DNA from: Acidiphilium sp. PA
Lineage (GTDB): Bacteria > Pseudomonadota > Alphaproteobacteria > Acetobacterales > Acetobacteraceae
DNA: 64,000 nt
Direction: 5' to 3'
Assembly: GCF_026191915.1 (NCBI RefSeq)
Contig: NZ_JAIMBY010000002.1
Span: forward strand, 186,001-250,000
A program made the translations under genes and the position numbers. Below, piece by piece: positions 1 to 64,000 of this stretch (the stretch's first letter is position 1; each line of letters starts with the position of its first letter). Below the pieces are notes generated by a model. That model had not been told where the DNA came from. It was given only the letters and a program-made list of their open reading frames with translations, and did not search any database.

Positions 1-268
1 CGTCAGTTGGTTTCGGCACTTCGGTCGCGAGATCAGGCACGATCACCAGCGACCCTGGCCCGCTGGTCTTCGCGAAAGTGACCAGACCATCGTACATGGC
101 CTGGAAAATCTCCCAGTAGCGCTCGGTATAGTTGATCTGTGGATCGAACGAGCCGGATCCGGCCGTGGTGATCAGCCGCAGCGTTCCGCCATAATTGGCG
201 GCATTCGCATGGGCCCTGCCGGCGACGAGGCAGGCGACAATCAGCAGCGTCGCAGCGACGCGCCTCAT
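1..268 (-). CDS. ABC transporter substrate-binding protein, family 5 (oligopeptide type), N-terminal part only
   Basis: The reading frame starts at 268 and runs off the left edge, giving 89 codons. The protein begins with a classic Sec signal ([21 protein letters not shown], with likely cleavage after AHA). The mature part opens with GGTLRLI, followed by a segment containing SFDPQINY and FQAMYDGLV. These are the hallmarks of the SBP_bac_5 family (DppA/OppA-like), in which early residues describe a beta strand and the first ligand-lobe helix. It would bind a peptide or similar solute in the periplasm for an ABC importer. Its ATG overlaps the trpS stop codon as ATGA, so it is probably co-translated with trpS. 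The rest of the gene and any permease genes lie outside the window. The family call rests on the N-terminus alone. Confidence 0.7.
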
Positions 269-1266
269 GCGGCCGGCAACATGCCGACCAGGCGTTCAGC
301 CTCCGCGACGATCGGGTTGGCAATCGCGGCGGCACGCGCGGCACCGTGCTGCAAGATCGTGTCGATATGTGTGGGGTCTGCCGCCAGCCGGTTGGTTTCC
401 TCGCGGATGGGTGTCAGTTTTTCAACCACGAGTTCAGTCAGCCGTTCCTTCAAATGCCCGAACCCGCGATTGCCATGCAGGCGCAGCACCTCGGCTTGGG
501 TGATATCGGCAAGGGCCGCGAAAATTCCAACCAGATTGCGGGCCTCCGGCCGGCCGTCGAGCTTTTCGGGATGATCCGGCAGATCGGCAGGGTCGGTTTT
601 GGCCCGGCGGATTTTCTGGGCGATCGTGTCGTTGTCATCGGTCAGGTTGATCCGGCTCTGGTCGGACGTGTCGGATTTGGACATTTTTTTCGCGCCATCG
701 CGCAGACTCATGATCCGCGCGGTACCACCGATGATGCGCGGGTGGATGACCGGAAAAAAGTCGGTCGCATAATCGTGATTGAATTTCTGCGCGATGTCGT
801 TGGCCAGTTCAAGATGCTGGCTCTGATCCTCGCCTACCGGCACTTCGGTGGCGTGATAGGCGAGGATATCGGCCGCCATCAGGTTGGGATAAACAAACAG
901 GCCGGTCGAGACCGCCTCGCGATCCTTGCCGGCCTTGTCCTTGAACTGGGTCATCCGGTTGAGCCAGCCGAACCGCGCGACGCAGTTGAAAATCCACGCC
1001 AGTCGCGTGTGCGCGTGCACCGCCGATTGGTGAAACAGAATGCTGCGGGACGGATCGATGCCGCAGGCGATCAGCAAGGCCGCGTTGGTGCGGGTTTGCG
1101 CGCGCAGGGCAGGCGGGTCCTGCCACACCGTGATCGCATGCAGATCGACTAGGCAATAGATGCTCTCATTGCCCTCCTGCAGCGCCACCCAGTTCTGGAT
1201 GGCGCCAAGATAATTGCCCAGATGCGCGATGCCGGTGGGCTGAATGCCCGAGAAAATGCGTGCCAT
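265..1266 (-). CDS. trpS: Tryptophanyl-tRNA synthetase
   Basis: Class I aminoacyl-tRNA synthetase that charges tRNA-Trp. The 333-residue length is normal for bacterial TrpRS. The protein opens with [12 protein letters not shown], has the HIGH-equivalent GNYLGAI at residues 17-23, and carries the KMSKS loop (KKMSKSD) at about 193-199. The order murJ then trpS on the same strand is widespread in alphaproteobacteria. The stop codon overlaps the start of the downstream binding-protein gene (ATGA). About 225 bp separate it from murJ, and two palindromic A/T-rich elements lie in that gap, so trpS may have its own promoter there. Confidence 0.97.
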
Positions 1267-1346
1267 GCGCCTGTATCGGCTGTGTTGTGCGGCGGGGTCA
1301 AGCAGGGGATCGGCTGGACGGAGGTGAGATAGTTGGGGTGAAGGTT

Positions 1347-1372
1347 CTTCTTTTTTGCGAACAAAAAAGAAG
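1347..1372 (-). repeat. A/T-rich palindromic terminator-like element, copy 1
   Basis: A perfect 10-bp inverted repeat (CTTCTTTTTT / AAAAAAGAAG) encloses a 6-nt loop. Read on the minus strand it is preceded by a further T run and resembles the copies at 1431-1467 and 30286-30323. The arm is far more A/T-rich than the surrounding sequence. It lies between trpS and murJ in inverted orientation relative to copy 2. A role as intrinsic terminator or mRNA-end hairpin is an inference. Confidence 0.6.
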
Positions 1373-1430
1373 CAAAAAAATACTTTGTTAGTTTGGGCCC
1401 GTGTCGCTTCAAACGCCCATGCCCCAGAGT

Positions 1431-1467
1431 CAAAAAGTTTTTTGCTTCTTTTTTACAAAAAAGAAGC
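1431..1467 (+). repeat. A/T-rich palindromic terminator-like element, copy 2
   Basis: The sequence CAAAAAGTTTTTT precedes a perfect 11-bp inverted repeat, GCTTCTTTTTT / AAAAAAGAAGC (1444-1454 and 1457-1467), with a 2-nt spacer. The same core recurs at 30286-30323. In one frame the element would read as KKFFASF, a string often seen at the ends of spurious small proteins in related genomes, which fits a dispersed non-coding repeat. It sits just past the murJ stop codon, where a transcription terminator would be expected. Confidence 0.65.
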
Positions 1468-1490
1468 CCTTCCTTAATTGACCCGCCCCT

Positions 1491-3050
1491 TCAACCTTTA
1501 ACACCATCCAGCGCCGCGCCGCCCTTCGCGGGCCGCCGCAACATGCTCCGCACTTCGGCCACACGAAATGCGCCGATCCCCAGCCCGATCGCGCCGAATC
1601 CGCAAATGCCCAGGCCGATCAGCCCGATCAGCGCGAGGCTACCCGGCAGGTGCATCAGCGGTGTGGCGCGCAGGGCGACCAGCATGATCGCCATCGCCGC
1701 GCTGGCGATCACGATTCGGATGACGCGCCCGACCAGTCGCCGATCCGGCGCGAAGCCGCCGTGCCGGCGCAACAGAATGGCGAGCATCGCGACATTGAAC
1801 CAGGCCGCAATGCTGGTCGACAGCGCGATTCCCACCTGTTGCAACGGGTGCATCAGAATCAGGTTGAGCGCCAGGTTGAGTGCTACGGCGGCAAGGCCGA
1901 TTTTCACAGGGGTTTTCGTATCGCCACGCGCGAAAAAACCCGGCGCGAACAGTTTGACCAGCACGAAGGCGGGCAGACCGAATGCGTAGGCCGCCAGGGC
2001 TGCCGCGCTGCGGGCGGCATCGGCATCGGAAAACGCGCCATGGGCGAACAAGGTGCGCATGATCGGCAGGCCGATCGCCCCGAGTGCGGCAGCACCCGGC
2101 AGGGTCAGCAACAGGGCGAATTCGAACGCCCGATTGAGCGCCCCCTGGGCCTGCAGTGTTTCGTTGCGCCGAAAATGCCGCGACAGGCTGGGCAGCAACA
2201 CGGTGCCGAGCGCCGCACCGATAACGCCGAGCGGCAATTGATTGACCCGGTCGGCGTAGTACAGCACCGAGACGGTGCCGTTCGGCAGCAGTGACGCGAT
2301 GATGGTATCGACCGTCAGATTGAGTTGCGTGACACCCGCACCGATCAACCCCGGCCCGAGGCGGCGCAGCACGATGACTGCTGCCGGCGTCAGGCGCGGC
2401 ATGCGCAGGCGCAGCGGTGTGCCGGCTTTTGCCAGGGCGCGCCCGAGCATCGCAAATTGCACGATGCCCGATATCACCACGCCATAGGCCAGGGCTTCGG
2501 GCACGCGCGTGCCATTGCCATGCAGAATGAACAAGGATGCGATGATCGATACATTGAACAGGATCGGCGCAGCGGACGCCGCGGCGAAATGACCCCGCGC
2601 GTTCAGCACGCCGGCGAACAGCGCACACAGGCAGATCAGCCACAGATAGGGAAAGGTGATGCGCGACAGATGCACCGCCAGTGCGAATTTCGAGGGTTCC
2701 GCGCGAAATCCCGGTGCGAGGGCATCGAGCACCGCCGGCATGAAGATCATGCCCAGCGCCATCAGCACGAACAGAAACACCACCATGATCGCGGTGATCT
2801 CCTCCGCCAGCCGCCGCGCCGGACCCTCGCCCTCGTGGCTCAGCAGCCCGGTGTAGGCGGGGATGAAGGCAGCGCTGAACGCGCCTTCACCGAACAGTCG
2901 CCGAAACAGATTGGGCAGCCGCAGGGCCACGAAAAACGCATCCGCGGCGGGCCCCGCGCCGAGCAGCGCCGCGATCAGGATGTCGCGTGCGAAGCCGAGC
3001 ACGCGGCTGCCCAGCGTCCAGGCGCCGACCGTAAGGGCGTTTCTGATCAT
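1491..3050 (-). CDS. murJ: Lipid II flippase MurJ (MviN family)
   Basis: Polytopic inner-membrane protein of the MOP exporter superfamily that moves lipid II across the membrane for peptidoglycan synthesis. At 519 residues it has the usual length and about 14 predicted membrane spans. Family signatures near the N-terminus include SRVLGFARDILIAALLGAG and RLPNLFRRLFGEGAFS, the latter holding the conserved arginines. The start is preceded within 10 nt by the stop of the CHAP lipoprotein gene, so the two are likely transcribed together. trpS follows downstream. Confidence 0.96.
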   Translation of the reverse strand: MIRNALTVGAWTLGSRVLGFARDILIAALLGAGPAADAFFVALRLPNLFRRLFGEGAFSAAFIPAYTGLLSHEGEGPARRLAEEITAIMVVFLFVLMALGMIFMPAVLDALAPGFRAEPSKFALAVHLSRITFPYLWLICLCALFAGVLNARGHFAAASAAPILFNVSIIASLFILHGNGTRVPEALAYGVVISGIVQFAMLGRALAKAGTPLRLRMPRLTPAAVIVLRRLGPGLIGAGVTQLNLTVDTIIASLLPNGTVSVLYYADRVNQLPLGVIGAALGTVLLPSLSRHFRRNETLQAQGALNRAFEFALLLTLPGAAALGAIGLPIMRTLFAHGAFSDADAARSAAALAAYAFGLPAFVLVKLFAPGFFARGDTKTPVKIGLAAVALNLALNLILMHPLQQVGIALSTSIAAWFNVAMLAILLRRHGGFAPDRRLVGRVIRIVIASAAMAIMLVALRATPLMHLPGSLALIGLIGLGICGFGAIGLGIGAFRVAEVRSMLRRPAKGGAALDGVKG

Positions 3051-3059
3051 TGCAGGCTC

Positions 3060-3572
3060 TTAGCGTGCGGCAAGCGTGGGTTCCAGCCGGGCGATGTTCG
3101 GCGGCGCATGCGGCAGGATGAACCCATCCGCGGGATAATCGGTGATGCCCAACGCCCGCGTCGGCGGATACCACACCCGCACCAGCGTCCAGTCGTTTTG
3201 CCGCGAGACATCGAACACCGGTTGCCCGTGCTCGATCCGCCCCGGCAGCCAGTTTGCCTGGGTCACGGTGATTTCGCGGGGTGCTACAATATGCGTCACC
3301 ACCGCCAGATGCCCTTCATCCATCGAGCCGTGCCGGCGCAGCACCAGCACCGCGCCCACCGCCGGAGCGTGGGTGCGCAGATAGCGGCCGGCGGCCTCTT
3401 GCCACCAGGTCCAGGCATTTCCGGTCAGCGCAATCCCGGAGACCGCGCGGGCGTAGGGCACACAGGACAGCGTGGTGCGCTGCCCATAGGCATCGATGCC
3501 GGTGCGCGGCGGCGACGTGCCGCAGCTGCTGAGGCCCAGCATCATGACGACAATCGCCCTGCCGATTCGCAT
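3060..3572 (-). CDS. CHAP-domain lipoprotein, probable peptidoglycan amidase/endopeptidase
   Basis: A 170-residue protein with a lipoprotein signal (lipobox LSSC, modified Cys at residue 17). After it comes a CHAP-type core. The likely catalytic Cys is residue 37 (LSCVPYAR), the likely catalytic His is residue 88 (DEGHLAVV), and a NAWTWW segment is typical of the fold. CHAP enzymes cleave amide bonds in murein cross-links or stem peptides. The protein is expected to be anchored to a membrane and face the periplasm. It lies 10 nt upstream of murJ, so a wall-related role fits the context. The exact bond cut cannot be told from the sequence. Confidence 0.75.
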   Translation of the reverse strand: MRIGRAIVVMMLGLSSCGTSPPRTGIDAYGQRTTLSCVPYARAVSGIALTGNAWTWWQEAAGRYLRTHAPAVGAVLVLRRHGSMDEGHLAVVTHIVAPREITVTQANWLPGRIEHGQPVFDVSRQNDWTLVRVWYPPTRALGITDYPADGFILPHAPPNIARLEPTLAAR

Positions 3573-3615
3573 GGCTGGATGTTATCAGAGCCCCGGGCCT
3601 GCTAAACAGGATTTT

Positions 3616-4308
3616 ATGGACACGATCTATCGCGGTGACATTGCAACCAAGGCCGGCCGGCGCAACGCATGGCTCGATGCCCTGTTCATCGATCACGCCG
3701 TGCTCCGCCTCGGCTGGACCAATTTCGCCGTGGTGAAGCCAGGGGCGCTGTACCGCTCGAACCACCCGGTGCCGTTTCAGCTGGAAAAATTCACCCGCAC
3801 CGTCGGCCTGCGTACGCTCATCAATCTCCGTGGCGAATGCCGCAACGGTTCGGATGCTTTGTCGCGCGACGCGGCCGGCCGGCTCGGGCTCGATTTCTAC
3901 GACATGGCGCTGGAATCACGCGGTGCGCCGCAGCGGGACAGGATTTTGCGGATCGCCGAAATTTTCCGCACGATGCAGCGCCCCGCACTGGTCCATTGCA
4001 AATCCGGCGCTGATCGTGCCGGGATCGGCTCAGCATTGTTCGTCCTGATCGAGGGCGGCACGGTGGCGGCGGCGCGGGCGCAGCTGAGCTGGCGGTTCGG
4101 CCACATTCGCCAATCCAACACCGGCATTCTCGATGCATTTCTCGACGAATACGAGCGGGCGGGCGAGGGGCGGAAACCGTTTCTCGACTGGGTCGCCGAG
4201 GATTATGACGAGGTCGCCCTGCGGCGCGCCTACGATGCGCGCAACGCCAACGCCCTGCCACGCCGGATCGCCCGCTTCGTCAACGATCGGATCCTGGCGC
4301 GCGAGTGA
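3616..4308 (+). CDS. Tyrosine/dual-specificity phosphatase-like protein
   Basis: The ATG at 3616 gives 230 residues. In-frame codons further upstream overlap the divergent CHAP gene and look non-native. The active-site P-loop HCKSGADRAG (residues 127-136; Cys128, Arg134) is the HCX5R signature of cysteine-based phosphatases. An upstream LRTLINLRGE block matches the family that includes bacterial DSP-like proteins. A following NTGILDAFLDEYE helix and a charged tail complete it. The substrate is unknown. Similar proteins in alphaproteobacteria are annotated as putative tyrosine phosphatases acting on phosphoproteins or phosphoinositide-like lipids. It is divergent from the CHAP lipoprotein gene and convergent with the DUF4167 gene 3 nt away. 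Confidence 0.8.
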   Translation: MDTIYRGDIATKAGRRNAWLDALFIDHAVLRLGWTNFAVVKPGALYRSNHPVPFQLEKFTRTVGLRTLINLRGECRNGSDALSRDAAGRLGLDFYDMALESRGAPQRDRILRIAEIFRTMQRPALVHCKSGADRAGIGSALFVLIEGGTVAAARAQLSWRFGHIRQSNTGILDAFLDEYERAGEGRKPFLDWVAEDYDEVALRRAYDARNANALPRRIARFVNDRILARE

Positions 4309-4311
4309 TGC

Positions 4312-4785
4312 TCACCCTTCCGGAGGCGCGACGCTGATCGGGATTTCGCGCGGCTCGACCTGCGGTTGGTCGCCCAGGCCGTTGACCTGATCGCTGTATT
4401 CGCCCTCGGTCTGAGACTCGTCGCGCTGGTTGTCGTCACGCCGGCCGTTGGCATGGCCGTTCTGCTGGTTGTTCTGGTTATGCTGCTGACCGCCCTGGTT
4501 GCCCTGGGCCTGATTCATTGCGGTGATGATGCGGAAATAATGCTCGGCATGCTGATAATAGGCTTCCGCAAGCACGCGATCGCCGCTGCTCGACGCATCG
4601 CGCCCCATTTGCTGGTATTTGTCGTAAAGCTGCTGTGCGGTGCCACGCACCCGCTGCTCAGGGCCGGAACTGTCGAATACATGGTTCCGATTGAGCGGCG
4701 TGCCGCTCTGATAGCTCCGAAAATTGCCGCCGCCGCCACCGCCATTATTCCGGTTGTTGCGCCCGCGCATACGTTTGATATTCAT
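4312..4785 (-). CDS. DUF4167 domain-containing protein
   Basis: A 157-residue, very hydrophilic protein. It starts with an Arg/Asn/Gly-rich basic stretch (MRGRNNRNN followed by a Gly run). A conserved helical core follows (residues ~40-90, with VRGTAQQLYDKYQQMGRDA and AEAYYQHAEHYFRI). The tail is Gln/Asn-rich. This architecture defines DUF4167, which is confined largely to alphaproteobacteria and usually lies beside prmC and prfA, as here. The basic RGG-like head suggests nucleic-acid binding, but no function is established. About 250 bp separate it from prmC, so it may be transcribed separately. Confidence 0.85.
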   Translation of the reverse strand: MNIKRMRGRNNRNNGGGGGGNFRSYQSGTPLNRNHVFDSSGPEQRVRGTAQQLYDKYQQMGRDASSSGDRVLAEAYYQHAEHYFRIITAMNQAQGNQGGQQHNQNNQQNGHANGRRDDNQRDESQTEGEYSDQVNGLGDQPQVEPREIPISVAPPEG

Positions 4786-4975
4786 CGAACTTCCGTCATC
4801 CTGTTGCAGTGCGTCTTGCCGCGCCCCTATCGTCCGAACCTAAGTCGAGCGTTGATGAGCGCATCAAATCCGCTTACCCGTGAGATAAAGTGATTGATCA
4901 ATACGTGATCGTTCATACACGCTCGATCCGGTGATATTGCACCACAACCATGAACACCCGGTTGTATGACCACCA

Positions 4976-4998
4976 ACCCGAATACCATGCATTCGGGT
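4976..4998. other. Hairpin in the prmC-DUF4167 gap
   Basis: The gap 4786-5038 holds no credible gene and is richer in A/T than its surroundings. It contains a perfect 8-bp inverted repeat (ACCCGAAT / ATTCGGGT) with a 7-nt loop, about 40 nt past the prmC stop codon. There is no T run, so it could be a Rho-independent-like end signal, an operator, or chance. The promoter for the DUF4167 gene should also lie in this gap, but no clear -35/-10 pair was identified. Confidence 0.35.
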
Positions 4999-5038
4999 AT
5001 CAAAGAATGCACGCGGTAAATAGGCTGATTCGCGCAAT

Positions 5039-5914
5039 TCACCAAATGGTTTTTTCACGCATCCCCTCCGGTGCTGACATGACGATGGCGCGGGGCACAC
5101 CGGCAAGGTCGGCGTGACTGACCGCGGCGAGCCCGGCGGCCGTCGCGAGGGCCATGAGTTGAGCCGCCTGGCCGATGCCGGCCTCGATAACCGCGATGCC
5201 CGCCGGGGCGAGCAGCCGGGGCAGGTCCGCGATGATGCAGCGATAGGCGTCGAACCCGTCCAACCCGCCATCCAGCGCGGAAAGCGGCTCAAACCGGGCG
5301 ACATCCGGCATCAGCCCGGCAAGCGCGGGCGAGGGGATGTAGGGCGGGTTCGACAGGACCAGATCGAACGACCCGGCAAGCGGTGCGGCCCAATCCGCGA
5401 CCACGAAGCCGCACCGCGCACCTAATCCCAGCCTCAGCGCATTGGCGCGCGCGAGGGCGGTTGCCGCGGCGATCCGGTCGGTGCCGATTCCGAACGCGTC
5501 GTCGAAGGCGCTGAGAGCGGCCAGCAGCAGCGCGCCGGTGCCGGTACCCAGATCGAGCACGGTGCGAACCCGCGCCCGTTCCGGCCGATGATGCAGCGCC
5601 GCCTCGATCAGCGTTTCACTGTCCGGTCGGGGGATGAGCGTGGCGGGTGACACCATCAGCTCCAGACTCCAGAACTCGCGGCGCCCGGTAATGTAGGCCA
5701 GCGGCTCACGCATCGCCCGGCGCCGTGCCATCGCCAGTGCCGCTTCACTCATGACGGTTTCGCGGCTGAACAGGGACGAAGGATCGCACCCGATCGCATG
5801 CGCCAGAATGAGCCGCGCTTCCCGGCGTGGCTCCTCGATGCCGCCGGCCGCGAGAATCGCCGCGATCGCCTTCAACGCATCGGCGGTCGCGACCATCGCC
5901 ATGCGATCAGTCAA
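5039..5914 (-). CDS. prmC: Release factor glutamine methyltransferase (HemK family)
   Basis: S-adenosylmethionine-dependent enzyme that methylates the Gln of the GGQ motif in peptide release factors. At 291 residues it has normal length. The helical N-terminal domain contains [12 protein letters not shown], the SAM site is [14 protein letters not shown], and the catalytic motif is [10 protein letters not shown], with the NPPY signature. Its start overlaps the prfA stop by 8 nt, which couples enzyme and substrate. Confidence 0.96.
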
Positions 5915-6962
5915 GTGCTGCCAGCCGTGCCGCCTGGTCTTCCTCGGTCAGAGCGTCGATGATCTCGTCGAACTCACCCAGCATCACCCGATCGATCTTG
6001 TGCAGCGTCAGATTGATCCGATGATCGGTGACGCGGCCTTGCGGGAAATTGTAGGTGCGGATGCGCTCCGATCGATCACCCGTGCCGACCTGCGACTTCC
6101 GGTCCGCCGCGCGATCGGCCGCCAGGCTGGCGCGCGATTGTTCGTAGAGCCGCGCGCGCAGAATTTTCATCGCCTTGGCGCGGTTCTTGTGCTGGCTGCG
6201 CTCCTCCTGCATCGCCACGACGATGCCGGTGGGCATATGCGTGATTCGCACGGCGGATTCGGTCTTGTTGACATGCTGCCCGCCCGCGCCCGAAGCCCGA
6301 TACACATCGATCCGCAAATCCGCTTCGTTGATTTCGACGTCGACCTCCTCGGCCTCGGGCAGCACCGCAACCGTGACGGTCGAGGTATGGATGCGGCCCT
6401 GCGTTTCGGTAGTCGGCACCCGCTGCACCCGGTGCACGCCGCTCTCGTATTTCAGCCGGGCGAACACCGACCGGCCGGTGATCTCGGCGATGCCTTCCTT
6501 GAGCCCGCCGAGCTCGGTCTCCGCATAATCCATGATCTCGAAGCGCCAGCCTTTCGCATCGGCATAGCGCTTGTAGGCTCCGAACAACTGGGCGGCGAAC
6601 AACCCCGCCTCATCCCCGCCGGCGGCCGGGCGAACCTCCAGAATCGCCGCGCGGGCATCCGCCTCGTCGCGTGGCAGCAACGAGAGCGTGATCTCGCGTT
6701 CCAGCCGGGGCAGGCTCTCGCGCAAACTATCCAACTCGGCATCGGCCAGATCGCGCAGTTCGGGGTCGGCCCGCGCCGCTTCCGCTTCGGCCTGCGCCTT
6801 TTGCGCGGCGCGAAACTCGATCACCTGGGCCTCGATCGTCTCGATCTCCGCCAACTCGCGTGAGGCGGCGACGAACCGATCACCATCCAGCCCCGATGAC
6901 AGCATCGCGCGCAGTTCGGCGGCGCGATCCACGATGCGGTCGAGTTTATCGGCAAGATTCAT
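5907..6962 (-). CDS. prfA: Peptide chain release factor 1
   Basis: Class I release factor recognising UAA and UAG. At 351 residues it is slightly shorter than the E. coli protein (360). The codon-recognition loop is [14 protein letters not shown], where the PxT tripeptide reads PTT. The catalytic GGQ lies in [16 protein letters not shown]. The gene overlaps prmC downstream by 8 nt and hisS upstream by 4 nt (ATGA), so hisS-prfA-prmC forms one coupled translation unit. Confidence 0.97.
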
Positions 6963-8194
6963 CGCAGCGCTGAAATCAGATCCGCGATGGCGACCTCGCG
7001 CTGGGTGCCGTCATCGAGCGTCTTGAGTGTCACCGCGCCGCGCGCCAGTTCATCCGCGCCGATCAGAACGGCGCGGTCTGCATTGATTTTATTGGCTCGA
7101 TCAAGGCGCCGCTTGAGGTTGCCGCGGTAGGCGAGATCGGCCGCGATATCCGCGCTGCGTAACCGGTTCAGCAGATCGATCGCCACGCCCTGCTCGCCCT
7201 CGCTGAGCGGAATGATCGCCACCATGCGTTCAGCCGCCGGGGCTGTGGCGAGCAGCATGGCCAGGCGTTCGATGCCCGCACCCCAGCCGATGCCGGGCGT
7301 CGAGGGGCCGCCCATCTGCTCGACCAGCCCATCATAGCGGCCGCCGCCGAGCACGGTGCCCTGAGCACCCAGGCCCGTGCTGACGAATTCGAATGCGGTG
7401 TGATTGTAATAGTCAAAGCCGCGCACGATTCGCGGGTTTTCGATAAACTCGAGACCCAGCCGGGTGAGGGTGGATTTCAACCCGTCGTAGAATGCGGCCG
7501 AGGTCGCGTTGAGATGCTGATGGATCATCGGTGCGTCGGCCAGCAGCCTGATATCGCCGGCATCCTTGGAATCAAGGACCCGCAACGGGTTTTTGACGAG
7601 GCGCACACGGCTGTCCGCCGATAGGTCCGCCTCGTAGCGCGAGAGGTAGTCGACCAGCGCGGTGCGATAGGCATCGCGGCTCTCGCGGTCGCCGAGCGTG
7701 TTGATATTGAGCGTGACGCTCTCGGTGATGCCGAGTTCGCGCAGAATCTGCCAGCCACAGGCAATCGCCTCGGCATCCGCCAGCGGTTCGGCCGCACCGA
7801 TGATCTCCATGCCGATCTGGTGAAACTGCCGGTACCGCCCTTTCTGGGGACGCTCGTAGCGAAACATTGGGCCGCTGTAGAAAATTTTCTGCGGCAGCGT
7901 CTGGGTCAGCCCGTTCGAGACCAGCGCGCGGCAGACCCCGGCGGTGCCTTCCGGGCGCAGGGTGATGCTGTCGCCACCGCGATCCTCGAACGTATACATC
8001 TCCTTGGTGACCACATCCGACGTCTCGCCGAGATTGCGCGCGAATACCGCGGTCGCCTCGAAAATCGGGGTGGACCATTCGGCGCAACCGTACAGCGCCG
8101 CAATCCGCCGCGCGGTCGCCACCACATGCGCATGACGGCGCTGGTCCTCACCGATCAGGTCCTGGGTGCCACGCACGGGTTGCAGCTTGGTCAA
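6959..8194 (-). CDS. hisS: Histidyl-tRNA synthetase
   Basis: Class II aminoacyl-tRNA synthetase for histidine, 411 residues. It opens with [13 protein letters not shown]. Motif 2 is in [18 protein letters not shown], the HisA signature is around [13 protein letters not shown], and motif 3 lies in [14 protein letters not shown]. The C-terminal anticodon-binding domain covers roughly the last 90 residues. The first gene of the hisS-prfA-prmC block, it ends in an ATGA overlap with prfA. About 100 bp separate it from the glutathione S-transferase gene. Confidence 0.97.
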
Positions 8195-8293
8195 GGCAAG
8201 TGATCCTTCAAAATTCGGGGACGTGGCCGGTTTGCCGGAAATTCTCGCCTTTGAACAGCAGCGGCCTGGCGCGATCGGGGCGTTCCGCCCGGA

Positions 8294-8896
8294 TTACCGG
8301 CGTGGCAGCGTGGTGATGCCGGGCAGGGCGGCGAGACGGTCGATCCATCGCGCAACACCATCCCAGCGCGACAGATCGAACCCGCCCTCATCGGCGCGAT
8401 GCGTATACGCAAACAAAGCCAGATCGGCGATGGTCGGACTGTCACCGACCAGCCAGTGCGCATCCTTCAGACGGCGCTCCATGACATCGAGCGCCTGCGC
8501 CCCGCGCCGGGCGCATTCGGCCAGTCGCTCCGGATACAAATCGGCTTCCCGTCGCCAGGTGATCAGATTGCGCGCGACGGCAATATACGGCTCATGGCTG
8601 TATTGCTCGAAAAACAACCACTCATGCACCCGCGTGCGGGCCAGCGAGGGGGCCGGCAACCAGTGGGTCCCCTCCGCGAGATGCAGCAGGATCGCGTTGC
8701 TCTCGGTCAGGATCACATTGTCGTCGAGCACCAGAACCGGCACCTTGCCGTTCGGGTTGATCGCGAGGAACGCCTCGCTGCGGGTCGCACCGGCGTTGCT
8801 GTCGGTCTCGACCCACTCGAAATCCTGGCCGGTCAGGCGCAACATCGTGGCGACCTTCCAGCAATTGCCGGACATCGCCATGCCGTAGAGCCGCAT
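8294..8896 (-). CDS. Glutathione S-transferase family protein
   Basis: A 200-residue soluble protein with a thioredoxin-like N-terminal domain and an all-helical C-terminal domain. The glutathione site is visible as the NPNGKVPVLVLDD strand-loop and the TESNAILLHLAEGT segment, with the usual acidic-Ser pair. The C-terminal DSPTIADLALFAYTH helix holds the conserved N-capping region. The N-terminus (LYGMAMSGNCWKV) carries Ser/Asn-Cys near the usual catalytic position. The substrate is unknown. It ends up 3 nt downstream of ispG and is likely part of the same transcript. Confidence 0.88.
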   Translation of the reverse strand: MRLYGMAMSGNCWKVATMLRLTGQDFEWVETDSNAGATRSEAFLAINPNGKVPVLVLDDNVILTESNAILLHLAEGTHWLPAPSLARTRVHEWLFFEQYSHEPYIAVARNLITWRREADLYPERLAECARRGAQALDVMERRLKDAHWLVGDSPTIADLALFAYTHRADEGGFDLSRWDGVARWIDRLAALPGITTLPRR

Positions 8897-8899
8897 CGG

Positions 8900-10036
8900 C
8901 TATTCCGCAGCCTGCTGCGCCGCCTCCTTCGCGAGAGCGGCCTCAGCCTGCAATTTGGCCGCCCGCGTCTCGACCAGCCCGACCACGTGATCGATCATCG
9001 CATCACCCTCGATCGTGTGATCGGTCTTGCCGGCCGCATAGACCATGTGCCGGCCGTTGCCGCCGCCGGTCACACCAAGGTCGGTCATCAGCGCCTCGCC
9101 CGGCCCGTTCACCACGCAGCCGATGATCGAAAGCGTGATCGGCGTTTCGATATGGGCCAGCCGGTCTTCCAGTTTGGCAACCGTGTCGATCACGTTGAAC
9201 CCCTGCCGTGCACAGGACGGGCAGGAAATGATCCGCACACCGCGATGCCGGATGCCGAGTGATTTCAGAATATCCCAGCCGACCAGCACCTCTTCCTCGG
9301 GCTCGGCCGAAAGCGAGACCCGCATGGTATCCCCGATGCCGGCCCAGAGCAGCGATCCCAGCCCGATCGAGGATTTCACCGTGCCGGTGCGCCGCCCGCC
9401 GGCTTCGGTGATGCCGATATGCAGCGGGTGATCGCACACATCGGCGAGCTGCTGATACGCCGCCACCGCCATGAACACATCGGATGCTTTCACGCTGATC
9501 TTGAATTCGTGAAAATCGTGGTCCTGCAGGATTTTCGCGTGTTCGAGCGCCGATTCCACCAGGGCTTCCGGGTTCGGCTCGCCATATTTTTCCAGCAGAT
9601 GGCGCTCCAGCGACCCCGCGTTGACGCCGATGCGGATCGAGCAACCGTAATCCCGCGCCGCCGTCACCACTTCGCGCACACGCTCGGCGCTGCCGATGTT
9701 GCCGGGGTTGATCCGCAGGCAGGCAGCGCCTGCCTTGGCGGCTTCGATCGCGCGTTTGTAGTGGAAATGAATATCCGCCACGATCGGCACGTTCACCTGG
9801 CGCACGATATCCGCCAGCGCCGCGGTGCTGGCTTCATCCGGGCAGGACACCCGCACGATATCGACCCCGGCGCGTTCCGCGCGGTGGATCTGCGCCACGG
9901 TCGCCGCCACGTCGTCGGTCAGCGTGTTGGTCATGGTCTGCACCGAAACCGGCGCGTCGCCTCCCACCTTGACCGCGCCCACGCTGATCTGGCGGGATTT
10001 GCGGCGGGTAATCATCTGATATTCTCGGTAATTCAT
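8900..10036 (-). CDS. ispG: 4-hydroxy-3-methylbut-2-en-1-yl diphosphate synthase (flavodoxin)
   Basis: Penultimate enzyme of the MEP isoprenoid pathway, which converts MEcPP to HMBPP using a 4Fe-4S cluster. It is 378 residues long, including a C-terminal Ala/Glu-rich extension. Family signatures are [15 protein letters not shown] near the N-terminus and INPGNIG in the TIM barrel. The cluster ligands are in [11 protein letters not shown] (two Cys) and GCVVNGPGE (one Cys). It lies 15 nt downstream of the RodZ-like gene and 3 nt upstream of the GST gene. Confidence 0.96.
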
Positions 10037-10051
10037 GACTGTGTCTCGCGG

Positions 10052-11257
10052 TTATGGCGCCGTCTTCGGCACTTGTGGCGACGGTTGTGACGTCCCGGCA
10101 GGCGTGGCGGACGTCGATGTCGATGATGTCGGTGCGGTGGCCGCCGGAGTCAGCGGCACTTTGCGCATGACCGACCCGGCGTTGCCGAGCGGGCTGCCGC
10201 TCACGCCGTTATGGATCAGCACGGTACCGCCGGCATTGCCGGTGGTCAGCGTCAGGCCGGGCTCGTCGGGCACCGGCCAGGTCTCGCCGGCCTTCAAAAC
10301 GCGGCTGAACAGTATGGTGCCGGTCGGCCCCCGAACCTGTACCCAGCTATCGGCGGTGGCGCTGATCACCAGCGGGCTGGCCTGATCCGATGCTGTGGAC
10401 GCGGCGGACGATGCCACGCTGGTGGACGCCGCCGAAGCGGGAAGCGTCGTGCCCGTGGCGCCATTACTGGCCGCCGCCGGTTGCGTTCCGCCAGCCCCCG
10501 TGACTGCTGCCGTGGTTCCTGTGGACGCCGCCGGCGGATTGGTCGCTGCCGATCCATTGCCGCCGGGCGCGCTCCCTGCGGCAGCGGGCGTTGTCGTTGC
10601 GGTGCCGCCCGCGTTTGCACCGCTACCCGCCGAACCCTGCGCCGGCGGTGAGTTCGCCGGCACGTTCGCTGTGGCGGCGGTGGCATTCGGCTGGCTTGCC
10701 TGCCTGGCGACCGGCGCAGGCTGCTTCGGCACGGCCAGCGGTGCCAGCTTGGCCGGAACGGCCGGCACCATCTGAGCCATTTTAAGCTCATGCTCGGAAT
10801 GGCGATACCACAGGAAATAAGCGCCAATGCCGATCACCGCGACGAGAAACACCACCGCCCCCGGGGGCACCGCGCGGTCGGGCACCGGTTCGGGAAACGT
10901 CAGATGCGGCTGTTTCGGCCGGGTCATGCCCTCGGCGCGAAAACGCCGCAGAATTTCCTCGGGGTCCAGCCCCATCGTCTCGGCATAGGAGCGGATAAAC
11001 CCCGCAGCATAGGCCGGCGCGGGCAGGGCCGCGAGATCGCCGGCCTCGATCGCTTCGAGAAACGGCAGTCGAATTTTCAGCCGCGCCGCCAGATCCGGCA
11101 ATTTCCAGCCCAACCGCTCGCGCACGCCGCGCAACTCCGAGCCCACCTTTGCCGGACCGCTGAGACCGGAGGCCTGGAAATCTGGAATCGTCATGTCGGT
11201 GTCGCGGTTGCCGTTCATACTATTCATCGCAGAAATCATCCGTAAGCCATATGACAT
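10052..11257 (-). CDS. RodZ-like helix-turn-helix membrane protein (DUF4115)
   Basis: It is up to 401 residues, and the true start may be one of several Met codons between 11194 and 11257. The cytoplasmic N-terminal domain (about 35-110) is an HTH_25 fold, with VGSELRGVRERLGWKLPDLAARL and AYAAGFIRSYAETMG. One membrane span follows (around 132-150, VVFLVAVIGIGAYFLWY). A long Ala/Pro/Thr-rich linker leads to a C-terminal DUF4115 domain (SATADSWVQVRGPTGTILFSR). This matches RodZ, a cytoskeletal protein that links MreB to the wall machinery. In alphaproteobacteria it is commonly found just upstream of ispG, as here. Confidence 0.85.
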   Translation of the reverse strand: MSYGLRMISAMNSMNGNRDTDMTIPDFQASGLSGPAKVGSELRGVRERLGWKLPDLAARLKIRLPFLEAIEAGDLAALPAPAYAAGFIRSYAETMGLDPEEILRRFRAEGMTRPKQPHLTFPEPVPDRAVPPGAVVFLVAVIGIGAYFLWYRHSEHELKMAQMVPAVPAKLAPLAVPKQPAPVARQASQPNATAATANVPANSPPAQGSAGSGANAGGTATTTPAAAGSAPGGNGSAATNPPAASTGTTAAVTGAGGTQPAAASNGATGTTLPASAASTSVASSAASTASDQASPLVISATADSWVQVRGPTGTILFSRVLKAGETWPVPDEPGLTLTTGNAGGTVLIHNGVSGSPLGNAGSVMRKVPLTPAATAPTSSTSTSATPAGTSQPSPQVPKTAP

Positions 11258-11313
11258 GGTCTGCGGCGCTGCGCTGCCAACGCCAATCGGATCAAATGTT
11301 TACCCCGATCCGC

Positions 11314-13617
11314 TCAGATCGGCAAACCGTGCTCGCGCGCCCAGGCGGTCAATGGCTCGCGCAGCGAGGCGCCCGCCGCGCCGGCGCGGCGCAATTCCCG
11401 CAGCACCGGCCGCATCGCACCCAGATCGGCTGCTGCCAGCAATGCCTTGACGGGCAGGATAGCGGTGCCCGACATCGACAGCGTGTCCACCCCGATGGCG
11501 GCGAACACCAGCGCATCGAGCGGCCGGCCCGCCGCTTCGCCGCAAATCGAAAACCCCACCTCTTCCTCGGCGCAGGCCGCCGCCAGACCTTCGATTAGTT
11601 CGAGCACCGGGGCGGACAGCACATCGTAGCGGCCCGCCAGCTTCGGTGTGCCGCGATCGGCGGCGAATAAAAACTGCATCAGATCATTGGTGCCGAGCGA
11701 TATGAAATCCGCCTCGGCCAGCAAGCCGGGCAACTGGAACAGCAACGCCGGCACCTCGAGCATGGTACCGACCTCGATCTCGGTCGGCTTCTCATCCAGC
11801 TTGGCGGCTTCGGCTTCCAGCAGGTCGCGCGCCGCGCGGAATTCAGCGACCGTCGCCACCATCGGAAACATGATCGACAGCCGATGTCCGGCCGCACCCA
11901 TCAGCAGCGCGCGCAACTGCTTGCGGAGTATGGCCGGCCGATCGAGCCCGACCCGCAGGGAGCGCCACCCCATCGCCGGATTTTCTACCGCGTCATCGGC
12001 TTCGCCCGGCAGCATCTTGTCGGCACCCAGGTCGAGGGTGCGAAACACTACCCGTTGCCCTGCCGCGCGCTCGATCACGCGCCGGTAATCAGCCGCCTGC
12101 GCGGCGACGCCGGGCACGCGCGCGGCGGCAAGAGCCGCAATTTCAGTACGATACAGCCCGATCCCTTCAGCGCCGGTGCGGGCCAGCTGATCGAGTTCGA
12201 ACGCGAGGCCGACATTGAGCATCAGCGTCAGCCGGGTGCCATCCAGCGTGGCGGCCGGGCGGTCGCGATACACGCTCAACTCCGCCGCGCGCGAGGAACG
12301 GGCGGCGAGGGCGCGCTCGTATAAGGCGGTCACTTCCGGGTCCGGTCGCAGGATCAGCGCGCCGGATTCCGCATCGAGCAGCACGGCATCGCCCTGCTGG
12401 GCCGCCTCGGTGGCGCCGGCCTCGACCGCGAGAGCCGGAATATCGAGCGCGCGTGCCAGAATCGCCGCATGGCCGCCGGCGCTTGCCTCCTCGATCGCCA
12501 CCCCCGCGATCCCGCGCCGATGCCAATCGAGCAATTCCGCCGGCCCCAGCCGCCGCACGATTAGGATCATGCCGCTCGCATCATCCGGCTTGGCGGTCCC
12601 GGCGCCGAGCGCGGTCAGCATCCGCTCGATCATGTCCTCGACATCGGCCAACCGCTCACGCAGATACGGATCGGCGATCTTGCGCATGCGCCGCCGCAGT
12701 TCGGACCCGACCTGGTCGACCGCGGCTTCGGCGGTCAACCCGTCGGCGATCGCGCTGCGCACCCGCTCCAGCCAGCCGGTGCCCTGCGAGATCAGCCGAT
12801 ACGCATCGAGCACCTCGCGCGTCGCGTGGCCCTGCGGCAGATGATCCGCCATCAGCGTATCGAGGCTCTGCTCCGCCTCGGTCATTGCCTGTTCGAGCCG
12901 CGCGATCTCGGCTGCCGGATCATCGGCCAGCACATGGCGCGGCCCGGTCGAGCGACCGAACGGCAAGGCGCTGCCCCGCACGATGCCTGGCGCCAGCGGA
13001 TGCCCGGCATACCGGCGCGAGAGGGAATCGCCGAGGCCGGTCGGCGCGATATTACCGGCACCCTGGGCCGACAATATCTCGCCCAGCAGCATGGCGATGG
13101 TCGAAATCGTCTCGACTTCGAACGTATCATACTGGCGCGGCTCGATGTTCTGCACCGCAATCACGCCCAGCGTGCGCCCGGCGCGGCGGATCGGCACCGC
13201 CAGCATCGAGGCGTAGCGATCCTCGCCGGTTTCCGGCCGGTAGGCGAATTCGGGATGATTCTGCGCATCCGGCAGGTTCATCAACTCACCCTTGGCCGCC
13301 GCCAGCCCGATGATGCCTTCACCCACGCGCAACCGCGTTCGTCCGACCGCGCCGATCCGCAGCCCATAGGTCGCGGCTAGTTCCAGCATCTCGCCCGGGC
13401 GGGCGACATAGATCGAGCAGACCTCGACCTCCAATTCGCTCGCGATCAGTTCGACCAGTTCCGCCAGGCTGGAATTGCCGCCGCTGAGCCGTTCGCGCAG
13501 TTTCGCGAACAGCCGTCGCGCCGCCGCGAACGGCTCGGCGCCCGATCCGGGCATGGCAGGATCAGGCGGCGTGGCTTCGAGCATCTGTGCGTGCCACCGG
13601 GGCATGGCGCGCGGCAT
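11314..13617 (-). CDS. ptsP: Phosphoenolpyruvate-protein phosphotransferase PtsP (nitrogen PTS enzyme I)
   Basis: It has the domain order GAF, PEP-utiliser N-domain, phosphohistidine swivel domain, then the PEP-binding TIM barrel. The GAF domain covers ~40-180 (EVEVCSIYVARPGEMLELAA). The swivel His is in EEASAGGHAAILARAL. The barrel carries GIGLYRTEIAALA and TNDLMQFLFAADRG. It moves phosphate from PEP to NPr in the PTS-Ntr system, which senses nitrogen and potassium status. The first in-frame Met gives 767 residues and overlaps the preceding gene by 56 nt. A Met at 13584 or 13554 would shorten or remove this overlap and is equally plausible. No ptsN or npr gene is adjacent. Confidence 0.93.
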   Translation of the reverse strand: MPRAMPRWHAQMLEATPPDPAMPGSGAEPFAAARRLFAKLRERLSGGNSSLAELVELIASELEVEVCSIYVARPGEMLELAATYGLRIGAVGRTRLRVGEGIIGLAAAKGELMNLPDAQNHPEFAYRPETGEDRYASMLAVPIRRAGRTLGVIAVQNIEPRQYDTFEVETISTIAMLLGEILSAQGAGNIAPTGLGDSLSRRYAGHPLAPGIVRGSALPFGRSTGPRHVLADDPAAEIARLEQAMTEAEQSLDTLMADHLPQGHATREVLDAYRLISQGTGWLERVRSAIADGLTAEAAVDQVGSELRRRMRKIADPYLRERLADVEDMIERMLTALGAGTAKPDDASGMILIVRRLGPAELLDWHRRGIAGVAIEEASAGGHAAILARALDIPALAVEAGATEAAQQGDAVLLDAESGALILRPDPEVTALYERALAARSSRAAELSVYRDRPAATLDGTRLTLMLNVGLAFELDQLARTGAEGIGLYRTEIAALAAARVPGVAAQAADYRRVIERAAGQRVVFRTLDLGADKMLPGEADDAVENPAMGWRSLRVGLDRPAILRKQLRALLMGAAGHRLSIMFPMVATVAEFRAARDLLEAEAAKLDEKPTEIEVGTMLEVPALLFQLPGLLAEADFISLGTNDLMQFLFAADRGTPKLAGRYDVLSAPVLELIEGLAAACAEEEVGFSICGEAAGRPLDALVFAAIGVDTLSMSGTAILPVKALLAAADLGAMRPVLRELRRAGAAGASLREPLTAWAREHGLPI

Positions 13618-14602
13618 ATGCGGCCTCGGCCTGGCCGATCAGCTCCGCAATGATCGCCGCCACCGGCTGGATCGCGGTGACCATTCCGACCGATTGCCCC
13701 GCCATGACCGATCCCTGCTCGACATCGCCATCGATCACCGCGCGGCGCAGCGCCCCGGCCCAGAAATGCTCGATCGAAAGCTGTGCCGCCTCCTTTGTCA
13801 GTTCGCCTGACTGAAACCGCTTCAGCGTCGCCGCCTGATGCGCCAGGAAATTGCGGGTCCCTTCATTCGCCAGGCCGCGCACTGGAATCACCGGAAACTG
13901 CGCATCCAGCTGCACCGAAGGCACCGCATCGCGCGCATTCGCCCGCACGAACGCTGCCTTGAACTTTTCATGTGCAATGCTTTCGGTCGCGGCGGCAAAC
14001 CGGGTGCCGAGCTGCACGCCCGCAGCACCCATTTCCAGAAATGCCAGAATCGCCTCGCCGCGCCCGATGCCGCCGGCCACGAATACCGGCACCTCGCGGA
14101 TCACCGGCAGAATCTCCTGCGCCAGTACCGTCAATGAAACCGGCCCGATATGCCCGCCCGCTTCGGACCCTTCGATCACCAGCGCATCGGCGCCGGATTT
14201 GATCAGCCGTTTGGCCAGCACCAGCGCCGGCGCAAAACACACCAGCCTCGCCCCGCTGTCGCGCACCGCCCGCACCGCGGCACCCGACGGCACGCCGCCC
14301 GCCAGCACGACATGGCCGACCTCATGGCGGATGCAAACCTCGATCAGTTCGAGCAACTGCGGATGCATCGTGATCAGATTGACGCCGAACGGCTTGCCGG
14401 TCAGCGCCTTGGTCGCGCTGATCTCGGCATCCAGCAGGGCCGGGTTCATCGAACCGCAGGCGATCACCCCGAACCCGCCGGCGTTGGAAATCGCCGAAAC
14501 CAGGTGCCGCTCGCTCACCCAGCTCATCGCCCCGCCCATGATCGCGGTCTCGGTGCCGAGGAAGTCGCAGCCGCGCGCCCAGAGCTGATCGAGTGCATTC
14601 AT
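13562..14602 (-). CDS. Nitronate monooxygenase / 2-nitropropane dioxygenase family FMN protein
   Basis: A 346-residue TIM-barrel flavoprotein. Near the N-terminus IMGGAMSWVSERHLVSAISN and GGFGVIACG are family motifs. PFGVNLITMHP, EGSEAGGHIG and FVAGGIGRGEAI mark the FMN-phosphate-binding loops. The relative FabK (enoyl-ACP reductase II) shares this fold and cannot be excluded. The gene is joined to lysC by a 1-nt TGATG overlap and overlaps the ptsP reading frame at its other end, suggesting one transcript lysC-NMO-ptsP. The physiological substrate is unknown. Confidence 0.85.
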   Translation of the reverse strand: MNALDQLWARGCDFLGTETAIMGGAMSWVSERHLVSAISNAGGFGVIACGSMNPALLDAEISATKALTGKPFGVNLITMHPQLLELIEVCIRHEVGHVVLAGGVPSGAAVRAVRDSGARLVCFAPALVLAKRLIKSGADALVIEGSEAGGHIGPVSLTVLAQEILPVIREVPVFVAGGIGRGEAILAFLEMGAAGVQLGTRFAAATESIAHEKFKAAFVRANARDAVPSVQLDAQFPVIPVRGLANEGTRNFLAHQAATLKRFQSGELTKEAAQLSIEHFWAGALRRAVIDGDVEQGSVMAGQSVGMVTAIQPVAAIIAELIGQAEAAYAARHAPVARTDARSHAA

Positions 14603-15819
14603 CAGGCGACATCCAATCCATAAGCGGTGTGCAGGGCGCGCACCGCGAGTTCGGTATATTCCGCCGCGATCAGCACGCTGACTTTGATCTCGCTGGTCGA
14701 GATCACCAGTATATTGATCCCCCGGCCCGCCAGCGCACGAAACATCGTGCCAGCGACGCCCGCATGGCTGCGCATGCCGACGCCGACCACCGATATTTTC
14801 GCAACATCCGCATCGATCGAAAGATCGGCATACTGGATTTCGGGGTGCATCGATTCCAGCACGGCGCGCGCGCGCGGCAGTTCGGTCTTGTTCAGCGTGA
14901 ACGTCATGTCGGTCGTGCCGTCCTCGGACACGTTCTGCACGATCATATCGACATTGATGCTCGCCTCGGCCAGCGGCCCGAACACGGCGGCGGCCACACC
15001 GGGCCGGTCCGGCACGCGGCGGACGGTAACCTTGGCCTCGTCCCGCGAATAGGCGATGCCGGCGACGATTTCCTGTTCCACGATTTCATCCTCATCAACG
15101 ACCAGTGTCCCCGGCGCCTCGGAAAAACTGGACAACACCTGCACCCGAACCCGCTCCTTCATAGCGAGTTCGACGGAACGCGTCTGCAACACCTTGGCAC
15201 CAACCGAAGCCAGCTCCAACATCTCCTCATAGGTGATCGCCGCAAGTTTGCGTGCCTTGCGCACGATCCGCGGATCGGTGGTGTAGACACCATCGACATC
15301 GGTATAGATATCACACCGGTCCGCCCCGATCGCCGCCGCCACCGCGACCGCCGAGGTATCGGACCCGCCGCGCCCGAGCGTGGTGATCCGCTTGTCCGGC
15401 CCGATGCCTTGAAACCCGGCAATCACCGGCACCTGGCCCGCCTGCATCCGTCTGATCAGCTCCGCACCGTCGATCGAATTGATCCGCGCCTTGCCGTGCT
15501 GCCCGTCGGTTGCCACCGGCACCTGCCAGCCGGTCCAGGACCGTGCCTCGACCCCCAGCGTTTGCAAGGCGATCGCGAGCAACCCGACGGTGACCTGCTC
15601 GCCGGTCGCCACCACGGTGTCGTATTCGCGCGCATCGTACAGCGGGGATAATTCCTGGCACCACGCGACCAGCTGATTGGTGGCCCCCGCCATCGCCGAT
15701 GTCACAACCGCAACCTCATGCCCGTCATCGACCATGCGCTTGACGCGGGACGCCACATTGCGAATCCGGTCCAGATCGGCGACCGATGTGCCGCCGAATT
15801 TCATCACGATACGCGCCAT
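14602..15819 (-). CDS. lysC: Aspartate kinase
   Basis: First enzyme of the aspartate pathway to lysine, threonine and methionine; it phosphorylates aspartate. At 405 residues it has normal length. The kinase domain starts with VMKFGGTSVADLDRIRNVA and includes GFQGIGPDKRITTLGRGGSD. Two ACT regulatory domains occupy the last ~140 residues (around VSEDGTTDMTF and ISVVGVGMRSHAGVAG), consistent with feedback control by lysine and/or threonine. It is divergent from ubiG, an arrangement common in alphaproteobacteria. Confidence 0.97.
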   Translation of the reverse strand: MARIVMKFGGTSVADLDRIRNVASRVKRMVDDGHEVAVVTSAMAGATNQLVAWCQELSPLYDAREYDTVVATGEQVTVGLLAIALQTLGVEARSWTGWQVPVATDGQHGKARINSIDGAELIRRMQAGQVPVIAGFQGIGPDKRITTLGRGGSDTSAVAVAAAIGADRCDIYTDVDGVYTTDPRIVRKARKLAAITYEEMLELASVGAKVLQTRSVELAMKERVRVQVLSSFSEAPGTLVVDEDEIVEQEIVAGIAYSRDEAKVTVRRVPDRPGVAAAVFGPLAEASINVDMIVQNVSEDGTTDMTFTLNKTELPRARAVLESMHPEIQYADLSIDADVAKISVVGVGMRSHAGVAGTMFRALAGRGINILVISTSEIKVSVLIAAEYTELAVRALHTAYGLDVA

Positions 15820-15949
15820 AACAATCCGTTCGTTGCCGTGGGTATTTTGGTTGACTTTGGGCGGGACGCTTGCCGGTTTGCCCCGCCGGGCTCACATGAA
15901 CTTCGCGTCCCCATACCGGGCGGGACGGCGAAGGGCAATGCGAGGCGGC

Positions 15950-16669
15950 ATGATCATCACGGAACGGCAAGGAACCACCGATCGGCGCGAAGTCGAAAAA
16001 TTTGACGCGCTGGCGGCCCGCTGGTGGGACAGGACCGGCCCGATGCGCCCGCTGCATGCCATGAACCCCGCCCGCACCGCCTGGATCATGCAGCGTATCC
16101 GCGCGCGGTTCGGCACTGATCCCATCGATCTGCTCGATGTCGGCTGCGGCGCCGGACTGCTCGCCGAAAGCCTCGCTCGGGCCGGCTGCCGCGTCACCGG
16201 CATCGATGCCGCCGGCGAAGCCATCGCCGCCGCCCGCGCGCATGCGTCCGGCCAGGGTCTGCCCATCGCCTACCGCGCCGCTGAAACCGATGATCTGCTC
16301 GCCGAGGGTGCGCGCTTTCCCGTGGTGACCGCGCTCGAAGTGATCGAACACGTCCCCGATCCGCAGGCGTTTCTGGCAAGCCTCGCCCGCCTGCTCGCAC
16401 CCGGCGGCCTGCTCTTTCTGTCCACGCTGAACCGTACGCCGCAATCCTTCATCATCGCCAAACTGGGTGCCGAGCACCTGCTCCGCCTGCTGCCGGTCGG
16501 CACGCATTCCTGGGCGCGCTTCATCACACCCGGCGAATTGTCGATCATGTGCCGTAACGCCGGCCTGCGCATGGGCGACATGGCGGGCCTCGTGCCCTCG
16601 CTGCGGGGCGGCGGGTTCCGGGAGTCGCGCAACCTGTCGGTAAATTATATCGGCGTCGCGCACGCGTGA
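15950..16669 (+). CDS. ubiG: Ubiquinone biosynthesis O-methyltransferase
   Basis: SAM-dependent enzyme that makes both O-methyl transfers in ubiquinone synthesis. Starting at 15950 the protein has 239 residues; an in-frame ATG at 15938 with a GAAGG-like site just upstream is an alternative. Signatures are EVEKFDALAARWWD near the N-terminus, the SAM loop LLDVGCGAGLLAESLARAG, and ALEVIEHVPDP. LFLSTLNRTPQSF and VGTHSWARFITPGEL are typical UbiG C-terminal blocks. The gene is divergent from lysC. Confidence 0.95.
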   Translation: MIITERQGTTDRREVEKFDALAARWWDRTGPMRPLHAMNPARTAWIMQRIRARFGTDPIDLLDVGCGAGLLAESLARAGCRVTGIDAAGEAIAAARAHASGQGLPIAYRAAETDDLLAEGARFPVVTALEVIEHVPDPQAFLASLARLLAPGGLLFLSTLNRTPQSFIIAKLGAEHLLRLLPVGTHSWARFITPGELSIMCRNAGLRMGDMAGLVPSLRGGGFRESRNLSVNYIGVAHA

Positions 16670-16768
16670 CCGGCCCTGAGGGTCGCGCCGCCCGCGCGCC
16701 CCTTGCGTTCGCCGGGCCGGCTCATGACATGCTGGCCCGCAACGATCTGTTTGAAAAGGAGACCGCGC

Positions 16769-17626
16769 ATGACGGAGTCCACAAAAACCTGGTTCATCAC
16801 CGGCTGTTCGACCGGCTTCGGCCGTGAATTGACCGAGGCCGTGCTCGAACGGGGTGGCCGGGTGATCGCAACCGCCCGCAACCTGAAAACCCTCGATGAT
16901 CTGGGCCGCGCGCACCAGAACAACCTGCTCAAGCTGCAACTCGACGTCACCAGGCAAGCCGATGTCGATGCCGCGGTGGCCGCCGCCGAAGCCAGATTCG
17001 GCCGGATCGACGTGCTGGTGAACAACGCCGGCTACGGCTATCTCGCCGCGATCGAAGAGGGCGAGGATGAGGCGGTCCGCGCTTTGTTCGAGACCAATGT
17101 GTTCGGCCTGATCGCCATGACCAAGGCGGTCCTGCCCGGCATGCGCAAACGCAAGAGCGGCCATATCGTCAATATCTCCTCGATCGACGGTCTCGTCAGC
17201 TTCGGGGCCACGGGCTACTACCACGCGACCAAATTCGCGGTCGAAGGCCTGTCCCAATCGCTCGCGATCGAAGGCAAACCGCTCGGCATCAAGGTCACGA
17301 TCGTCGAGCCCGGGCCGTTCCGTACCGACTGGGCCGGCCGCTCGATCGTGCAATCGGCCACCCATATCGAGGATTACGCGGAGACCGCCGGCGTCCGCCG
17401 CCGTGAAACCGCGGCCCGCAGCGGTAAACAGCCCGGCGATCCGCGCCGCGGCGCGGAGGCGATGATCGCCGCGGTCGAAGCCGCCGAACCACCGCTGCAT
17501 CTGGTGCTCGGCCGCCCCGCGCTCGAACTCGCGCGCAAACACGTTGCAACGCTCGGCGCCGAGCTTGAAAAATGGCAGGATCTGACGCTCTCGGCCGACT
17601 TCCCGGAGCATCAGAACGCCGCCTGA
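16769..17626 (+). CDS. Short-chain dehydrogenase/reductase (oxidoreductase)
   Basis: The ATG at 16769 has a strong AAAAGGAGA ribosome site and gives 285 residues. It is a classical Rossmann SDR: cofactor loop TGCSTGFG at residues 11-18, NNAGYGY in the middle, catalytic Ser in NISSIDG and the YHATK catalytic pair. The following PGPFRTDWAGRS resembles NAD(P)-dependent SDRs of the KR/retinol type. The substrate is unknown. About 100 bp separate it from ubiG. It converges with the ABC exporter gene, and a GC-rich hairpin lies in the gap. Confidence 0.88.
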   Translation: MTESTKTWFITGCSTGFGRELTEAVLERGGRVIATARNLKTLDDLGRAHQNNLLKLQLDVTRQADVDAAVAAAEARFGRIDVLVNNAGYGYLAAIEEGEDEAVRALFETNVFGLIAMTKAVLPGMRKRKSGHIVNISSIDGLVSFGATGYYHATKFAVEGLSQSLAIEGKPLGIKVTIVEPGPFRTDWAGRSIVQSATHIEDYAETAGVRRRETAARSGKQPGDPRRGAEAMIAAVEAAEPPLHLVLGRPALELARKHVATLGAELEKWQDLTLSADFPEHQNAA

Positions 17627-17659
17627 TCGCGCTGATGCCAACTCGATAACGCTGTGAAA

Positions 17660-17689
17660 CGCCGCCTCGGCATGGCCGCCGAGGCGGCG
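17660..17689. terminator. GC-rich hairpin between convergent genes
   Basis: A perfect 12-bp stem (CGCCGCCTCGGC paired with GCCGAGGCGGCG) encloses a 6-nt loop. It sits in the gap between the SDR stop and the ABC exporter stop, which face each other. No T run follows on either strand, so it may be a bidirectional 3'-end stabiliser or a terminator that acts with other factors. Confidence 0.55.
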
Positions 17690-17723
17690 GCCCTCCATCA
17701 GGGCGATCAGCGTTCGGCAGCGC

Positions 17724-19526
17724 TCAGGCCAGTTGCATTCCCTGATGCGCCAGCAGATCGCGATACGGCCCCGGCCGCGCCGCCAGGGCGTCCGGCGCGC
17801 CTTGATCGACGATCCGTCCCTGTTCCATCACCACGATCCGGTCGAAATCCTTCACCGTCGACAGCCGATGCGCCACGGCAATCACCGTCCGCCCGTGCGC
17901 CAGCCGGGTCAGCGCCTCCTGCACCGATTTTTCGGATTCCGAATCCAGCGCCGAGGTCGCTTCATCCAGCAACAGGATCGGTGAGTCGCATAAAAACGCC
18001 CGCGCGATCGCGATGCGCTGGCGCTGGCCGCCCGACAATTTCATCCCCCGCTCGCCCACCATGGTGTTGAACCGATCGGGCAGCTTGCGAATGAAGCTCA
18101 TGCATTCCGCCGCCTCGGCGGCCGCGCGCACCTCGGCATCCGTGGCGGATGGCTTGCCGTAGCGGATATTCTCCAGCACCGAGCGGTGAAACAACTGCAC
18201 ATCCTGCGACACCACCGCAATCGCCCCGGCCAGTCTGGCCTGGGTGCGGGTGGATATATCCTCGCCATCGATCAGGATCTGCCCTTCCGGCAGGTCGAAC
18301 TGGCGTTGCAGCAAGGCCAGCAGCGTGGTTTTACCCGACCCCGAACGCCCGACCAGCCCGATTTTCTCGCCCGGCTGGATGTCGAGTGAAAAATCCCGCA
18401 GCAGCACGTCGCTGTCTGGATAGGCGAATTCGATATGCCGGAAACTGATCGCCCCGCGCCGTACTTCGAGCGGCGGCGCATCGGGATCGTCCACCATGTC
18501 ATGCGGCACCAGCAGCGCCTTCAGCGCATCGGTCAGCCGTGCGAAATCCTGCACCATCTCGACCAGGGCGACCGCCAGATCGCGCGTGCCGTGCAACACG
18601 GTAAAGCCCAGCGTAGTCACCAGCACCACATCGCCGGGCGAAACCCGCCCCAGCACCCATAAATGCAGCGTCCAGGCGAGCAGGGCGGAGGTCAGGCCGG
18701 CGGTGCACACTGCATGAAAGATCCGTAGTTTTTCGAGATAGCGCAGACTCTCCTGGCGCGCATCCATCTCGTTGCCCAGCCGGCCGGCAAACCGCCGCCG
18801 CTCGCGCCGCAACGCGCCGAAGGCGCGGACCACGCCGACGTTGTTGATCACATCGACCAGCTCGCCATCGACCGATGCGGCTTTGACCGCGTAATCCTTG
18901 TGCAGATCCTCGCCCCCTTCGGCCATCCGCTTGAGGATCAGCCCCAGTACCAGCGCCACCACCACCACGGTGAGCCCCATGATGGCATTGACCGAAATGA
19001 GCAGCACCATGGCACCGCCCACCGCAAACAACGGGGGCAGCACGTTCCAGAAGGTCAGGCTCTCGATTCGGAACACCGCATTGCCGGTCGCGGAAATCCG
19101 CCCCGCCAGCATCCCGGGCCGCCGCTCCGCGAAATACCCGTGCGAATGGCCGAGCATATGGTTGAACAGCCGGCGCCGGATGTCGCCGGTCACCACCACG
19201 AACGCCCGCGCCGCGACCCACCCGCCGACGCGCCAGGCCAGATTATCCGCCGCGATCAGTCCCGCCAGCAGCCCGAATGCCAGCCAGACCTCATCCACAC
19301 GATGGGCTGCAAGCACATTGACCATGTTCTTGACGGCATATTGCGAGCCGATCGAGCAGCCCACCGCGACCATGACCGAGAACAGTACCACCATATGCGA
19401 CCAGAACCGCCGCCGTGCCGCACCCAGAATAAAGCGGAGCGCGCTTTGCTGTTCGAGCGGCCGCTCCCTCACCATCATATCGCGTCGCCGAAGTGCCAAA
19501 ACCCGCCTCGATGCCATGGATCCCAT
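17724..19526 (-). CDS. ABC transporter, fused permease and ATPase (exporter type)
   Basis: A 600-residue half-transporter. Six membrane spans fill the first ~330 residues, with charged coupling segments. The ATPase domain then shows Walker A VGRSGSGKTTLL, the Q-loop VSQDVQLF, the signature LSGGQRQRIAIARAFL, Walker B ILLLDEATSALD and the switch His in AVAHRLSTV. It would act as a homodimer that exports a lipid or drug-like substrate; MsbA-type lipid export is one possibility but cannot be told from the sequence. The best start among several Met codons is uncertain (19526, or 19475 MMVRERP). Confidence 0.92.
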   Translation of the reverse strand: MGSMASRRVLALRRRDMMVRERPLEQQSALRFILGAARRRFWSHMVVLFSVMVAVGCSIGSQYAVKNMVNVLAAHRVDEVWLAFGLLAGLIAADNLAWRVGGWVAARAFVVVTGDIRRRLFNHMLGHSHGYFAERRPGMLAGRISATGNAVFRIESLTFWNVLPPLFAVGGAMVLLISVNAIMGLTVVVVALVLGLILKRMAEGGEDLHKDYAVKAASVDGELVDVINNVGVVRAFGALRRERRRFAGRLGNEMDARQESLRYLEKLRIFHAVCTAGLTSALLAWTLHLWVLGRVSPGDVVLVTTLGFTVLHGTRDLAVALVEMVQDFARLTDALKALLVPHDMVDDPDAPPLEVRRGAISFRHIEFAYPDSDVLLRDFSLDIQPGEKIGLVGRSGSGKTTLLALLQRQFDLPEGQILIDGEDISTRTQARLAGAIAVVSQDVQLFHRSVLENIRYGKPSATDAEVRAAAEAAECMSFIRKLPDRFNTMVGERGMKLSGGQRQRIAIARAFLCDSPILLLDEATSALDSESEKSVQEALTRLAHGRTVIAVAHRLSTVKDFDRIVVMEQGRIVDQGAPDALAARPGPYRDLLAHQGMQLA

Positions 19527-19611
19527 GGGCCAGATTGGCCCCGCAACCGTGGCAATTTTAGGCAGGCGGGAGGAAAACCACAGGAATTGACGATAATTTA
19601 ATCCGTTTCGA

Positions 19612-21300
19612 TCAGTCTGACCTCAATGCCTTTGCCACTTCCGCGACCGATGCCTCCAGCGCGCCCGGCGCGAACGGCGAGATCAACCCCGCCGACGCCA
19701 CTAGTTCCAGAAACGGCGCTGACCCGCCACGCCGGCACAGCGCGATGTAATCCGCGAGCGCCACCGCGTAATTCTTGCGCGACCGTGTCCAGAACTGCAG
19801 GGCGCAGCACTGCGCCAGCGCATAATCGATCATGTAGAACGGCATCAGATATAAATGCAGCACCTGCTGCCACGACCCACCATCCGCACCATTGGCCAGA
19901 TCGCCGTAATCGCGCCACGGCAGGTAGTGCCGTTCGAGCTTCCGCCACACCGCGCGGCGCTCAGCCGGCGTCATATCCGGGTTCGCATAGACCTCGTGCT
20001 GGAAATGATCGAGGCACGCGCCGTGCGGCAGAAACGTCAACGCGCCGATCAGGTGCATCTGGCGGTAGCGCGCTGCGGCATCTGTCCCGACCAGCAACTC
20101 GGCATGCGGATAGGCGAAAAATTCAAAACTCATCGAATGTATCTCGGCTGTTTCGCTCCCCGGCCAGAGATCATCGACGCTGGGCAGCGCCCGGCTGGAA
20201 AAATACTGAAACGCATGGCCCATCTCGTGCGTCAGCACGTCGATATCACCGCTGGTTCCCACGAAATTGGCAAAAATGAACGGCATGCCGACCGTATCGA
20301 AACTGGTGCAGAACCCGCCGTTGCCCTTGGCGGGCCGGTTCTTCAGATCGAGAAACCCACCCTGGTTCATCGCCTCATAAAACCGGGCAATCTCCGGGTC
20401 CATCCGATCATACATCGCCTGACCGGCCGCAACCAACTCATCATGCCCGCCCAGCGGCGTCGGGTTGCCGAGCGGATCGACGATGCGTTCGTCCCAGGCG
20501 AATACCTTGTCCCAGCCGAAAATCGTACGCCGCCGTTCCATAATCTGTGCGACCAGCGGCGTCACATGCGTCGCAATCGCGTCGCGATACCGGGCGACCT
20601 CATCGGGTCCGTAATCCAGCCGGCGCATCCGCTTGTAGGCGAGCGGAATGAAACTTTCATAGCCGAGTTTGCGTGCGATCCCGTGGCGCAACTTCACCAG
20701 CTCGTCATAAATCTGGTCCAGTTCCGCGGCATTCTCCCCGAAGAACGCATCGATCTTCTGTTCGGCCTCATGGCGCAGCGCACGATCGATATGCTCCCGG
20801 TACGGTGCCATCCCCTCGTAATTCACCGTTCTGCCATCGATCTCGATCTGCACCGAGGCGGTCAGTTCGGTGTAGCGCGCGGCGAGCTTGGCCTCCTGCT
20901 CCAGATCGGCCTCGATCTCCGGGCGGAAAATCCCGATGTCGAGGTCCCACAACGCGACCGCATTGGCACCCACCGCATGCACGATCGCGGTCCGGTCGTC
21001 ATGGTCGAGCATGCGCCGTTTGAATGCGGTTTCATGGTTCTGCGCCGCCGGCAGCAATTCATCCCGATAATCGAGCGCCGCCTTCGCCCCGGCATCGTCG
21101 GTATTCTGCTGAAACCGCAGTTCGACGAGGGCTCCCCACGTCCCGATCTCGCGCCGCAACCGATCGAACCGCGCCGCCGCCTCGGCAATCTCGCCATCGT
21201 CGAACAGCGCGTTGATCGCGGCGTAATCGCGCGCGAGGCTCGCACGGTCCGGCGTCGGGGCAGTGATATCGGCAAAACGGATATTGGGTTCGTTGTCCAT
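19612..21300 (-). CDS. M3-family metallopeptidase (oligoendopeptidase F type)
   Basis: A 562-residue zinc peptidase. The HExGH zinc motif is LTHEMGHAFQYFSSR, and the downstream third-ligand Glu lies in GSETAEIHSMSFEFF. The N-terminal half is helical, as in the M3B subfamily of oligoendopeptidase F and its relatives. There is no signal peptide, so it should act in the cytoplasm on short peptides. It lies between the ABC exporter and mutL with short gaps and appears independent of them. Confidence 0.92.
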   Translation of the reverse strand: MDNEPNIRFADITAPTPDRASLARDYAAINALFDDGEIAEAAARFDRLRREIGTWGALVELRFQQNTDDAGAKAALDYRDELLPAAQNHETAFKRRMLDHDDRTAIVHAVGANAVALWDLDIGIFRPEIEADLEQEAKLAARYTELTASVQIEIDGRTVNYEGMAPYREHIDRALRHEAEQKIDAFFGENAAELDQIYDELVKLRHGIARKLGYESFIPLAYKRMRRLDYGPDEVARYRDAIATHVTPLVAQIMERRRTIFGWDKVFAWDERIVDPLGNPTPLGGHDELVAAGQAMYDRMDPEIARFYEAMNQGGFLDLKNRPAKGNGGFCTSFDTVGMPFIFANFVGTSGDIDVLTHEMGHAFQYFSSRALPSVDDLWPGSETAEIHSMSFEFFAYPHAELLVGTDAAARYRQMHLIGALTFLPHGACLDHFQHEVYANPDMTPAERRAVWRKLERHYLPWRDYGDLANGADGGSWQQVLHLYLMPFYMIDYALAQCCALQFWTRSRKNYAVALADYIALCRRGGSAPFLELVASAGLISPFAPGALEASVAEVAKALRSD

Positions 21301-21340
21301 CCCTGATCAAACCAAGTTCGGCGCCGCCGCGCAATCCCGC

Positions 21341-23077
21341 CTAGCCGGCCCGCCCGAACATCCGCTCCAGATCGCCGCGCGTCAGTTTCAGCACGGTCGG
21401 GCGCCCGTGCGGACAGGTCTGCGACAGCGGCGTGGCCTCCATCGCGCGCAGCAGCGCCGCCATTTCCTCGAATCCCAGGCGCCGACCGGCGCGGATCGAA
21501 CGGTGGCACGCGATGCGGATGAGCATCGCGTCGAGCCGCCCTTCCAGCGGGCCCGCGGTTCCTGTATCGGCGAGTGCATCGGCGATATCGCGCACCAGCG
21601 CCCGCGGATCGGCATTGCCCAAAGCGGCCGGAATCGCGCGGATCAGCACCGCCCCGGCGCCGAATCCCTCGAGCAGCACGCCGAGTTGCGCGAGCGATCC
21701 GGCACTGGCCATCAGCCGCGCGGCATCGTCATCCGCCATATCGAGCGGCACCGGCGACAACAATCCCTGGCTTGCAATCCCGCCGGCATCGCGCTCGGCG
21801 CGCAGCCGCAATTCGGTCAACCGCTCATGCGCGGCGTGCTGGTCGATCAGCACCAGCGACCCATCGGCGATCTGCGACAAAATATACGTGTCGAATACCT
21901 GGGCGATCGGCGTGCCGAGCGGAAACGCGCCGACCGGCTCCGCCGGTGCCGCCCGCCGCAGGCTCGGCGGCAGATCGAACGCGAGCGCCGTCTCCGCCTC
22001 CGCAAAGCCGCGCGCCGTCGCACCGGCCGGTGCTGGATAGCTCCAACTTGCCCGCCCGCCGCCGCCCAGGCGCAGCGCCGGGGCGGCGGCGACCCCGGCC
22101 GGCGTCGCCAGATGACGCTGCACCGCGCCGATCAACAGGCTGCGCACCGCATCCGGCGCTGCAAACCGCAATTCGGATTTCGCCGGATGCACATTGACAT
22201 CGAGTTGCTCGGGCGGAATGTCGAGCCAGAGTGCCGCCAGCGGATGCCGCCCGGCCGGGATCAGATCGCGATACGCCACCCGCAGCGCCATTCGCAGCAG
22301 CGGGTCGCGCACCGGCCGCGCATTGACCATCATGTGCTGATGCCGCGCCGTCGCCCGCGTCACGCTGGCGGGCGAGACGAAGCCGCTGATCGTGATATCC
22401 TCGCGCGTCGCCGCCAGCGCGACCAGCGCCTCGGCGTCACCGCGCCCGTACAATGCCGCGACCCGCGCCCGCCGATTCTGCGCGGGCACGTCGAAACTGG
22501 TGGTCCCATCGATGCTCAGCGCGAACGCGACATCCGCCGCCGCCAGCGCCAGATGCCGCACCGCATCGGCGCAGGCGGCGGTTTCCGATGCCACCGAGCG
22601 CAGGAATTTCCGCCGCGCCGGCGTGGCATAGAACAGATCTTCCACGATCGCGCTGGTGCCGAACGGAGCCGCCACCGGCACGATCTCGCTCACCGCGCCG
22701 CCCGCCACCACAATTTGGGCCGCCGCATCCTGGCCGCGCGGCCGCGACACCAGCGTCAGCCGCGCCGCCGCCCCGATCGAAGGCAGCGCCTCGCCGCGAA
22801 ACCCGAGGGTCGCGATCCGCACCAGCGCCTCATCGGACAGTTTGGAGGTGGCGTGCCGGGTGATTGCAAGCGCCAGTTCCGCTTCGGGGATGCCGCTGCC
22901 ATCGTCGGTGACCTCGATCCGCGCGATGCCGCCGCCGTCGATCCGCACGGCAATCCGCCGCGCGCCGGCATCCAGCGCGTTCTCGACCAGTTCCTTGACC
23001 GCGGCGGCCGGCCGTTCGATCACTTCGCCGGCAGCGATTCGGTTGATGGTGGCGGGGGCTAGGAGTCGGATCGGCAT
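21341..23077 (-). CDS. mutL: DNA mismatch repair protein MutL
   Basis: Start chosen at 23077 (MPIRLLAPATINRIAAGEVI), giving 578 residues; further upstream codons overlap the divergent SDR gene. The GHKL ATPase motifs are ELVENALDAGARRIAV, DDGSGIPEAEL and GFRGEALPSIGA. The C-terminal dimerisation domain carries DQHAAHER. The endonuclease motif DQHAX2EX4E is nearly complete, but its final Glu is one residue early (HERLTEL), so nicking activity is not certain. MutL links MutS to strand processing. It converges with the M3 peptidase gene's upstream flank and is divergent from the SDR gene. Confidence 0.95.
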   Translation of the reverse strand: MPIRLLAPATINRIAAGEVIERPAAAVKELVENALDAGARRIAVRIDGGGIARIEVTDDGSGIPEAELALAITRHATSKLSDEALVRIATLGFRGEALPSIGAAARLTLVSRPRGQDAAAQIVVAGGAVSEIVPVAAPFGTSAIVEDLFYATPARRKFLRSVASETAACADAVRHLALAAADVAFALSIDGTTSFDVPAQNRRARVAALYGRGDAEALVALAATREDITISGFVSPASVTRATARHQHMMVNARPVRDPLLRMALRVAYRDLIPAGRHPLAALWLDIPPEQLDVNVHPAKSELRFAAPDAVRSLLIGAVQRHLATPAGVAAAPALRLGGGGRASWSYPAPAGATARGFAEAETALAFDLPPSLRRAAPAEPVGAFPLGTPIAQVFDTYILSQIADGSLVLIDQHAAHERLTELRLRAERDAGGIASQGLLSPVPLDMADDDAARLMASAGSLAQLGVLLEGFGAGAVLIRAIPAALGNADPRALVRDIADALADTGTAGPLEGRLDAMLIRIACHRSIRAGRRLGFEEMAALLRAMEATPLSQTCPHGRPTVLKLTRGDLERMFGRAG

Positions 23078-23131
23078 GCGACCATGTAAAGCCGTTGGGT
23101 TAACGATGTCCAAACCACAGGGAGTCCGCCG

Positions 23132-23980
23132 ATGCGCATGAGGGTAAACGGCAAGGTTGCGGTGCTCACCGGCGCCGCCAGCGGAATCGGCGCCGCTCTT
23201 GCCCTGGCGCTGGCGGCGCGCGGCGCCGATCTTGCGCTGATCGACCGCGATGCCGAAGGTCTCGCGCGTATCGCGGAACGCGCACGGCTGTTCGGCGCCA
23301 GCGTATCCACCCATGTTGCCGATCTGGCCGACGCCGCCGCCATCGCGGCATTGCCGGACGCGATTGCCGCCAGCCACGCGGCACCCGCCCTGCTGATCAA
23401 CAATGCCGGTGTCGCGCTGGTCGGCTCGTTCGAACAGATGGACGAGGCAGAATTCGCCTGGCTGATGGACATCAATTTCTGGGCGGCGGTGCGGCTGACG
23501 CGCGCCATGCTGCCGGTCCTGCGCAAGGGGGACGCCGGCCCCCGGCGGATCGTGTTTCTCTCATCGGTGTTCGGCCTCGTCGGGCCGCCCTGGCAGGCGG
23601 CCTATGCCGCCTCGAAATTCGCCATCCGCGGCTTTGGCGAATCGCTGCGCCATGAACTGGCCGATACCAGGATCGGCGTCACGATCGTGCATCCTGGCGG
23701 CATCCGTACCAACATCGCCCGCGCCGCCCGGCTCGCCGCGCGGATCGATCCGGCCGTCGCCGCCGCCGGTGTCAAGGCGTTCGAGATCTCGCTCAAGACA
23801 CCACCCGAGACCGCCGCGCGTGTCATTCTCGATGGGGTGGAACGGGGCGCGCCGCGCGTGCTGATCGGCGCGGATGCCTACACGATCGACACGCTGAGCC
23901 GCCTGATGCCCGTGCGCGCCTGGAGCGTGATCCAGCGCCGGCTTGCCAGGCCGCAAGATCTGGTAACCGCCAAACCGTGA
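23132..23980 (+). CDS. Short-chain dehydrogenase/reductase
   Basis: A 282-residue Rossmann enzyme. The cofactor loop TGAASGIGAALALAL is at residues ~14-28, LLINNAGVALVG follows, the catalytic Ser is in FLSSVFGL, and the YAASK pair is present. VHPGGIRTNIAR occupies the usual post-active-site position. The C-terminal ~60 residues include an arginine-rich tail (MPVRAWSVIQRRLARP). A GGGAG-like ribosome site supports the start. It is followed 32 nt later by an esterase gene, so a two-gene operon is likely. The substrate is unknown. Confidence 0.88.
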   Translation: MRMRVNGKVAVLTGAASGIGAALALALAARGADLALIDRDAEGLARIAERARLFGASVSTHVADLADAAAIAALPDAIAASHAAPALLINNAGVALVGSFEQMDEAEFAWLMDINFWAAVRLTRAMLPVLRKGDAGPRRIVFLSSVFGLVGPPWQAAYAASKFAIRGFGESLRHELADTRIGVTIVHPGGIRTNIARAARLAARIDPAVAAAGVKAFEISLKTPPETAARVILDGVERGAPRVLIGADAYTIDTLSRLMPVRAWSVIQRRLARPQDLVTAKP

Positions 23981-24012
23981 TACCGTCACGCCGTTGACCT
24001 CAAGGAGTCGCT

Positions 24013-24903
24013 ATGGCCAGTCTTGCCGCCCATCTGCTCAATCCGGTCCTGCGCTATCAGGTCAAGCGCAAGCTCTCCGGCACCGCCGATCCTGAAACCG
24101 TCCGCCGCGCCTTCAAATCGCCGATGCCGGTGCCGCGCGGCGTGCTCTACACCGAGGCATTGGTTGGCGGTGTGCCGGGCGAGTGGGTCGAACCGGCCGT
24201 GGGGGCCCGCCCGGCGATGACGGTGCTTTACCTGCACGGCGGCGCCTATCTGGTCTGTTCGGCCGAGACCCATCGCCCGATCACCGGCGCGCTCGCGCGG
24301 CGTGGCGTTCGCGTGTTCGCCGCTAATTATCGGCTCGCCCCCGAACACCGCTACCCCGCCGCGGTCGATGACGGTCTGGCCGCCTATCGCGGCCTGCTCG
24401 AGCAGGGGGTGATGCCGCAACGCCTCGCGATCGCGGGGGATTCCGCCGGCGGCGGCCTGGCGCTCGCCGTGCTGCTCGCAGCCAAGGAAGCGGGCCTGCC
24501 GATGCCGGCGCGCGCCGTCCTATTCTCGCCCTGGACCGATCTGGCCGGCACCGGCGCCAGCGCGATCGAGAACGAGGGGCGCGATCCGATGATCATCGGC
24601 AGCAAAATCGCCGAGGGGGCGAAACTGTACCTCGGCGAGGCCGATCCCCGCACGCCGCACGCCTCGCCGCTGTATGGCGACCTTGCCGGCTTGCCGCCGC
24701 TGATGATCCACGTCGGCGCCAACGAGGTCCTGCGCGACGACAGCGTGCGGCTGGACGAAAAGGCGCGCGCCGCGGGCGTGGTGAGCCTGCTGCGCATCTG
24801 GCCGGTGGTGGCGCATGTCTGGCCGATGTTCCATAGTTTCGTCCCGGAAGGCCGACAGACGCTCGACGACAGCGCCGCCTTCATCCGCGGTGCGGCGCGC
24901 TAG
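24013..24903 (+). CDS. Alpha/beta hydrolase, hormone-sensitive-lipase-type esterase
   Basis: A 296-residue serine hydrolase with an AAGGAG ribosome site 6 nt before the start. The oxyanion motif HGGAYLV is at residues 75-81, the nucleophile Ser144 is in AGDSAGGGL, an acid residue is near GANEVLRDDS, and the His is in VVAHVWPMF. This is the bacterial HSL (family IV) layout, which hydrolyses short- to medium-chain esters. It follows the SDR gene by 32 nt and converges with the MFS gene. Confidence 0.9.
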   Translation: MASLAAHLLNPVLRYQVKRKLSGTADPETVRRAFKSPMPVPRGVLYTEALVGGVPGEWVEPAVGARPAMTVLYLHGGAYLVCSAETHRPITGALARRGVRVFAANYRLAPEHRYPAAVDDGLAAYRGLLEQGVMPQRLAIAGDSAGGGLALAVLLAAKEAGLPMPARAVLFSPWTDLAGTGASAIENEGRDPMIIGSKIAEGAKLYLGEADPRTPHASPLYGDLAGLPPLMIHVGANEVLRDDSVRLDEKARAAGVVSLLRIWPVVAHVWPMFHSFVPEGRQTLDDSAAFIRGAAR

Positions 24904-24931
24904 CGCTCAAGCCGCGCGGCGGCGGTCGGGG

Positions 24932-26143
24932 TCAGGCGAAGGCCGCGCGCCGCCGGCGGATTTCGTTCAGAATGAAATAGCTCAGCGCGAGGGCAGGGGC
25001 CGCCGCGCCGACCAGGGCGACCAGCGGCCAGCCGCCGTGGATCAGCAGGGCACTCGCCACCGCCGAGCCCGTCGCGCCGCCGACGAAGAACGCCGCCATG
25101 TAGGCACCGTTCAATCGCGCCCGCAGCTCCGGCGCCAGCGCATAGATCGCGCGCTGGCCGAGCACGTTGTTTGCCTGCACGCCGAAATCGAGCGCGACGC
25201 CCGCCAGCGCCAGCAGCACCACGCTATGCAGCGCCGCCGCCAACGCCGAAACCCCGAATGAGACCAGCACGAGAGCGAGCGAGACCGCGCTGCTCACCCT
25301 GCCATGGCCCGCGTCGGCCAGCCGCCCGGCCAGCGGCGCTGAAATCGCGCCGGCGGCACCGACCAGCGCGAACACCGCGATGCCGAATTGCGTGTAGTGG
25401 AACTGCTCGGTCAGATAGATCGGCACCGCCGTCCAATACAGGCTGAACACGCCGAACGCCGCGCATTGATAGGCCGCACGCCGCCGCAGCGTCGGCTCGG
25501 TCGCGTACAGTTTGAACATGCTCAGAATGAGCGAAAAATAGCCCGCTTCGGCCTTGGGGGCTACGCGCGGCAAGTGCCGGCGCAGCACCAGAAACAGCGC
25601 GGCCATGCCCAGCGCCGAGAGGCCGAACACCGCGCGCCAGCCCACCGCATAAGCGATCAGGCTCGCCACCGGCCGCGCCAGCAGAATGCCGAACACCAGG
25701 CCGCCCATCACGTTGCCCACCACCCGGCCGCGCGTGGCATCCGGCGTCAGGGTCGCGATCATCGGCACCAATATCTGCACCGCACTCGAACACAGGCCGA
25801 TCAGCAGGGCGGCGGCCAGAAAAACCGGCCAGGCCCACGCGGCGGTGGCGAGCGTGAGGGCGATGACCGACCCGCCGATCAACCGGGTGCTGAGCGCGCG
25901 GTTCTCGACCAGATCGCCCAGCGGCACCAACAGCAGTAACCCGCACGCATAGCCGAGCTGGGTGAAGGTCACCAATAGGCTCGCGATCGATTTGGGCAGA
26001 TGCAGCGCGGGCGCGATCAGCCCGACCAGGGGCTGAGCATAATATAAATTGGCCACCACCGCACCGGCCGCGACGGCATACAGGGTGATCAGGCCGGTGG
26101 ATGGTGCGGTCGCGTCGGCCGATGCGTTCGTGGCGTGGGGCAT
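24932..26143 (-). CDS. Major facilitator superfamily transporter (AraJ/YbcL-like efflux type)
   Basis: A 403-residue membrane protein with about 12 predicted spans. The N-terminal half contains YYAQPLVGLIAPALHLP and LLLVPLGDLVENR, the family's loop-2 type motif. MATLTPDATRGRVVGN-like and PLAGRLADAGHGRVSS segments mark the inter-domain regions. This resembles proton-driven sugar or drug efflux carriers of the DHA1 branch. The substrate cannot be inferred. About 70 bp separate it from the DUF3035 lipoprotein. Confidence 0.87.
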   Translation of the reverse strand: MPHATNASADATAPSTGLITLYAVAAGAVVANLYYAQPLVGLIAPALHLPKSIASLLVTFTQLGYACGLLLLVPLGDLVENRALSTRLIGGSVIALTLATAAWAWPVFLAAALLIGLCSSAVQILVPMIATLTPDATRGRVVGNVMGGLVFGILLARPVASLIAYAVGWRAVFGLSALGMAALFLVLRRHLPRVAPKAEAGYFSLILSMFKLYATEPTLRRRAAYQCAAFGVFSLYWTAVPIYLTEQFHYTQFGIAVFALVGAAGAISAPLAGRLADAGHGRVSSAVSLALVLVSFGVSALAAALHSVVLLALAGVALDFGVQANNVLGQRAIYALAPELRARLNGAYMAAFFVGGATGSAVASALLIHGGWPLVALVGAAAPALALSYFILNEIRRRRAAFA

Positions 26144-26211
26144 GCCACCCGATATGCAAGTTGTTCAGCCGCGCGCAACCGGCACGCCGGCAAGGCTCAC
26201 ATGCGGGTGGG

Positions 26212-26790
26212 TCAGAAAATGTTGAGAATCCGCCCGATGAGACCTTTGGATGGTGTGGCACTCTGCTGCGGCGTGGCGCCCGACGTCACCGGTGCGCCGA
26301 GCGCCGCATTTTCCTGCAGGCGACGCTGCTCGGCGGAGGCGTTGACCACCTGGTTGCCCTGCGTGCCGCCGCCGAGTGACATCAGCGAGGACACGAAACC
26401 CGGGCTGCGGCTTTCAAGCTCGGCCTGGTGATTGACGATCGTGCGTATCCCGGCCGGCGGCGGCGGACCGGCCTCCTGCAACAGGGCCTGCTGGCCGGGG
26501 CCCATGCTGGTATCGCCGTTGGCGAGCGCGGTCTGGGGCGAGAGCACGTCCTCGGCCTGCTGCGAGGCGGAGACCTGCTGCGGCCGGGGTGCGCCAGGCT
26601 GCGGCGTGGGCAGCGCGAGATCCGGCGGCATCGACAGCGGTGCCTCGGTCGCGACATCGTAGGCATCGGGCGGGGTGACCTCGAGCCCGAAGGTTTTCGA
26701 GGCATCGCTGCACCCGGCGAGCGCCAGTGTCGCGATGGCGGAGATGGCGGCAAGGGTCAACGGCGCGGCCGATTTGCGTGTGCGGATCAT
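26212..26790 (-). CDS. DUF3035-family lipoprotein
   Basis: A 192-residue predicted lipoprotein. The signal peptide ends in lipobox LAGC (Cys at about residue 26). The next segment FGLEVTPPDAYDV, then a Pro-rich PDLALPTPQPGAPRPQ, is the conserved core of DUF3035. The remainder is Gln/Pro-rich and low in complexity. Members occur in alphaproteobacteria directly after lspA, the gene for the peptidase that processes lipoproteins, as here (ATGA overlap). The function is unknown; an outer-membrane assembly role has been suggested for the family but is not supported by this sequence. Confidence 0.8.
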   Translation of the reverse strand: MIRTRKSAAPLTLAAISAIATLALAGCSDASKTFGLEVTPPDAYDVATEAPLSMPPDLALPTPQPGAPRPQQVSASQQAEDVLSPQTALANGDTSMGPGQQALLQEAGPPPPAGIRTIVNHQAELESRSPGFVSSLMSLGGGTQGNQVVNASAEQRRLQENAALGAPVTSGATPQQSATPSKGLIGRILNIF

Positions 26791-27296
26791 GACGCCTCCT
26801 TATCGCCGCGCGCCCGTGCGGGCAAGGGAGCGGCGGGGTCACGGCGGCGCATCGAGTCGAGAATCAACGTCCCGACACCGCAGACGATCGCGGCATCCGC
26901 CACGTTGAATACATACCAGTGATACGCGCCGATATGCGCATCGATGAAATCGACCACCGCGCCGTACTGCACCCGCGAAATAATATTGCCGATCGCGCCG
27001 CCGATGATCGCACCCACCGCCAGCGTCGTCGTCAGATGGTCCGCCCGCCACAGCCAGACCGCCAGCGCGATGACCGCGACCGCGGCCACCATGATGAGCA
27101 GCAGCGTGGCGTTATCGCCCGCCAGAATGCCGAATGTGACGCCGTGGTTCCATACCATCGCGAAATTCAGCACCGGCAGGATCCGCACGATGCCGCGCTG
27201 CGGCAGGTCGAGCCCGTACAGCACCCAGTATTTCGACGCCTGGTCGGCCAGCAGGACGACCAGCGCCATCAGCACACCGGCAAGGCGACGGTTCAT
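26787..27296 (-). CDS. lspA: Lipoprotein signal peptidase (signal peptidase II)
   Basis: Start set at 27296 because that Met begins the first membrane span and forms an ATGA overlap with the ileS stop; this gives 169 residues. There are four predicted spans. The catalytic aspartates lie in GAVVDFIDAHIG and in FNVADAAIVCG. It removes signal peptides from prolipoproteins after lipid attachment in the inner membrane. The co-translated order ileS-lspA-DUF3035 lipoprotein is conserved in many alphaproteobacteria. Confidence 0.95.
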   Translation of the reverse strand: MNRRLAGVLMALVVLLADQASKYWVLYGLDLPQRGIVRILPVLNFAMVWNHGVTFGILAGDNATLLLIMVAAVAVIALAVWLWRADHLTTTLAVGAIIGGAIGNIISRVQYGAVVDFIDAHIGAYHWYVFNVADAAIVCGVGTLILDSMRRRDPAAPLPARARGDKEAS

Positions 27297-30121
27297 CCGG
27301 CATACTCGCAGCAGCGGCGGCACAGGCTCGGGTGAGCCTGATCCTCGCCCACTTCCGGCAAGACCTGCCAGCAGCGCGCGCATTTGGTGCCCGGCGCGAT
27401 CGTCACCTTCGGCGGCGCGCGCAATGGTGCAGCCGCACCCGCGCCAGCTTCATCGGTTGCGATCATGGTTTCAGCCGCCGAGGTGATCAGCAACTCCGCC
27501 CAATCGGCGCTATGCAACGCAGGCGGCGCATCGACCGCGAGGGTGAGGCTGATGCAGGCCTGCAACGAGGACGCGATGTCGCCGCTACGCCGCGCCTCTT
27601 CCAACTGTGTGTTCGCGAGCTTGCGCACCGCGCGGATTTCCGCCCAGCCGACTTCGAGCGCGTCGTCGCGCCACGCCGCCGGCACCGGCGGAAACTGCGC
27701 CAGATGCACGCACTCATCCTCACCGAATCGTGCCCGCCATGCCTCATCGGCGGTGAACGGCAGCACCGGCGCGAGCCAGGTGGTCAGGCAGCGGTGCAGA
27801 ATATCCAGCACGGTCCGGCAGGCGCGCCTCGTTTCGCTCTGGGCAAGCTGCCGACCGTCGGCATCGAGCTTCACGTCGCAATAGAGCGCGTCCTTGCGGA
27901 TGTCGAAATAAAACGCCGACAGATCGTTGTTGCAGAACTGATGGATCGCCGGATACACGCCGGTCCAGTCATGCGTCTCGACCGCGCGGCGCAGCATCGC
28001 ATCGAGCTCGGCCAGCTTGTGGAGCATGTATTTCTCGAGCTCGGGCATCGCCGCGCGATCGAGTATTTCCGCGTCGGAAAAACCCTCCAGCCCGCCCAGG
28101 ATCCAGCGCAGCGTGTTGCGGATGCGGCGATACAGATCGGCCTGCTGCTTGAGGATTTCCTTGCCGATCCGCAGATCGTTGTGCACGTCCGAATTCATCA
28201 CCCACAGGCGCAGAATGTCCGCACCGTACAGGTCGATCACCTCCTGCGGCGCGGTCACGTTGCCGAGCGATTTCGACATTTTCCGGCCCTGCTCGTCGAG
28301 CACGAAACCATCCGTGACGATCGCCTTGAACGGCGCCACGCCGCGCGTGCCGACCGCTTCGAGCAGCGAGGCCTGAAACCAGCCGCGATGCTGATCCGAC
28401 CCTTCGAGGTATAAATCGGCCGGCCAGGGCATGCCGCGCGCTTCGAGCACGAAGGCATGGGTCGAGCCACTCTCGAACCAGACATCGACGATGTCGAACA
28501 CCTGTTCGTAATCATCGGGGTTATAGGCGTTGCCAAGGAAATCGGCGGCGGGCCGGGCGTACCAGGCGTCCGCCCCCTCGGCCTCGAACAGGGCGCGGGT
28601 GCGGGCGAACACCGCAGGATCGTTCAGGACCGTCTTGTCCGATTTGCGCATGAACAGCGCGATCGGCACGCCCCAGGCGCGTTGGCGCGAGATGCACCAG
28701 TCCGGCCGGGATTCCACCATCGAGCGGATGCGGTTGCGCCCGGCATCCGGCACGAACCGCGTGGCATCGAGTGCGGCCAGCGCTTTGTCGCGGATCTGCT
28801 CTGTGCCATCCATCCGGATGAACCAGTTGGGCCGTGCGAGGTAGATCAGCGGTGCTTTCGAGCGCCAGGAATGCGGGTAGGAGTGGAGGAATTCCGCGCG
28901 TTTGAGCAGCGCGCCGGCCTCTTCCAGGGCGCGGCAGACATTGTCGGCCACTTTGTAGACATGCTGGCCGGCAAACAGCGGCACATCGGCGGCATAGGTG
29001 CCGTCGTCATTGACGGTCTCCGGCACCTCGATGCCGTGTTCGCGGCAGAGAAAGAAATCGTCCTCCCCATGCGCGGGCGCCATGTGGACGAAGCCGGTAC
29101 CGGCTTCGGTGGTGACGAAATCACCCAACAGCATCGGCACGTCGAACTCATAGCCTTGTCCACGCAACGGATGGGCGCAGACCACGTCCACCAGAGCGGC
29201 GCCGGTCACGACGCGGCGCTGCGTATGACCGACAATGCCGGTTTCGGCTGTGAATTTATCGAGCAGATCGAGCGCGACGAACAATGTGTCGCCAATGCGC
29301 GCGTGGCTGGTTTCGCTCACCGCATCGACATCGATCAGCGCATACTCGAAATCTGCACCGGCGGCGATCGCGCGGTTACCCGGAATGGTCCATGGTGTGG
29401 TGGTCCAGATCACGATGGCGCTGCCGGCGAATTCACCGGCGATGATCGGAAACCGCACCCAGATCGCCGTATCCGTCCGATCCTGATACTCGACCTCCGC
29501 CTCCGCCAGCGCGGTCTTTTCGACCGGGCTCCACATCACCGGCCGCAGGCCGCGATAGAGCGCGCCGTTCGCCGCGAATTTATGGATCTCGGCGGCGATC
29601 GCGGCTTCGGATGGAAAATCCATCGTCGCGTAGCGTTGCGCCCAATTGCCTTCGATGCCGAGGCGTCTGAACTCGGCGGCCTGGATGTCGAGCCATTTGG
29701 CGGCGTAGGCGCGGCATTCGGCGCGGAAGTCGAGTACCGGCACTTCGTCCTTGTTTTTGCCGGCTTTGCGGTATTGTTGTTCGACCATCCATTCGATCGG
29801 CAGGCCGTGGCAATCCCACCCCGGCACGTAATCGGCATCGAACCCGGCCATCTGGCGGGCGCGGTTGATCACATCCTTGTGGATTTTGTTCAGCGCGTGG
29901 CCGATGTGCAGATTGCCGTTGGCGTAGGGCGGGCCATCGTGCAGAATGAAGGGGGTGCGGCCGGCGGCATCGGCCCGCAGGCGGGCGAACAGATCCATCG
30001 CCTCCCAGCGGGCGAGGGCTTCGGGTTCGCGTTTGGGCAGGTCGCCGCGCATCGGGAATGCGGTGCGGGGCAGAAACACGGTGGCGCGGTAATCGCGCTC
30101 GGCGGGGACGCTATCGTTCAT
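27293..30121 (-). CDS. ileS: Isoleucyl-tRNA synthetase
   Basis: Large class I synthetase (942 residues) with an editing domain. The HIGH motif is NGNLHIGHALNKIHKDV and KMSKS is in GRKMSKSLGNVTAP. The C-terminal zinc finger is CARCWQ with a later CRRCC pair. The 259-bp upstream region carries the third copy of the A/T-rich palindrome and the promoter. lspA follows in a 4-nt overlap. No T-box leader is expected in this group and none was seen. Confidence 0.97.
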   Translation of the reverse strand: MNDSVPAERDYRATVFLPRTAFPMRGDLPKREPEALARWEAMDLFARLRADAAGRTPFILHDGPPYANGNLHIGHALNKIHKDVINRARQMAGFDADYVPGWDCHGLPIEWMVEQQYRKAGKNKDEVPVLDFRAECRAYAAKWLDIQAAEFRRLGIEGNWAQRYATMDFPSEAAIAAEIHKFAANGALYRGLRPVMWSPVEKTALAEAEVEYQDRTDTAIWVRFPIIAGEFAGSAIVIWTTTPWTIPGNRAIAAGADFEYALIDVDAVSETSHARIGDTLFVALDLLDKFTAETGIVGHTQRRVVTGAALVDVVCAHPLRGQGYEFDVPMLLGDFVTTEAGTGFVHMAPAHGEDDFFLCREHGIEVPETVNDDGTYAADVPLFAGQHVYKVADNVCRALEEAGALLKRAEFLHSYPHSWRSKAPLIYLARPNWFIRMDGTEQIRDKALAALDATRFVPDAGRNRIRSMVESRPDWCISRQRAWGVPIALFMRKSDKTVLNDPAVFARTRALFEAEGADAWYARPAADFLGNAYNPDDYEQVFDIVDVWFESGSTHAFVLEARGMPWPADLYLEGSDQHRGWFQASLLEAVGTRGVAPFKAIVTDGFVLDEQGRKMSKSLGNVTAPQEVIDLYGADILRLWVMNSDVHNDLRIGKEILKQQADLYRRIRNTLRWILGGLEGFSDAEILDRAAMPELEKYMLHKLAELDAMLRRAVETHDWTGVYPAIHQFCNNDLSAFYFDIRKDALYCDVKLDADGRQLAQSETRRACRTVLDILHRCLTTWLAPVLPFTADEAWRARFGEDECVHLAQFPPVPAAWRDDALEVGWAEIRAVRKLANTQLEEARRSGDIASSLQACISLTLAVDAPPALHSADWAELLITSAAETMIATDEAGAGAAAPLRAPPKVTIAPGTKCARCWQVLPEVGEDQAHPSLCRRCCEYAG

Positions 30122-30285
30122 GGCAAGCTCCGGAGGAGAGGAAACAGGTGTGTAACCCGGCCCTTAGCTCAGGGCCGGCCCGATAATTCGTCCGCTCATG
30201 CGCCGGATGCTGCACCCATTCATGGTCAATATATGCAAGCCCCAAGCCACCCCGGTCAAGCCACAGAGCCGCGGCGCCCACAGGA

Positions 30286-30323
30286 CAAAAAGTTTTTTGC
30301 TTCTTTTTTTCAAAAAAGCAGCC
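30286..30323 (+). repeat. A/T-rich palindromic terminator-like element, copy 3
   Basis: It starts CAAAAAGTTTTTTGCTTC, then a T run, and an imperfect stem whose right arm is AAAAAAGCAGC (one mismatch with the left arm). The core is nearly identical to the copy at 1431-1467. It lies between the divergent ileS and MsrQ-like genes, so it is not at a gene's 3' end on the plus strand here. Either it ends leftover antisense transcripts or it is a mobile palindrome. Confidence 0.65.
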
Positions 30324-30380
30324 TTACTTTTGCCTGCCGCCCCATCTGCCAGCGTAGATGCGTAAACACATGAGACCCAC

Positions 30381-31241
30381 ATGAGCACCACGACCAAGCG
30401 CCGCCCCTCTGTCTTCGCAATCCCCTGGCGCACGCCGGCCGGGCGGTTTTCCTGGCTGAAGCTGATCACGCTGCTGCTCTGCATCGCGCCGACGCCGTTC
30501 ATTCTCTGGCAGTGGCGCACTGATAATCTAGGCAGCCGGCCGGTGCATCACGCCATGCTGGAAACCGGGTTCTGGGCGATCCGTTTCTTGATCCTGTGCC
30601 TCGCGGTCACCCCGGCGCGCGCGCTGTTCGACTGGCCGCGCGTAGTGATGCTGCGGCGCATGCTCGGGCTCGCGGCGGCGTTCTACACGATCGCCCACAT
30701 CGGGCTCTACGCGTGGGACGAGGGGTTCGCGCTCGGCTTCGTGGTCAGCCAGATGCTGACGGTATTCTACCTCATTCTCGGCACGATCGCGACGGTCGGG
30801 TTCATCGCCCTGTCGATCACCTCGACCGATGCGGCGATGGCGCGGATGGGGAAGAAATGGAAAGCGCTGCACCGGCTGATCTATCCGGTCGCGATCCTGT
30901 CGCTCTGGCATTTTTTCCTGACCCAGAAGGTCGAGGTCGGGGTGGCGATGGTGCCGGCCGGGCTGTTCGTGTGGCTGATGCTGTGGCGCGCCAGCGCGCC
31001 GGGGTTTCGCCGCTCGGTGCCGGGCATCGCGATCCTGGCGGTGGCGAGCGTGCTGATCACCGCGCTGGGCGAGGCGCTATGGTACAAGCTCAATTCGGGG
31101 ATCAACCCATGGCTCGTGCTCGACGCCAATTTCAGCACGGCGCGGATCAGCGCGGCGGCATTCGTGGCGATCGATCTCGCGATTCTGATGGGTTTGGTGA
31201 TCGCGCGGCGGGTGCAGAAACGCGCCTCGGCATCACCCTGA
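30381..31241 (+). CDS. MsrQ/YedZ-like haem-binding membrane protein
   Basis: A 286-residue protein with a ferric-reductase-like transmembrane domain of about six spans. Three histidines match the haem ligands of E. coli MsrQ: in YTIAHIGLYAW, LHRLIYP and LWHFFL. MsrQ passes electrons from the quinone pool to the periplasmic sulfoxide reductase MsrP. No msrP-like gene lies beside it. The C-terminus is about 75 residues longer than the E. coli protein and adds two further hydrophobic segments (PGIAILAVASVLITAL and AFVAIDLAILMGLVIA). It lies 36 nt upstream of the hydrogenase-like gene cluster on the same strand, so it may donate or receive electrons for that complex. Confidence 0.85.
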   Translation: MSTTTKRRPSVFAIPWRTPAGRFSWLKLITLLLCIAPTPFILWQWRTDNLGSRPVHHAMLETGFWAIRFLILCLAVTPARALFDWPRVVMLRRMLGLAAAFYTIAHIGLYAWDEGFALGFVVSQMLTVFYLILGTIATVGFIALSITSTDAAMARMGKKWKALHRLIYPVAILSLWHFFLTQKVEVGVAMVPAGLFVWLMLWRASAPGFRRSVPGIAILAVASVLITALGEALWYKLNSGINPWLVLDANFSTARISAAAFVAIDLAILMGLVIARRVQKRASASP

Positions 31242-31277
31242 TGATGGGCGAATCGGGCCGGCCTGCTATGCCGGGGC

Positions 31278-32570
31278 ATGGCCCGATCCCCTGAGCAGTC
31301 ACGCGTCATGGCCGCGATGCCGGCAGCCGTGGCTGGCGGCGTGGCCGGTCTCGCATTCGCCGGTGCGCTCGGCATGGCGGCGGTCGCGCTGTTCGGCGTT
31401 CCGCCGATGCAGGCGGTGCTGCCCTGGCTGGGTGACCCCGGGTTCGATGTGGCGGGTTTCACGGTCGATCCGCTGCGGGCCGGCCTGCTAGCACCCCTGC
31501 TGCTCGCCGCCGCCGCCACCATCACGGCGGCCGGACGGCCCACGCCGGGTTTGTACGCGCTCATAGCAGCCAGTGTGCTCGCGGTATTGGCGCTCGATCC
31601 GGCCGGTTCGCTGTTCTGGGGACTGATCGCGCTGTTGCTCGCATCATGGGGCCGCCAGGGCGGCGCGTTCGCACTCGCCGCGGTCCCATCGGTCCTGCTC
31701 ACGGTGGCGCTGGATGCCCCCGCGCTCGACCCCGTATTCGCGTTGGCTGGCGGCGCCGCTCTGCTCGGTGGTGGCGCATGGGCGGCGCGCGCGAACACGC
31801 TGGCCGGCTTCGCCCGCGCCACGGCGCTGGGGCTCACCGGATTGGCGCTCCTGGCACTCGGCCTTGGCGCCGCACCGGCGGCGGTGGCGGCGATGATCGC
31901 GAACGCGCTGATCACCCCTGTGCTCGGCATCGCCGCCGCGACGCTCACCGAGGCGACCGGCACCAGCGCGCTCGACTGGCTGGGCGGCATTGCGCGCGGA
32001 ATGCCGCGCTTTGCCTTGCTGACGGGTGGCGGCCTCGCCTTCGCCGCCATGTTGCCGCCCGGACCGGGCTTCGTCGCCTTCAGCGCGGCGTGGCGCGCCG
32101 CGATCGGTGCCGGTGCCTGGACCGCCATCATTACGCTGGCGCTGTGGTTCGCCTTGATGGGATTTGCCGTGCTGCGTGCGTTCGCCGCCATCGCCCTCGG
32201 CCGGCCACGCAGCCTGCGCGCCGCGGCGGCCGAGGATGCGGCGCGGCCGGTGCTGGTCGCGCTCACGGCAATGCTGCTCGGTGGCGTGATCGTGGCGCTG
32301 GCCGATCCGGCGCGGCTGGGGGTTGCCCTCGCCATCGCCGCCCTGGCGCTCGCCGCACGGCGGTTTCTGCTGCGGGCCGGTCCGGTCGACGTACCAGCGT
32401 ATGACGATGGTTTCGCCCGCCCGCCGGCGTGGCTGCCGTTCGGCGATCCGGCGACCCAGATCACCGCGACCGGGTTTGCCGGCGGGCTCCGCCTACCGCC
32501 CCGCGCGCAACCCGCCTGGCACTGGATCTGCCGTGCCCTGCACTGGCTCGCCGCGCCGTTCCGGCCATGA
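31278..32570 (+). CDS. Shortened HyfB/NuoL-like antiporter-type membrane subunit
   Basis: A 430-residue, very hydrophobic protein. A family fingerprint lies in its middle: GGIARGMPRFALL then AFAAMLPPGPGFVAF, which corresponds to the GGL-xx-MP...LPPLNGF block of HyfB and NuoL/M. The C-terminus has PAYDDGFARPPAWLPFGD, also like HyfB. It is some 240 residues shorter than E. coli HyfB (672), mostly through loss of N-terminal spans. It contains no lysine at all, although family members use buried lysines for proton transfer. The first 30 residues include likely alternative starts (31278 and 31308). It is the first gene of the hydrogenase-4-like cluster. Confidence 0.75.
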   Translation: MARSPEQSRVMAAMPAAVAGGVAGLAFAGALGMAAVALFGVPPMQAVLPWLGDPGFDVAGFTVDPLRAGLLAPLLLAAAATITAAGRPTPGLYALIAASVLAVLALDPAGSLFWGLIALLLASWGRQGGAFALAAVPSVLLTVALDAPALDPVFALAGGAALLGGGAWAARANTLAGFARATALGLTGLALLALGLGAAPAAVAAMIANALITPVLGIAAATLTEATGTSALDWLGGIARGMPRFALLTGGGLAFAAMLPPGPGFVAFSAAWRAAIGAGAWTAIITLALWFALMGFAVLRAFAAIALGRPRSLRAAAAEDAARPVLVALTAMLLGGVIVALADPARLGVALAIAALALAARRFLLRAGPVDVPAYDDGFARPPAWLPFGDPATQITATGFAGGLRLPPRAQPAWHWICRALHWLAAPFRP

Positions 32571-33907
32571 TGCTGCTGAGCCGCCTGGTCGCCACCTTGA
32601 TCGATGTTGCCACGCTGCTCGGCATGGCCGCGGGACTCGGTCTGCTCACCCCGGTCCTGCGGGCGGTGCACGATGGCGTGGCGCCGCCCCCGTGGCGGCA
32701 GGCCTGGGATGATCTGGTCAAACTCAGCCGTAAACGCCGGCTGCGGCCGGGATTCGCCTCGCCGCTCTATGCCGCCTGGCCGGTCATCGCGGTGAGCGCG
32801 AGCGGTGCCGCCTTGCTGGTGGTGCCCGGTTTTTCCTTCGGTCTGATCACGGCCCCGCTCGCGACCGTGCCGCTGCTGGCCGGACTGCTTGCCCTGGCAC
32901 TCGGCGCGCGCCTGGCCGCGTGGCTCGAATCGGGGGAGGGCGGGCGTGGCGCGGTGGCGGCGGAGGCGGCGCTGCGCGTGGCGATCGGCCTGCTGGTCTG
33001 GCTGCTCGTGCTCGGCGCGTTGGCGGTGCGGGCGGGCAGCGACCGACTCGATGCGATTGGCGGCCTGCTCGCGGCGACACCCGCCAATGCGGCGCTGGTT
33101 CTGCTGGCCGGCATCGCGCTCGCCCTGACATCGGGGTGCCTCGAATGCGGCGACCCGGCCGATTACGCGGGGCCGGAGCGCGCGCTGTTTCGGATCGAGG
33201 CGATGCTGCGCCGCATCGTGTTGCTGTCGATCGTGCTCGCGGTGATCGCGCCCTTGCCGATGGCGGATTCCGGTCTCGCCGCCACCTGGCCGGTCGGGCT
33301 GGCCGCCTGGATCGTCAAGGCCGGTGTGCTGGGCCTCGTGCTGATCTGGCTCGCACCGCGCCGCTTCGCGATCCGGCTCGGCGTCGCGGCGGCGATCGGC
33401 TGCCTCGCGGTGATGCTCGCGCAGACGGTTGCGGTGGCCACGCTGTTGATCTGGGGCGGTGGCGTGCTGGTTCTGGCTGGTCTGATCGGGCTGCTCCGGC
33501 GCGGCGCGGTACAGGAGACGGCAGGGTGCGTGCAACTCGGCGTCGCATCGATCGGCTTTGGTCTGGGCGCAACCGACGGCGCGCTGCTGATCCTGGCGAC
33601 CATCGCGCTCGCGCGCCTCGCCGGCGGCACGTTCGCATCCACCGGCCTGATCGCGCTGCTCCCCTTGCCGCCGTTCGGCGCCTTCACCGGCGATGCCGCC
33701 GTGCTGCGCGGCGCTTTCCGCCTCGATGTCTGGCTGGGCGGGGCGGTGCTGGCGGCGGTCGTGCTGACCGCGGCGATCGCACTGGCCCGCCAGCCGCCGG
33801 CGCGGTTCGTCATGCCGCCGGCGCGCCGCGCGCTGCCCGCTGCCCTGCTGTTGCTCGCCGCCGCCGCGCTGGGGCTGCTGCCCTGGCTGATCGCGCTGCC
33901 CGCATGA
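32567..33907 (+). CDS. Fused NuoH/HyfC-like and NuoL/M (HyfF)-like membrane subunit
   Basis: Start at 32567 (ATGA overlap with the previous stop) gives 446 residues with about 12 spans. Residues 1-~285 match HyfC/NuoH in layout: LLTPVLRAV near the N-terminus, then a basic cytoplasmic loop with WDDLVKLSRKRRLRPG, and CLECGDPADYAGPERAL where HyfC has its acidic quinone-side loop. WIVKAGVLGLVLIWLAPRRFAIR is the terminal NuoH span. Residues ~300-446 contain a LPLPPFGAFTGDAAVL motif, like the NuoL/M and HyfF PPFG block. This suggests a fusion of two subunits. In the second half lysine is absent. Domain borders are estimates from visible motifs. Confidence 0.7.
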   Translation: MMLLSRLVATLIDVATLLGMAAGLGLLTPVLRAVHDGVAPPPWRQAWDDLVKLSRKRRLRPGFASPLYAAWPVIAVSASGAALLVVPGFSFGLITAPLATVPLLAGLLALALGARLAAWLESGEGGRGAVAAEAALRVAIGLLVWLLVLGALAVRAGSDRLDAIGGLLAATPANAALVLLAGIALALTSGCLECGDPADYAGPERALFRIEAMLRRIVLLSIVLAVIAPLPMADSGLAATWPVGLAAWIVKAGVLGLVLIWLAPRRFAIRLGVAAAIGCLAVMLAQTVAVATLLIWGGGVLVLAGLIGLLRRGAVQETAGCVQLGVASIGFGLGATDGALLILATIALARLAGGTFASTGLIALLPLPPFGAFTGDAAVLRGAFRLDVWLGGAVLAAVVLTAAIALARQPPARFVMPPARRALPAALLLLAAAALGLLPWLIALPA

Positions 33908-35196
33908 ACGCCGCACTTGATGCCGCGATCGCGTCTGCCGCGCCGCCGGGTGCGATCGTGATGCTGGATGCCGCCACTTGGCGCAGCCTCGCGGCCGGCG
34001 ATCCCGGGTTGGGGTTTCGCGGTCTGTTCGTTTCGGGCGGGCGCGTGCATGCGCTGTTCACCAATGGATCGGCACCGCTGCTGCTGGCGACCGACCTGAT
34101 CGCCAACGCCTATCCTTCGATCGCTGCGGGATTTCCGCAGGCCGCGTGGTTCGAACGGCTCGCGTTCGATCAGACCGGTGCCGTGGCTGAAGGTGCCACC
34201 GATCACCGCCCGGCGATCGCGCAAGGCGCCGCCGGCACCGATTCCGCCTGGCCGCGCTTCATCGAAACCGCGGGTGAGGGCGGGTATCAGATCGGCGCGG
34301 GCCCGGTTGCCGGGCGGATCGCAAGCCCGGTGCACCGACGTTTCAGTTTGGGGCGTTTTAGCATGGACGGCACGCGGATCCTCCGCCTGGAGCACCGCCT
34401 CGGCTACGCCCATCGCGGCATCGGGGGGCTGATGCGTGGCAAGTCGCCCCGAGTGGCCGCACGCTTCGCCGCCCGCATCGCCGGCGATGCGACGGTGGCG
34501 CACGCGGTGGCGTTCGCCCGCGCGGCGGAGGCGGCGAGCGATGCCGCGGCCCCGCCGCGGGCGGTGGCGCTGCGGACCATCATGATCGCGATCGAGCGGA
34601 TGACCGCCGATCTGGCCGCGCTGGCGGCGGCGGTGGCGGCGGCCGGCGATGCGCGGTTCGCGACGTTGCTCGGTCAGGCACGGGAACAGTGCGCCGTGGC
34701 GCTGGGCGACGCGTTCGGCCATCGGCTGATGATGGATATCGTCGTGCCCGGCGGTCTCGCGCTCGATCTGCGTGGCGATGGTGTTGCCGCCCTGCTCGCT
34801 GCGGTGGACCGTGCCGTGTTGGTGGTGCGGGCGTTCGCCTGGGGGCGGGTGCGGCGCGACCTGGGGCCGGCCGCCGCGATCGCGCAGGCGCGGGCACGCG
34901 CGATCCGTGCGCTCGCTGCATCGGTGCGTGCCGACCTCGCGGCGGTGCCTGAGGGCATCATCGCCGCGGCGCTGCCCGCCGGCACCGGCACGGCGCTGGG
35001 TGAGGCCGAAAGCGCGCGCGGCATGGTGTATCACTGGATCGACCTGCTCGACGGGCAGATCCGCGATTGTATCGCGATCGACCCTTCGGCACGGCTGCTG
35101 CCGGTGCTCGAAGGCGCCGTGGTCGGGCTCGATCCCAGGGCGGCGGCCGTGCTGATCGCGTGTTATGGCTTGTCAGTGGGGGCGATCGATGGATGA
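33904..35196 (+). CDS. Large (HyfG/NuoCD-like) subunit lacking most NiFe ligands
   Basis: Start at 33904 is the only one compatible with an ATGA junction and gives 430 residues. The fold is recognised by residues 130-180: GPVAGRIASPVHRRF, LRLEHRLGYAHRGI. At 191-200 the sequence is RIAGDATVAH where active hydrogenases read RVCGICGFAH, so both N-terminal cysteines are alanine. At 419-423 the sequence is ACYGL where active enzymes have DPCYSC, so one cysteine (420) remains and its partner is Leu423. It therefore cannot hold a standard NiFe centre. It is homologous to NuoD and to Ehr-type proteins. The reaction is unknown. Confidence 0.78.
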   Translation: MNAALDAAIASAAPPGAIVMLDAATWRSLAAGDPGLGFRGLFVSGGRVHALFTNGSAPLLLATDLIANAYPSIAAGFPQAAWFERLAFDQTGAVAEGATDHRPAIAQGAAGTDSAWPRFIETAGEGGYQIGAGPVAGRIASPVHRRFSLGRFSMDGTRILRLEHRLGYAHRGIGGLMRGKSPRVAARFAARIAGDATVAHAVAFARAAEAASDAAAPPRAVALRTIMIAIERMTADLAALAAAVAAAGDARFATLLGQAREQCAVALGDAFGHRLMMDIVVPGGLALDLRGDGVAALLAAVDRAVLVVRAFAWGRVRRDLGPAAAIAQARARAIRALAASVRADLAAVPEGIIAAALPAGTGTALGEAESARGMVYHWIDLLDGQIRDCIAIDPSARLLPVLEGAVVGLDPRAAAVLIACYGLSVGAIDG

Positions 35197-35692
35197 AGCG
35201 GCAGTGAGTTCACTGGCGGCACGCCTCGCGGATGCCGGCATCACAAGGCTGGGCCGCAGCCTTGCGGTGCGCCATGTCGATGCCGGCAGTTGCGGCGGGT
35301 GCGAAATTTCGCTGGCGGGTGCCGCGGCGCTGCGGGCCGGGCTGATCCGCTACGGCATCACGCTGGTCGATGATCCACGCGCGGCGGATGTGCTGCTGAT
35401 CACTGGCGTCGTCACCACCACGATGTCCGATGCGGTGACCCGCACACTGGCTGCGATGGCGCCGCCGCGCTTCGTGGTCGCGGTGGGGGATTGCGCGGTC
35501 GATGGCGGCGTCTTCAAGGGCGCGCCGACCGTGCTGGGCGGTGCGGAACGGATCGTGCCGGTCGATTTGCTGATCGCCGGTTGCCCGCCTTCGCCGGGCC
35601 GCATCATCGCCGGTCTCGTGGCTTTGCTCGAGGCCAATGCCGCGCCGGTTGCCGGTTCGCGCCGCTCATCGCGGATCGAGCCGCATGCCTGA
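35189..35692 (+). CDS. Small (HyfI/NuoB-like) iron-sulfur subunit
   Basis: Start at 35189 overlaps the large-subunit gene by 8 nt, with a GTGGGGG ribosome site. The 167-residue protein keeps all four cysteines for the 4Fe-4S cluster nearest the active site: Cys35 and Cys38 in GSCGGCEIS, Cys102 in GDCAVDGG and Cys132 in AGCPPSPGR. This is the NuoB/HycG family pattern. It would lie at the base of an electron path toward the altered large subunit. No separate ferredoxin-like subunit (HyfA/HycB) gene is found nearby, so the electron donor or acceptor is unclear. Confidence 0.9.
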
Positions 35693-36296
35693 TTTCAGCT
35701 ATGAGCGGCGCTGCGGCGGGATCGTGGCAGGGGTGGACGAGGTCGGCCGCGGACCGCTGGCCGGCCCGGTGCTGGCGGCCGCGGCAATCCTGCCGCTCGA
35801 TATCGACGCGACGATCATGCGGCTGATCGATGATTCCAAACGATTATCGGCCGCGCGGCGGGCCGTGGCGCTGGCCGCGCTGATCGACTGCGGCGCCGTG
35901 ATCGCGCTGGGCGCCGCCTCCGTTGCCGAGATTGCGCGGCTGAATATTCTGCAGGCGAGCCTACTCGCGATGCGCCGGGCGGTTGCCCGCCTGACGGTGC
36001 GGCCCGACCACGTGCTGGTCGATGGCAACATGGTACCGTCACTGCCGATGAATTGTTCGGCGCTGGTCGGTGGTGATGGTATTTCACTCTCGATCGCCGC
36101 GGCTTCGATCGCGGCAAAACTCGCGCGCGATCAGCTGATGGTGCGGCTCGATCGGCGCTATCCGGGTTATGGCTGGGCGCAAAACGCCGGCTATGGCACG
36201 CAGGTCCATCGTGCCGCCATCGTGTCACGCGGTATCACGGCACATCACCGTTGCGGGTTCGGCCCGCTGCTGCGTGATATCGCAAGGCCGGTTTAG
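35685..36296 (+). CDS. rnhB: Ribonuclease HII
   Basis: Cleaves RNA in RNA-DNA hybrids and excises single ribonucleotides from DNA. Start at 35685 (MPDFSYERR) gives 203 residues. The catalytic motif is [14 protein letters not shown] (Asp18 and Glu19), with DDSKRLSA and [16 protein letters not shown] in the usual places. The start overlaps the small-subunit gene by 8 nt, so it is probably translated from the same message. It converges with the small gene downstream, and the stop codons overlap by two bases. Confidence 0.95.
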
Positions 36297-36598
36297 GCGT
36301 ATTTCTGCTCGGGATGCCGCAGGTGCCAAAGCCGTTCATGCGCGGCCACCAGGCTCTCGATGCTCTTACGCCGGTTCGCATCGCTGTTAGGGCTGCGGCG
36401 CGTCAGCATGTGCTCGAGAATGACCAGCAACTGCTCGGCGATTTCGTAATCGTCCTGATCGCATGCATGATGAAACGCGATCAATATTTTATCGGACAGG
36501 CGCCGGCTATACCGTGACTGGGTTTTATCAGCCTTCACGACATCGTCGGCAAACTGGTCGATGGTATCCTCATCTGTCACTGCGGGCATTCCGATCAA
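36293..36598 (-). CDS. Small conserved-type hypothetical protein
   Basis: A 101-residue soluble, charged protein rich in helix formers. [20 protein letters not shown] and [11 protein letters not shown] suggest two or three alpha helices with a repeated heptad-like spacing. No catalytic motif is visible and the family is not recognised. It appears real: the start is followed by a coding-like composition and its stop exactly meets that of rnhB (overlap TTTAG). The 279-bp region upstream is A/T-rich and should hold its promoter. Confidence 0.6.
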
Positions 36599-36809
36599 AA
36601 GATGAACTGGAAGTCATCTTACCGGTTTTCTAACATTTGGCTATGCTCAAACACGTCTATTGCCAACAAAAAACGTCATACAAACGATTAGTGTTGTACG
36701 CAAAACGCAGTTCTCGCCGGTTTCTTATTTTTGAAATTGTTGGTTGGCGATATAGAGCCACACTCTCTCATTTTTGACAAGTCCTCATTCGCGCTGTGCG
36801 AATAATCCC

Positions 36810-36832
36810 GTGCGCGGGGTCGAACCGCGCAC
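36810..36832 (-). other. T-arm-like hairpin near the 3' end of nrdB
   Basis: A perfect 8-bp stem (GTGCGCGG / CCGCGCAC) encloses a 7-nt loop. Read on the minus strand the loop is TTCGACC, the pattern of a tRNA T-loop. A 6-bp outer pair (TCCCGT at 36806-36811 and ACGGGA at 36846-36851) is close by. No D-arm or anticodon arm is seen. It is 46 nt beyond the nrdB stop codon, so a terminator or RNA-end structure is the simplest reading; a tRNA-derived remnant is the alternative. The rest of 36599-36877 has no recognised gene. Confidence 0.4.
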
Positions 36833-36877
36833 GCGACCATTTGCAACGGGACCGGATTCGGCTTTGGTAATGATCAA

Positions 36878-37933
36878 TCAGACCGCAACGATCAGCGGTG
36901 GTTCAGGCGAGGTGAACACGAAATCCGAAAAGGCTTCCTCCCATGAACCCGTGGTAGACGCCTTGCTGTATTCGGTCGCACGGTTCTCGAAGAAATTGGC
37001 ATGCTCCACCGCGTTCAGCATTTCATCGAGCCAGGGAAGCGGGTTTTTCTCGACATGGAACAACGGGTCGAGGCCAAGCTGCTGCAAGCGACGATCGGCG
37101 ATGAAACGGATATAGCGCTTCACCTCGGCCGCATTGATACCCTCGATCGCGCCGAATTCGAACGCGAGATCGATGAACGCATCCTCGTGATCGACAATGG
37201 TGGCGCAGGTCAGATAGAGCTCGCGGCGTAGCTCCTCGGTCCAGATTTCGGGGTTTTCCGAGATGAAGGTGCGGAACAGCCGGATGATCGACAGGCAATG
37301 CAGGCTTTCGTCGCGCACCGACCAGGAAATGATCTGGCCCATGCCCTTCATTTTGTTGAATCGCGGGAAATTCAGCAGGATCGCGAATGAGGCGAACAAC
37401 TGCAAGCCTTCGGTAAAGGCGCCGAACGCCGCGAGGGTCTTGGCGATTTCATGTTTGTTATCCACCCGGAAGCCGTGCATGTAGTCATATTTGTCCTTCA
37501 TTTCCTTGTATTTCATGAAGGCGGAATATTCGAGCTCTGGCATGCCCACGGTATCGAGCAGATGCGAGTAGGCGGCGATATGCACCGTCTCTATGTTAGA
37601 GAAGGCCGAGAGCATCATCAGCACTTCGGTCGGTTTGAAGACCTGGCTGTAGTGCTTCATGTAGCAATTATTCACCTCGACATCCGCCTGGGTGAAGAAG
37701 CGGAAAATCTGGGTGAGCAGGTTGCGTTCGGCGGCCGTCAGGTTCTTGTGCCAATCCTTGACGTCATCGGCCAGAGGCACCTCCTCCGGCAGCCAATGCA
37801 CGCGCTGCTGGGTCAGCCACGCCTCGTAGGCCCATGGATAGCGGAACGGCTTGTAGACCGGGTTCTCGGTCAGCAGGTCGAACTTGGTCGGCAGGACAAT
37901 CGGGGTCGGCGGCGGCGTGATGATGGCGGACAT
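36878..37933 (-). CDS. nrdB: Ribonucleoside-diphosphate reductase, beta (small) subunit, class I
   Basis: Iron protein (351 residues) that forms the tyrosyl radical used to reduce ribonucleotides. Metal ligands are visible: Asp84, Glu115 and His118 in FSNIETVHIAAYSH, with the radical Tyr122 in the same segment, then Glu in AFTEGLQLF and the Glu/His pair of WSVRDESLHCLSI. The C-terminus (FTSPEPPLIVAV) should dock on the NrdA large subunit, which is not in this window. Two NrdR-like boxes upstream suggest repression by NrdR. Confidence 0.94.
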   Translation of the reverse strand: MSAIITPPPTPIVLPTKFDLLTENPVYKPFRYPWAYEAWLTQQRVHWLPEEVPLADDVKDWHKNLTAAERNLLTQIFRFFTQADVEVNNCYMKHYSQVFKPTEVLMMLSAFSNIETVHIAAYSHLLDTVGMPELEYSAFMKYKEMKDKYDYMHGFRVDNKHEIAKTLAAFGAFTEGLQLFASFAILLNFPRFNKMKGMGQIISWSVRDESLHCLSIIRLFRTFISENPEIWTEELRRELYLTCATIVDHEDAFIDLAFEFGAIEGINAAEVKRYIRFIADRRLQQLGLDPLFHVEKNPLPWLDEMLNAVEHANFFENRATEYSKASTTGSWEEAFSDFVFTSPEPPLIVAV

Positions 37934-38118
37934 GCGGTGATCCTTTGAGGCAAAGCGAGGTCAAGGCGGAGCAAGTACCTCCGCTTCATCGTGCGGCGCA
38001 CGGCTGAGCGGATGGACGGTCCCGGACCGCGCTGGTTTTGATGATCGACTCTATGCCTGTCTTATGAACCGGTACGGGCGGTTGGGCAATCGCATTTTTC
38101 GGCCCGAATCCGATTTCG

Positions 38119-38134
38119 CCACTACATCTGCGCG
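38119..38134 (-). promoter_or_regulatory. NrdR-like box 1 upstream of nrdB
   Basis: The sequence CCACTACATCTGCGCG resembles the NrdR consensus (acaCwAtATaTwGtgt). It starts 31 bp from an equivalent start at 38150. Tandem boxes about three helix turns apart are the usual arrangement for NrdR control of ribonucleotide reductase genes. It is 186 bp upstream of the nrdB start. The second half of the palindrome is degenerate. The intervening 37934-38236 region contains no other recognised element. Confidence 0.5.
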
Positions 38135-38149
38135 CAACGCGGGGCGAGG

Positions 38150-38165
38150 CCACTATATGTTGACG
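38150..38165 (-). promoter_or_regulatory. NrdR-like box 2 upstream of nrdB
   Basis: The sequence CCACTATATGTTGACG matches the left half of the NrdR consensus closely (CACTATAT, positions 2-9). It is spaced 31 bp from box 1. Its core could also serve as part of a -10 element. A divergent small gene (start 38237) lies 70 bp away, so the site could act on either side. Confidence 0.55.
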
Positions 38166-38236
38166 CGTATGCCGCCTCGAGCCGCGATCCGATTGACAGC
38201 CCCGCCAAGCCCGTCGAGACTCGCGGGTGAAACAAG

Positions 38237-38524
38237 ATGGACGGATGCACGATGACCGATGAACCGCAGAAACACGCCGAAACCCTGATCCGGACGTTGC
38301 GGGACAAGAACCACCCCGAACACGCGGCGCGTTTCGCCGATGTGCTGTCCGGCAATCTGGTGGGCGCGGCGCTGCTCTCGGCCCTGCGCGAGTTGAGCGA
38401 TACGCTGATGGCCGGGGTCGAGGCGCTCGATCCTTCAGCCGTGGTCGCGCTGGAAGATTTCCGCCTGTCGGTGGACCGCCATCTAACCTCGGGCCGCGCC
38501 GATGAGCCACCGGCCAATCGCTGA
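38237..38524 (+). CDS. Hypothetical protein, small and soluble
   Basis: A 95-residue protein (90 if translation begins at 38252). It is charged and helical, with SGNLVGAALLSALRELSDTL and DFRLSVDRHLTSG segments. No motif was recognised. It is divergent from nrdB, and its stop codon abuts that of the thiol oxidoreductase gene. Coding composition is consistent with neighbours, but the ribosome site is weak. The family is unknown to me. Confidence 0.5.
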   Translation: MDGCTMTDEPQKHAETLIRTLRDKNHPEHAARFADVLSGNLVGAALLSALRELSDTLMAGVEALDPSAVVALEDFRLSVDRHLTSGRADEPPANR

Positions 38525-39220
38525 TCAGGATTTATGGCTCGCGGTGGCTCCTTGGTCGTTCCCGGCCTGACGCTGCTGCTGCTCTGCCCGATCGACGGTT
38601 TTGACCAGATCGGCATAACTGATTGAGCCGATGATGCGCTGGTGGCCGATGTACCAGCTCGGCACATATTTCAAGCCAAGCCCATGGCCGCGCGCCAGAT
38701 TGGCCGCGAGGCGGGCGGCCACGGCCGGACCGTTCATCGCTGCCTGCAGGCTCGGCCAGTCGATCCCGGCGGTTCTGGCATCCGCCTTGAGGATCGCCAT
38801 GGTGGGCTTGCGCTTCTGACGCATCAGAATATGACGCAGCGCCCGATATTTGTGTTGCAGCGCCGCTGCGAACAGCGCCCTGGTGCCGAGCACGCTGGGT
38901 TTGCCGAGAATCGGGTAGTCGACCGGCACATAGCGGAAATCATGATCCGACTGCATCAGCCGGTTGAACCGCAGGTTCATCCGCCGGCAGGGCGGACAGC
39001 GGATATCGTAGAAATCCGTGATCGTGACGGCGGCGTTGGGGTTGCCGAACACCGGATCGCCTGTGCGGATCAGGCTGGCCGCGGTGAACGGGGTGTGGAT
39101 GACCGGCGGATTGGCATCGCTCGCCGGTTTCGGTTTTGGTCGATGCAGCATGACCACCAGAACGGCAGCAACGGCGACGGCGCCCACGGCGAACAGTGCG
39201 GATTTAATCCGGCTTGTCAT
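38525..39220 (-). CDS. DsbA-family thiol:disulfide oxidoreductase
   Basis: A 231-residue protein with an N-terminal membrane anchor (about residues 7-24, SALFAVGAVAVAAVLVVML), so the catalytic domain should be periplasmic. The active site is RCPPC at residues 74-78 in a thioredoxin fold. A cis-Pro region lies at KYVPSWYIG, where most DsbA proteins read TPT. Conserved blocks YDIRCPPCRRMN and AALQHKYRALRHILM support the DsbA/DsbG side of the family. It would form or correct disulfides in exported proteins. Confidence 0.85.
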   Translation of the reverse strand: MTSRIKSALFAVGAVAVAAVLVVMLHRPKPKPASDANPPVIHTPFTAASLIRTGDPVFGNPNAAVTITDFYDIRCPPCRRMNLRFNRLMQSDHDFRYVPVDYPILGKPSVLGTRALFAAALQHKYRALRHILMRQKRKPTMAILKADARTAGIDWPSLQAAMNGPAVAARLAANLARGHGLGLKYVPSWYIGHQRIIGSISYADLVKTVDRAEQQQRQAGNDQGATASHKS

Positions 39221-39506
39221 ACTCCTCCGTTACCTGGTTCGGCAAAACGGTCAAGCAGAATCACGCCGCACGCGTCAAAAGCTCGGCCTGGCAACTCGAC
39301 TGCCCATACATATCCCGAACCTCCTTACATTTCACGTTGCTAGCGACTCAATCACAAGCCAGTCAGATGCCTCTGGAACCTTCTTTGGTTCGATCGTTCA
39401 CACAAATTTCTTTGATGGCTACGCTCAAATTATCGCGAATGTTATGACGTCTCTTTCCCCTCCCTGTTTGCGGCACAGTCGTCGATTTCCTCTCCCCATG
39501 TCTTGA
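39221..39506. other. Non-coding region, nothing recognised
   Basis: The 286 bp between the DsbA-like gene and corC contain no plausible gene on either strand and no clear hairpin. The base composition is somewhat lower in GC than the surrounding genes. A promoter for the DsbA-like gene should lie near 39221-39300, but no confident -35/-10 pair was seen. Confidence 0.4.
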
Positions 39507-40367
39507 TCACACCGCGGGCGGCGGTGTGATCTGGCGGGCGCGGAGGCGGCGGATGCGGCGAGCGTCAGCGTCGAGAACCAGAAATTCCAGGCCTGAGGGG
39601 TGGCGGAGAATTTCGCCGCGGGTAGGGACGCGGCCGGCGAGGGTGAAGACCAGGCCGCCCACGGTGTCGAGGTCGGTTTCGCGTTCTTCCTCGGTCAGGA
39701 TGTCGCCGTAGCGAGCGATGAAATCTTCGATGGGGAGGCGGGCGTTGAGGTCGATGCTGCCGTCTTCGCGTTCGGTGATCATCGGGCCTTCGATTTCGTC
39801 GTGTTCGTCATCGATGTCGCCGACGATGGTTTCGACCAGATCCTCAATGGTGACGAGGCCGTCGACGCCGCCGTATTCGTCGATCACCAGGGCGAGGTGG
39901 ATGCGGCGTTGGCGCATCTGCAGCAGGAGGTCGAGCACCGGGATTTGCGGGGCGACCATCAGCGGCTTGCGCAGGATGGCGCGCAGGTTGAAGGCTTCGG
40001 GTTTACCCGTGTAGCCAAGTACGTCCTTGACGTGGACCATGCCGAGGATGTCATCGAGATGCTCGCCGAATACGGGCATGCGGGAGTGGCCTTCGCGGCG
40101 CATCTGGTCGATCGCCTGATCGAGCGTGACGTCGGCACGCATGGCGATGATGTCGGCGCGCGGGATCATGACGTCGTCGGCGGAGAAGCCGCGCAGGCGC
40201 AGCACATTGGCGATCAGGGCGCGTTCCTGACGGTCGAGCCCGGTGCCGCCGCCGTCTTCGGCGTCGATTTCGGCGTTGGCTTCTTCCATGAGTTCGCCGA
40301 TCTGCTGGCGCAGATCGGGCTGGTCGCGGATTTTGTGGAGGAGTTTGGTGAACCAGCTACCACTCAT
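39507..40367 (-). CDS. corC: CBS-domain protein of the CorC/HlyC family
   Basis: Start set at 40367 because it overlaps the ybeY stop as ATGA; 286 residues. The protein has paired CBS domains (about 75-200), including DVMIPRADIIAMRADVTLDQ and the DEYGGVDGLVTIEDLVE signature of the second CBS unit. The C-terminal CorC domain is around DTVGGLVFTLAGRVPTRGE. It is thought to help control Mg2+/Co2+ transport or to act in envelope homeostasis. It closes the miaB-phoH-ybeY-corC operon. Confidence 0.9.
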   Translation of the reverse strand: MSGSWFTKLLHKIRDQPDLRQQIGELMEEANAEIDAEDGGGTGLDRQERALIANVLRLRGFSADDVMIPRADIIAMRADVTLDQAIDQMRREGHSRMPVFGEHLDDILGMVHVKDVLGYTGKPEAFNLRAILRKPLMVAPQIPVLDLLLQMRQRRIHLALVIDEYGGVDGLVTIEDLVETIVGDIDDEHDEIEGPMITEREDGSIDLNARLPIEDFIARYGDILTEEERETDLDTVGGLVFTLAGRVPTRGEILRHPSGLEFLVLDADARRIRRLRARQITPPPAV

Positions 40368-40825
40368 GACTGGTGCTTCCACGGATTCGGAACCCGGAGT
40401 TTGGCGAGCAGGCGGGATTCCAGCCGTTCCATGCGGCGGGCTTCGCCGGCGGTATGGTGGTCTTCGCCGGCGAGGTGCAGCGCGCCGTGGATGACCAGAT
40501 GGGCGAGGTGGTGGGCGGGGCGGCGGTTTGCGGCGGCCGCTTCGCGCAGGACGACGCCGAGGGCGAGAATGATTTCCGGCGGTGTTTCGTAGGTCAGGAC
40601 GTTGGTGGGTTTGTTGCGGCCCCGGTCGCGCGTGTTGAGGCGTTTGACGGTGGCATCGTCCGCGAGGACGACCGTCGGGTGACGGCCGGCGATGGTGAGG
40701 GCGCGGGCGATCAGGCGCTCGGGTGCTTTGACGTGGCGGTGCCAGCCCGGGTTGGCGATGATGATCTCCCCCCGCGCCGGTGGACCGGCGAGGGGGCGCT
40801 TACTGTAAGGTTCGGAAGGCTCCAT
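40364..40825 (-). CDS. ybeY: Endoribonuclease YbeY, 16S rRNA maturation factor
   Basis: A 153-residue metal-dependent RNase. The zinc motif H-x3-H-x5-H is HGALHLAGEDHH near residue 115. A TNVLTYETPPEIILALGVV segment is typical. It trims the 3' end of 16S rRNA and takes part in ribosome quality control. It overlaps phoH by 1 nt (TGATG) and corC by 4 nt (ATGA), so expression is coupled in the operon. Confidence 0.93.
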   Translation of the reverse strand: MEPSEPYSKRPLAGPPARGEIIIANPGWHRHVKAPERLIARALTIAGRHPTVVLADDATVKRLNTRDRGRNKPTNVLTYETPPEIILALGVVLREAAAANRRPAHHLAHLVIHGALHLAGEDHHTAGEARRMERLESRLLAKLRVPNPWKHQS

Positions 40826-41823
40826 CAGCGACCGCGTTCGCGCTCCTGCTGGGCGGTCATGCGCTGGCCGTAGGCTTCGACGATGCGGGCGACCAGGGGG
40901 TGACGCACGACATCGCCCACGCCGAAGCGGGCGATGCCGATGCCGGGGACACCTTCGAGTGTGTCCAGCGCATCGGCGAGGCCGGAGCGTGCGCCGGTGG
41001 GCAGGTCGATCTGCGAGAGGTCGCCGGTGATGACCATGCGGGTGCCTTCGCCCATGCGGGTGAGGAACATTTTCATCTGCACGGGGGTGGTGTTCTGGGC
41101 TTCATCGAGGATGACGAAGGCGTGGGCGAGGGTCCGGCCGCGCATGAAGGCAAGGGGAGCGATTTCGATTTCGCCGGCGGCCATGCGGCGGGTCATGAGG
41201 TCGCCGGGCAGGAGGTCTTGCAGCGCATCGTACAGCGGGCGGAGGTAGGGGTCGACCTTTTCCTTCATGTCGCCGGGCAGGAAGCCGAGGCGTTCGCCGG
41301 CCTCGACGGCGGGGCGGGAAAGCACGATGCGGTCGACGCGCCCGGAGATCAGCATGGCGACGGCCTGTGCGACGGCGAGATAGGTCTTGCCGGTGCCGGC
41401 CGGGCCGATGGCGAAGACCATTTCATGCTTGGCGAGCAGTTCGATATAGCCGGTCTGGCCCGGGCTGCGCGGACCGACCGCACCCTTGCGGGTGCGGATG
41501 GCCGGCAGGTCGGACAGCGGCAAGCGGGGATCACTGGCGGGGTCGACCAGGCGGGCGGCGGCATCGACCTCGGCGGCGTCGATCGCCTCGCCGCGGATGA
41601 GACGCTGGTAGAGCGAGGAGAGCGCGATTTCGGCGGCTTCAACCTTGCTGGCTTCGCCCGAAATCGAAACGCGGTTGCCGCGGCAGGCGACGCGGACGCC
41701 GAGTCGCTGCTCGATACGGGCGAGGTTGCGGTCGTGGTCGCCTACAAGAACGGACAACAACCCATTGTTGTTGAAGGTTAAAGTGCGGGATAGCGAAGCC
41801 TGGGGCGCAAGGATCTGGCTCAA
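40825..41823 (-). CDS. PhoH-like ATPase (YbeZ)
   Basis: A 332-residue cytoplasmic P-loop ATPase. Walker A is [15 protein letters not shown], and Walker B is in [21 protein letters not shown], followed by [18 protein letters not shown]. This is the PhoH family member paired with YbeY in RNA metabolism. An N-terminal region of about 100 residues has a KH-like fold. The gene overlaps miaB by 4 nt (ATGA) and ybeY by 1 nt. Confidence 0.92.
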
Positions 41824-43193
41824 GCTGCGATTTGCTCCTGATTAAGTGTAGCCATGAGGGAGTTGGGGTTGGCGGATGTGATTGTCACGGGATGGATGCT
41901 GCCTTGGGCGAGATTGGCGTGTTCGACCACGACGGGTTGCAGATAGGGCGAGCGGCCGGCGATCTGGCCGGGGTGACGGCCGGGGCCGGTGAACAGGACA
42001 TCGAATTGTTTGCCGACCTGGGCCCGGTTGAATGCGTGCTGCTGGTTGCGCAGCACGTCCTGCAATTCCATCAGGCGGGCGTGGGCGAGCGGGGCGGGAA
42101 CCTGGTTGGGCGCGTCGGCCGCCGGGGTGCCGGGCCGACGGGAATAGGTGAAGCTGTAGGCGAGTGCGAACTCAATCTCGCGCACGAGTTCCATGGTGGC
42201 CGCGAAATCGGCATCGGTCTCGCCGGGGAAGCCGATGATGAAATCGGACGAGAAGGCGATATCGGGGCGCGCGGTGCGGAGTTTGTCGACGATGCGGCGG
42301 AAATCGTCGGCGGTATGGCGGCGGTTCATCGCGGCGAGAATGGCATCGGCGCCGGATTGCACGGGCAGATGCAGGAAGGGCATGAGCTTGGGGTTGGTGC
42401 GATGGGCCTCGATCAGATCGTCGCTCATGTCGCGCGGGTGGGAGGTGGTGTAGCGCAGGCGGGCGAGGTCGGGCAGGTCGGCCAGTGTTGCGAGCAGGCG
42501 GGAGAGCGGCCAGATTTTGCCATCCAGGCCTTCGCCGTGCCAGGCGTTGACGTTCTGGCCGAGCAGGGCGATTTCGCGGGCGCCCCCCGCAACCAGGCGC
42601 CGGGCTTCGGCGACTATGGCAGCGGCGGGGCGGCTGGCTTCCGCACCGCGGGTGTAGGGGACGACGCAGAAGGTGCAGAATTTGTCGCAACCTTCCTGGA
42701 TCGCGAGGTTGGCGATCGCACCCTGGCTCGACTGGGCTTCCGGCAGGAAGTCGAATTTCTGCGCGGCGGGGAAATCGGTATCGATCACCGCCGCGTGTTT
42801 CGCTTCGACCGCGGCGATCAGTTCGGGGAGTTTGTGGTAGGCCTGCGAGCCGACCACGAGATCGACATAGGGGGCGCGGCGAAGGATTTCAGCACCTTCC
42901 GCCTGGGCAACGCAGCCGGCGACGGCGATCATCATCCGGCCGTTGCGGGCGTCTTTCACCGCGCGGAGGCGGCCGAGAGCGGAGAACAGCTTGTCGGCGG
43001 CGCGTTCGCGGATGTGGCAGGTGTTGAAGATCACCAGGTCGGCATCGTCGGTCGTGACTTCGCGGTATCCCAGCGGGCGCAACAGATCGGCCATCCGAAG
43101 ACTATCGTAGGCGTTCATCTGGCAGCCCCAGGTGACGATATGGAGCGTGCGCAAATTCTGGTCGGTCGCGGCGGTCGGGGTGGTTTCGGTCAT
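41820..43193 (-). CDS. miaB: tRNA-2-methylthio-N6-dimethylallyladenosine synthase
   Basis: Radical-SAM methylthiotransferase that modifies A37 of certain tRNAs. It is 457 residues long. The N-terminal UPF0004 domain has [11 protein letters not shown] and NTCHIRERA. The radical-SAM triad is [15 protein letters not shown]. The C-terminal TRAM domain covers roughly the last 70 residues. First gene of the miaB-phoH-ybeY-corC operon. A candidate promoter lies about 100 bp upstream. Confidence 0.95.
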
Positions 43194-43290
43194 TCCTGAT
43201 CATCCGGGCGTGTCATCCGCCCGTGGATGTGCCGAGTAACCGGTGCGGTCAAGCGCGCGGAGATGATACCAGTCCCGTTTTCATATCATT

Positions 43291-43321
43291 TATATCGCAG
43301 ATATTGCCTAGAGTCTGTCAA
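43291..43321 (-). promoter_or_regulatory. Candidate promoter for the miaB operon
   Basis: Read on the minus strand, TTGACA (43321-43316) is followed after 19 nt by GATATA (43296-43291). The -35 hexamer matches the sigma70 consensus exactly, while the spacing is longer than ideal. It would give a leader of about 90 nt before the miaB start at 43193. The region is more A/T-rich than its surroundings. The -10 register is uncertain. Confidence 0.4.
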
Positions 43322-43400
43322 GCGGTTTCCTGCGACAGGATCATGACACAAGGCGGCACCACGGCGGAGGGAGCGCCGCTGGCCTGGCTGCCTCTGTGCC

Positions 43401-44045
43401 TCACGACAACACTCCGCGTTTTTCGGCGGCGCGGCCGTACAGGAAGGTCCATAGCATCAGCAGGCCGATGGTTGCGTATCCGACGATTGGCCCGATGATC
43501 AGGAATCGTCCGACCGGCAGCGAGAAAACCAGCACGCTGCGCACCGCCGTTTCCGCGATGAAGCCGATGCCCCACACCAGGGTCATCACGCCCATCATGC
43601 GGCGGAAGGCGGGATCGTCCTTATAGGTCTCGAATTCGGCGCTGTCTTCGGCCGATTGCCGTTTCAGGCTGGCGCTTGCCAGCACGTACATCAGGGGCCG
43701 GCCGATGATGGCCGAGCCCACGAACACGATGCCGATCAACCCGGTGATCAGCGATTCCCGCATCAGCAGCAATTTCGGCGATCCGCCGAGCGCGAAGCCG
43801 AGCAGTGAAAGCCCGATGCCGCCCAGCACCATCACCGAAATTGCGTCCACCCGCCGCTTGCGTGCGAACTCCACCAGGCTCCACGCCATCGGCGGCGCGG
43901 CCGAGGCCATGATGGCGTGGATCTCGCCGACATGGGGTTTCGCCACCCGATACACGATCCAGGGCAGCAGGAAGTTGAAGACGAGTTCCAGCCCCAGCAT
44001 CACGCGTTTGCGGGTGATCAGCGGCGATTTCGGTTCGGTCGTCAT
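43401..44045 (-). CDS. VC0807-type membrane protein
   Basis: A 214-residue protein with about six membrane spans. LELVFNFLLPWIVYRVA opens the first span, and a conserved AAPPMAWSLVEFARKRRVDAIS connector follows. This is the layout of the VC0807/intracellular septation-like family of unknown function. A soluble loop near residues 130-150 is acidic (SAEDSAEFETYKDDPAFRR). The start overlaps the S9 peptidase stop (ATGA), so the two are co-translated. The family has no assigned biochemistry. Confidence 0.7.
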   Translation of the reverse strand: MTTEPKSPLITRKRVMLGLELVFNFLLPWIVYRVAKPHVGEIHAIMASAAPPMAWSLVEFARKRRVDAISVMVLGGIGLSLLGFALGGSPKLLLMRESLITGLIGIVFVGSAIIGRPLMYVLASASLKRQSAEDSAEFETYKDDPAFRRMMGVMTLVWGIGFIAETAVRSVLVFSLPVGRFLIIGPIVGYATIGLLMLWTFLYGRAAEKRGVLS

Positions 44046-45976
44046 GAGAGCGTATCGGCACCTTCCAATATCTGCGCGGTGGAACGGGAGATTTCATCCG
44101 CCCCGATCGGCTCCGCCCGTCCGCCCAGATGCGCTGCGAGAAACTGCTCGGTAATCGCGTTGAACGCAATATTATTCTCCGGCCGCGCAAACCCGTGTCC
44201 TTCGTCGGGGAAGAGCACGTAGCTTACCGCGATCCCTTTTGCCTTCAGTGCCGCGACCATCTGGTCGGATTCCGCCTGTTTTACCCGCGGGTCGTTGGCA
44301 CCCTGGCCGATCAGCAGCGGCCGGGCCAACCGGTCCGCGAAATGTACCGGCGAGCGTTCGCGCAGCAACGCCAAGCCATCCGCGGTGTCGGGGTTGCCGA
44401 TCGATTTATGGAAAATCGCCCTGCCCGCTTCCCAATAGGGCGGGATCGTCGCCAGCAGGGTTTCCAGATTCGACGGGCCCACGATGTCGACACCGCAGGC
44501 GTATCGGGTTGGGTTGCGGGTCATCGCCGCCAGCGTCGCGTAGCCGCCATATGATCCGCCCATGATCGCGATGCGCGACGCATCGGCGATCCCGGCGCCG
44601 ATCGCCCAATCAACCGCATCGAGCAGATCGTCATCCATCGCGCCGCCCCATTCATTGTTGCCCGCGTTCAGAAATGCCTTGCCGAACCCGGTCGAGGCTC
44701 GAAAATTCACCGAAAGCACCGCGTAACCGCGGTTCGCCAGCCATTGATGATAGGAATCGTAGCCGAACGTATCGCGCGACCACGGGCCGCCATGCACGAG
44801 CAGCACCATGGGTAACGCCTGCGCTGGCCGCCCCGGTGTTGCCTCGTCGCTGCCCTTCGGCAGGGTCAGGTAACATACCAGGTTCAACCCATCGCGCGCC
44901 TCGATCACCACCGGATGCATCGCCGCCAGCGGTGCCGTCGCCAGATCCGGCCGCGAATCATATAGTTTTTCGAGCGTTTTCAATTTCCGATCATATAAAT
45001 AAGCCGCGCCCGGTGCGGTATCCGCATCGGCGCCGACCACCCACAACCGGTCATCGCTGGTGCGCGACTGCACGCCCCAGTCGCCAATCTTTGCCCCGTC
45101 CAGAAAATCCAGGTCCGCCTGCACCGCCGCATCGAACGCCACATAGCGATTGCGCTCGTAATTCACGCTGTACGCCAGTGGCACCTTCGAGTGCAGATCG
45201 ACCAGCACCCCGCCGATATCCGCCCGTTCATCCGCAGCAATCATGCGCGCCGCACCGGTTGCGAAATCGAGCCGATACAAGGCCGCGGTATCGCGCCCCG
45301 CGCTCGATCGCATCAGCGTGCTGCCGTCGGGCGCGAAATCGTCCTCGATGCCCGATGTCATCGCATCTTCCGGTGCGAACCGCATGAATTCGGCCCATCC
45401 CGCCGCCGCGTCTGGCCGCAGCACGAGCTGGCTGCCATCCGGCTGGATCGCGACTGCATAACGCACGGTGAAATCATCATCGATCCCGAAGCCGGCAAAG
45501 CCCGGATTTTCCACCAGCATCGTGGCCGCACCGGTCGCGATATCGACCCGGTAGAGATCCGGAAACTGCGGATTGCGCGCGTTGTGGCTGATGACCACCG
45601 TGCCGGGATGACGGTGCGAAACCTTACTGAGAGACGCCCGCACGCCCTCGAACGGCGTCAAATCCCGCGCCGCACCGGTTTTGATATCGATGGCGTGGAT
45701 GTGATAATTCTCATCCCCGTCGGTATCGCGCCCGACCAGCACATGGCGCGAATCCTTTGCCCATTCATAAAACGGCACACCGCGCTTTGTTTCCTGCGTC
45801 AACGGCGTTGCCTGATCGAGCGCCCCGCGCGGCGCGATGAACACATTCATCACCCCATCCAACGGTGCGAGAAACGTGATATGCGCCCCATCCGGACTGA
45901 TCGCGGCACCCTTCCGGCTTGGGTTGCCGAACAGTGCGGCGCGCGAAATCAGCGGCGTCGTCGTGAAAGCGTTCAT
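44042..45976 (-). CDS. S9-family serine peptidase (prolyl oligopeptidase type)
   Basis: A 644-residue protein with a beta-propeller N-terminal domain and a C-terminal alpha/beta hydrolase domain (from about 390). The catalytic Ser is in MGGSYGGYATLAAM, the Asp in GANDPRVKQAE, and the His in FPDEGHGFARPEN. There is a GGGGGA ribosome site before the start and no signal peptide, so it is probably cytoplasmic. The family includes dipeptidyl peptidase IV-like and acylaminoacyl peptidases. Co-translated with the VC0807-type protein. Confidence 0.9.
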   Translation of the reverse strand: MNAFTTTPLISRAALFGNPSRKGAAISPDGAHITFLAPLDGVMNVFIAPRGALDQATPLTQETKRGVPFYEWAKDSRHVLVGRDTDGDENYHIHAIDIKTGAARDLTPFEGVRASLSKVSHRHPGTVVISHNARNPQFPDLYRVDIATGAATMLVENPGFAGFGIDDDFTVRYAVAIQPDGSQLVLRPDAAAGWAEFMRFAPEDAMTSGIEDDFAPDGSTLMRSSAGRDTAALYRLDFATGAARMIAADERADIGGVLVDLHSKVPLAYSVNYERNRYVAFDAAVQADLDFLDGAKIGDWGVQSRTSDDRLWVVGADADTAPGAAYLYDRKLKTLEKLYDSRPDLATAPLAAMHPVVIEARDGLNLVCYLTLPKGSDEATPGRPAQALPMVLLVHGGPWSRDTFGYDSYHQWLANRGYAVLSVNFRASTGFGKAFLNAGNNEWGGAMDDDLLDAVDWAIGAGIADASRIAIMGGSYGGYATLAAMTRNPTRYACGVDIVGPSNLETLLATIPPYWEAGRAIFHKSIGNPDTADGLALLRERSPVHFADRLARPLLIGQGANDPRVKQAESDQMVAALKAKGIAVSYVLFPDEGHGFARPENNIAFNAITEQFLAAHLGGRAEPIGADEISRSTAQILEGADTLS

Positions 45977-46108
45977 GGATATCCCCCATCGAGAGCAATG
46001 CCCGCCAAGATGCCTTCAAACGCGGTGAACGCAAGCGGGCAGGGGGCTTGGGCGCGGTAAAACCCGCCGTCAAAGGCGCATCTCACGAAAACGAGATAGC
46101 GCCGGCCT

Positions 46109-47548
46109 TCAACCCAGACAGAAGCGCCGCAGCAGCAGGCCGGGGATGTACCAGACATCGATCGCCGCCATCACCACCGCCGGCAGCGCGCTGAGCGGTG
46201 CGGCGATGGCGCCGATCCGCCCGCCGAGGCGGGGAATTATCAGCATCAGGAACGGCAGGAACAGCAGATAATAGCGGCCCTGTGGACCGTAGATCATCGC
46301 GCTGCCCACTTTGTCCCAACTCAGATAGACCGCGATTTCGACGGCCAGCACGCTGAGGGAAACCAGCGCCAGGATCAGTGCCGCATCGCCCCAGGACCAG
46401 CGCAACCCCGCCATCCGCGGCGAGGCCAGCACGCCGAGCGCGGCACACAGAATGGCGATCTCCCAGCCGAGATAGGCGGGGGGTGCCAGGCCGATGGTCA
46501 GCCACCCCAGCATGCCGATGCCCGATTTCAACAGAAAGCCGAAATTGGCCAGCAGAAATCCGACCGGCAGGGTCAGCAGCCGGGCGGGGTCGGCCAGAAA
46601 CACCCGCGCCGCCGCCGCCGGATCGGTCGTGCTGAACATCGCGCCGGCCGGCCCCGGCCAGAGCGGGCCGGGATGATACGGGCCGAGCAGATACGGCATC
46701 AGGGAGATCCGCGTCATGATCGCGACCCAGATCAGCGGCGGGATTGCCCATAGCGCCGTCAGCGCCAGGCGCAGCCAGCGGTGCGGCAGCGCGAGCGGCG
46801 CCAGCACGGCGAACAGCAACAGCCCATAAGGCGGCTTGGAGAGAATGATCAGCGTCATCACCGGCAGAAACCACCAGCGCCACCGCCGATGCCGCACCGG
46901 ATCGAGCGTGAGCAACGCACCGGCCAGCGCGCTCAGCGCGATCAACATGCCATCCTGGTTGAACGACGCACCCAGGCTCAGCGCCTCGGGGAACGACAAT
47001 GTGGCGAACAGCACGGCGCGGCCGAACCGCGCGATCGCGATGGCGAGCGTGCCGACCAGCACATAGGCGAGCAGCATGCCCACCCGCCCGGTGAACAGCG
47101 CGGGCAACGGGCGCTCCCCGAGCGCGCGACCGGCCGCGATGCCGAGCGTGCCGGGCAGATACAGTGCTGGAAAATATTGCGTCGTGTTGAAATCGATATC
47201 GATGATCTTCGCCTTGGTCCAGGGCTGGCGCGCGGTACTGGCAATCGAGGCCGGCGCTGTGCAGGTGGCGTTCATCTCGCCGATCGAGGCATTCAACAAT
47301 CCGAAATTGATCCGCGTCGCGGGAACGATCACCGCCGCCTTGCCGACCGGCTTGAACGGCACCCGCCGCCCGAGCCACTGGCCGTGCAACAACGCGCCCG
47401 CCCGCGCGATATGGGCCGGCTCATCGGCCACCTGGCCAATCGGCGTGAGCAACGCGAGGCGCAGGCCGGTGGCGAGGCTGAGGGCGAGAAAGATCAGGGG
47501 CAGCAAGCGCAAACTACCGAACCAGCCAGCGGGCAGGCTCACATTCAT
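46109..47548 (-). CDS. DUF2142 family polytopic membrane protein
   Basis: A 479-residue protein with about 11-13 predicted spans. Near the N-terminus a TPIGQVADEPAHIARA segment holds a periplasmic acidic-His motif (DEPAH), the usual position of the catalytic acid in GT-C membrane glycosyltransferases. ILSKPPYGLLL marks the central loop. Such proteins are linked to transfer of sugars from lipid carriers to a surface polymer or protein. It heads a set of membrane/glycan genes (46-52.7 kb). The acceptor is unknown. Confidence 0.7.
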   Translation of the reverse strand: MNVSLPAGWFGSLRLLPLIFLALSLATGLRLALLTPIGQVADEPAHIARAGALLHGQWLGRRVPFKPVGKAAVIVPATRINFGLLNASIGEMNATCTAPASIASTARQPWTKAKIIDIDFNTTQYFPALYLPGTLGIAAGRALGERPLPALFTGRVGMLLAYVLVGTLAIAIARFGRAVLFATLSFPEALSLGASFNQDGMLIALSALAGALLTLDPVRHRRWRWWFLPVMTLIILSKPPYGLLLFAVLAPLALPHRWLRLALTALWAIPPLIWVAIMTRISLMPYLLGPYHPGPLWPGPAGAMFSTTDPAAAARVFLADPARLLTLPVGFLLANFGFLLKSGIGMLGWLTIGLAPPAYLGWEIAILCAALGVLASPRMAGLRWSWGDAALILALVSLSVLAVEIAVYLSWDKVGSAMIYGPQGRYYLLFLPFLMLIIPRLGGRIGAIAAPLSALPAVVMAAIDVWYIPGLLLRRFCLG

Positions 47549-47606
47549 CGGGACTCACCCGATGATAAACGGGTCGGATCGTATCGCGGCGCTGGCCGCC
47601 GTGGTG

Positions 47607-48896
47607 TCATTTCACGTTATTTTTGGTTGGCTGCCGCGGTGTCAAGCTAAACGCCCAAGGGGCGCCGGGCCAGACATCCAGTATCTGCGACGGATTTTTA
47701 CGCCATACAATCACTTCGGGCCGCCATAGTGGCCCGTGCGCAAATTGCGTCAAACCGCGCTGATAGTTGAATAAACCGGTGAAAACCAGGATCGCGGCTG
47801 CTGTCCCGAAGAAACCGCGCGAAGGTCCGCGCCTTACCGCGGCCAAACCAACGATCAGGAGTGCATTGATAACTTCAGGGACGAATGCGTAGCGCTGACC
47901 GCCAATGACGTGCATGAAACCGCTGAATGACCCTTCCCACGCCTCATAGAATGATACCAAAACGATTACCAATCCCGCAATAAACAGCTTCGCAAGAACC
48001 CAGTTTTGCCGCCGCCAGATATTGAAAGCGACGACCGCATTGAACGCGATGAAAATCAGGGGTCCAGCCCAGAGGAACCGATGCGCCGCGTGATTGGTGC
48101 CAAGATAATTTGCAAAGTCACGTGCCAAACTGAGCCCCGCGAATTGCAGCACGATTGTGTGGAGACTGATCACTGAAAGCAGTGGAGCGGGCGCAAGATG
48201 GCTGCCGCGCTCAGGTAGTGGATGCGATAGAAAGACCGTGATCTGGATGGCAAAGCCAACCAGGATTATCCCAGCCTGGATCGATGACCGCATGTCGCGC
48301 TTCTGAAGCGCCACCAGCACGAACAGCGGCATCAGAAAGCTGGTCGCAGGGCCGGATAGCACTCCAAAACCAAGAATGGCGCAATCCACATAAAAAAGAG
48401 CTGGATCACGGGGCGGCGCCGCGAAGATCAGCGCGGCACAGAGCGCGAGGTGAAACTGGCTGGTGATCGTGTTAAGCCAAACTTCACCGGTCACCGGCGG
48501 GACGGCGCATAGCAACACAGCGACCAGCGTCGCGCCCAAGGACCGGCGCCATGGAAACTCATGTGTTATCAAGATGAATGCAGGCAGACACTGCACTAAC
48601 AGCGCGATCAATACGGTGATCAGCGGCGCGTACATCAGGCCACCCAAATGCAGGCCGACCCAAGGCGCGAACCCCGCCGCAAGGTTGATATAACCGGCGT
48701 CGGCGGCGACGGTGAACCACGACATGTACCAGGGATGATACCAATCGCTACTGAAATAAACCACCCCTTCTTCGGCCCAGAACCGTCCTCCGTCGAGAAT
48801 GATGGACGGCATGCGGAAAAGAACCAGCGCGGCAAAGCAGCCAACGATGAAACATGAAACCGCCCTCCGCAAAGAATCACTTTTTAGGTTGTCCAT
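47607..48896 (-). CDS. Multi-span membrane protein of unknown family
   Basis: A 429-residue protein with about 10 hydrophobic spans. A periplasmic segment ILDGGRFWAEEGVVYFSSDW near residues 34-53 is rich in acidic residues, and VTGEVWLNTITSQFHLALC follows. The layout and neighbours suggest a glycosyltransferase-like or polymerase-like role, but no specific motif is recognised. The base composition is lower in GC than neighbouring genes, which may reflect a different origin. It is divergent from the YfhO-like gene. Confidence 0.6.
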   Translation of the reverse strand: MDNLKSDSLRRAVSCFIVGCFAALVLFRMPSIILDGGRFWAEEGVVYFSSDWYHPWYMSWFTVAADAGYINLAAGFAPWVGLHLGGLMYAPLITVLIALLVQCLPAFILITHEFPWRRSLGATLVAVLLCAVPPVTGEVWLNTITSQFHLALCAALIFAAPPRDPALFYVDCAILGFGVLSGPATSFLMPLFVLVALQKRDMRSSIQAGIILVGFAIQITVFLSHPLPERGSHLAPAPLLSVISLHTIVLQFAGLSLARDFANYLGTNHAAHRFLWAGPLIFIAFNAVVAFNIWRRQNWVLAKLFIAGLVIVLVSFYEAWEGSFSGFMHVIGGQRYAFVPEVINALLIVGLAAVRRGPSRGFFGTAAAILVFTGLFNYQRGLTQFAHGPLWRPEVIVWRKNPSQILDVWPGAPWAFSLTPRQPTKNNVK

Positions 48897-49150
48897 GCTC
48901 AGTCAGGTACCTTTGGATCAAGGGGCCGTATGGCACTGCGTTATCACCGCCATGGTGTCAACCGACGCTGGAACCTTCCCTAATTCCGACGATGCCGCAT
49001 GGCTGGCGATAGACCTGCGCGGTTATCGCCGATATGATATACAACGCGGAGACGAGGTTGGCGGGGAAAATTCTGTTGCTGCGAAGCGTGAATGCTGCCG
49101 AGGTGCAACGGGTCGCGCAGCCGCCTGAACATCTCGACCGCCATCCCCGC

Positions 49151-51769
49151 ATGCCGATCCTGATCCTCATCCTCGCGCCGTTTCTGGGCCACGCTGCCTC
49201 CTGGCTCACCGGCCTCAGTTCCAACCCGATCTGGACGGAATCCGGTGCGGTCACCGGCATCGGGCGCAGCATCATCTACGCGCTCGACTTCAGCGATACC
49301 AATGTGGGCTGGACCAACCAGGCGCTCGGCCATCTCGCCGCGCAGGACTGGCTGCATCTCGTCATCCCATGGTGGAACCCCTATTCCGGCATCGGCCTGC
49401 CGCTGGCCGGTGAAATGCAGCCGGCCGCGCTGTTCCTGCCGTTCGTGCTGTTGCTTGCGACCCAGAACGGCATTGTCTGGCTCGAACTATCGCTCCAGAT
49501 ATTTGCAGGCATCGCCATGTTCTGTCTGCTGCGCCGGCTCGGCCTGGGGCGTCTTGGTTCGCTTACCGGCGGGCTTCTGTTTGCCTTCAGCGGCACTTTC
49601 GCCTGGGTGCCGGGCGAGACCATTTTGAACGTGATTCCGTTTCTGCCCCTGTTACTTCATGGTATTGAAGATGCACGTGATCCCGATCACCCGCGCCGCG
49701 CGATTGTGCTGATCGCCCTGGGCATCGGCGGATCGCTTCTCGCCGGTTTCCCGGAGACCGCCTATATCGATGGGCTGTTGGCCTTGCTCTGGGCGATCGT
49801 GCGCTCGTTTCAGGTGCGGGACGTTCGGCGATTTATCGCCAGGATCGTGATTGGCGGGATTGCCGGATTGCTGATCGCCGCGCCGCAGATTGTTGCATTC
49901 ATCGACTTCACTCTAACCAGCACCGTGTTCCGATCTCATCGTTTCGGTACCGATTACATCAATTACCGCGGCTTCGCGGTTACGGTGCTGCCGTATGTGT
50001 TTGGCCCGCTGGGTATGGGAGCCGGCAGTACCCTGCTGCTTGGCGTCTCAGCCTCGACCGGTGGTTACGTCGGTTTGCTGCTGGTGCTGTTCGGCGCAGC
50101 TGGTCTGATGTCGCAGCGCGATCGCCCGATCACTGCCCTCCTCGCCGCGTGGCTGGTGATCAGCATCGGTAAAACATTCGGATTTCCGCCGGTCATGCTG
50201 CTGCTTAACGCATTGCCGCTGATGCGCGATGTCGTGTTTTCGCGCTATTCCTCGCCAAGCTGGGAATTGGCGCTCATCATTCCGGCCTGTTTTGCGCTGG
50301 AAGATCTGCGCGCCGGCACGATGAAACTCCGCGGGCCGCTGGTTGTGACGCTCGCCATCCTCGGCCTCGCGCTCTGGTTCGCATCGCCCTGGGCGCCGGT
50401 CTGGCACTGGAATGAAGGTGATCGCGCGATCATGGTGTTCTGGCTGGTGCGCGCGGTGGCGTTCGAGCTCGCCGCGTTGCTGCTGGTCCTCGCCGTCTGG
50501 CGCGGCTTGCACGGCGAAGTCCGCCGCTGGTGCTTGAGCTTCATTGTGGTGCTCAACGCGCTGGCGCTGTTCATCGTGCCGCAATTATCCGGCCACGCGC
50601 CCGGTAAGGTCGATTGGCCTGCGATCCATTACCTCAAGGCCCATCTCGGCCTGCGGCGATTCTATACGCTGGGGCCGATCGATCCGAACTACAGCGCGTA
50701 TTTCGAACTGCCCGACCTCAATTACATCTATCTGCCGGTTGCGGCCAATTGGGCCGATTTCGTGCACCGGCATTTGTTCACCGATGGCGGATTCGATCAG
50801 GGCAATATTTTTTTCGCACCGTTTCCGCCAATGTCGATTACGGATGGTGCGCGTGACGTGATGCGGTTTCAGCATGATTATCGCTATCTCGGCGTTCGCT
50901 ATATCCTCACGAGCCCGGGCACATCGCTCAGCCCCTCGCTCGAAATCCCCGCCTCACCCGGCATCGCTATGGCGTTCGCTTTGTATCCCGGCCAGTCGAT
51001 CACGATGCACGGCATCGCGCCGCCGGGCTTCGCTACGATGCCGCCGATCGGGCGGATCGGCATCAATCAGGGCAATTACGGCAATACCGCAACCGGTCTG
51101 ATGTCGATCAGCCTGTGCAGCGGCGGCATCTGCGCGCGCGGCACCGGCGACCTTGGCACCTCGCGGGACAACACGTTGTTCACCGTCGTTCTTGCGCGCA
51201 CGCTGACGCTACGCCCCGGCGCACAATATCACATCACGATCGATCATCGCACCGGGAGTAGCCCTGACGCAATCTGGCTCTATCCAGCATCGGGCGGCAG
51301 CGTGACGACCGGCGATGGTCACATCATCCCCGCTCGCACCGCCGAAATCGCCTTCAGCGTCCGCCCCGACCAAGCCTTGTTCCGCAAAGTCTATACCGAC
51401 AAGTTGATGACGATCTGGCGGCTGGCCGGCGCGGAGCCGTTTTACACCACCACCGGCGCCGCCTGCCGGATCGGTGCGCACAGCGTCAATGCCGCGATCA
51501 TCGATTGCCCTGCCGCCGCCGCGCTGATCCGCCGCGAACTCTTCATGGCCGGCTGGCACGCGACCGATAACGGCGCGAGGGTCGCTGTTCATGTGCATCA
51601 CGCCGTCGTCCAGAGCATCGCGCTGCACGCCGGGCGGAATATCGTCCGCTTCCGCTTCAGCCCGCCTTACGCGGGCTGGGCGTGGCTCGGTTTCTGGCTG
51701 GGCGCCTTGGTGCTGATGTGGCAGATGGTGGGGCGATGGATCAGCCCGAAAGGACGGCACGCGCAATGA
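49151..51769 (+). CDS. YfhO-like large membrane protein (putative GT-C glycosyltransferase)
   Basis: Start at 49151 (MPILILILAPFLGH) gives 872 residues; codons upstream to 49034 look non-native. About 12 spans form the first ~500 residues, followed by a large periplasmic domain (about 500-840) and a last span near the end (GWAWLGFWLGALVLMWQM). The WNPYSGIGLPLAGEMQP motif near residue 80 is the YfhO family hallmark. Related proteins transfer sugars to teichoic acid or to proteins and lipids. Its stop overlaps the GT2 gene as ATGA, so the two work as a pair, perhaps lipid-linked sugar synthesis by the GT2 and transfer by this protein. Confidence 0.78.
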   Translation: MPILILILAPFLGHAASWLTGLSSNPIWTESGAVTGIGRSIIYALDFSDTNVGWTNQALGHLAAQDWLHLVIPWWNPYSGIGLPLAGEMQPAALFLPFVLLLATQNGIVWLELSLQIFAGIAMFCLLRRLGLGRLGSLTGGLLFAFSGTFAWVPGETILNVIPFLPLLLHGIEDARDPDHPRRAIVLIALGIGGSLLAGFPETAYIDGLLALLWAIVRSFQVRDVRRFIARIVIGGIAGLLIAAPQIVAFIDFTLTSTVFRSHRFGTDYINYRGFAVTVLPYVFGPLGMGAGSTLLLGVSASTGGYVGLLLVLFGAAGLMSQRDRPITALLAAWLVISIGKTFGFPPVMLLLNALPLMRDVVFSRYSSPSWELALIIPACFALEDLRAGTMKLRGPLVVTLAILGLALWFASPWAPVWHWNEGDRAIMVFWLVRAVAFELAALLLVLAVWRGLHGEVRRWCLSFIVVLNALALFIVPQLSGHAPGKVDWPAIHYLKAHLGLRRFYTLGPIDPNYSAYFELPDLNYIYLPVAANWADFVHRHLFTDGGFDQGNIFFAPFPPMSITDGARDVMRFQHDYRYLGVRYILTSPGTSLSPSLEIPASPGIAMAFALYPGQSITMHGIAPPGFATMPPIGRIGINQGNYGNTATGLMSISLCSGGICARGTGDLGTSRDNTLFTVVLARTLTLRPGAQYHITIDHRTGSSPDAIWLYPASGGSVTTGDGHIIPARTAEIAFSVRPDQALFRKVYTDKLMTIWRLAGAEPFYTTTGAACRIGAHSVNAAIIDCPAAAALIRRELFMAGWHATDNGARVAVHVHHAVVQSIALHAGRNIVRFRFSPPYAGWAWLGFWLGALVLMWQMVGRWISPKGRHAQ

Positions 51770-52728
51770 ACAACGCCTTACCGCCGGCGCCATCGCTCAT
51801 TTCGATCATTGTACCGTTTCATAACGAAGCCGAAAACGTGCAAACCCTGCACACCCGCCTTGCCGAGGTGCTGGAGGCCGGGCCCGATCCGTGGGAGCTG
51901 GTCTGCGTCAACGATGGCAGCCGCGATGACACGCTCGCCCGGCTGGTCGCCCTCGCCGAGCGGGATGCCCGCGTGCGCGTGATCGACCTGTCGCGCAATT
52001 TTGGCAAGGAAGCCGCCCTGACCGCGGGGCTCGATTTTGCGCGCGGCGATGCCGTCATCCCGCTCGATGCCGATCTGCAGGACCCGCCGGAAATCATCCC
52101 CGCGCTGATCGCGAAATGGCGCGAGGGTTTTGAGGTGGTGAACGCCGTGCGCGCCTCGCGCGAGGGCGATGGCCCGGTCAAACGTGCCACCGCGCACGCG
52201 TTCTACCGGGTGATCAACCGGATGAGCCAGGTCGATATTCCGGCCGATACCGGCGACTTCCGCCTGATCTCACGGCCCGCGCTGGAGGCGCTGAAACGCC
52301 TGCCGGAACGCCGGCGCTTCATGAAAGGCCTGTTCGCCTGGGTCGGTTTTCGTACCGCGACCATCACCTACGACCGCGCCCCCCGGCACGCCGGCACCAC
52401 CACCTGGAACTACTGGAAGCTGTGGAACTTCGCGATCGAGGGCATCACCAGCTTCTCCAGCGCGCCGTTGCGCCTTGCCTCCTACCTCGGCTTCGGCGTT
52501 TCAGTGCTCGCCTTCATCTACGCACTCATCACCATCTTCAACAAGCTGGTCTACGGCAACCCGGTCAAGGGCTACCCTTCGCTGCTGGTCGCCGTGCTGT
52601 TTCTCGGCGGCGTGCAATTGCTCGCACTTGGCGTGCTCGGCGAATACCTTGGCCGGCTCTACGAAGAGAGCAAACAACGCCCGATCTACCTGGTCCGCGC
52701 CGTCTGGCAGCCGCCCGACCCCGAATAA
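51766..52728 (+). CDS. Family 2 glycosyltransferase, GtrB/DPM1-like (polyprenyl-phosphate sugar synthase)
   Basis: Start at 51766 (ATGA overlap) gives 320 residues. The GT-A domain has SIIVPFHNEAENV and VCVNDGSRDDT, the DXD-like DADLQDPPE and the DTGDFRLISR motif. Two C-terminal spans follow (YLGFGVSVLAFIYALITIF and AVLFLGGVQLLALGVL). This is the layout of GtrB, which makes undecaprenyl-phosphate glucose or a similar carrier from a nucleotide sugar. It is co-translated with the YfhO-like protein. No GtrA flippase gene is seen. Confidence 0.9.
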   Translation: MNNALPPAPSLISIIVPFHNEAENVQTLHTRLAEVLEAGPDPWELVCVNDGSRDDTLARLVALAERDARVRVIDLSRNFGKEAALTAGLDFARGDAVIPLDADLQDPPEIIPALIAKWREGFEVVNAVRASREGDGPVKRATAHAFYRVINRMSQVDIPADTGDFRLISRPALEALKRLPERRRFMKGLFAWVGFRTATITYDRAPRHAGTTTWNYWKLWNFAIEGITSFSSAPLRLASYLGFGVSVLAFIYALITIFNKLVYGNPVKGYPSLLVAVLFLGGVQLLALGVLGEYLGRLYEESKQRPIYLVRAVWQPPDPE

Positions 52729-52739
52729 GGCGCGTCACC

Positions 52740-55376
<2,637 letters not shown>

Positions 55377-55499
55377 GGAGCGGCGAGATGTCCCTGGAAA
55401 ATCGACTTGTTCCCCCGGCATACCGCCTCATGGCATCGCTGTCATCTTTCCAGGCGTTGCGCTTGGGCCCGGCCGATCCCGAACGCGAGCCCGGCCGCG

Positions 55500-56540
55500 C
55501 TACTCCGCCGCTTCGGCGACCTCGTTCTCGGACGGTGCCACCATCATCGATTTCTCAACGACCGCGGCCTGGTCGCGGATGCGTTTCTCGATCGCCGCCG
55601 CCATGTCCGGATGATCCCGCAGAAACTGCTTGGCGTTCTCGCGCCCCTGGCCGACGCGCACGCTGTCATAGCTGAACCACGCGCCCGATTTCTCGACGAT
55701 TCCAGCCTTGACGCCCAGATCGATCAATTCGCCGACCTTCGAGATGCCCTCGCCATACATGATGTCGAATTCGACCTGGCGGAACGGCGGCGCCAGCTTG
55801 TTCTTCACCACCTTTACCCGGGTCTGGTTGCCCGTCACTTCCTCGCGGTCCTTGATCGCACCGATCCTGCGGATCTCCATGCGGATCGAGGCATAGAATT
55901 TCAGCGCATTGCCGCCGGTCGTGGTTTCCGGATTGCCGAACATGACGCCGATTTTCAACCTGATCTGATTGAGAAAGATCATCATCGTTTTCGAACGCGA
56001 GATCGACCCGGTCAGCTTGCGCAGCGCCTGGCTCATCAACCGCGCGTGCAGGCCGACATGGCTGTCACCCATTTCGCCCTCGAGTTCAGCGCGCGGCACC
56101 AGGGCCGCCACCGAGTCGATCACCAGCACATCGATCGCACCCGAGCGCACCAGCGTATCGGCGATTTCCAAACCCTGCTCGCCGGTATCGGGCTGCGAGA
56201 TCAGCAGATTATCGACATCGACACCGAGTTTGCGCGCATAGATCGGATCAAGTGCGTGTTCCGCATCGATGAACGCACAGGTGCCGCCGCGCTTCTGCGC
56301 CTCGGCAATCGCGTGCAGCGCCAGCGTCGTCTTGCCCGAGGATTCCGGCCCGTAGATTTCGATCACCCGGCCGCGCGGAAACCCGCCGATGCCGAGCGCC
56401 AGATCGAGCCCGAGCGATCCCGATGGCACAACGTCGATCTCCTCATTGCCAGGCCGCGCACCCATCCGCATGATCGAGCCTTTGCCGAATGCCCGCTCGA
56501 TCTGCACCAAGGCAGCGTCGAGAGCTTTGTTTTTTTCCAT
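55500..56540 (-). CDS. recA: RecA recombinase
   Basis: A 346-residue DNA-dependent ATPase for homologous recombination and SOS induction. Walker A is [16 protein letters not shown], Walker B is in [12 protein letters not shown], the L2 region is [17 protein letters not shown], and the conserved [17 protein letters not shown] follows. A strong GAGGAG site precedes the start by 8 nt. The upstream 164-bp region contains a perfect GTTC-N7-GTTC LexA-type box, consistent with SOS control. alaS follows. Confidence 0.98.
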
Positions 56541-56689
56541 CGGTTAACTCCTCAAGCGTGTGTTTCAGGGGCGGTGTTGCAACTTAGGCGAGAAATAACC
56601 ATAGGCTGCGCGATCCGACTCGTCGAGTATGAGTTTCGCATGGAGAGAACAGAACGGCAACGCGTCTGGTAAGGATTTATTAACTATTT

Positions 56690-56704
56690 GTTCCTATGAT
56701 GTTC
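56690..56704 (-). promoter_or_regulatory. LexA/SOS box upstream of recA
   Basis: GTTCCTATGATGTTC is a perfect match to the alphaproteobacterial LexA operator GTTC-N7-GTTC. It lies 150 bp upstream of the recA start and immediately downstream of the galM stop. The site implies LexA-controlled induction of recA by DNA damage. The distance suggests a leader of about 100-130 nt. Confidence 0.75.
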
Positions 56705-57769
56705 TTACGCGACCGAAAACCGCCAGATCGTGGTGGAGCGGAACGCCTGCCCGGGGTCGAGCCGGGTGGTCGGAAAATGCGGCTGGTTCGGCGCATCCGG
56801 GTAATGCTGGGTCTCGAACGCAATGCCATCCCCCGGACCGATCAATACGCCATTCTGCCCGATGATGGTGCCGGTCAGGTTGTTGCCGGTATAGAATTGC
56901 ACACCGGGCTCGCTGGTCTCGATGCTCAACACCCGCCCCGACGCCGCATCATGCAGCGTCGCGGCCGGCCCGATCGCGTCCGCCGGTTTGTCGAGCACGT
57001 AGCAATGATCATACCCGCCGGCGAGTCTCAGCTGCTCATAGGCCTCGCCGATCCGCGCACCGGCCGCGTGCGGTGTGCGAAAATCCATCGGCGTGCCCTC
57101 CACCGCCAGCAAAATCCCGGTGGGGATCTGCGTGGCATCGGTCGGCAGAAAGAAACTGGCCGGAATCGTCACGATCTGGTCGAGCGCGCTGCCCGACCCC
57201 GCGAGATTGAAATAGGTATGGTTGGACAGATTAAGCACGGTCGGCCGGCCCTCCACCTGCGCCGCGTAGTCGATCCGCACCGCATTGTCCTCCTCCAGCG
57301 TGTACACCACCGTCACGGTCAGCGTGCCGGGAAATCCGTTATCGCCATCGGCACTCACCAGTTGCAGCGTGACCGAGCACGCGCTCGCGGTCACGATATC
57401 CCAGATCCGGTGCCCGAAATTCGGCGTTGCACCGGTCTTCAACCCGCCGTGCAGCGTATTGGGTCCGTTATTGACCGGCAGATGGAACGTCTCGCCATCC
57501 AGGCTGAACCGCCCGCCGGCAATCCGGTTCGCATAGCGCCCGAGCAGTGCGCCGAAATAGGGGCTCCTGGTCTCATAATCGGCCATGTTGGTGCAGCCGA
57601 GCACGACATTGCCGAATACCCCGTTCCGGTCCGGCGCCATGATGGCGGTGATCGCCCCGGCGTAGTCCAGCACAGCAACGCTCATGCCGGCACGGTTGCG
57701 CAAAGTCACCTGCCGCACCAGCGCGCCGGCGGCCGTGGTGCCGTATTCGGCGATCATCGCATCTTGCAT
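56705..57769 (-). CDS. galM: Aldose 1-epimerase (mutarotase)
   Basis: A 354-residue beta-sandwich protein that interconverts alpha and beta hexose anomers. Signatures: GRYANRIAGGRFSLDG, then NGPNTLHGG with the catalytic-type His, LSNHTYFNLAGSG with a second catalytic His, and the Glu-bearing FYTGNNLTG region toward the C-terminus. It follows the acyl-CoA dehydrogenase gene by 12 nt. The start could also be 12 nt later (57757, MIAEYGTT). Confidence 0.92.
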   Translation of the reverse strand: MQDAMIAEYGTTAAGALVRQVTLRNRAGMSVAVLDYAGAITAIMAPDRNGVFGNVVLGCTNMADYETRSPYFGALLGRYANRIAGGRFSLDGETFHLPVNNGPNTLHGGLKTGATPNFGHRIWDIVTASACSVTLQLVSADGDNGFPGTLTVTVVYTLEEDNAVRIDYAAQVEGRPTVLNLSNHTYFNLAGSGSALDQIVTIPASFFLPTDATQIPTGILLAVEGTPMDFRTPHAAGARIGEAYEQLRLAGGYDHCYVLDKPADAIGPAATLHDAASGRVLSIETSEPGVQFYTGNNLTGTIIGQNGVLIGPGDGIAFETQHYPDAPNQPHFPTTRLDPGQAFRSTTIWRFSVA

Positions 57770-57781
57770 CGGCAGGTATCC

Positions 57782-59413
57782 TCAGTCGGTTGGAATGATC
57801 GCGGCACGGCGCACCAGGGCTGCATGATCCAGATCGGCCGGCAGCGCGCCATACGCAAGCCCCGCACGCGCAATCCGCGCCCGGATAAAGGCTTCCGCCA
57901 CGAATGCCGGCGCGTGGCGCAGCAGCAGCGCCGCCGCGATCGCCAGCGCAATCTGCTCGACCACCCGCCGCGCCTCGGCTTCCGGGCCAGCGGGTGCCGC
58001 GAGCGTGGCGGCAACCCCTGCGATCAGCGCATCCAGCCCGGCATCCACCCCGCGCGCCGGGGCCAGCATGGCGAGCAGTGCATCCGCCGCCCCCGATGTG
58101 CGGGCAAGGCCGCGCAGCACATCGAGACAGATGATATTGCCCGCGCCCTCCCACACACCGTTCAGCGGTGCCTCGCGATACAACCGCGCGATCGGGTGCT
58201 CCTCGATGAACCCGTTGCCGCCGTGGCATTCCAGCGCCTCGGCAACCAGACCAGGCGCGCGCTTGCAATTCCAGTATTTCGCAACCGGCACGATCACCCG
58301 CGCGAGCGCCGCCGCGGCCGGATCATCCGGCGCCGCATCGATCGCGGCGGCCGCCCGCATCGCGAGCCACAGCGCCGCTTCGGCATCGAGCGCCATATCC
58401 GCGAGCACCGCGCGCATCACCGGCTGATCGATCAACGCGCGCTGAAACGCGGTGCGCCGGCTTGCATGAAACACCGCCAGACTGGTCGCATGGCGCATCA
58501 GCGCCGCAGCACCGATCGCGCATTCCAGCCGGGTCAGGTGCGCCATTTCAATGATCGTCGCGATGCCCCGGCCCGGTTCACCGACCATCACGGCGTCGAG
58601 CCCGTCGAACTCGACCTCGCACGAGGCGTTCGACCGATTGCCGCATTTATCCTTCAGCCGCTGGATCCGAACCGCGTTGCGCGAACCGTCATCGCGCCAG
58701 CCCTGCGCCAGAAAACAGCTCACACCCTCATCCGTGCGCGCCAGCGTCAAAAACAGATCGCTCATCGGCACCGAAAAAAACCATTTATGACCGGTCAGCG
58801 CCCACCGCGCCCCATCCGGGCGCGCAACCGTCCGGGTCTGGCGCAGATCCGAGCCGCCCTGTTTCTCGGTCATCGCCATACCGACCGTCAGCGCCGCTTT
58901 CGCCCCCGGCGGCAGCGGGCGCGGATCATACGCCGTCGCCAGGATCCCCGTGCTGAACCGTGCCAGCAGGTCCGGCGCATGGCGCAGCGCCGCTATCGAG
59001 GCATAGGTCATCGCCTCGGGACAACACACGCCCGGCTCCCCCTGGCCCCATGCATACGCAATCGCCGCCCGCGCCACCTGCGCACCCGGCCGCGCCGCCG
59101 TCCAGGCCAGCGCATGATAGGCATCGCCGCGGATCAACCCCATCAACTCATGCCAGGCTGGATGATAGCCAATCTCATCGATCCGCTGCCCGAACCGGTC
59201 GAACGCCCGTAACTCCGGCCCGTACCGATTGGCATCCCGCGCCAACTCCCGCAGCCGCGCCGCGCCAATCCGCGCGCCGCACGCGGCCAGCCGATCCTCC
59301 GCCCACGCCCCGCCGAATGCCGCCACCGCGCCGCCGAGCGCGGGATCGAAGGAATAGACATTGTAATCAGGCGGCTCGCCGGCCTGATTGATGCCGTCAT
59401 CGGTCGCGATCAT
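57782..59413 (-). CDS. AidB-like acyl-CoA dehydrogenase
   Basis: Start at 59413 (MIATDDGINQAGEPPDYN) gives 543 residues, close to the 541 of E. coli AidB. The N-terminal part (QAGEPPDYNVYSFDPALGGA) is the AidB-specific extension. The flavin domain holds MTEKQGGSDLRQT and VRIQRLKDKCGNRSN, and CHGGNGFIEEHPIARLYREA closes the fold. AidB binds DNA and isovaleryl-CoA and responds to alkylation; the enzymatic role here is uncertain. Divergent from the PRISE-like reductase and followed by galM. Confidence 0.88.
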   Translation of the reverse strand: MIATDDGINQAGEPPDYNVYSFDPALGGAVAAFGGAWAEDRLAACGARIGAARLRELARDANRYGPELRAFDRFGQRIDEIGYHPAWHELMGLIRGDAYHALAWTAARPGAQVARAAIAYAWGQGEPGVCCPEAMTYASIAALRHAPDLLARFSTGILATAYDPRPLPPGAKAALTVGMAMTEKQGGSDLRQTRTVARPDGARWALTGHKWFFSVPMSDLFLTLARTDEGVSCFLAQGWRDDGSRNAVRIQRLKDKCGNRSNASCEVEFDGLDAVMVGEPGRGIATIIEMAHLTRLECAIGAAALMRHATSLAVFHASRRTAFQRALIDQPVMRAVLADMALDAEAALWLAMRAAAAIDAAPDDPAAAALARVIVPVAKYWNCKRAPGLVAEALECHGGNGFIEEHPIARLYREAPLNGVWEGAGNIICLDVLRGLARTSGAADALLAMLAPARGVDAGLDALIAGVAATLAAPAGPEAEARRVVEQIALAIAAALLLRHAPAFVAEAFIRARIARAGLAYGALPADLDHAALVRRAAIIPTD

Positions 59414-59529
59414 GCAACCGCTATAGCGCGATCGGCGCCGTCTGTCGCGGCGCTCACCCCAGCCATGAAGCGCTGGCACACCCCGCCGGCCATCCCCAGA
59501 TGTCGCCCTGCACAACAACGGAGCGGATC

Positions 59530-60591
59530 ATGGCAGACACGGCATTGGTGGTGGGATCGAGCGGCATCGTCGGCAGCGCGTCGTGCGCGCATCTGCTCGA
59601 TCAGGGCTGGCAGGTCCACGGCCTCGCCCGCCACCCGCAGGCGCAATCCGGCGTCACCCCGATCGCCGCCGATCTGCGCGACGCGGCAGCCCTGGCCGAG
59701 GCGCTCAAATCAATCAAACCCGACCTCGTCATCCTCGCCACCTGGATTCGCGGCGCCACCGAGGCCGAGAACATCCGCGTCAACGGCGCCATGGTCCGCA
59801 ATCTGCTCGATGCCGTGCGCCCCGCCGGCTCGGTCACCCACGTCGCCCTGGTCACCGGCCTGAAGCACTACCTCGGCCCGTTTGAATCTTACGGCAAAGG
59901 CACCCTGCCGCAGACCCCGTTCCGCGAAACCCAGGGCCGGCTCGATGTCGAGAATTTCTACTACGCCCAGGAAGACGAACTCTTCGCCGCCGCCGCGCGC
60001 GACGGATTCGGCTGGAGCGTGCACCGCCCGCACACCATCATCGGCAAGGCGGTCGGCAACGCGATGAACATGGGCACAACGCTCGCCACCTGCGCGGTCA
60101 TCTGCCGCGAACAGGGCAGGGCATTCACCTTTCCCGGCTCGCCGATGCAATGGCACGGCCTGACCGACATGACCGACGCCCGCCTGCTCGCGCAACACAT
60201 CCTCTGGGCCGCAACCACCCCTGCCGCGCGCAACCAGGCGTTCAACGTGGTGAACGGCGACATCTTCCGCTGGAGCTGGATGTGGGAGCGCATCGCCGCA
60301 TGGTTCGGCATCGACCCCGCACCGTTCGATGGCATCATCCGCCCCCTGGAACAGCAGATGGCGCAGGACGCACCGCTTTGGCGCAGCATCGCCGCAAACC
60401 ACGGCCTCGCCGAACCCGACCTCGCGCGCCTCGCCTCGCCCTGGCACACCGATGCCGATCTCGGCCGCCCGATCGAGGTTGTCACCGACATGTCGAAAAG
60501 CCGCCGCCTCGGCTTCGCGGCCTACCAGCCCACCGACGATGCGTTCTACGACCTGTTCACACAGCTCCGCGCCGACCGGCTCATTCCATAA
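59530..60591 (+). CDS. PRISE-family NAD(P)-dependent reductase (progesterone 5-beta-reductase-like)
   Basis: Start at 59530 gives 353 residues. The extended-SDR cofactor loop is VVGSSGIVGSASCAHLL. The distinguishing blocks LVTGLKHYLGPFESYGKGTL and FYYAQEDELF match the PRISE family (iridoid synthase and enone reductases). The Tyr of the FYYxQED block and the Lys of TGLKHY stand in for the usual YxxxK pair. The natural substrate in bacteria is unknown, an activated enone being likely. It precedes the two tRNA genes. Confidence 0.88.
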   Translation: MADTALVVGSSGIVGSASCAHLLDQGWQVHGLARHPQAQSGVTPIAADLRDAAALAEALKSIKPDLVILATWIRGATEAENIRVNGAMVRNLLDAVRPAGSVTHVALVTGLKHYLGPFESYGKGTLPQTPFRETQGRLDVENFYYAQEDELFAAAARDGFGWSVHRPHTIIGKAVGNAMNMGTTLATCAVICREQGRAFTFPGSPMQWHGLTDMTDARLLAQHILWAATTPAARNQAFNVVNGDIFRWSWMWERIAAWFGIDPAPFDGIIRPLEQQMAQDAPLWRSIAANHGLAEPDLARLASPWHTDADLGRPIEVVTDMSKSRRLGFAAYQPTDDAFYDLFTQLRADRLIP

Positions 60592-60634
60592 GCATTGCTG
60601 CCGGCAGTCCAGCCGATTATAGAAGCCATACGGA

Positions 60635-60708
60635 GCGGGTGTAGCTCAACGGTAGAGTCCCAGCCTTCCAAGCTGGTTGTGCGGGTTCGATTCCCGTCAC
60701 CCGCTCCA
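60635..60708 (+). tRNA. tRNA-Gly, anticodon TCC
   Basis: A complete cloverleaf of 74 nt including the encoded CCA. The 7-bp acceptor stem is GCGGGTG / CACCCGC with discriminator T. The anticodon arm is CCAGC-CTTCCAA-GCTGG with anticodon TCC. The T arm reads TTCGATT in its loop. It lies 43 bp after the PRISE-like gene. Confidence 0.97.
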
Positions 60709-60805
60709 GCGTCCGGCAGGCATTTCTGCGCCGGCCCTTGACATCGGGGCCCGCACGTTGTGCAAGCCAGCGGACGCGTGTTGTCCGCAAGCGACCTGTC
60801 ACTGC

Positions 60806-60882
60806 AGGGGTGTAGCTCAATTGGCTAGAGCGCCGGTCTCCAAAACCGGAGGCTGTGGGTTCGAGACCCTCCACCCCTGCCA
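60806..60882 (+). tRNA. tRNA-Trp, anticodon CCA
   Basis: A complete cloverleaf of 77 nt including the encoded CCA. The acceptor is AGGGGTG / CACCCCT with discriminator G. The anticodon arm is CCGGT-CTCCAAA-ACCGG with anticodon CCA. The position directly before secE and nusG is conserved in many bacteria. Confidence 0.97.
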
Positions 60883-60934
60883 ACCGGTCTTTCTGGGCCG
60901 GCACGCAACACGACATTTTTAGGCAATCTGGAGC

Positions 60935-61138
60935 ATGACTGCATTGGCGTTCAACCCGGCGAAGTTCCTGCGCGACGTGCGCATCGAGGCCTCGAAGACC
61001 ACCTGGCCGTCGCGGCGGGAAACCCTGGTGACCACAGGCGTCGTGCTCGCCATGGTCGCGCTGACGATCGTGTTCTTTCTGGTGGTGGATCAGGTGATCG
61101 GGCTGGGCATGCGGTTCCTGTTCGGCGTAGGGGGTTAA
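60935..61138 (+). CDS. secE: Preprotein translocase subunit SecE
   Basis: A 67-residue, single-span inner-membrane protein of the Sec translocon. A cytoplasmic amphipathic helix (PAKFLRDVRIEASKTTWPSR) holds the conserved WPS/T, followed by one span (TGVVLAMVALTIVFFLVV). The gene follows tRNA-Trp by 52 nt and nusG follows by 4 nt, the standard arrangement. Confidence 0.97.
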   Translation: MTALAFNPAKFLRDVRIEASKTTWPSRRETLVTTGVVLAMVALTIVFFLVVDQVIGLGMRFLFGVGG

Positions 61139-61142
61139 AGCC

Positions 61143-61673
61143 GTGGCAAAACGCTGGTATGTTCTGCATGTCTATTCCGGGTTCGAAAAGAAAATCGCGA
61201 ACCAGATCACCGAAACCGCGGCCCAGAAAGGCCTGTCCGACGAAATCGAACAAGTCCTGGTCCCGACCGAGGAAGTGGTCGAGATCCGCCGCGCCCAGAA
61301 GGTCAACGCCGAGCGCAAATTCTTCCCCGGCTACGTGTTGATCAAAATGGAAATGAGCGACGATGCCTGGCATCTGGTGCGCGACATCCCCAAAGTGACC
61401 GGCTTCCTCGGCACCAAAATCCGCCCCACCCCCATCTCGGACGCCGAGGCCGAACGCATGATGCGCCAGGTCGAGGAAGGCGCTGAAACCCGCCGCCCCG
61501 CCGTCGTGTTCGAAATCGGCGAACAAGTCCGCGTCGCAGACGGCCCCTTCACCAGCTTCAACGGCGTCGTCGAAGACGTCGATGAAGAAAAAGGCCGCGT
61601 CAAAGTCTCCGTCTCGATCTTCGGCCGCTCAACCCCCGTCGAACTCGAATACGCCCAAGTCGAAAAAGTCTGA
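61143..61673 (+). CDS. nusG: Transcription termination/antitermination factor NusG
   Basis: A 176-residue elongation factor that starts with GTG. The NGN domain (KRWYVLHVYSGFEKKIANQI) binds RNA polymerase. The linker leads to a KOW domain (GEQVRVADGPFTSFNGVVED), which contacts Rho and ribosomal protein S10. The 4-nt gap from secE implies co-transcription. A large inverted repeat lies beyond its stop. Confidence 0.98.
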   Translation: MAKRWYVLHVYSGFEKKIANQITETAAQKGLSDEIEQVLVPTEEVVEIRRAQKVNAERKFFPGYVLIKMEMSDDAWHLVRDIPKVTGFLGTKIRPTPISDAEAERMMRQVEEGAETRRPAVVFEIGEQVRVADGPFTSFNGVVEDVDEEKGRVKVSVSIFGRSTPVELEYAQVEKV

Positions 61674-61699
61674 CCGCCCGGCGGCGTTATTTTGGGCGG

Positions 61700-61938
61700 T
61701 GGTGGGGTGGGCCATGGGCCAGCAAGGCCAGGGGCTCTGCCCCTGGACCCCGTTAAAGGCGGAGCCTTTAAAATCCATTAGTTTTAGGCAAGGGGAGGGC
61801 TGTCCAGGCCAGACACGCGACAAGTGCGAGGCAGCGCCCTCCCCTTGCCTAAAACTAGCGGGTTCTAAGGGCTAAGCCCTTAGTGGGGGTCGAGGGGGCA
61901 AAGCCCCCCGCCTTCCTTACCCATGGCCCACCCCACCA
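61700..61938. repeat. Large nested inverted repeat between nusG and murA
   Basis: The outer arms TGGTGGGGTGGGCCATGG (61700-61717) and CCATGGCCCACCCCACCA (61921-61938) are perfectly complementary over 18 bp. A central 22-bp perfect inverted repeat pairs 61779-61800 with 61836-61857 around a 35-nt loop. On each side lie two short hairpins with 3-nt loops: 61728-61746, 61753-61771, 61865-61883 and 61894-61908. The genes on either side converge, so it could end transcription in both directions. Spurious short reading frames across it resemble ones often annotated in related genomes, so it may be a dispersed REP/ERIC-like element. Confidence 0.8.
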
Positions 61939-61948
61939 AAGCCCGAAA

Positions 61949-63205
61949 TTACGCTGCCAGTCGTTCGATGGTGGCGCCGCAGGCGGCGAGTTTGCGTTCG
62001 ACGGCTTCGTAGCCGCGGTCGAGGTGGTAGACGCGGTTGACGATGGTTTCGCCGCGTGCTGCGAGTCCTGCCAGCACCAGCGAGAACGAGGCGCGCAGGT
62101 CGGTTGCCATCACTGGCGCGCCGGACAAGGCGGCAACGCCGCGCACGATGGCCGACGAACCATGGACATTGATGCGTGCGCCCATCCGGTTGAGTTCGGG
62201 CACGTGCATGAAGCGGTTTTCGAAAATCGATTCGGTGATCATCGAAGCGCCTTCCGCCACGGCCATCAGCGTCATGAACTGCGCCTGCATGTCGGTTGCG
62301 AATCCGGGGAAGGGTTCGGTCATCGCATCGGTGCCGTGCAGCCCGTTGCGCCGGCTGACTTTGAGCCCATCCGGTGTGGTGCTGATATCGACGCCGGCCT
62401 GCCCCAGGGTTGCGAGCACCGCGCCCAGATCATCCGGTCGGGCGCCGCGCAGCAGCACCGAACCGCCGGTGATGGCGGCGGCGCAGGCGTAGGTGCCGGT
62501 CTCGATCCGGTCGGGGATGATGCCGTGTTCGGCGCCGTGCAGCGTCTTGACGCCGGTGATGGTCAGCCGGTCGGTGCCGATGCCGCTGATCTCAGCGCCC
62601 ATCGCGGTCAGGCAGGCGGCGAGGTCGCCGATTTCGGGCTCCCGCGCGGCGTTGATCAGCACGGTCTCGCCCTCAGCGAGGCTTGCCGCGAGCATCAGGT
62701 TTTCGGTGGCGCCGACCGAGACGAACGGGAAGGTAATGGTGGCGCCGTGCAGCCCGTGGGGCGCGGTGGCGTCGATATAGCCGCCCTCCAGCCGGATTTC
62801 AGCACCCATGGCTTCCAACCCTTTAAGATGCAGATCGACCGGCCGCGTGCCAATGGCGCACCCGCCCGGCAGCGAAACGCGGGCTTCGCGGGTGCGGGTC
62901 AGCAGCGGTCCGAGCACCAGGATCGAGGCGCGCATCTTGCGAACGATATCGTAGGGCGCTTCGGTATTGGTGATCGCGCCGCCGAGTGCCAGTGTGCGCG
63001 GCGCAATCGGGTCGACCGCGATGCCGTGCTGGGCGAGCAACTGGCTCATGGTCGCGACATCCGCAAGCTCGGGCACGTTGGTCAGCACGAGGCGCTCATC
63101 GGTGAGCAGGCCGGCGGTCATCAGAATAAGGGCCGCGTTCTTCGCGCCGGAGATCTCAATAATGCCTTCAAGCGGCCGGCCGCCCACGATTCGAATTTTA
63201 TCCAC
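61949..63205 (-). CDS. murA: UDP-N-acetylglucosamine 1-carboxyvinyltransferase
   Basis: First committed enzyme of peptidoglycan synthesis, 418 residues. The [13 protein letters not shown] opening and the active-site Cys in [16 protein letters not shown] (the fosfomycin target) are present. [17 protein letters not shown] and [15 protein letters not shown] are conserved. It has the two-domain fold with pseudo-repeats. dcd lies 6 nt upstream, so the two are probably co-transcribed. Confidence 0.97.
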
Positions 63206-63211
63206 AAGCCC

Positions 63212-63766
63212 TCACAATTTTGGTAATGATACGCCGGTCTGGCGCATGTATTTGCCCGCCTTGTCGGCGTAGCTGACTTCGCACGGCCCGGCTCCCTGCA
63301 GGAACAGGAACTGGCAGATGCCTTCATTGGCATAGATCCGTGCGGGCAGGGGGGTAGTGTTGGAAATTTCGATCGTCACCTGGCCCTCCCATTCGGGTTC
63401 CAGCGGTGTCACATTCACGATGATGCCGCAACGCGCATAGGTCGATTTACCCAGGCAGATGACCAGAATATCACGTGGAATTCGGAAATACTCCACCGTA
63501 TGGGCCAGCGCGAAGGAGTTGGGCGGAATGATGCAGACCGGCCCCTTGCGATCGACGAAGCTGCTCGGCGCGAAATCCTTGGGATCGACCACGGCGGAAT
63601 CGACATTGGTGAAAATCTTGAAATCATCCGCCACCCGCGCGTCGTACCCGTAGGACGACAGGCCGTAGGAAATCACGCCATCGCGTTTCTGGGTTTCAAC
63701 GAAGGGTTCGATCATGGCGCGGGTCCGCGCCTGTTCGCGAATCCAACGATCGGGCATTACCGGCAT
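63212..63766 (-). CDS. dcd: dCTP deaminase
   Basis: A 184-residue trimeric enzyme that converts dCTP to dUTP for thymidylate synthesis. [19 protein letters not shown] opens the protein, [20 protein letters not shown] follows, and the catalytic Glu lies in [20 protein letters not shown]. The start overlaps the end of the upstream small gene by 10 nt. murA is 6 nt downstream. Confidence 0.96.
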
Positions 63767-63966
63767 GCTGTCTCTTTCTGTGTCGGGTCATTGGGCGGTG
63801 CCGGATCATTGGGTGGTGGCAGGTCATCGGATTCGGACCGTTCGCGGCGCTGCGCCTTGCGGCGGGCAAGGTTGGCGCGCAACGCCGCCGCCTCCCGCCG
63901 CCGCCGGGCCTCGGCCACGACCTCGGCGTGGGTGCGAGGGGTGTTGCTATCGGGTTGGTCGTTCAT
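63757..63966 (-). CDS. Small, highly charged hypothetical protein
   Basis: Start at 63966 ([10 protein letters not shown]) gives 69 residues; an in-frame Met at 63993 is an alternative. The middle is a long Arg/Ala/Glu-rich helix ([20 protein letters not shown], then a second basic run). A Pro-rich tail ([14 protein letters not shown]) ends the protein. No family is recognised. The overlap with dcd implies co-translation. Confidence 0.6.
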
Positions 63967-64000
63967 GGCGGGACAAAGCGTCTTTGGGCTCATCGCGTCA

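Follow-up and report, generated by a model that had tools for sequence, protein, structure and literature searches.

A reduced relative of group 4 [NiFe] hydrogenases and complex I that lacks the NiFe ligands, conserved beside rnhB in Acidiphilium

The window, a stretch of 64,000 nucleotides from Acidiphilium sp. PA, carries four overlapping genes on the same strand (31278-35692) which, judged by their sequences, encode a variant of the already known Ehr-type complexes that is set apart by a reduced membrane arm. The earlier note had taken the locus for a relative of group 4 [NiFe] hydrogenase and complex I that is reduced and altered in its catalysis. This reading was right, and a full-size six-gene Ehr in the same genome lacks none of the subunits lost here. 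As to function, we hold it about evenly balanced that the locus encodes a reduced four-subunit Ehr-type complex acting as a membrane-anchored, probably non-pumping electron-transfer module, in which one 4Fe-4S cluster faces an emptied pocket. The four genes, their recognisable segments and their neighbours are listed in Table 1.

Table 1. Features of the four-gene locus and its flanks, in positions of the window
Feature	Positions	Strand	Details
MsrQ/ferric-reductase-like haem-binding membrane protein	30381..31241	+	36 bp upstream of B'; PF01794 48 bits
B', truncated HyfB/HycC-like membrane subunit	31278..32570	+	430 aa; hhalign, model
Loop-1/ND3-like segment of B'	32394..32498	+	residues 373-407; aligns with the part of HyfB that contains Cys569
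CF', HyfC/HycD/NuoH-like anchor fused to a HyfF remnant	32567..33907	+	446 aa
HyfC-like part of CF'	32567..33352	+	residues 1-262; hhalign 99.4, E 1.3e-21 vs HyfC
HyfF C-terminal remnant of CF'	33437..33904	+	residues 291-446; hhalign vs HyfF 274-465
G', HycE/HyfG-like large subunit without NiFe ligands	33904..35196	+	430 aa; profile search
Former first NiFe motif of G'	34480..34491	+	A193-G-D-A196 replaces CxxC
Former second NiFe motif of G'	35173..35184	+	S424 to A427 replaces CxxC
I', HycG/HyfI/NuoB-like small subunit	ORF 35165..35692, likely ATG start 35189	+	175-aa ORF, 167 aa from the likely start
rnhB (ribonuclease HII)	35637..36296	+	ORF overlaps the end of I'; PF01351 131 bits

According to the ORF calls all four genes are unbroken. 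Moreover, the reading frames of B', C(F)', G' and I' run through without a break in all ten uncut genus loci, window included, at distances of 81-83% IleS identity, which rules out a frameshift or misassembly. All or part of the locus is present in 13/13 genus genomes (window included), each time adjoining rnhB, which is a constant neighbour outside the complex. In the close pair formed by the window and G096, dN/dS values of 0.10 for I', 0.16 for G', 0.19 for B' and 0.28 for CF', next to 0.12 for IleS and 0.18 for RnhB, indicate that the four genes are under purifying selection; the MsrQ-like gene was skipped for this pair owing to an in-frame stop codon within its alignment. Evolution of the membrane subunits is rapid, with a pN/pS of up to 0.89 for CF' in distant pairs, and in each distant pair B' and CF' are faster than the other genes tested. 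In translated ORF sets, an X resulting from bases N was written as A.

The large subunit G' reaches 487 bits against an Ehr large-subunit profile built from Ehr loci, to which the window may have contributed, and its nearest solved structure is HycE (7z0s_E), in agreement with the HyfG-like subunit proposed earlier. The proposal that three of the four NiFe-binding cysteines are lost falls short: when G' is aligned to E. coli HycE, all four ligand positions are changed (A193, A196, S424 and A427), and both CxxC motifs that bind NiFe in group 4 [NiFe] hydrogenases (FHL/Hyf/Ech) are absent. One cysteine, C420, lies near the second motif, outside any ligand position of that alignment. Two or more of the four cysteines are kept in none of 88 aligned large subunits, drawn from best matches and picked loci; a single one is retained in two, and one row has no C-terminal end. 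Since full-size relatives also lack these cysteines, loss of the NiFe site is, by these alignments, not special to the window locus, and it is the dismantled membrane arm that is. The family signature itself varies within the clade, D195 of G' being G in G196. The complex I quinone residues H38 and Y87 align with A140 and G194. HycE Asp529, a residue of the hydrogenase canopy, aligns with G422, and with the canopy thus partly gone the pocket may be inert.

The small subunit I' scores 232 bits against a profile built from Ehr loci, again possibly with a contribution from the window, and 97 bits against Pfam PF01058. As had been suggested for this HyfI-like subunit, the 4Fe-4S cysteines are kept: the hydrogenase-type four-cysteine site (C43, C46, C110 and C140) is intact in I', and all four cysteines are present in 85 of 86 small subunits from the best matches and picked loci, window included. 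The closest solved match is MbhJ, followed by HycG. With both, I' aligns gap-free through the CxxC region and shares the C-x2-C spacing, its motif being CGGC as opposed to the tandem CC of the N2 motif of complex I. A three-cysteine proximal cluster of the MBS type is unsupported, as the MBS motif is three residues shorter than that of MBH and I' has no gap versus MbhJ at the CxxC. Together, G' and I' by their sequences keep the soluble core of hydrogenases and complex I with one four-cysteine [4Fe-4S] site.

The membrane arm is smaller than that of the full-size Ehr, with subunits lost and fused as the earlier note had it: HyfE is gone, HyfB is shortened, and of HyfF only the end survives, joined to HyfC. 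B' is indeed HyfB-like. It is truncated, its residues 153-407 matching HyfB 279-597 (hhalign probability 99.5, E 1.1e-22), and only 152 residues precede this part compared with 278 in HyfB. Its model has a pLDDT of 76.6, with 7z0t_C (HycC by chain letter) as best PDB match. The RPRSLRAAAAED loop is the best-conserved stretch of B', with many positions invariant or nearly so among ten sequences, and D377 takes the place of HyfB Cys569 in the alignment. Loop 1 is without a confident model (pLDDT below 50 for residues 368-395). Of the charged residues of B', nine are conserved in nine or more of the ten sequences. They occupy loops, helix ends or the short 232-241 helix, and in the model none lies well inside a predicted membrane helix.

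Regarding CF', described earlier as a fused NuoH/NuoL-like subunit, the NuoH/HyfC-like anchor stands; a whole NuoL does not, the C-terminal part being only the end of HyfF, of which about 190 residues are kept. From residue 291 onward, CF' and its relatives align with HyfF 274-465 with a hhalign probability of 97.2 (E 3.8e-11), versus 29.4 for HyfB; a plain HMM search with a HyfF profile did not report the CF' of the window. The E-values for B' and CF' are from one comparison each, between alignments of 9-11 sequences. At L160 the HyfC-like part and the part called X are two separate, unfused genes, and the X protein, which may stem from HyfF alone or from HyfE as well, gives 15.7% against HyfF (hhalign, single sequence). 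The model of CF' reaches a pLDDT of only 66.8, its best PDB match being 7z0t_D, HycD by chain letter.

Residues corresponding to the proton path of HycC/HycD have been deleted or substituted in both membrane subunits. HyfB E144, K224, H231, H238 and K255 precede the part matched by B'; within that part, B' has no counterpart of H345 and H349, a T for K353 and an S for E408. In CF', compared with HyfC, E134 is A, E142 is L and R112 is L, and 14 residues of the TMH5-6 (ND1) loop, HyfC 204-217, are absent (hhalign). The antiporter domain PF00361 is listed for none of ten B' and none of nine CF' homologues, versus 171 bits for HyfB and 181 bits for HyfF in the full-size Ehr of this genome, and HyfE was not found at the reduced locus. 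By their sequences, B' and CF' retain the docking parts of a membrane arm whose recognisable proton path is lost. Loss of the known residues may be compatible with some other path.

In the genome of the window, the full-size Ehr (HyfB-C-E-F-G-I) is encoded at G000:C1 (L034), on another contig than the reduced locus, and its large subunit likewise lacks the NiFe cysteines. Six-gene Ehr loci, likewise lacking NiFe cysteines, are found elsewhere in 12 of the 13 genus genomes and the 13th is partly visible, cut by a contig end; both kinds thus co-occur in all 13. The reduced loci of the genus form one clade (SH-aLRT 100, 89-row tree). A recent duplication of the genus's own full-size Ehr was rejected as their origin, as a single clade for the large subunits of both kinds was rejected in a 30-row test (p-AU 4e-5). 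A gradient of reduction is seen among other Acetobacteraceae. The lineage L038-L040 stands apart in the 89-row tree and joins the genus clade in the 30-row tree with a support of 41; its reduction may be independent or shared. The relatives are no random sample: they are best matches to the queries (the best 80 of at least 322 confirmed matches) and hand-picked places. Loci judged to be duplicate contigs were omitted from the 89-row tree and the cysteine counts, as were L057 and L067, though their partners L010 and L017 are too short for the set; L121 was omitted from the cysteine counts only. Loci shorter than 8.5 kb, except L158, L159 and L161, were not used in profile searches, the 89-row tree, cysteine counts and the reduction survey.

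The surroundings agree with the remaining claims made for this region. HypD (PF01924) and the HypF zinc finger (PF07503), the two Hyp maturation families searched, have no match in the whole genome, while each is detected in four of the 14 control genomes, E. coli among them. Contig C12, which holds the locus, has no molybdopterin-oxidoreductase PF00384 match that would indicate a formate dehydrogenase and no match to Fer4_7 PF12838, the only ferredoxin family searched. PF00174, the domain used to look for an MsrP partner of the MsrQ-like gene, has seven matches in the genome, none of them on this contig. The MsrQ-like gene scores 117 bits against the NCBIfam MsrQ model, below the cut-off of 130, and adjoins the locus in seven of the ten genus loci where its place is visible, window included. 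It is a possible operon partner; an obligate one is less plausible because it was not found within 4.4-5.9 kb upstream in L156, L157 and L160.

Since selection still preserves the four genes, they probably serve some other electron-transfer job. In the proposed electron-transfer module, B' and CF' would fix the G' and I' subunits to the inner membrane, and the I' cluster would exchange electrons, in either direction, with a small hydrophobic molecule, perhaps a quinone or possibly a sulfur compound, in the former NiFe pocket, whose walls would be formed by G' together with the conserved Loop 1 of B' and the C-like half of CF'. With the coupling loop (ND1/Loop 3), HyfE and the antiporter cores lost, the redox step would no longer be coupled to ion pumping, and the complex would be maintained alongside the full-size Ehr of the same cell, as something distinct from it. 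No conserved redox partner was found, given the inconstancy of the MsrQ-like neighbour. It is unlikely, though well worth weighing, that the locus is instead a relic in slow decay, with no redox role left and weak or residual constraint. The missing HyfE, the largely lost HyfF and the shortened HyfB, as well as the gradient of reduction in the family, would fit such a relic, and fast membrane-subunit evolution, as seen for B' and CF' in each distant pair, is expected of slow decay too. However, the low dN/dS values of all four genes in the close pair (0.10-0.28), the joint retention of the four subunits, the kept cluster cysteines and the ten uncut loci free of broken genes argue against it.

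Co-occurrence with the full-size Ehr in every genus genome might also mean that G'-I' or B'-CF' act as a non-redox or regulatory partner of that complex, whose subunits they would join, substitute for or regulate. We find this improbable, as by the 30-row test the two are not recent duplicates, and they lie on different contigs in this genome. Still lower is the likelihood of an Ehr that translocates ions by a path other than those of HycC/HycD and complex I: two multi-helix membrane subunits are retained and K251 and D376 are invariant in 9/9 CF', but neither subunit keeps the known channel residues, and HyfE and PF00361 were not detected. An active [NiFe] hydrogenase with unusual ligands, finally, deserves hardly any credence. 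The overall relationship and HycE as the nearest solved structure speak for it, whereas the four ligand positions hold no cysteine; displaced cysteines are ruled out by these positions, by the count over 88 large subunits and by the absence of HypD and the HypF zinc finger.

How complex I and its relatives couple redox chemistry to distant ion pumping is a long-standing question. The genus carries both a full-size and a stripped Ehr, and related lineages have forms that are less, or differently, reduced; this is a natural deletion series that shows what the soluble arm requires and what is dispensable. The reduced locus also offers a test of whether an Ehr complex can still do something useful when it does not pump. 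In annotation, genes of this kind that are labelled as 'hydrogenase 4' or 'formate hydrogenlyase' subunits should not be taken as a sign of hydrogen metabolism.

Searches of the open-access literature listed no article that deals with a reduced Ehr from Acidiphilium or other Acetobacteraceae. Among known systems, E. coli FHL-1 provides the best solved matches for the window subunits (HycC, HycD by fold and HycE by sequence) and likewise has two membrane genes; the reduced complex differs in lacking NiFe ligands, the ND1 loop and the HycC-type proton-path residues, its genome has no HypD match, and the contig of its locus has no PF00384 or Fer4_7 match. The quinone module of complex I (NuoB, D, H) shares common ancestry and the loss of the NiFe ligands, whereas I' has C-x2-C in place of the tandem CC and G' has replaced the H38/Y87 equivalents. 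The sulfane sulfur reductase MBS of Pyrococcus, as far as described in the available text of PMC7684303, resembles the window complex in its lost NiFe site, absent H38/Y87 and proximal cluster facing an emptied pocket, which in the window is a putative one. According to the same text MBS has a three-cysteine proximal cluster and further Fe-S clusters (MbsN) and pumps ions, in contrast to the full-length four-cysteine motif of I' and a gene cluster without a second Fe-S gene. The full-size Ehr of the same genome (L034) has the same B-C-...-G-I order, a large subunit without NiFe cysteines (467 aa versus 430 aa in G') and a four-cysteine small subunit; unlike it, the window version has no HyfE, retains of HyfF only the end and misses part of HyfB. 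In the available text of PMC6349859 and PMC10284858, Ehr are defined as group 4 [NiFe] hydrogenase homologues without the NiFe-coordinating residues, and PMC6349859 describes Mrp antiporter-like membrane subunits with suspected ion translocation. The window complex shares the homology of both soluble subunits and the loss of NiFe residues, but B' and CF' are derived from such antiporter-like subunits rather than still being ones. With PF00361 undetected and the channel residues lost, the complex thus appears to be a reduced derivative of Ehr and not a standard member.

The 4.54-Mb genome of Acidiphilium sp. PA (completeness rating 100%) encodes a reduced energy-converting hydrogenase-related (Ehr) complex of four subunits, B', CF', G' and I', as summarised in the table. 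I' more likely starts at the internal ATG than at the start of its ORF. The MsrQ-like gene lies 36 bp upstream of B', and the end of I' is overlapped by the rnhB ORF. Beyond these, the locus is flanked by ileS and lspA on one side; nrdB and a gene for a 101-aa protein follow on the opposite one. This 101-aa protein has no Pfam match and lies near rnhB in all 12 other reduced genus loci examined. No genome match for molybdopterin-oxidoreductase or Fer4_7 falls on contig C12, of which the window covers positions 186001-250000.

Features of the reduced Ehr locus and its surroundings (window positions)
Feature	Position	Strand	Length	Remark
Four-gene locus	31278-35692	+		
B'		+	430 aa	Overlapping gene of the four-gene set
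CF'		+	446 aa	Overlapping gene of the four-gene set
G'		+	430 aa	Overlapping gene of the four-gene set
GRFSM repeat of G'	34342-34365			Five-residue repeat directly after the beta1-beta2 region
I'	35189 (internal ATG)	+	175-aa ORF	Internal ATG overlaps the G' stop
101-aa protein	36293-36598	-	101 aa	

G' is a large subunit of the HycE/HyfG type, with HycE of E. coli formate hydrogenlyase (FHL) as the closest solved structure. As a single query, G' matches HycE with an E-value of 6.6e-11; combined with 16 relatives in a profile, it reaches 1.4e-57 for HycE versus 5.8e-45 for MbhL and 6.5e-36 for Nqo4. Aligned to HycE, the NiFe ligand positions of G' hold A193, A196, S424 and A427. This loss is not special to the window's locus, since none of 88 large subunits (window included; one row lacks its C-terminal end) retains at least two of the four cysteines, and two retain one. 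The complex I quinone residues, H38 and Y87 of Nqo4 according to passages in PMC7684303, align with A140 and G194, and Asp529 of HycE, the hydrogenase canopy aspartate according to part of PMC9474812, aligns with G422. The canopy arginine, its position being deduced from the chain numbering, is present in the window's G' (R372) and absent from genome G196. At the former CGIC place a family signature is found, with H170 in 87, G194 in 78, D195 in 73 and D429 in 85 of the 88 sequences. Neither HypD nor the HypF zinc finger was found in the window's genome, the E. coli controls being positive.

I' is closest to MbhJ, followed by HycG, and the four cluster cysteines are present in 85 of 86 small subunits. 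At another Ehr locus (L048, G100:C1:2676000-2691000), three of the four are gone from the small subunit (near 8084-8704) and the operon remains, possibly representing an Ehr without its Fe-S cluster. The GRFSM repeat near the pocket of G' has an extra unit in the window and three in the large subunit of G096 (L035), and is absent from G153 and G196, which reads as a recent in-frame expansion.

For the membrane subunits, Pfam gave neither an antiporter nor a NuoH match, and profile-profile comparison was therefore used. NCBIfam returned weak matches of B' to antiporter-type subunits (best E 8e-5). Residues 153-407 of B' match HyfB 279-597 (99.5%), and CF' 1-262 matches the full-size HyfC (99.4%). 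From residue 291 onward, CF' matches HyfF 274-465 at 97.2% versus just 29.4% for HyfB; this HyfF assignment rests on aligned relatives, because a plain search with nothing but the HyfF profile missed the window's CF'. Fold searches agree with these assignments, with 7z0t_C and 7z0t_D of E. coli FHL, which we take to be HycC and HycD, as top matches for the models of B' (pLDDT 76.6) and CF' (pLDDT 66.8), respectively. In G202 (L160), one gene encodes the C part and another a longer protein of 341 aa, so that the best reading of CF' is a fusion accompanied by loss.

In the full-size Ehr of the same genome, PF00361 scores 171 bits in HyfB and 181 bits in HyfF; the 10 B' and 9 CF' proteins have no listed match to it. 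The FHL structure paper lists, in the part cited here, the proton-path residues of HycC and HycD (PMC9474812), whose HyfB and HyfC equivalents were assigned by motif and spacing. Ahead of the matched part, B' has 152 residues where HyfB has 278, and the TMH5 Glu, the TMH7 Lys, the next His and the next Lys of HyfB all lie there. B' has lost both TMH11 His and carries Thr in place of the TMH11 Lys and Ser in place of the TMH12 Glu. Compared to HyfC, CF' shows R112 to L, E134 to A and E142 to L, and its TMH5-6 (ND1) loop has lost fourteen residues. In the loop terms used in PMC7684303, as far as cited, Loop 1 is retained, Loop 2 altered and Loop 3 deleted. With these loop changes and the lost path residues, the complex probably does not pump ions. 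Charged residues of B' kept in at least nine of ten proteins are R3, D233, R240, R309, R311, R314, E319, D320 and D390, none of them well within a predicted membrane helix. The conserved stretches are DWLGGxARGMP, GRPRSLRAAAAED and the ND3-type Loop 1 in B', and an RKRR segment in CF'. From its sequence, this conserved portion appears to be an interface.

Relatives of G' occur in 184 of 200 family genomes, with other Ehr and complex I proteins among the matches. All 13 genus genomes carry the reduced locus in whole or in part (G200 through a contig-end fragment only), and rnhB follows it in each of them. The large subunit of Acidiphilium sp. STC_13 (L054) is 68% identical to G'. Where the place is visible, an MsrQ-like gene precedes 7 of 10 genus loci, and nine of the same ten carry the C-F fusion. 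The genus's reduced large subunits form one clade (SH-aLRT 100, 89-row tree). Among 89 Ehr loci (window included), 58 are full-size by the analysis's own thresholds, eight have no C gene within the sequence retrieved, and in the remaining 23 the E and F genes are reduced or degenerate to varying degrees. L039 and L040, from other genera, have clusters about as small as the window's, unfused. Together with L038, which is cut ahead of its C gene, they represent another Acetobacteraceae lineage (L038-L040 in G165, G020 and G111, respectively) whose large subunit lacks the GPV...H beta-hairpin region; this lineage may have shrunk independently of the window's genus or together with it. Some genus genomes have a third, distant six-subunit Ehr type (L172, G196:C124; L173, G201:C6), with HyfB last in order and a large subunit without CxxC.

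Starting from the architecture, the missing NiFe site, the retained cluster site, the lost ion path and the maintenance of the locus, a working can be proposed in which G'-I' would be anchored to the membrane, the I' cluster would exchange electrons with a molecule in the emptied pocket, and this redox step would be uncoupled from ion pumping. As a partner, the MsrQ-like haem protein is a candidate for only some members of the genus. In G096 (L035, 11651-12508), the MsrQ-like gene has an in-frame stop among the final residues of the alignment and ends slightly earlier (284 aa) than that of the window (286 aa).

One main rival is slow decay of the complex. Nei-Gojobori estimates for the closest pair, the window versus G096, give a dN/dS of 0.10 for I', 0.16 for G', 0.19 for B' and 0.28 for CF', next to 0.12 for IleS and 0.18 for RnhB. 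In more distant pairs, pN/pS is highest in B' and CF' among the tested genes, a rough measure only because synonymous change is close to saturation. These values suggest purifying selection on the locus, relaxed in the membrane parts. The other main rival is that the reduced complex supports the full-size Ehr. That Ehr likewise lacks the NiFe cysteines and has its complete six-subunit set in 12 of the 13 genus genomes (G207 counted via record L121); in the thirteenth, G204, a contig end truncates it. In one of these 12, G202 (L163, G202:C75, 2028-3987), its HyfB is split across two overlapping frames, through either an error in sequencing or a genuine break. An origin of the reduced copy as a recent duplicate of the genus's full-size Ehr was rejected (p-AU 4e-5, 30-row test).

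Searches of an open-access library turned up no paper describing a reduced Ehr in these bacteria. According to parts of PMC12361115, Acidiphilium cryptum has two complete complexes I. This fits the two NuoD-type genes of the window's genome, on contigs C45 and C23, one of them in a 673-aa frame (NuoCD-like), which suggest two complexes I here as well. The cysteine spacing of I' is like that of MbhJ and HycG and differs from the tandem CC of the complex I small subunit, as well as from the shortened motif described in part of PMC7684303 for MBS, the Pyrococcus sulfane sulfur reductase. Ehr complexes are described, in the parts cited of PMC6349859 and PMC10284858, as lacking the NiFe-binding residues and having an unknown function, and MBS, according to a passage in PMC7684303, shows that a NiFe-free member can be an enzyme.
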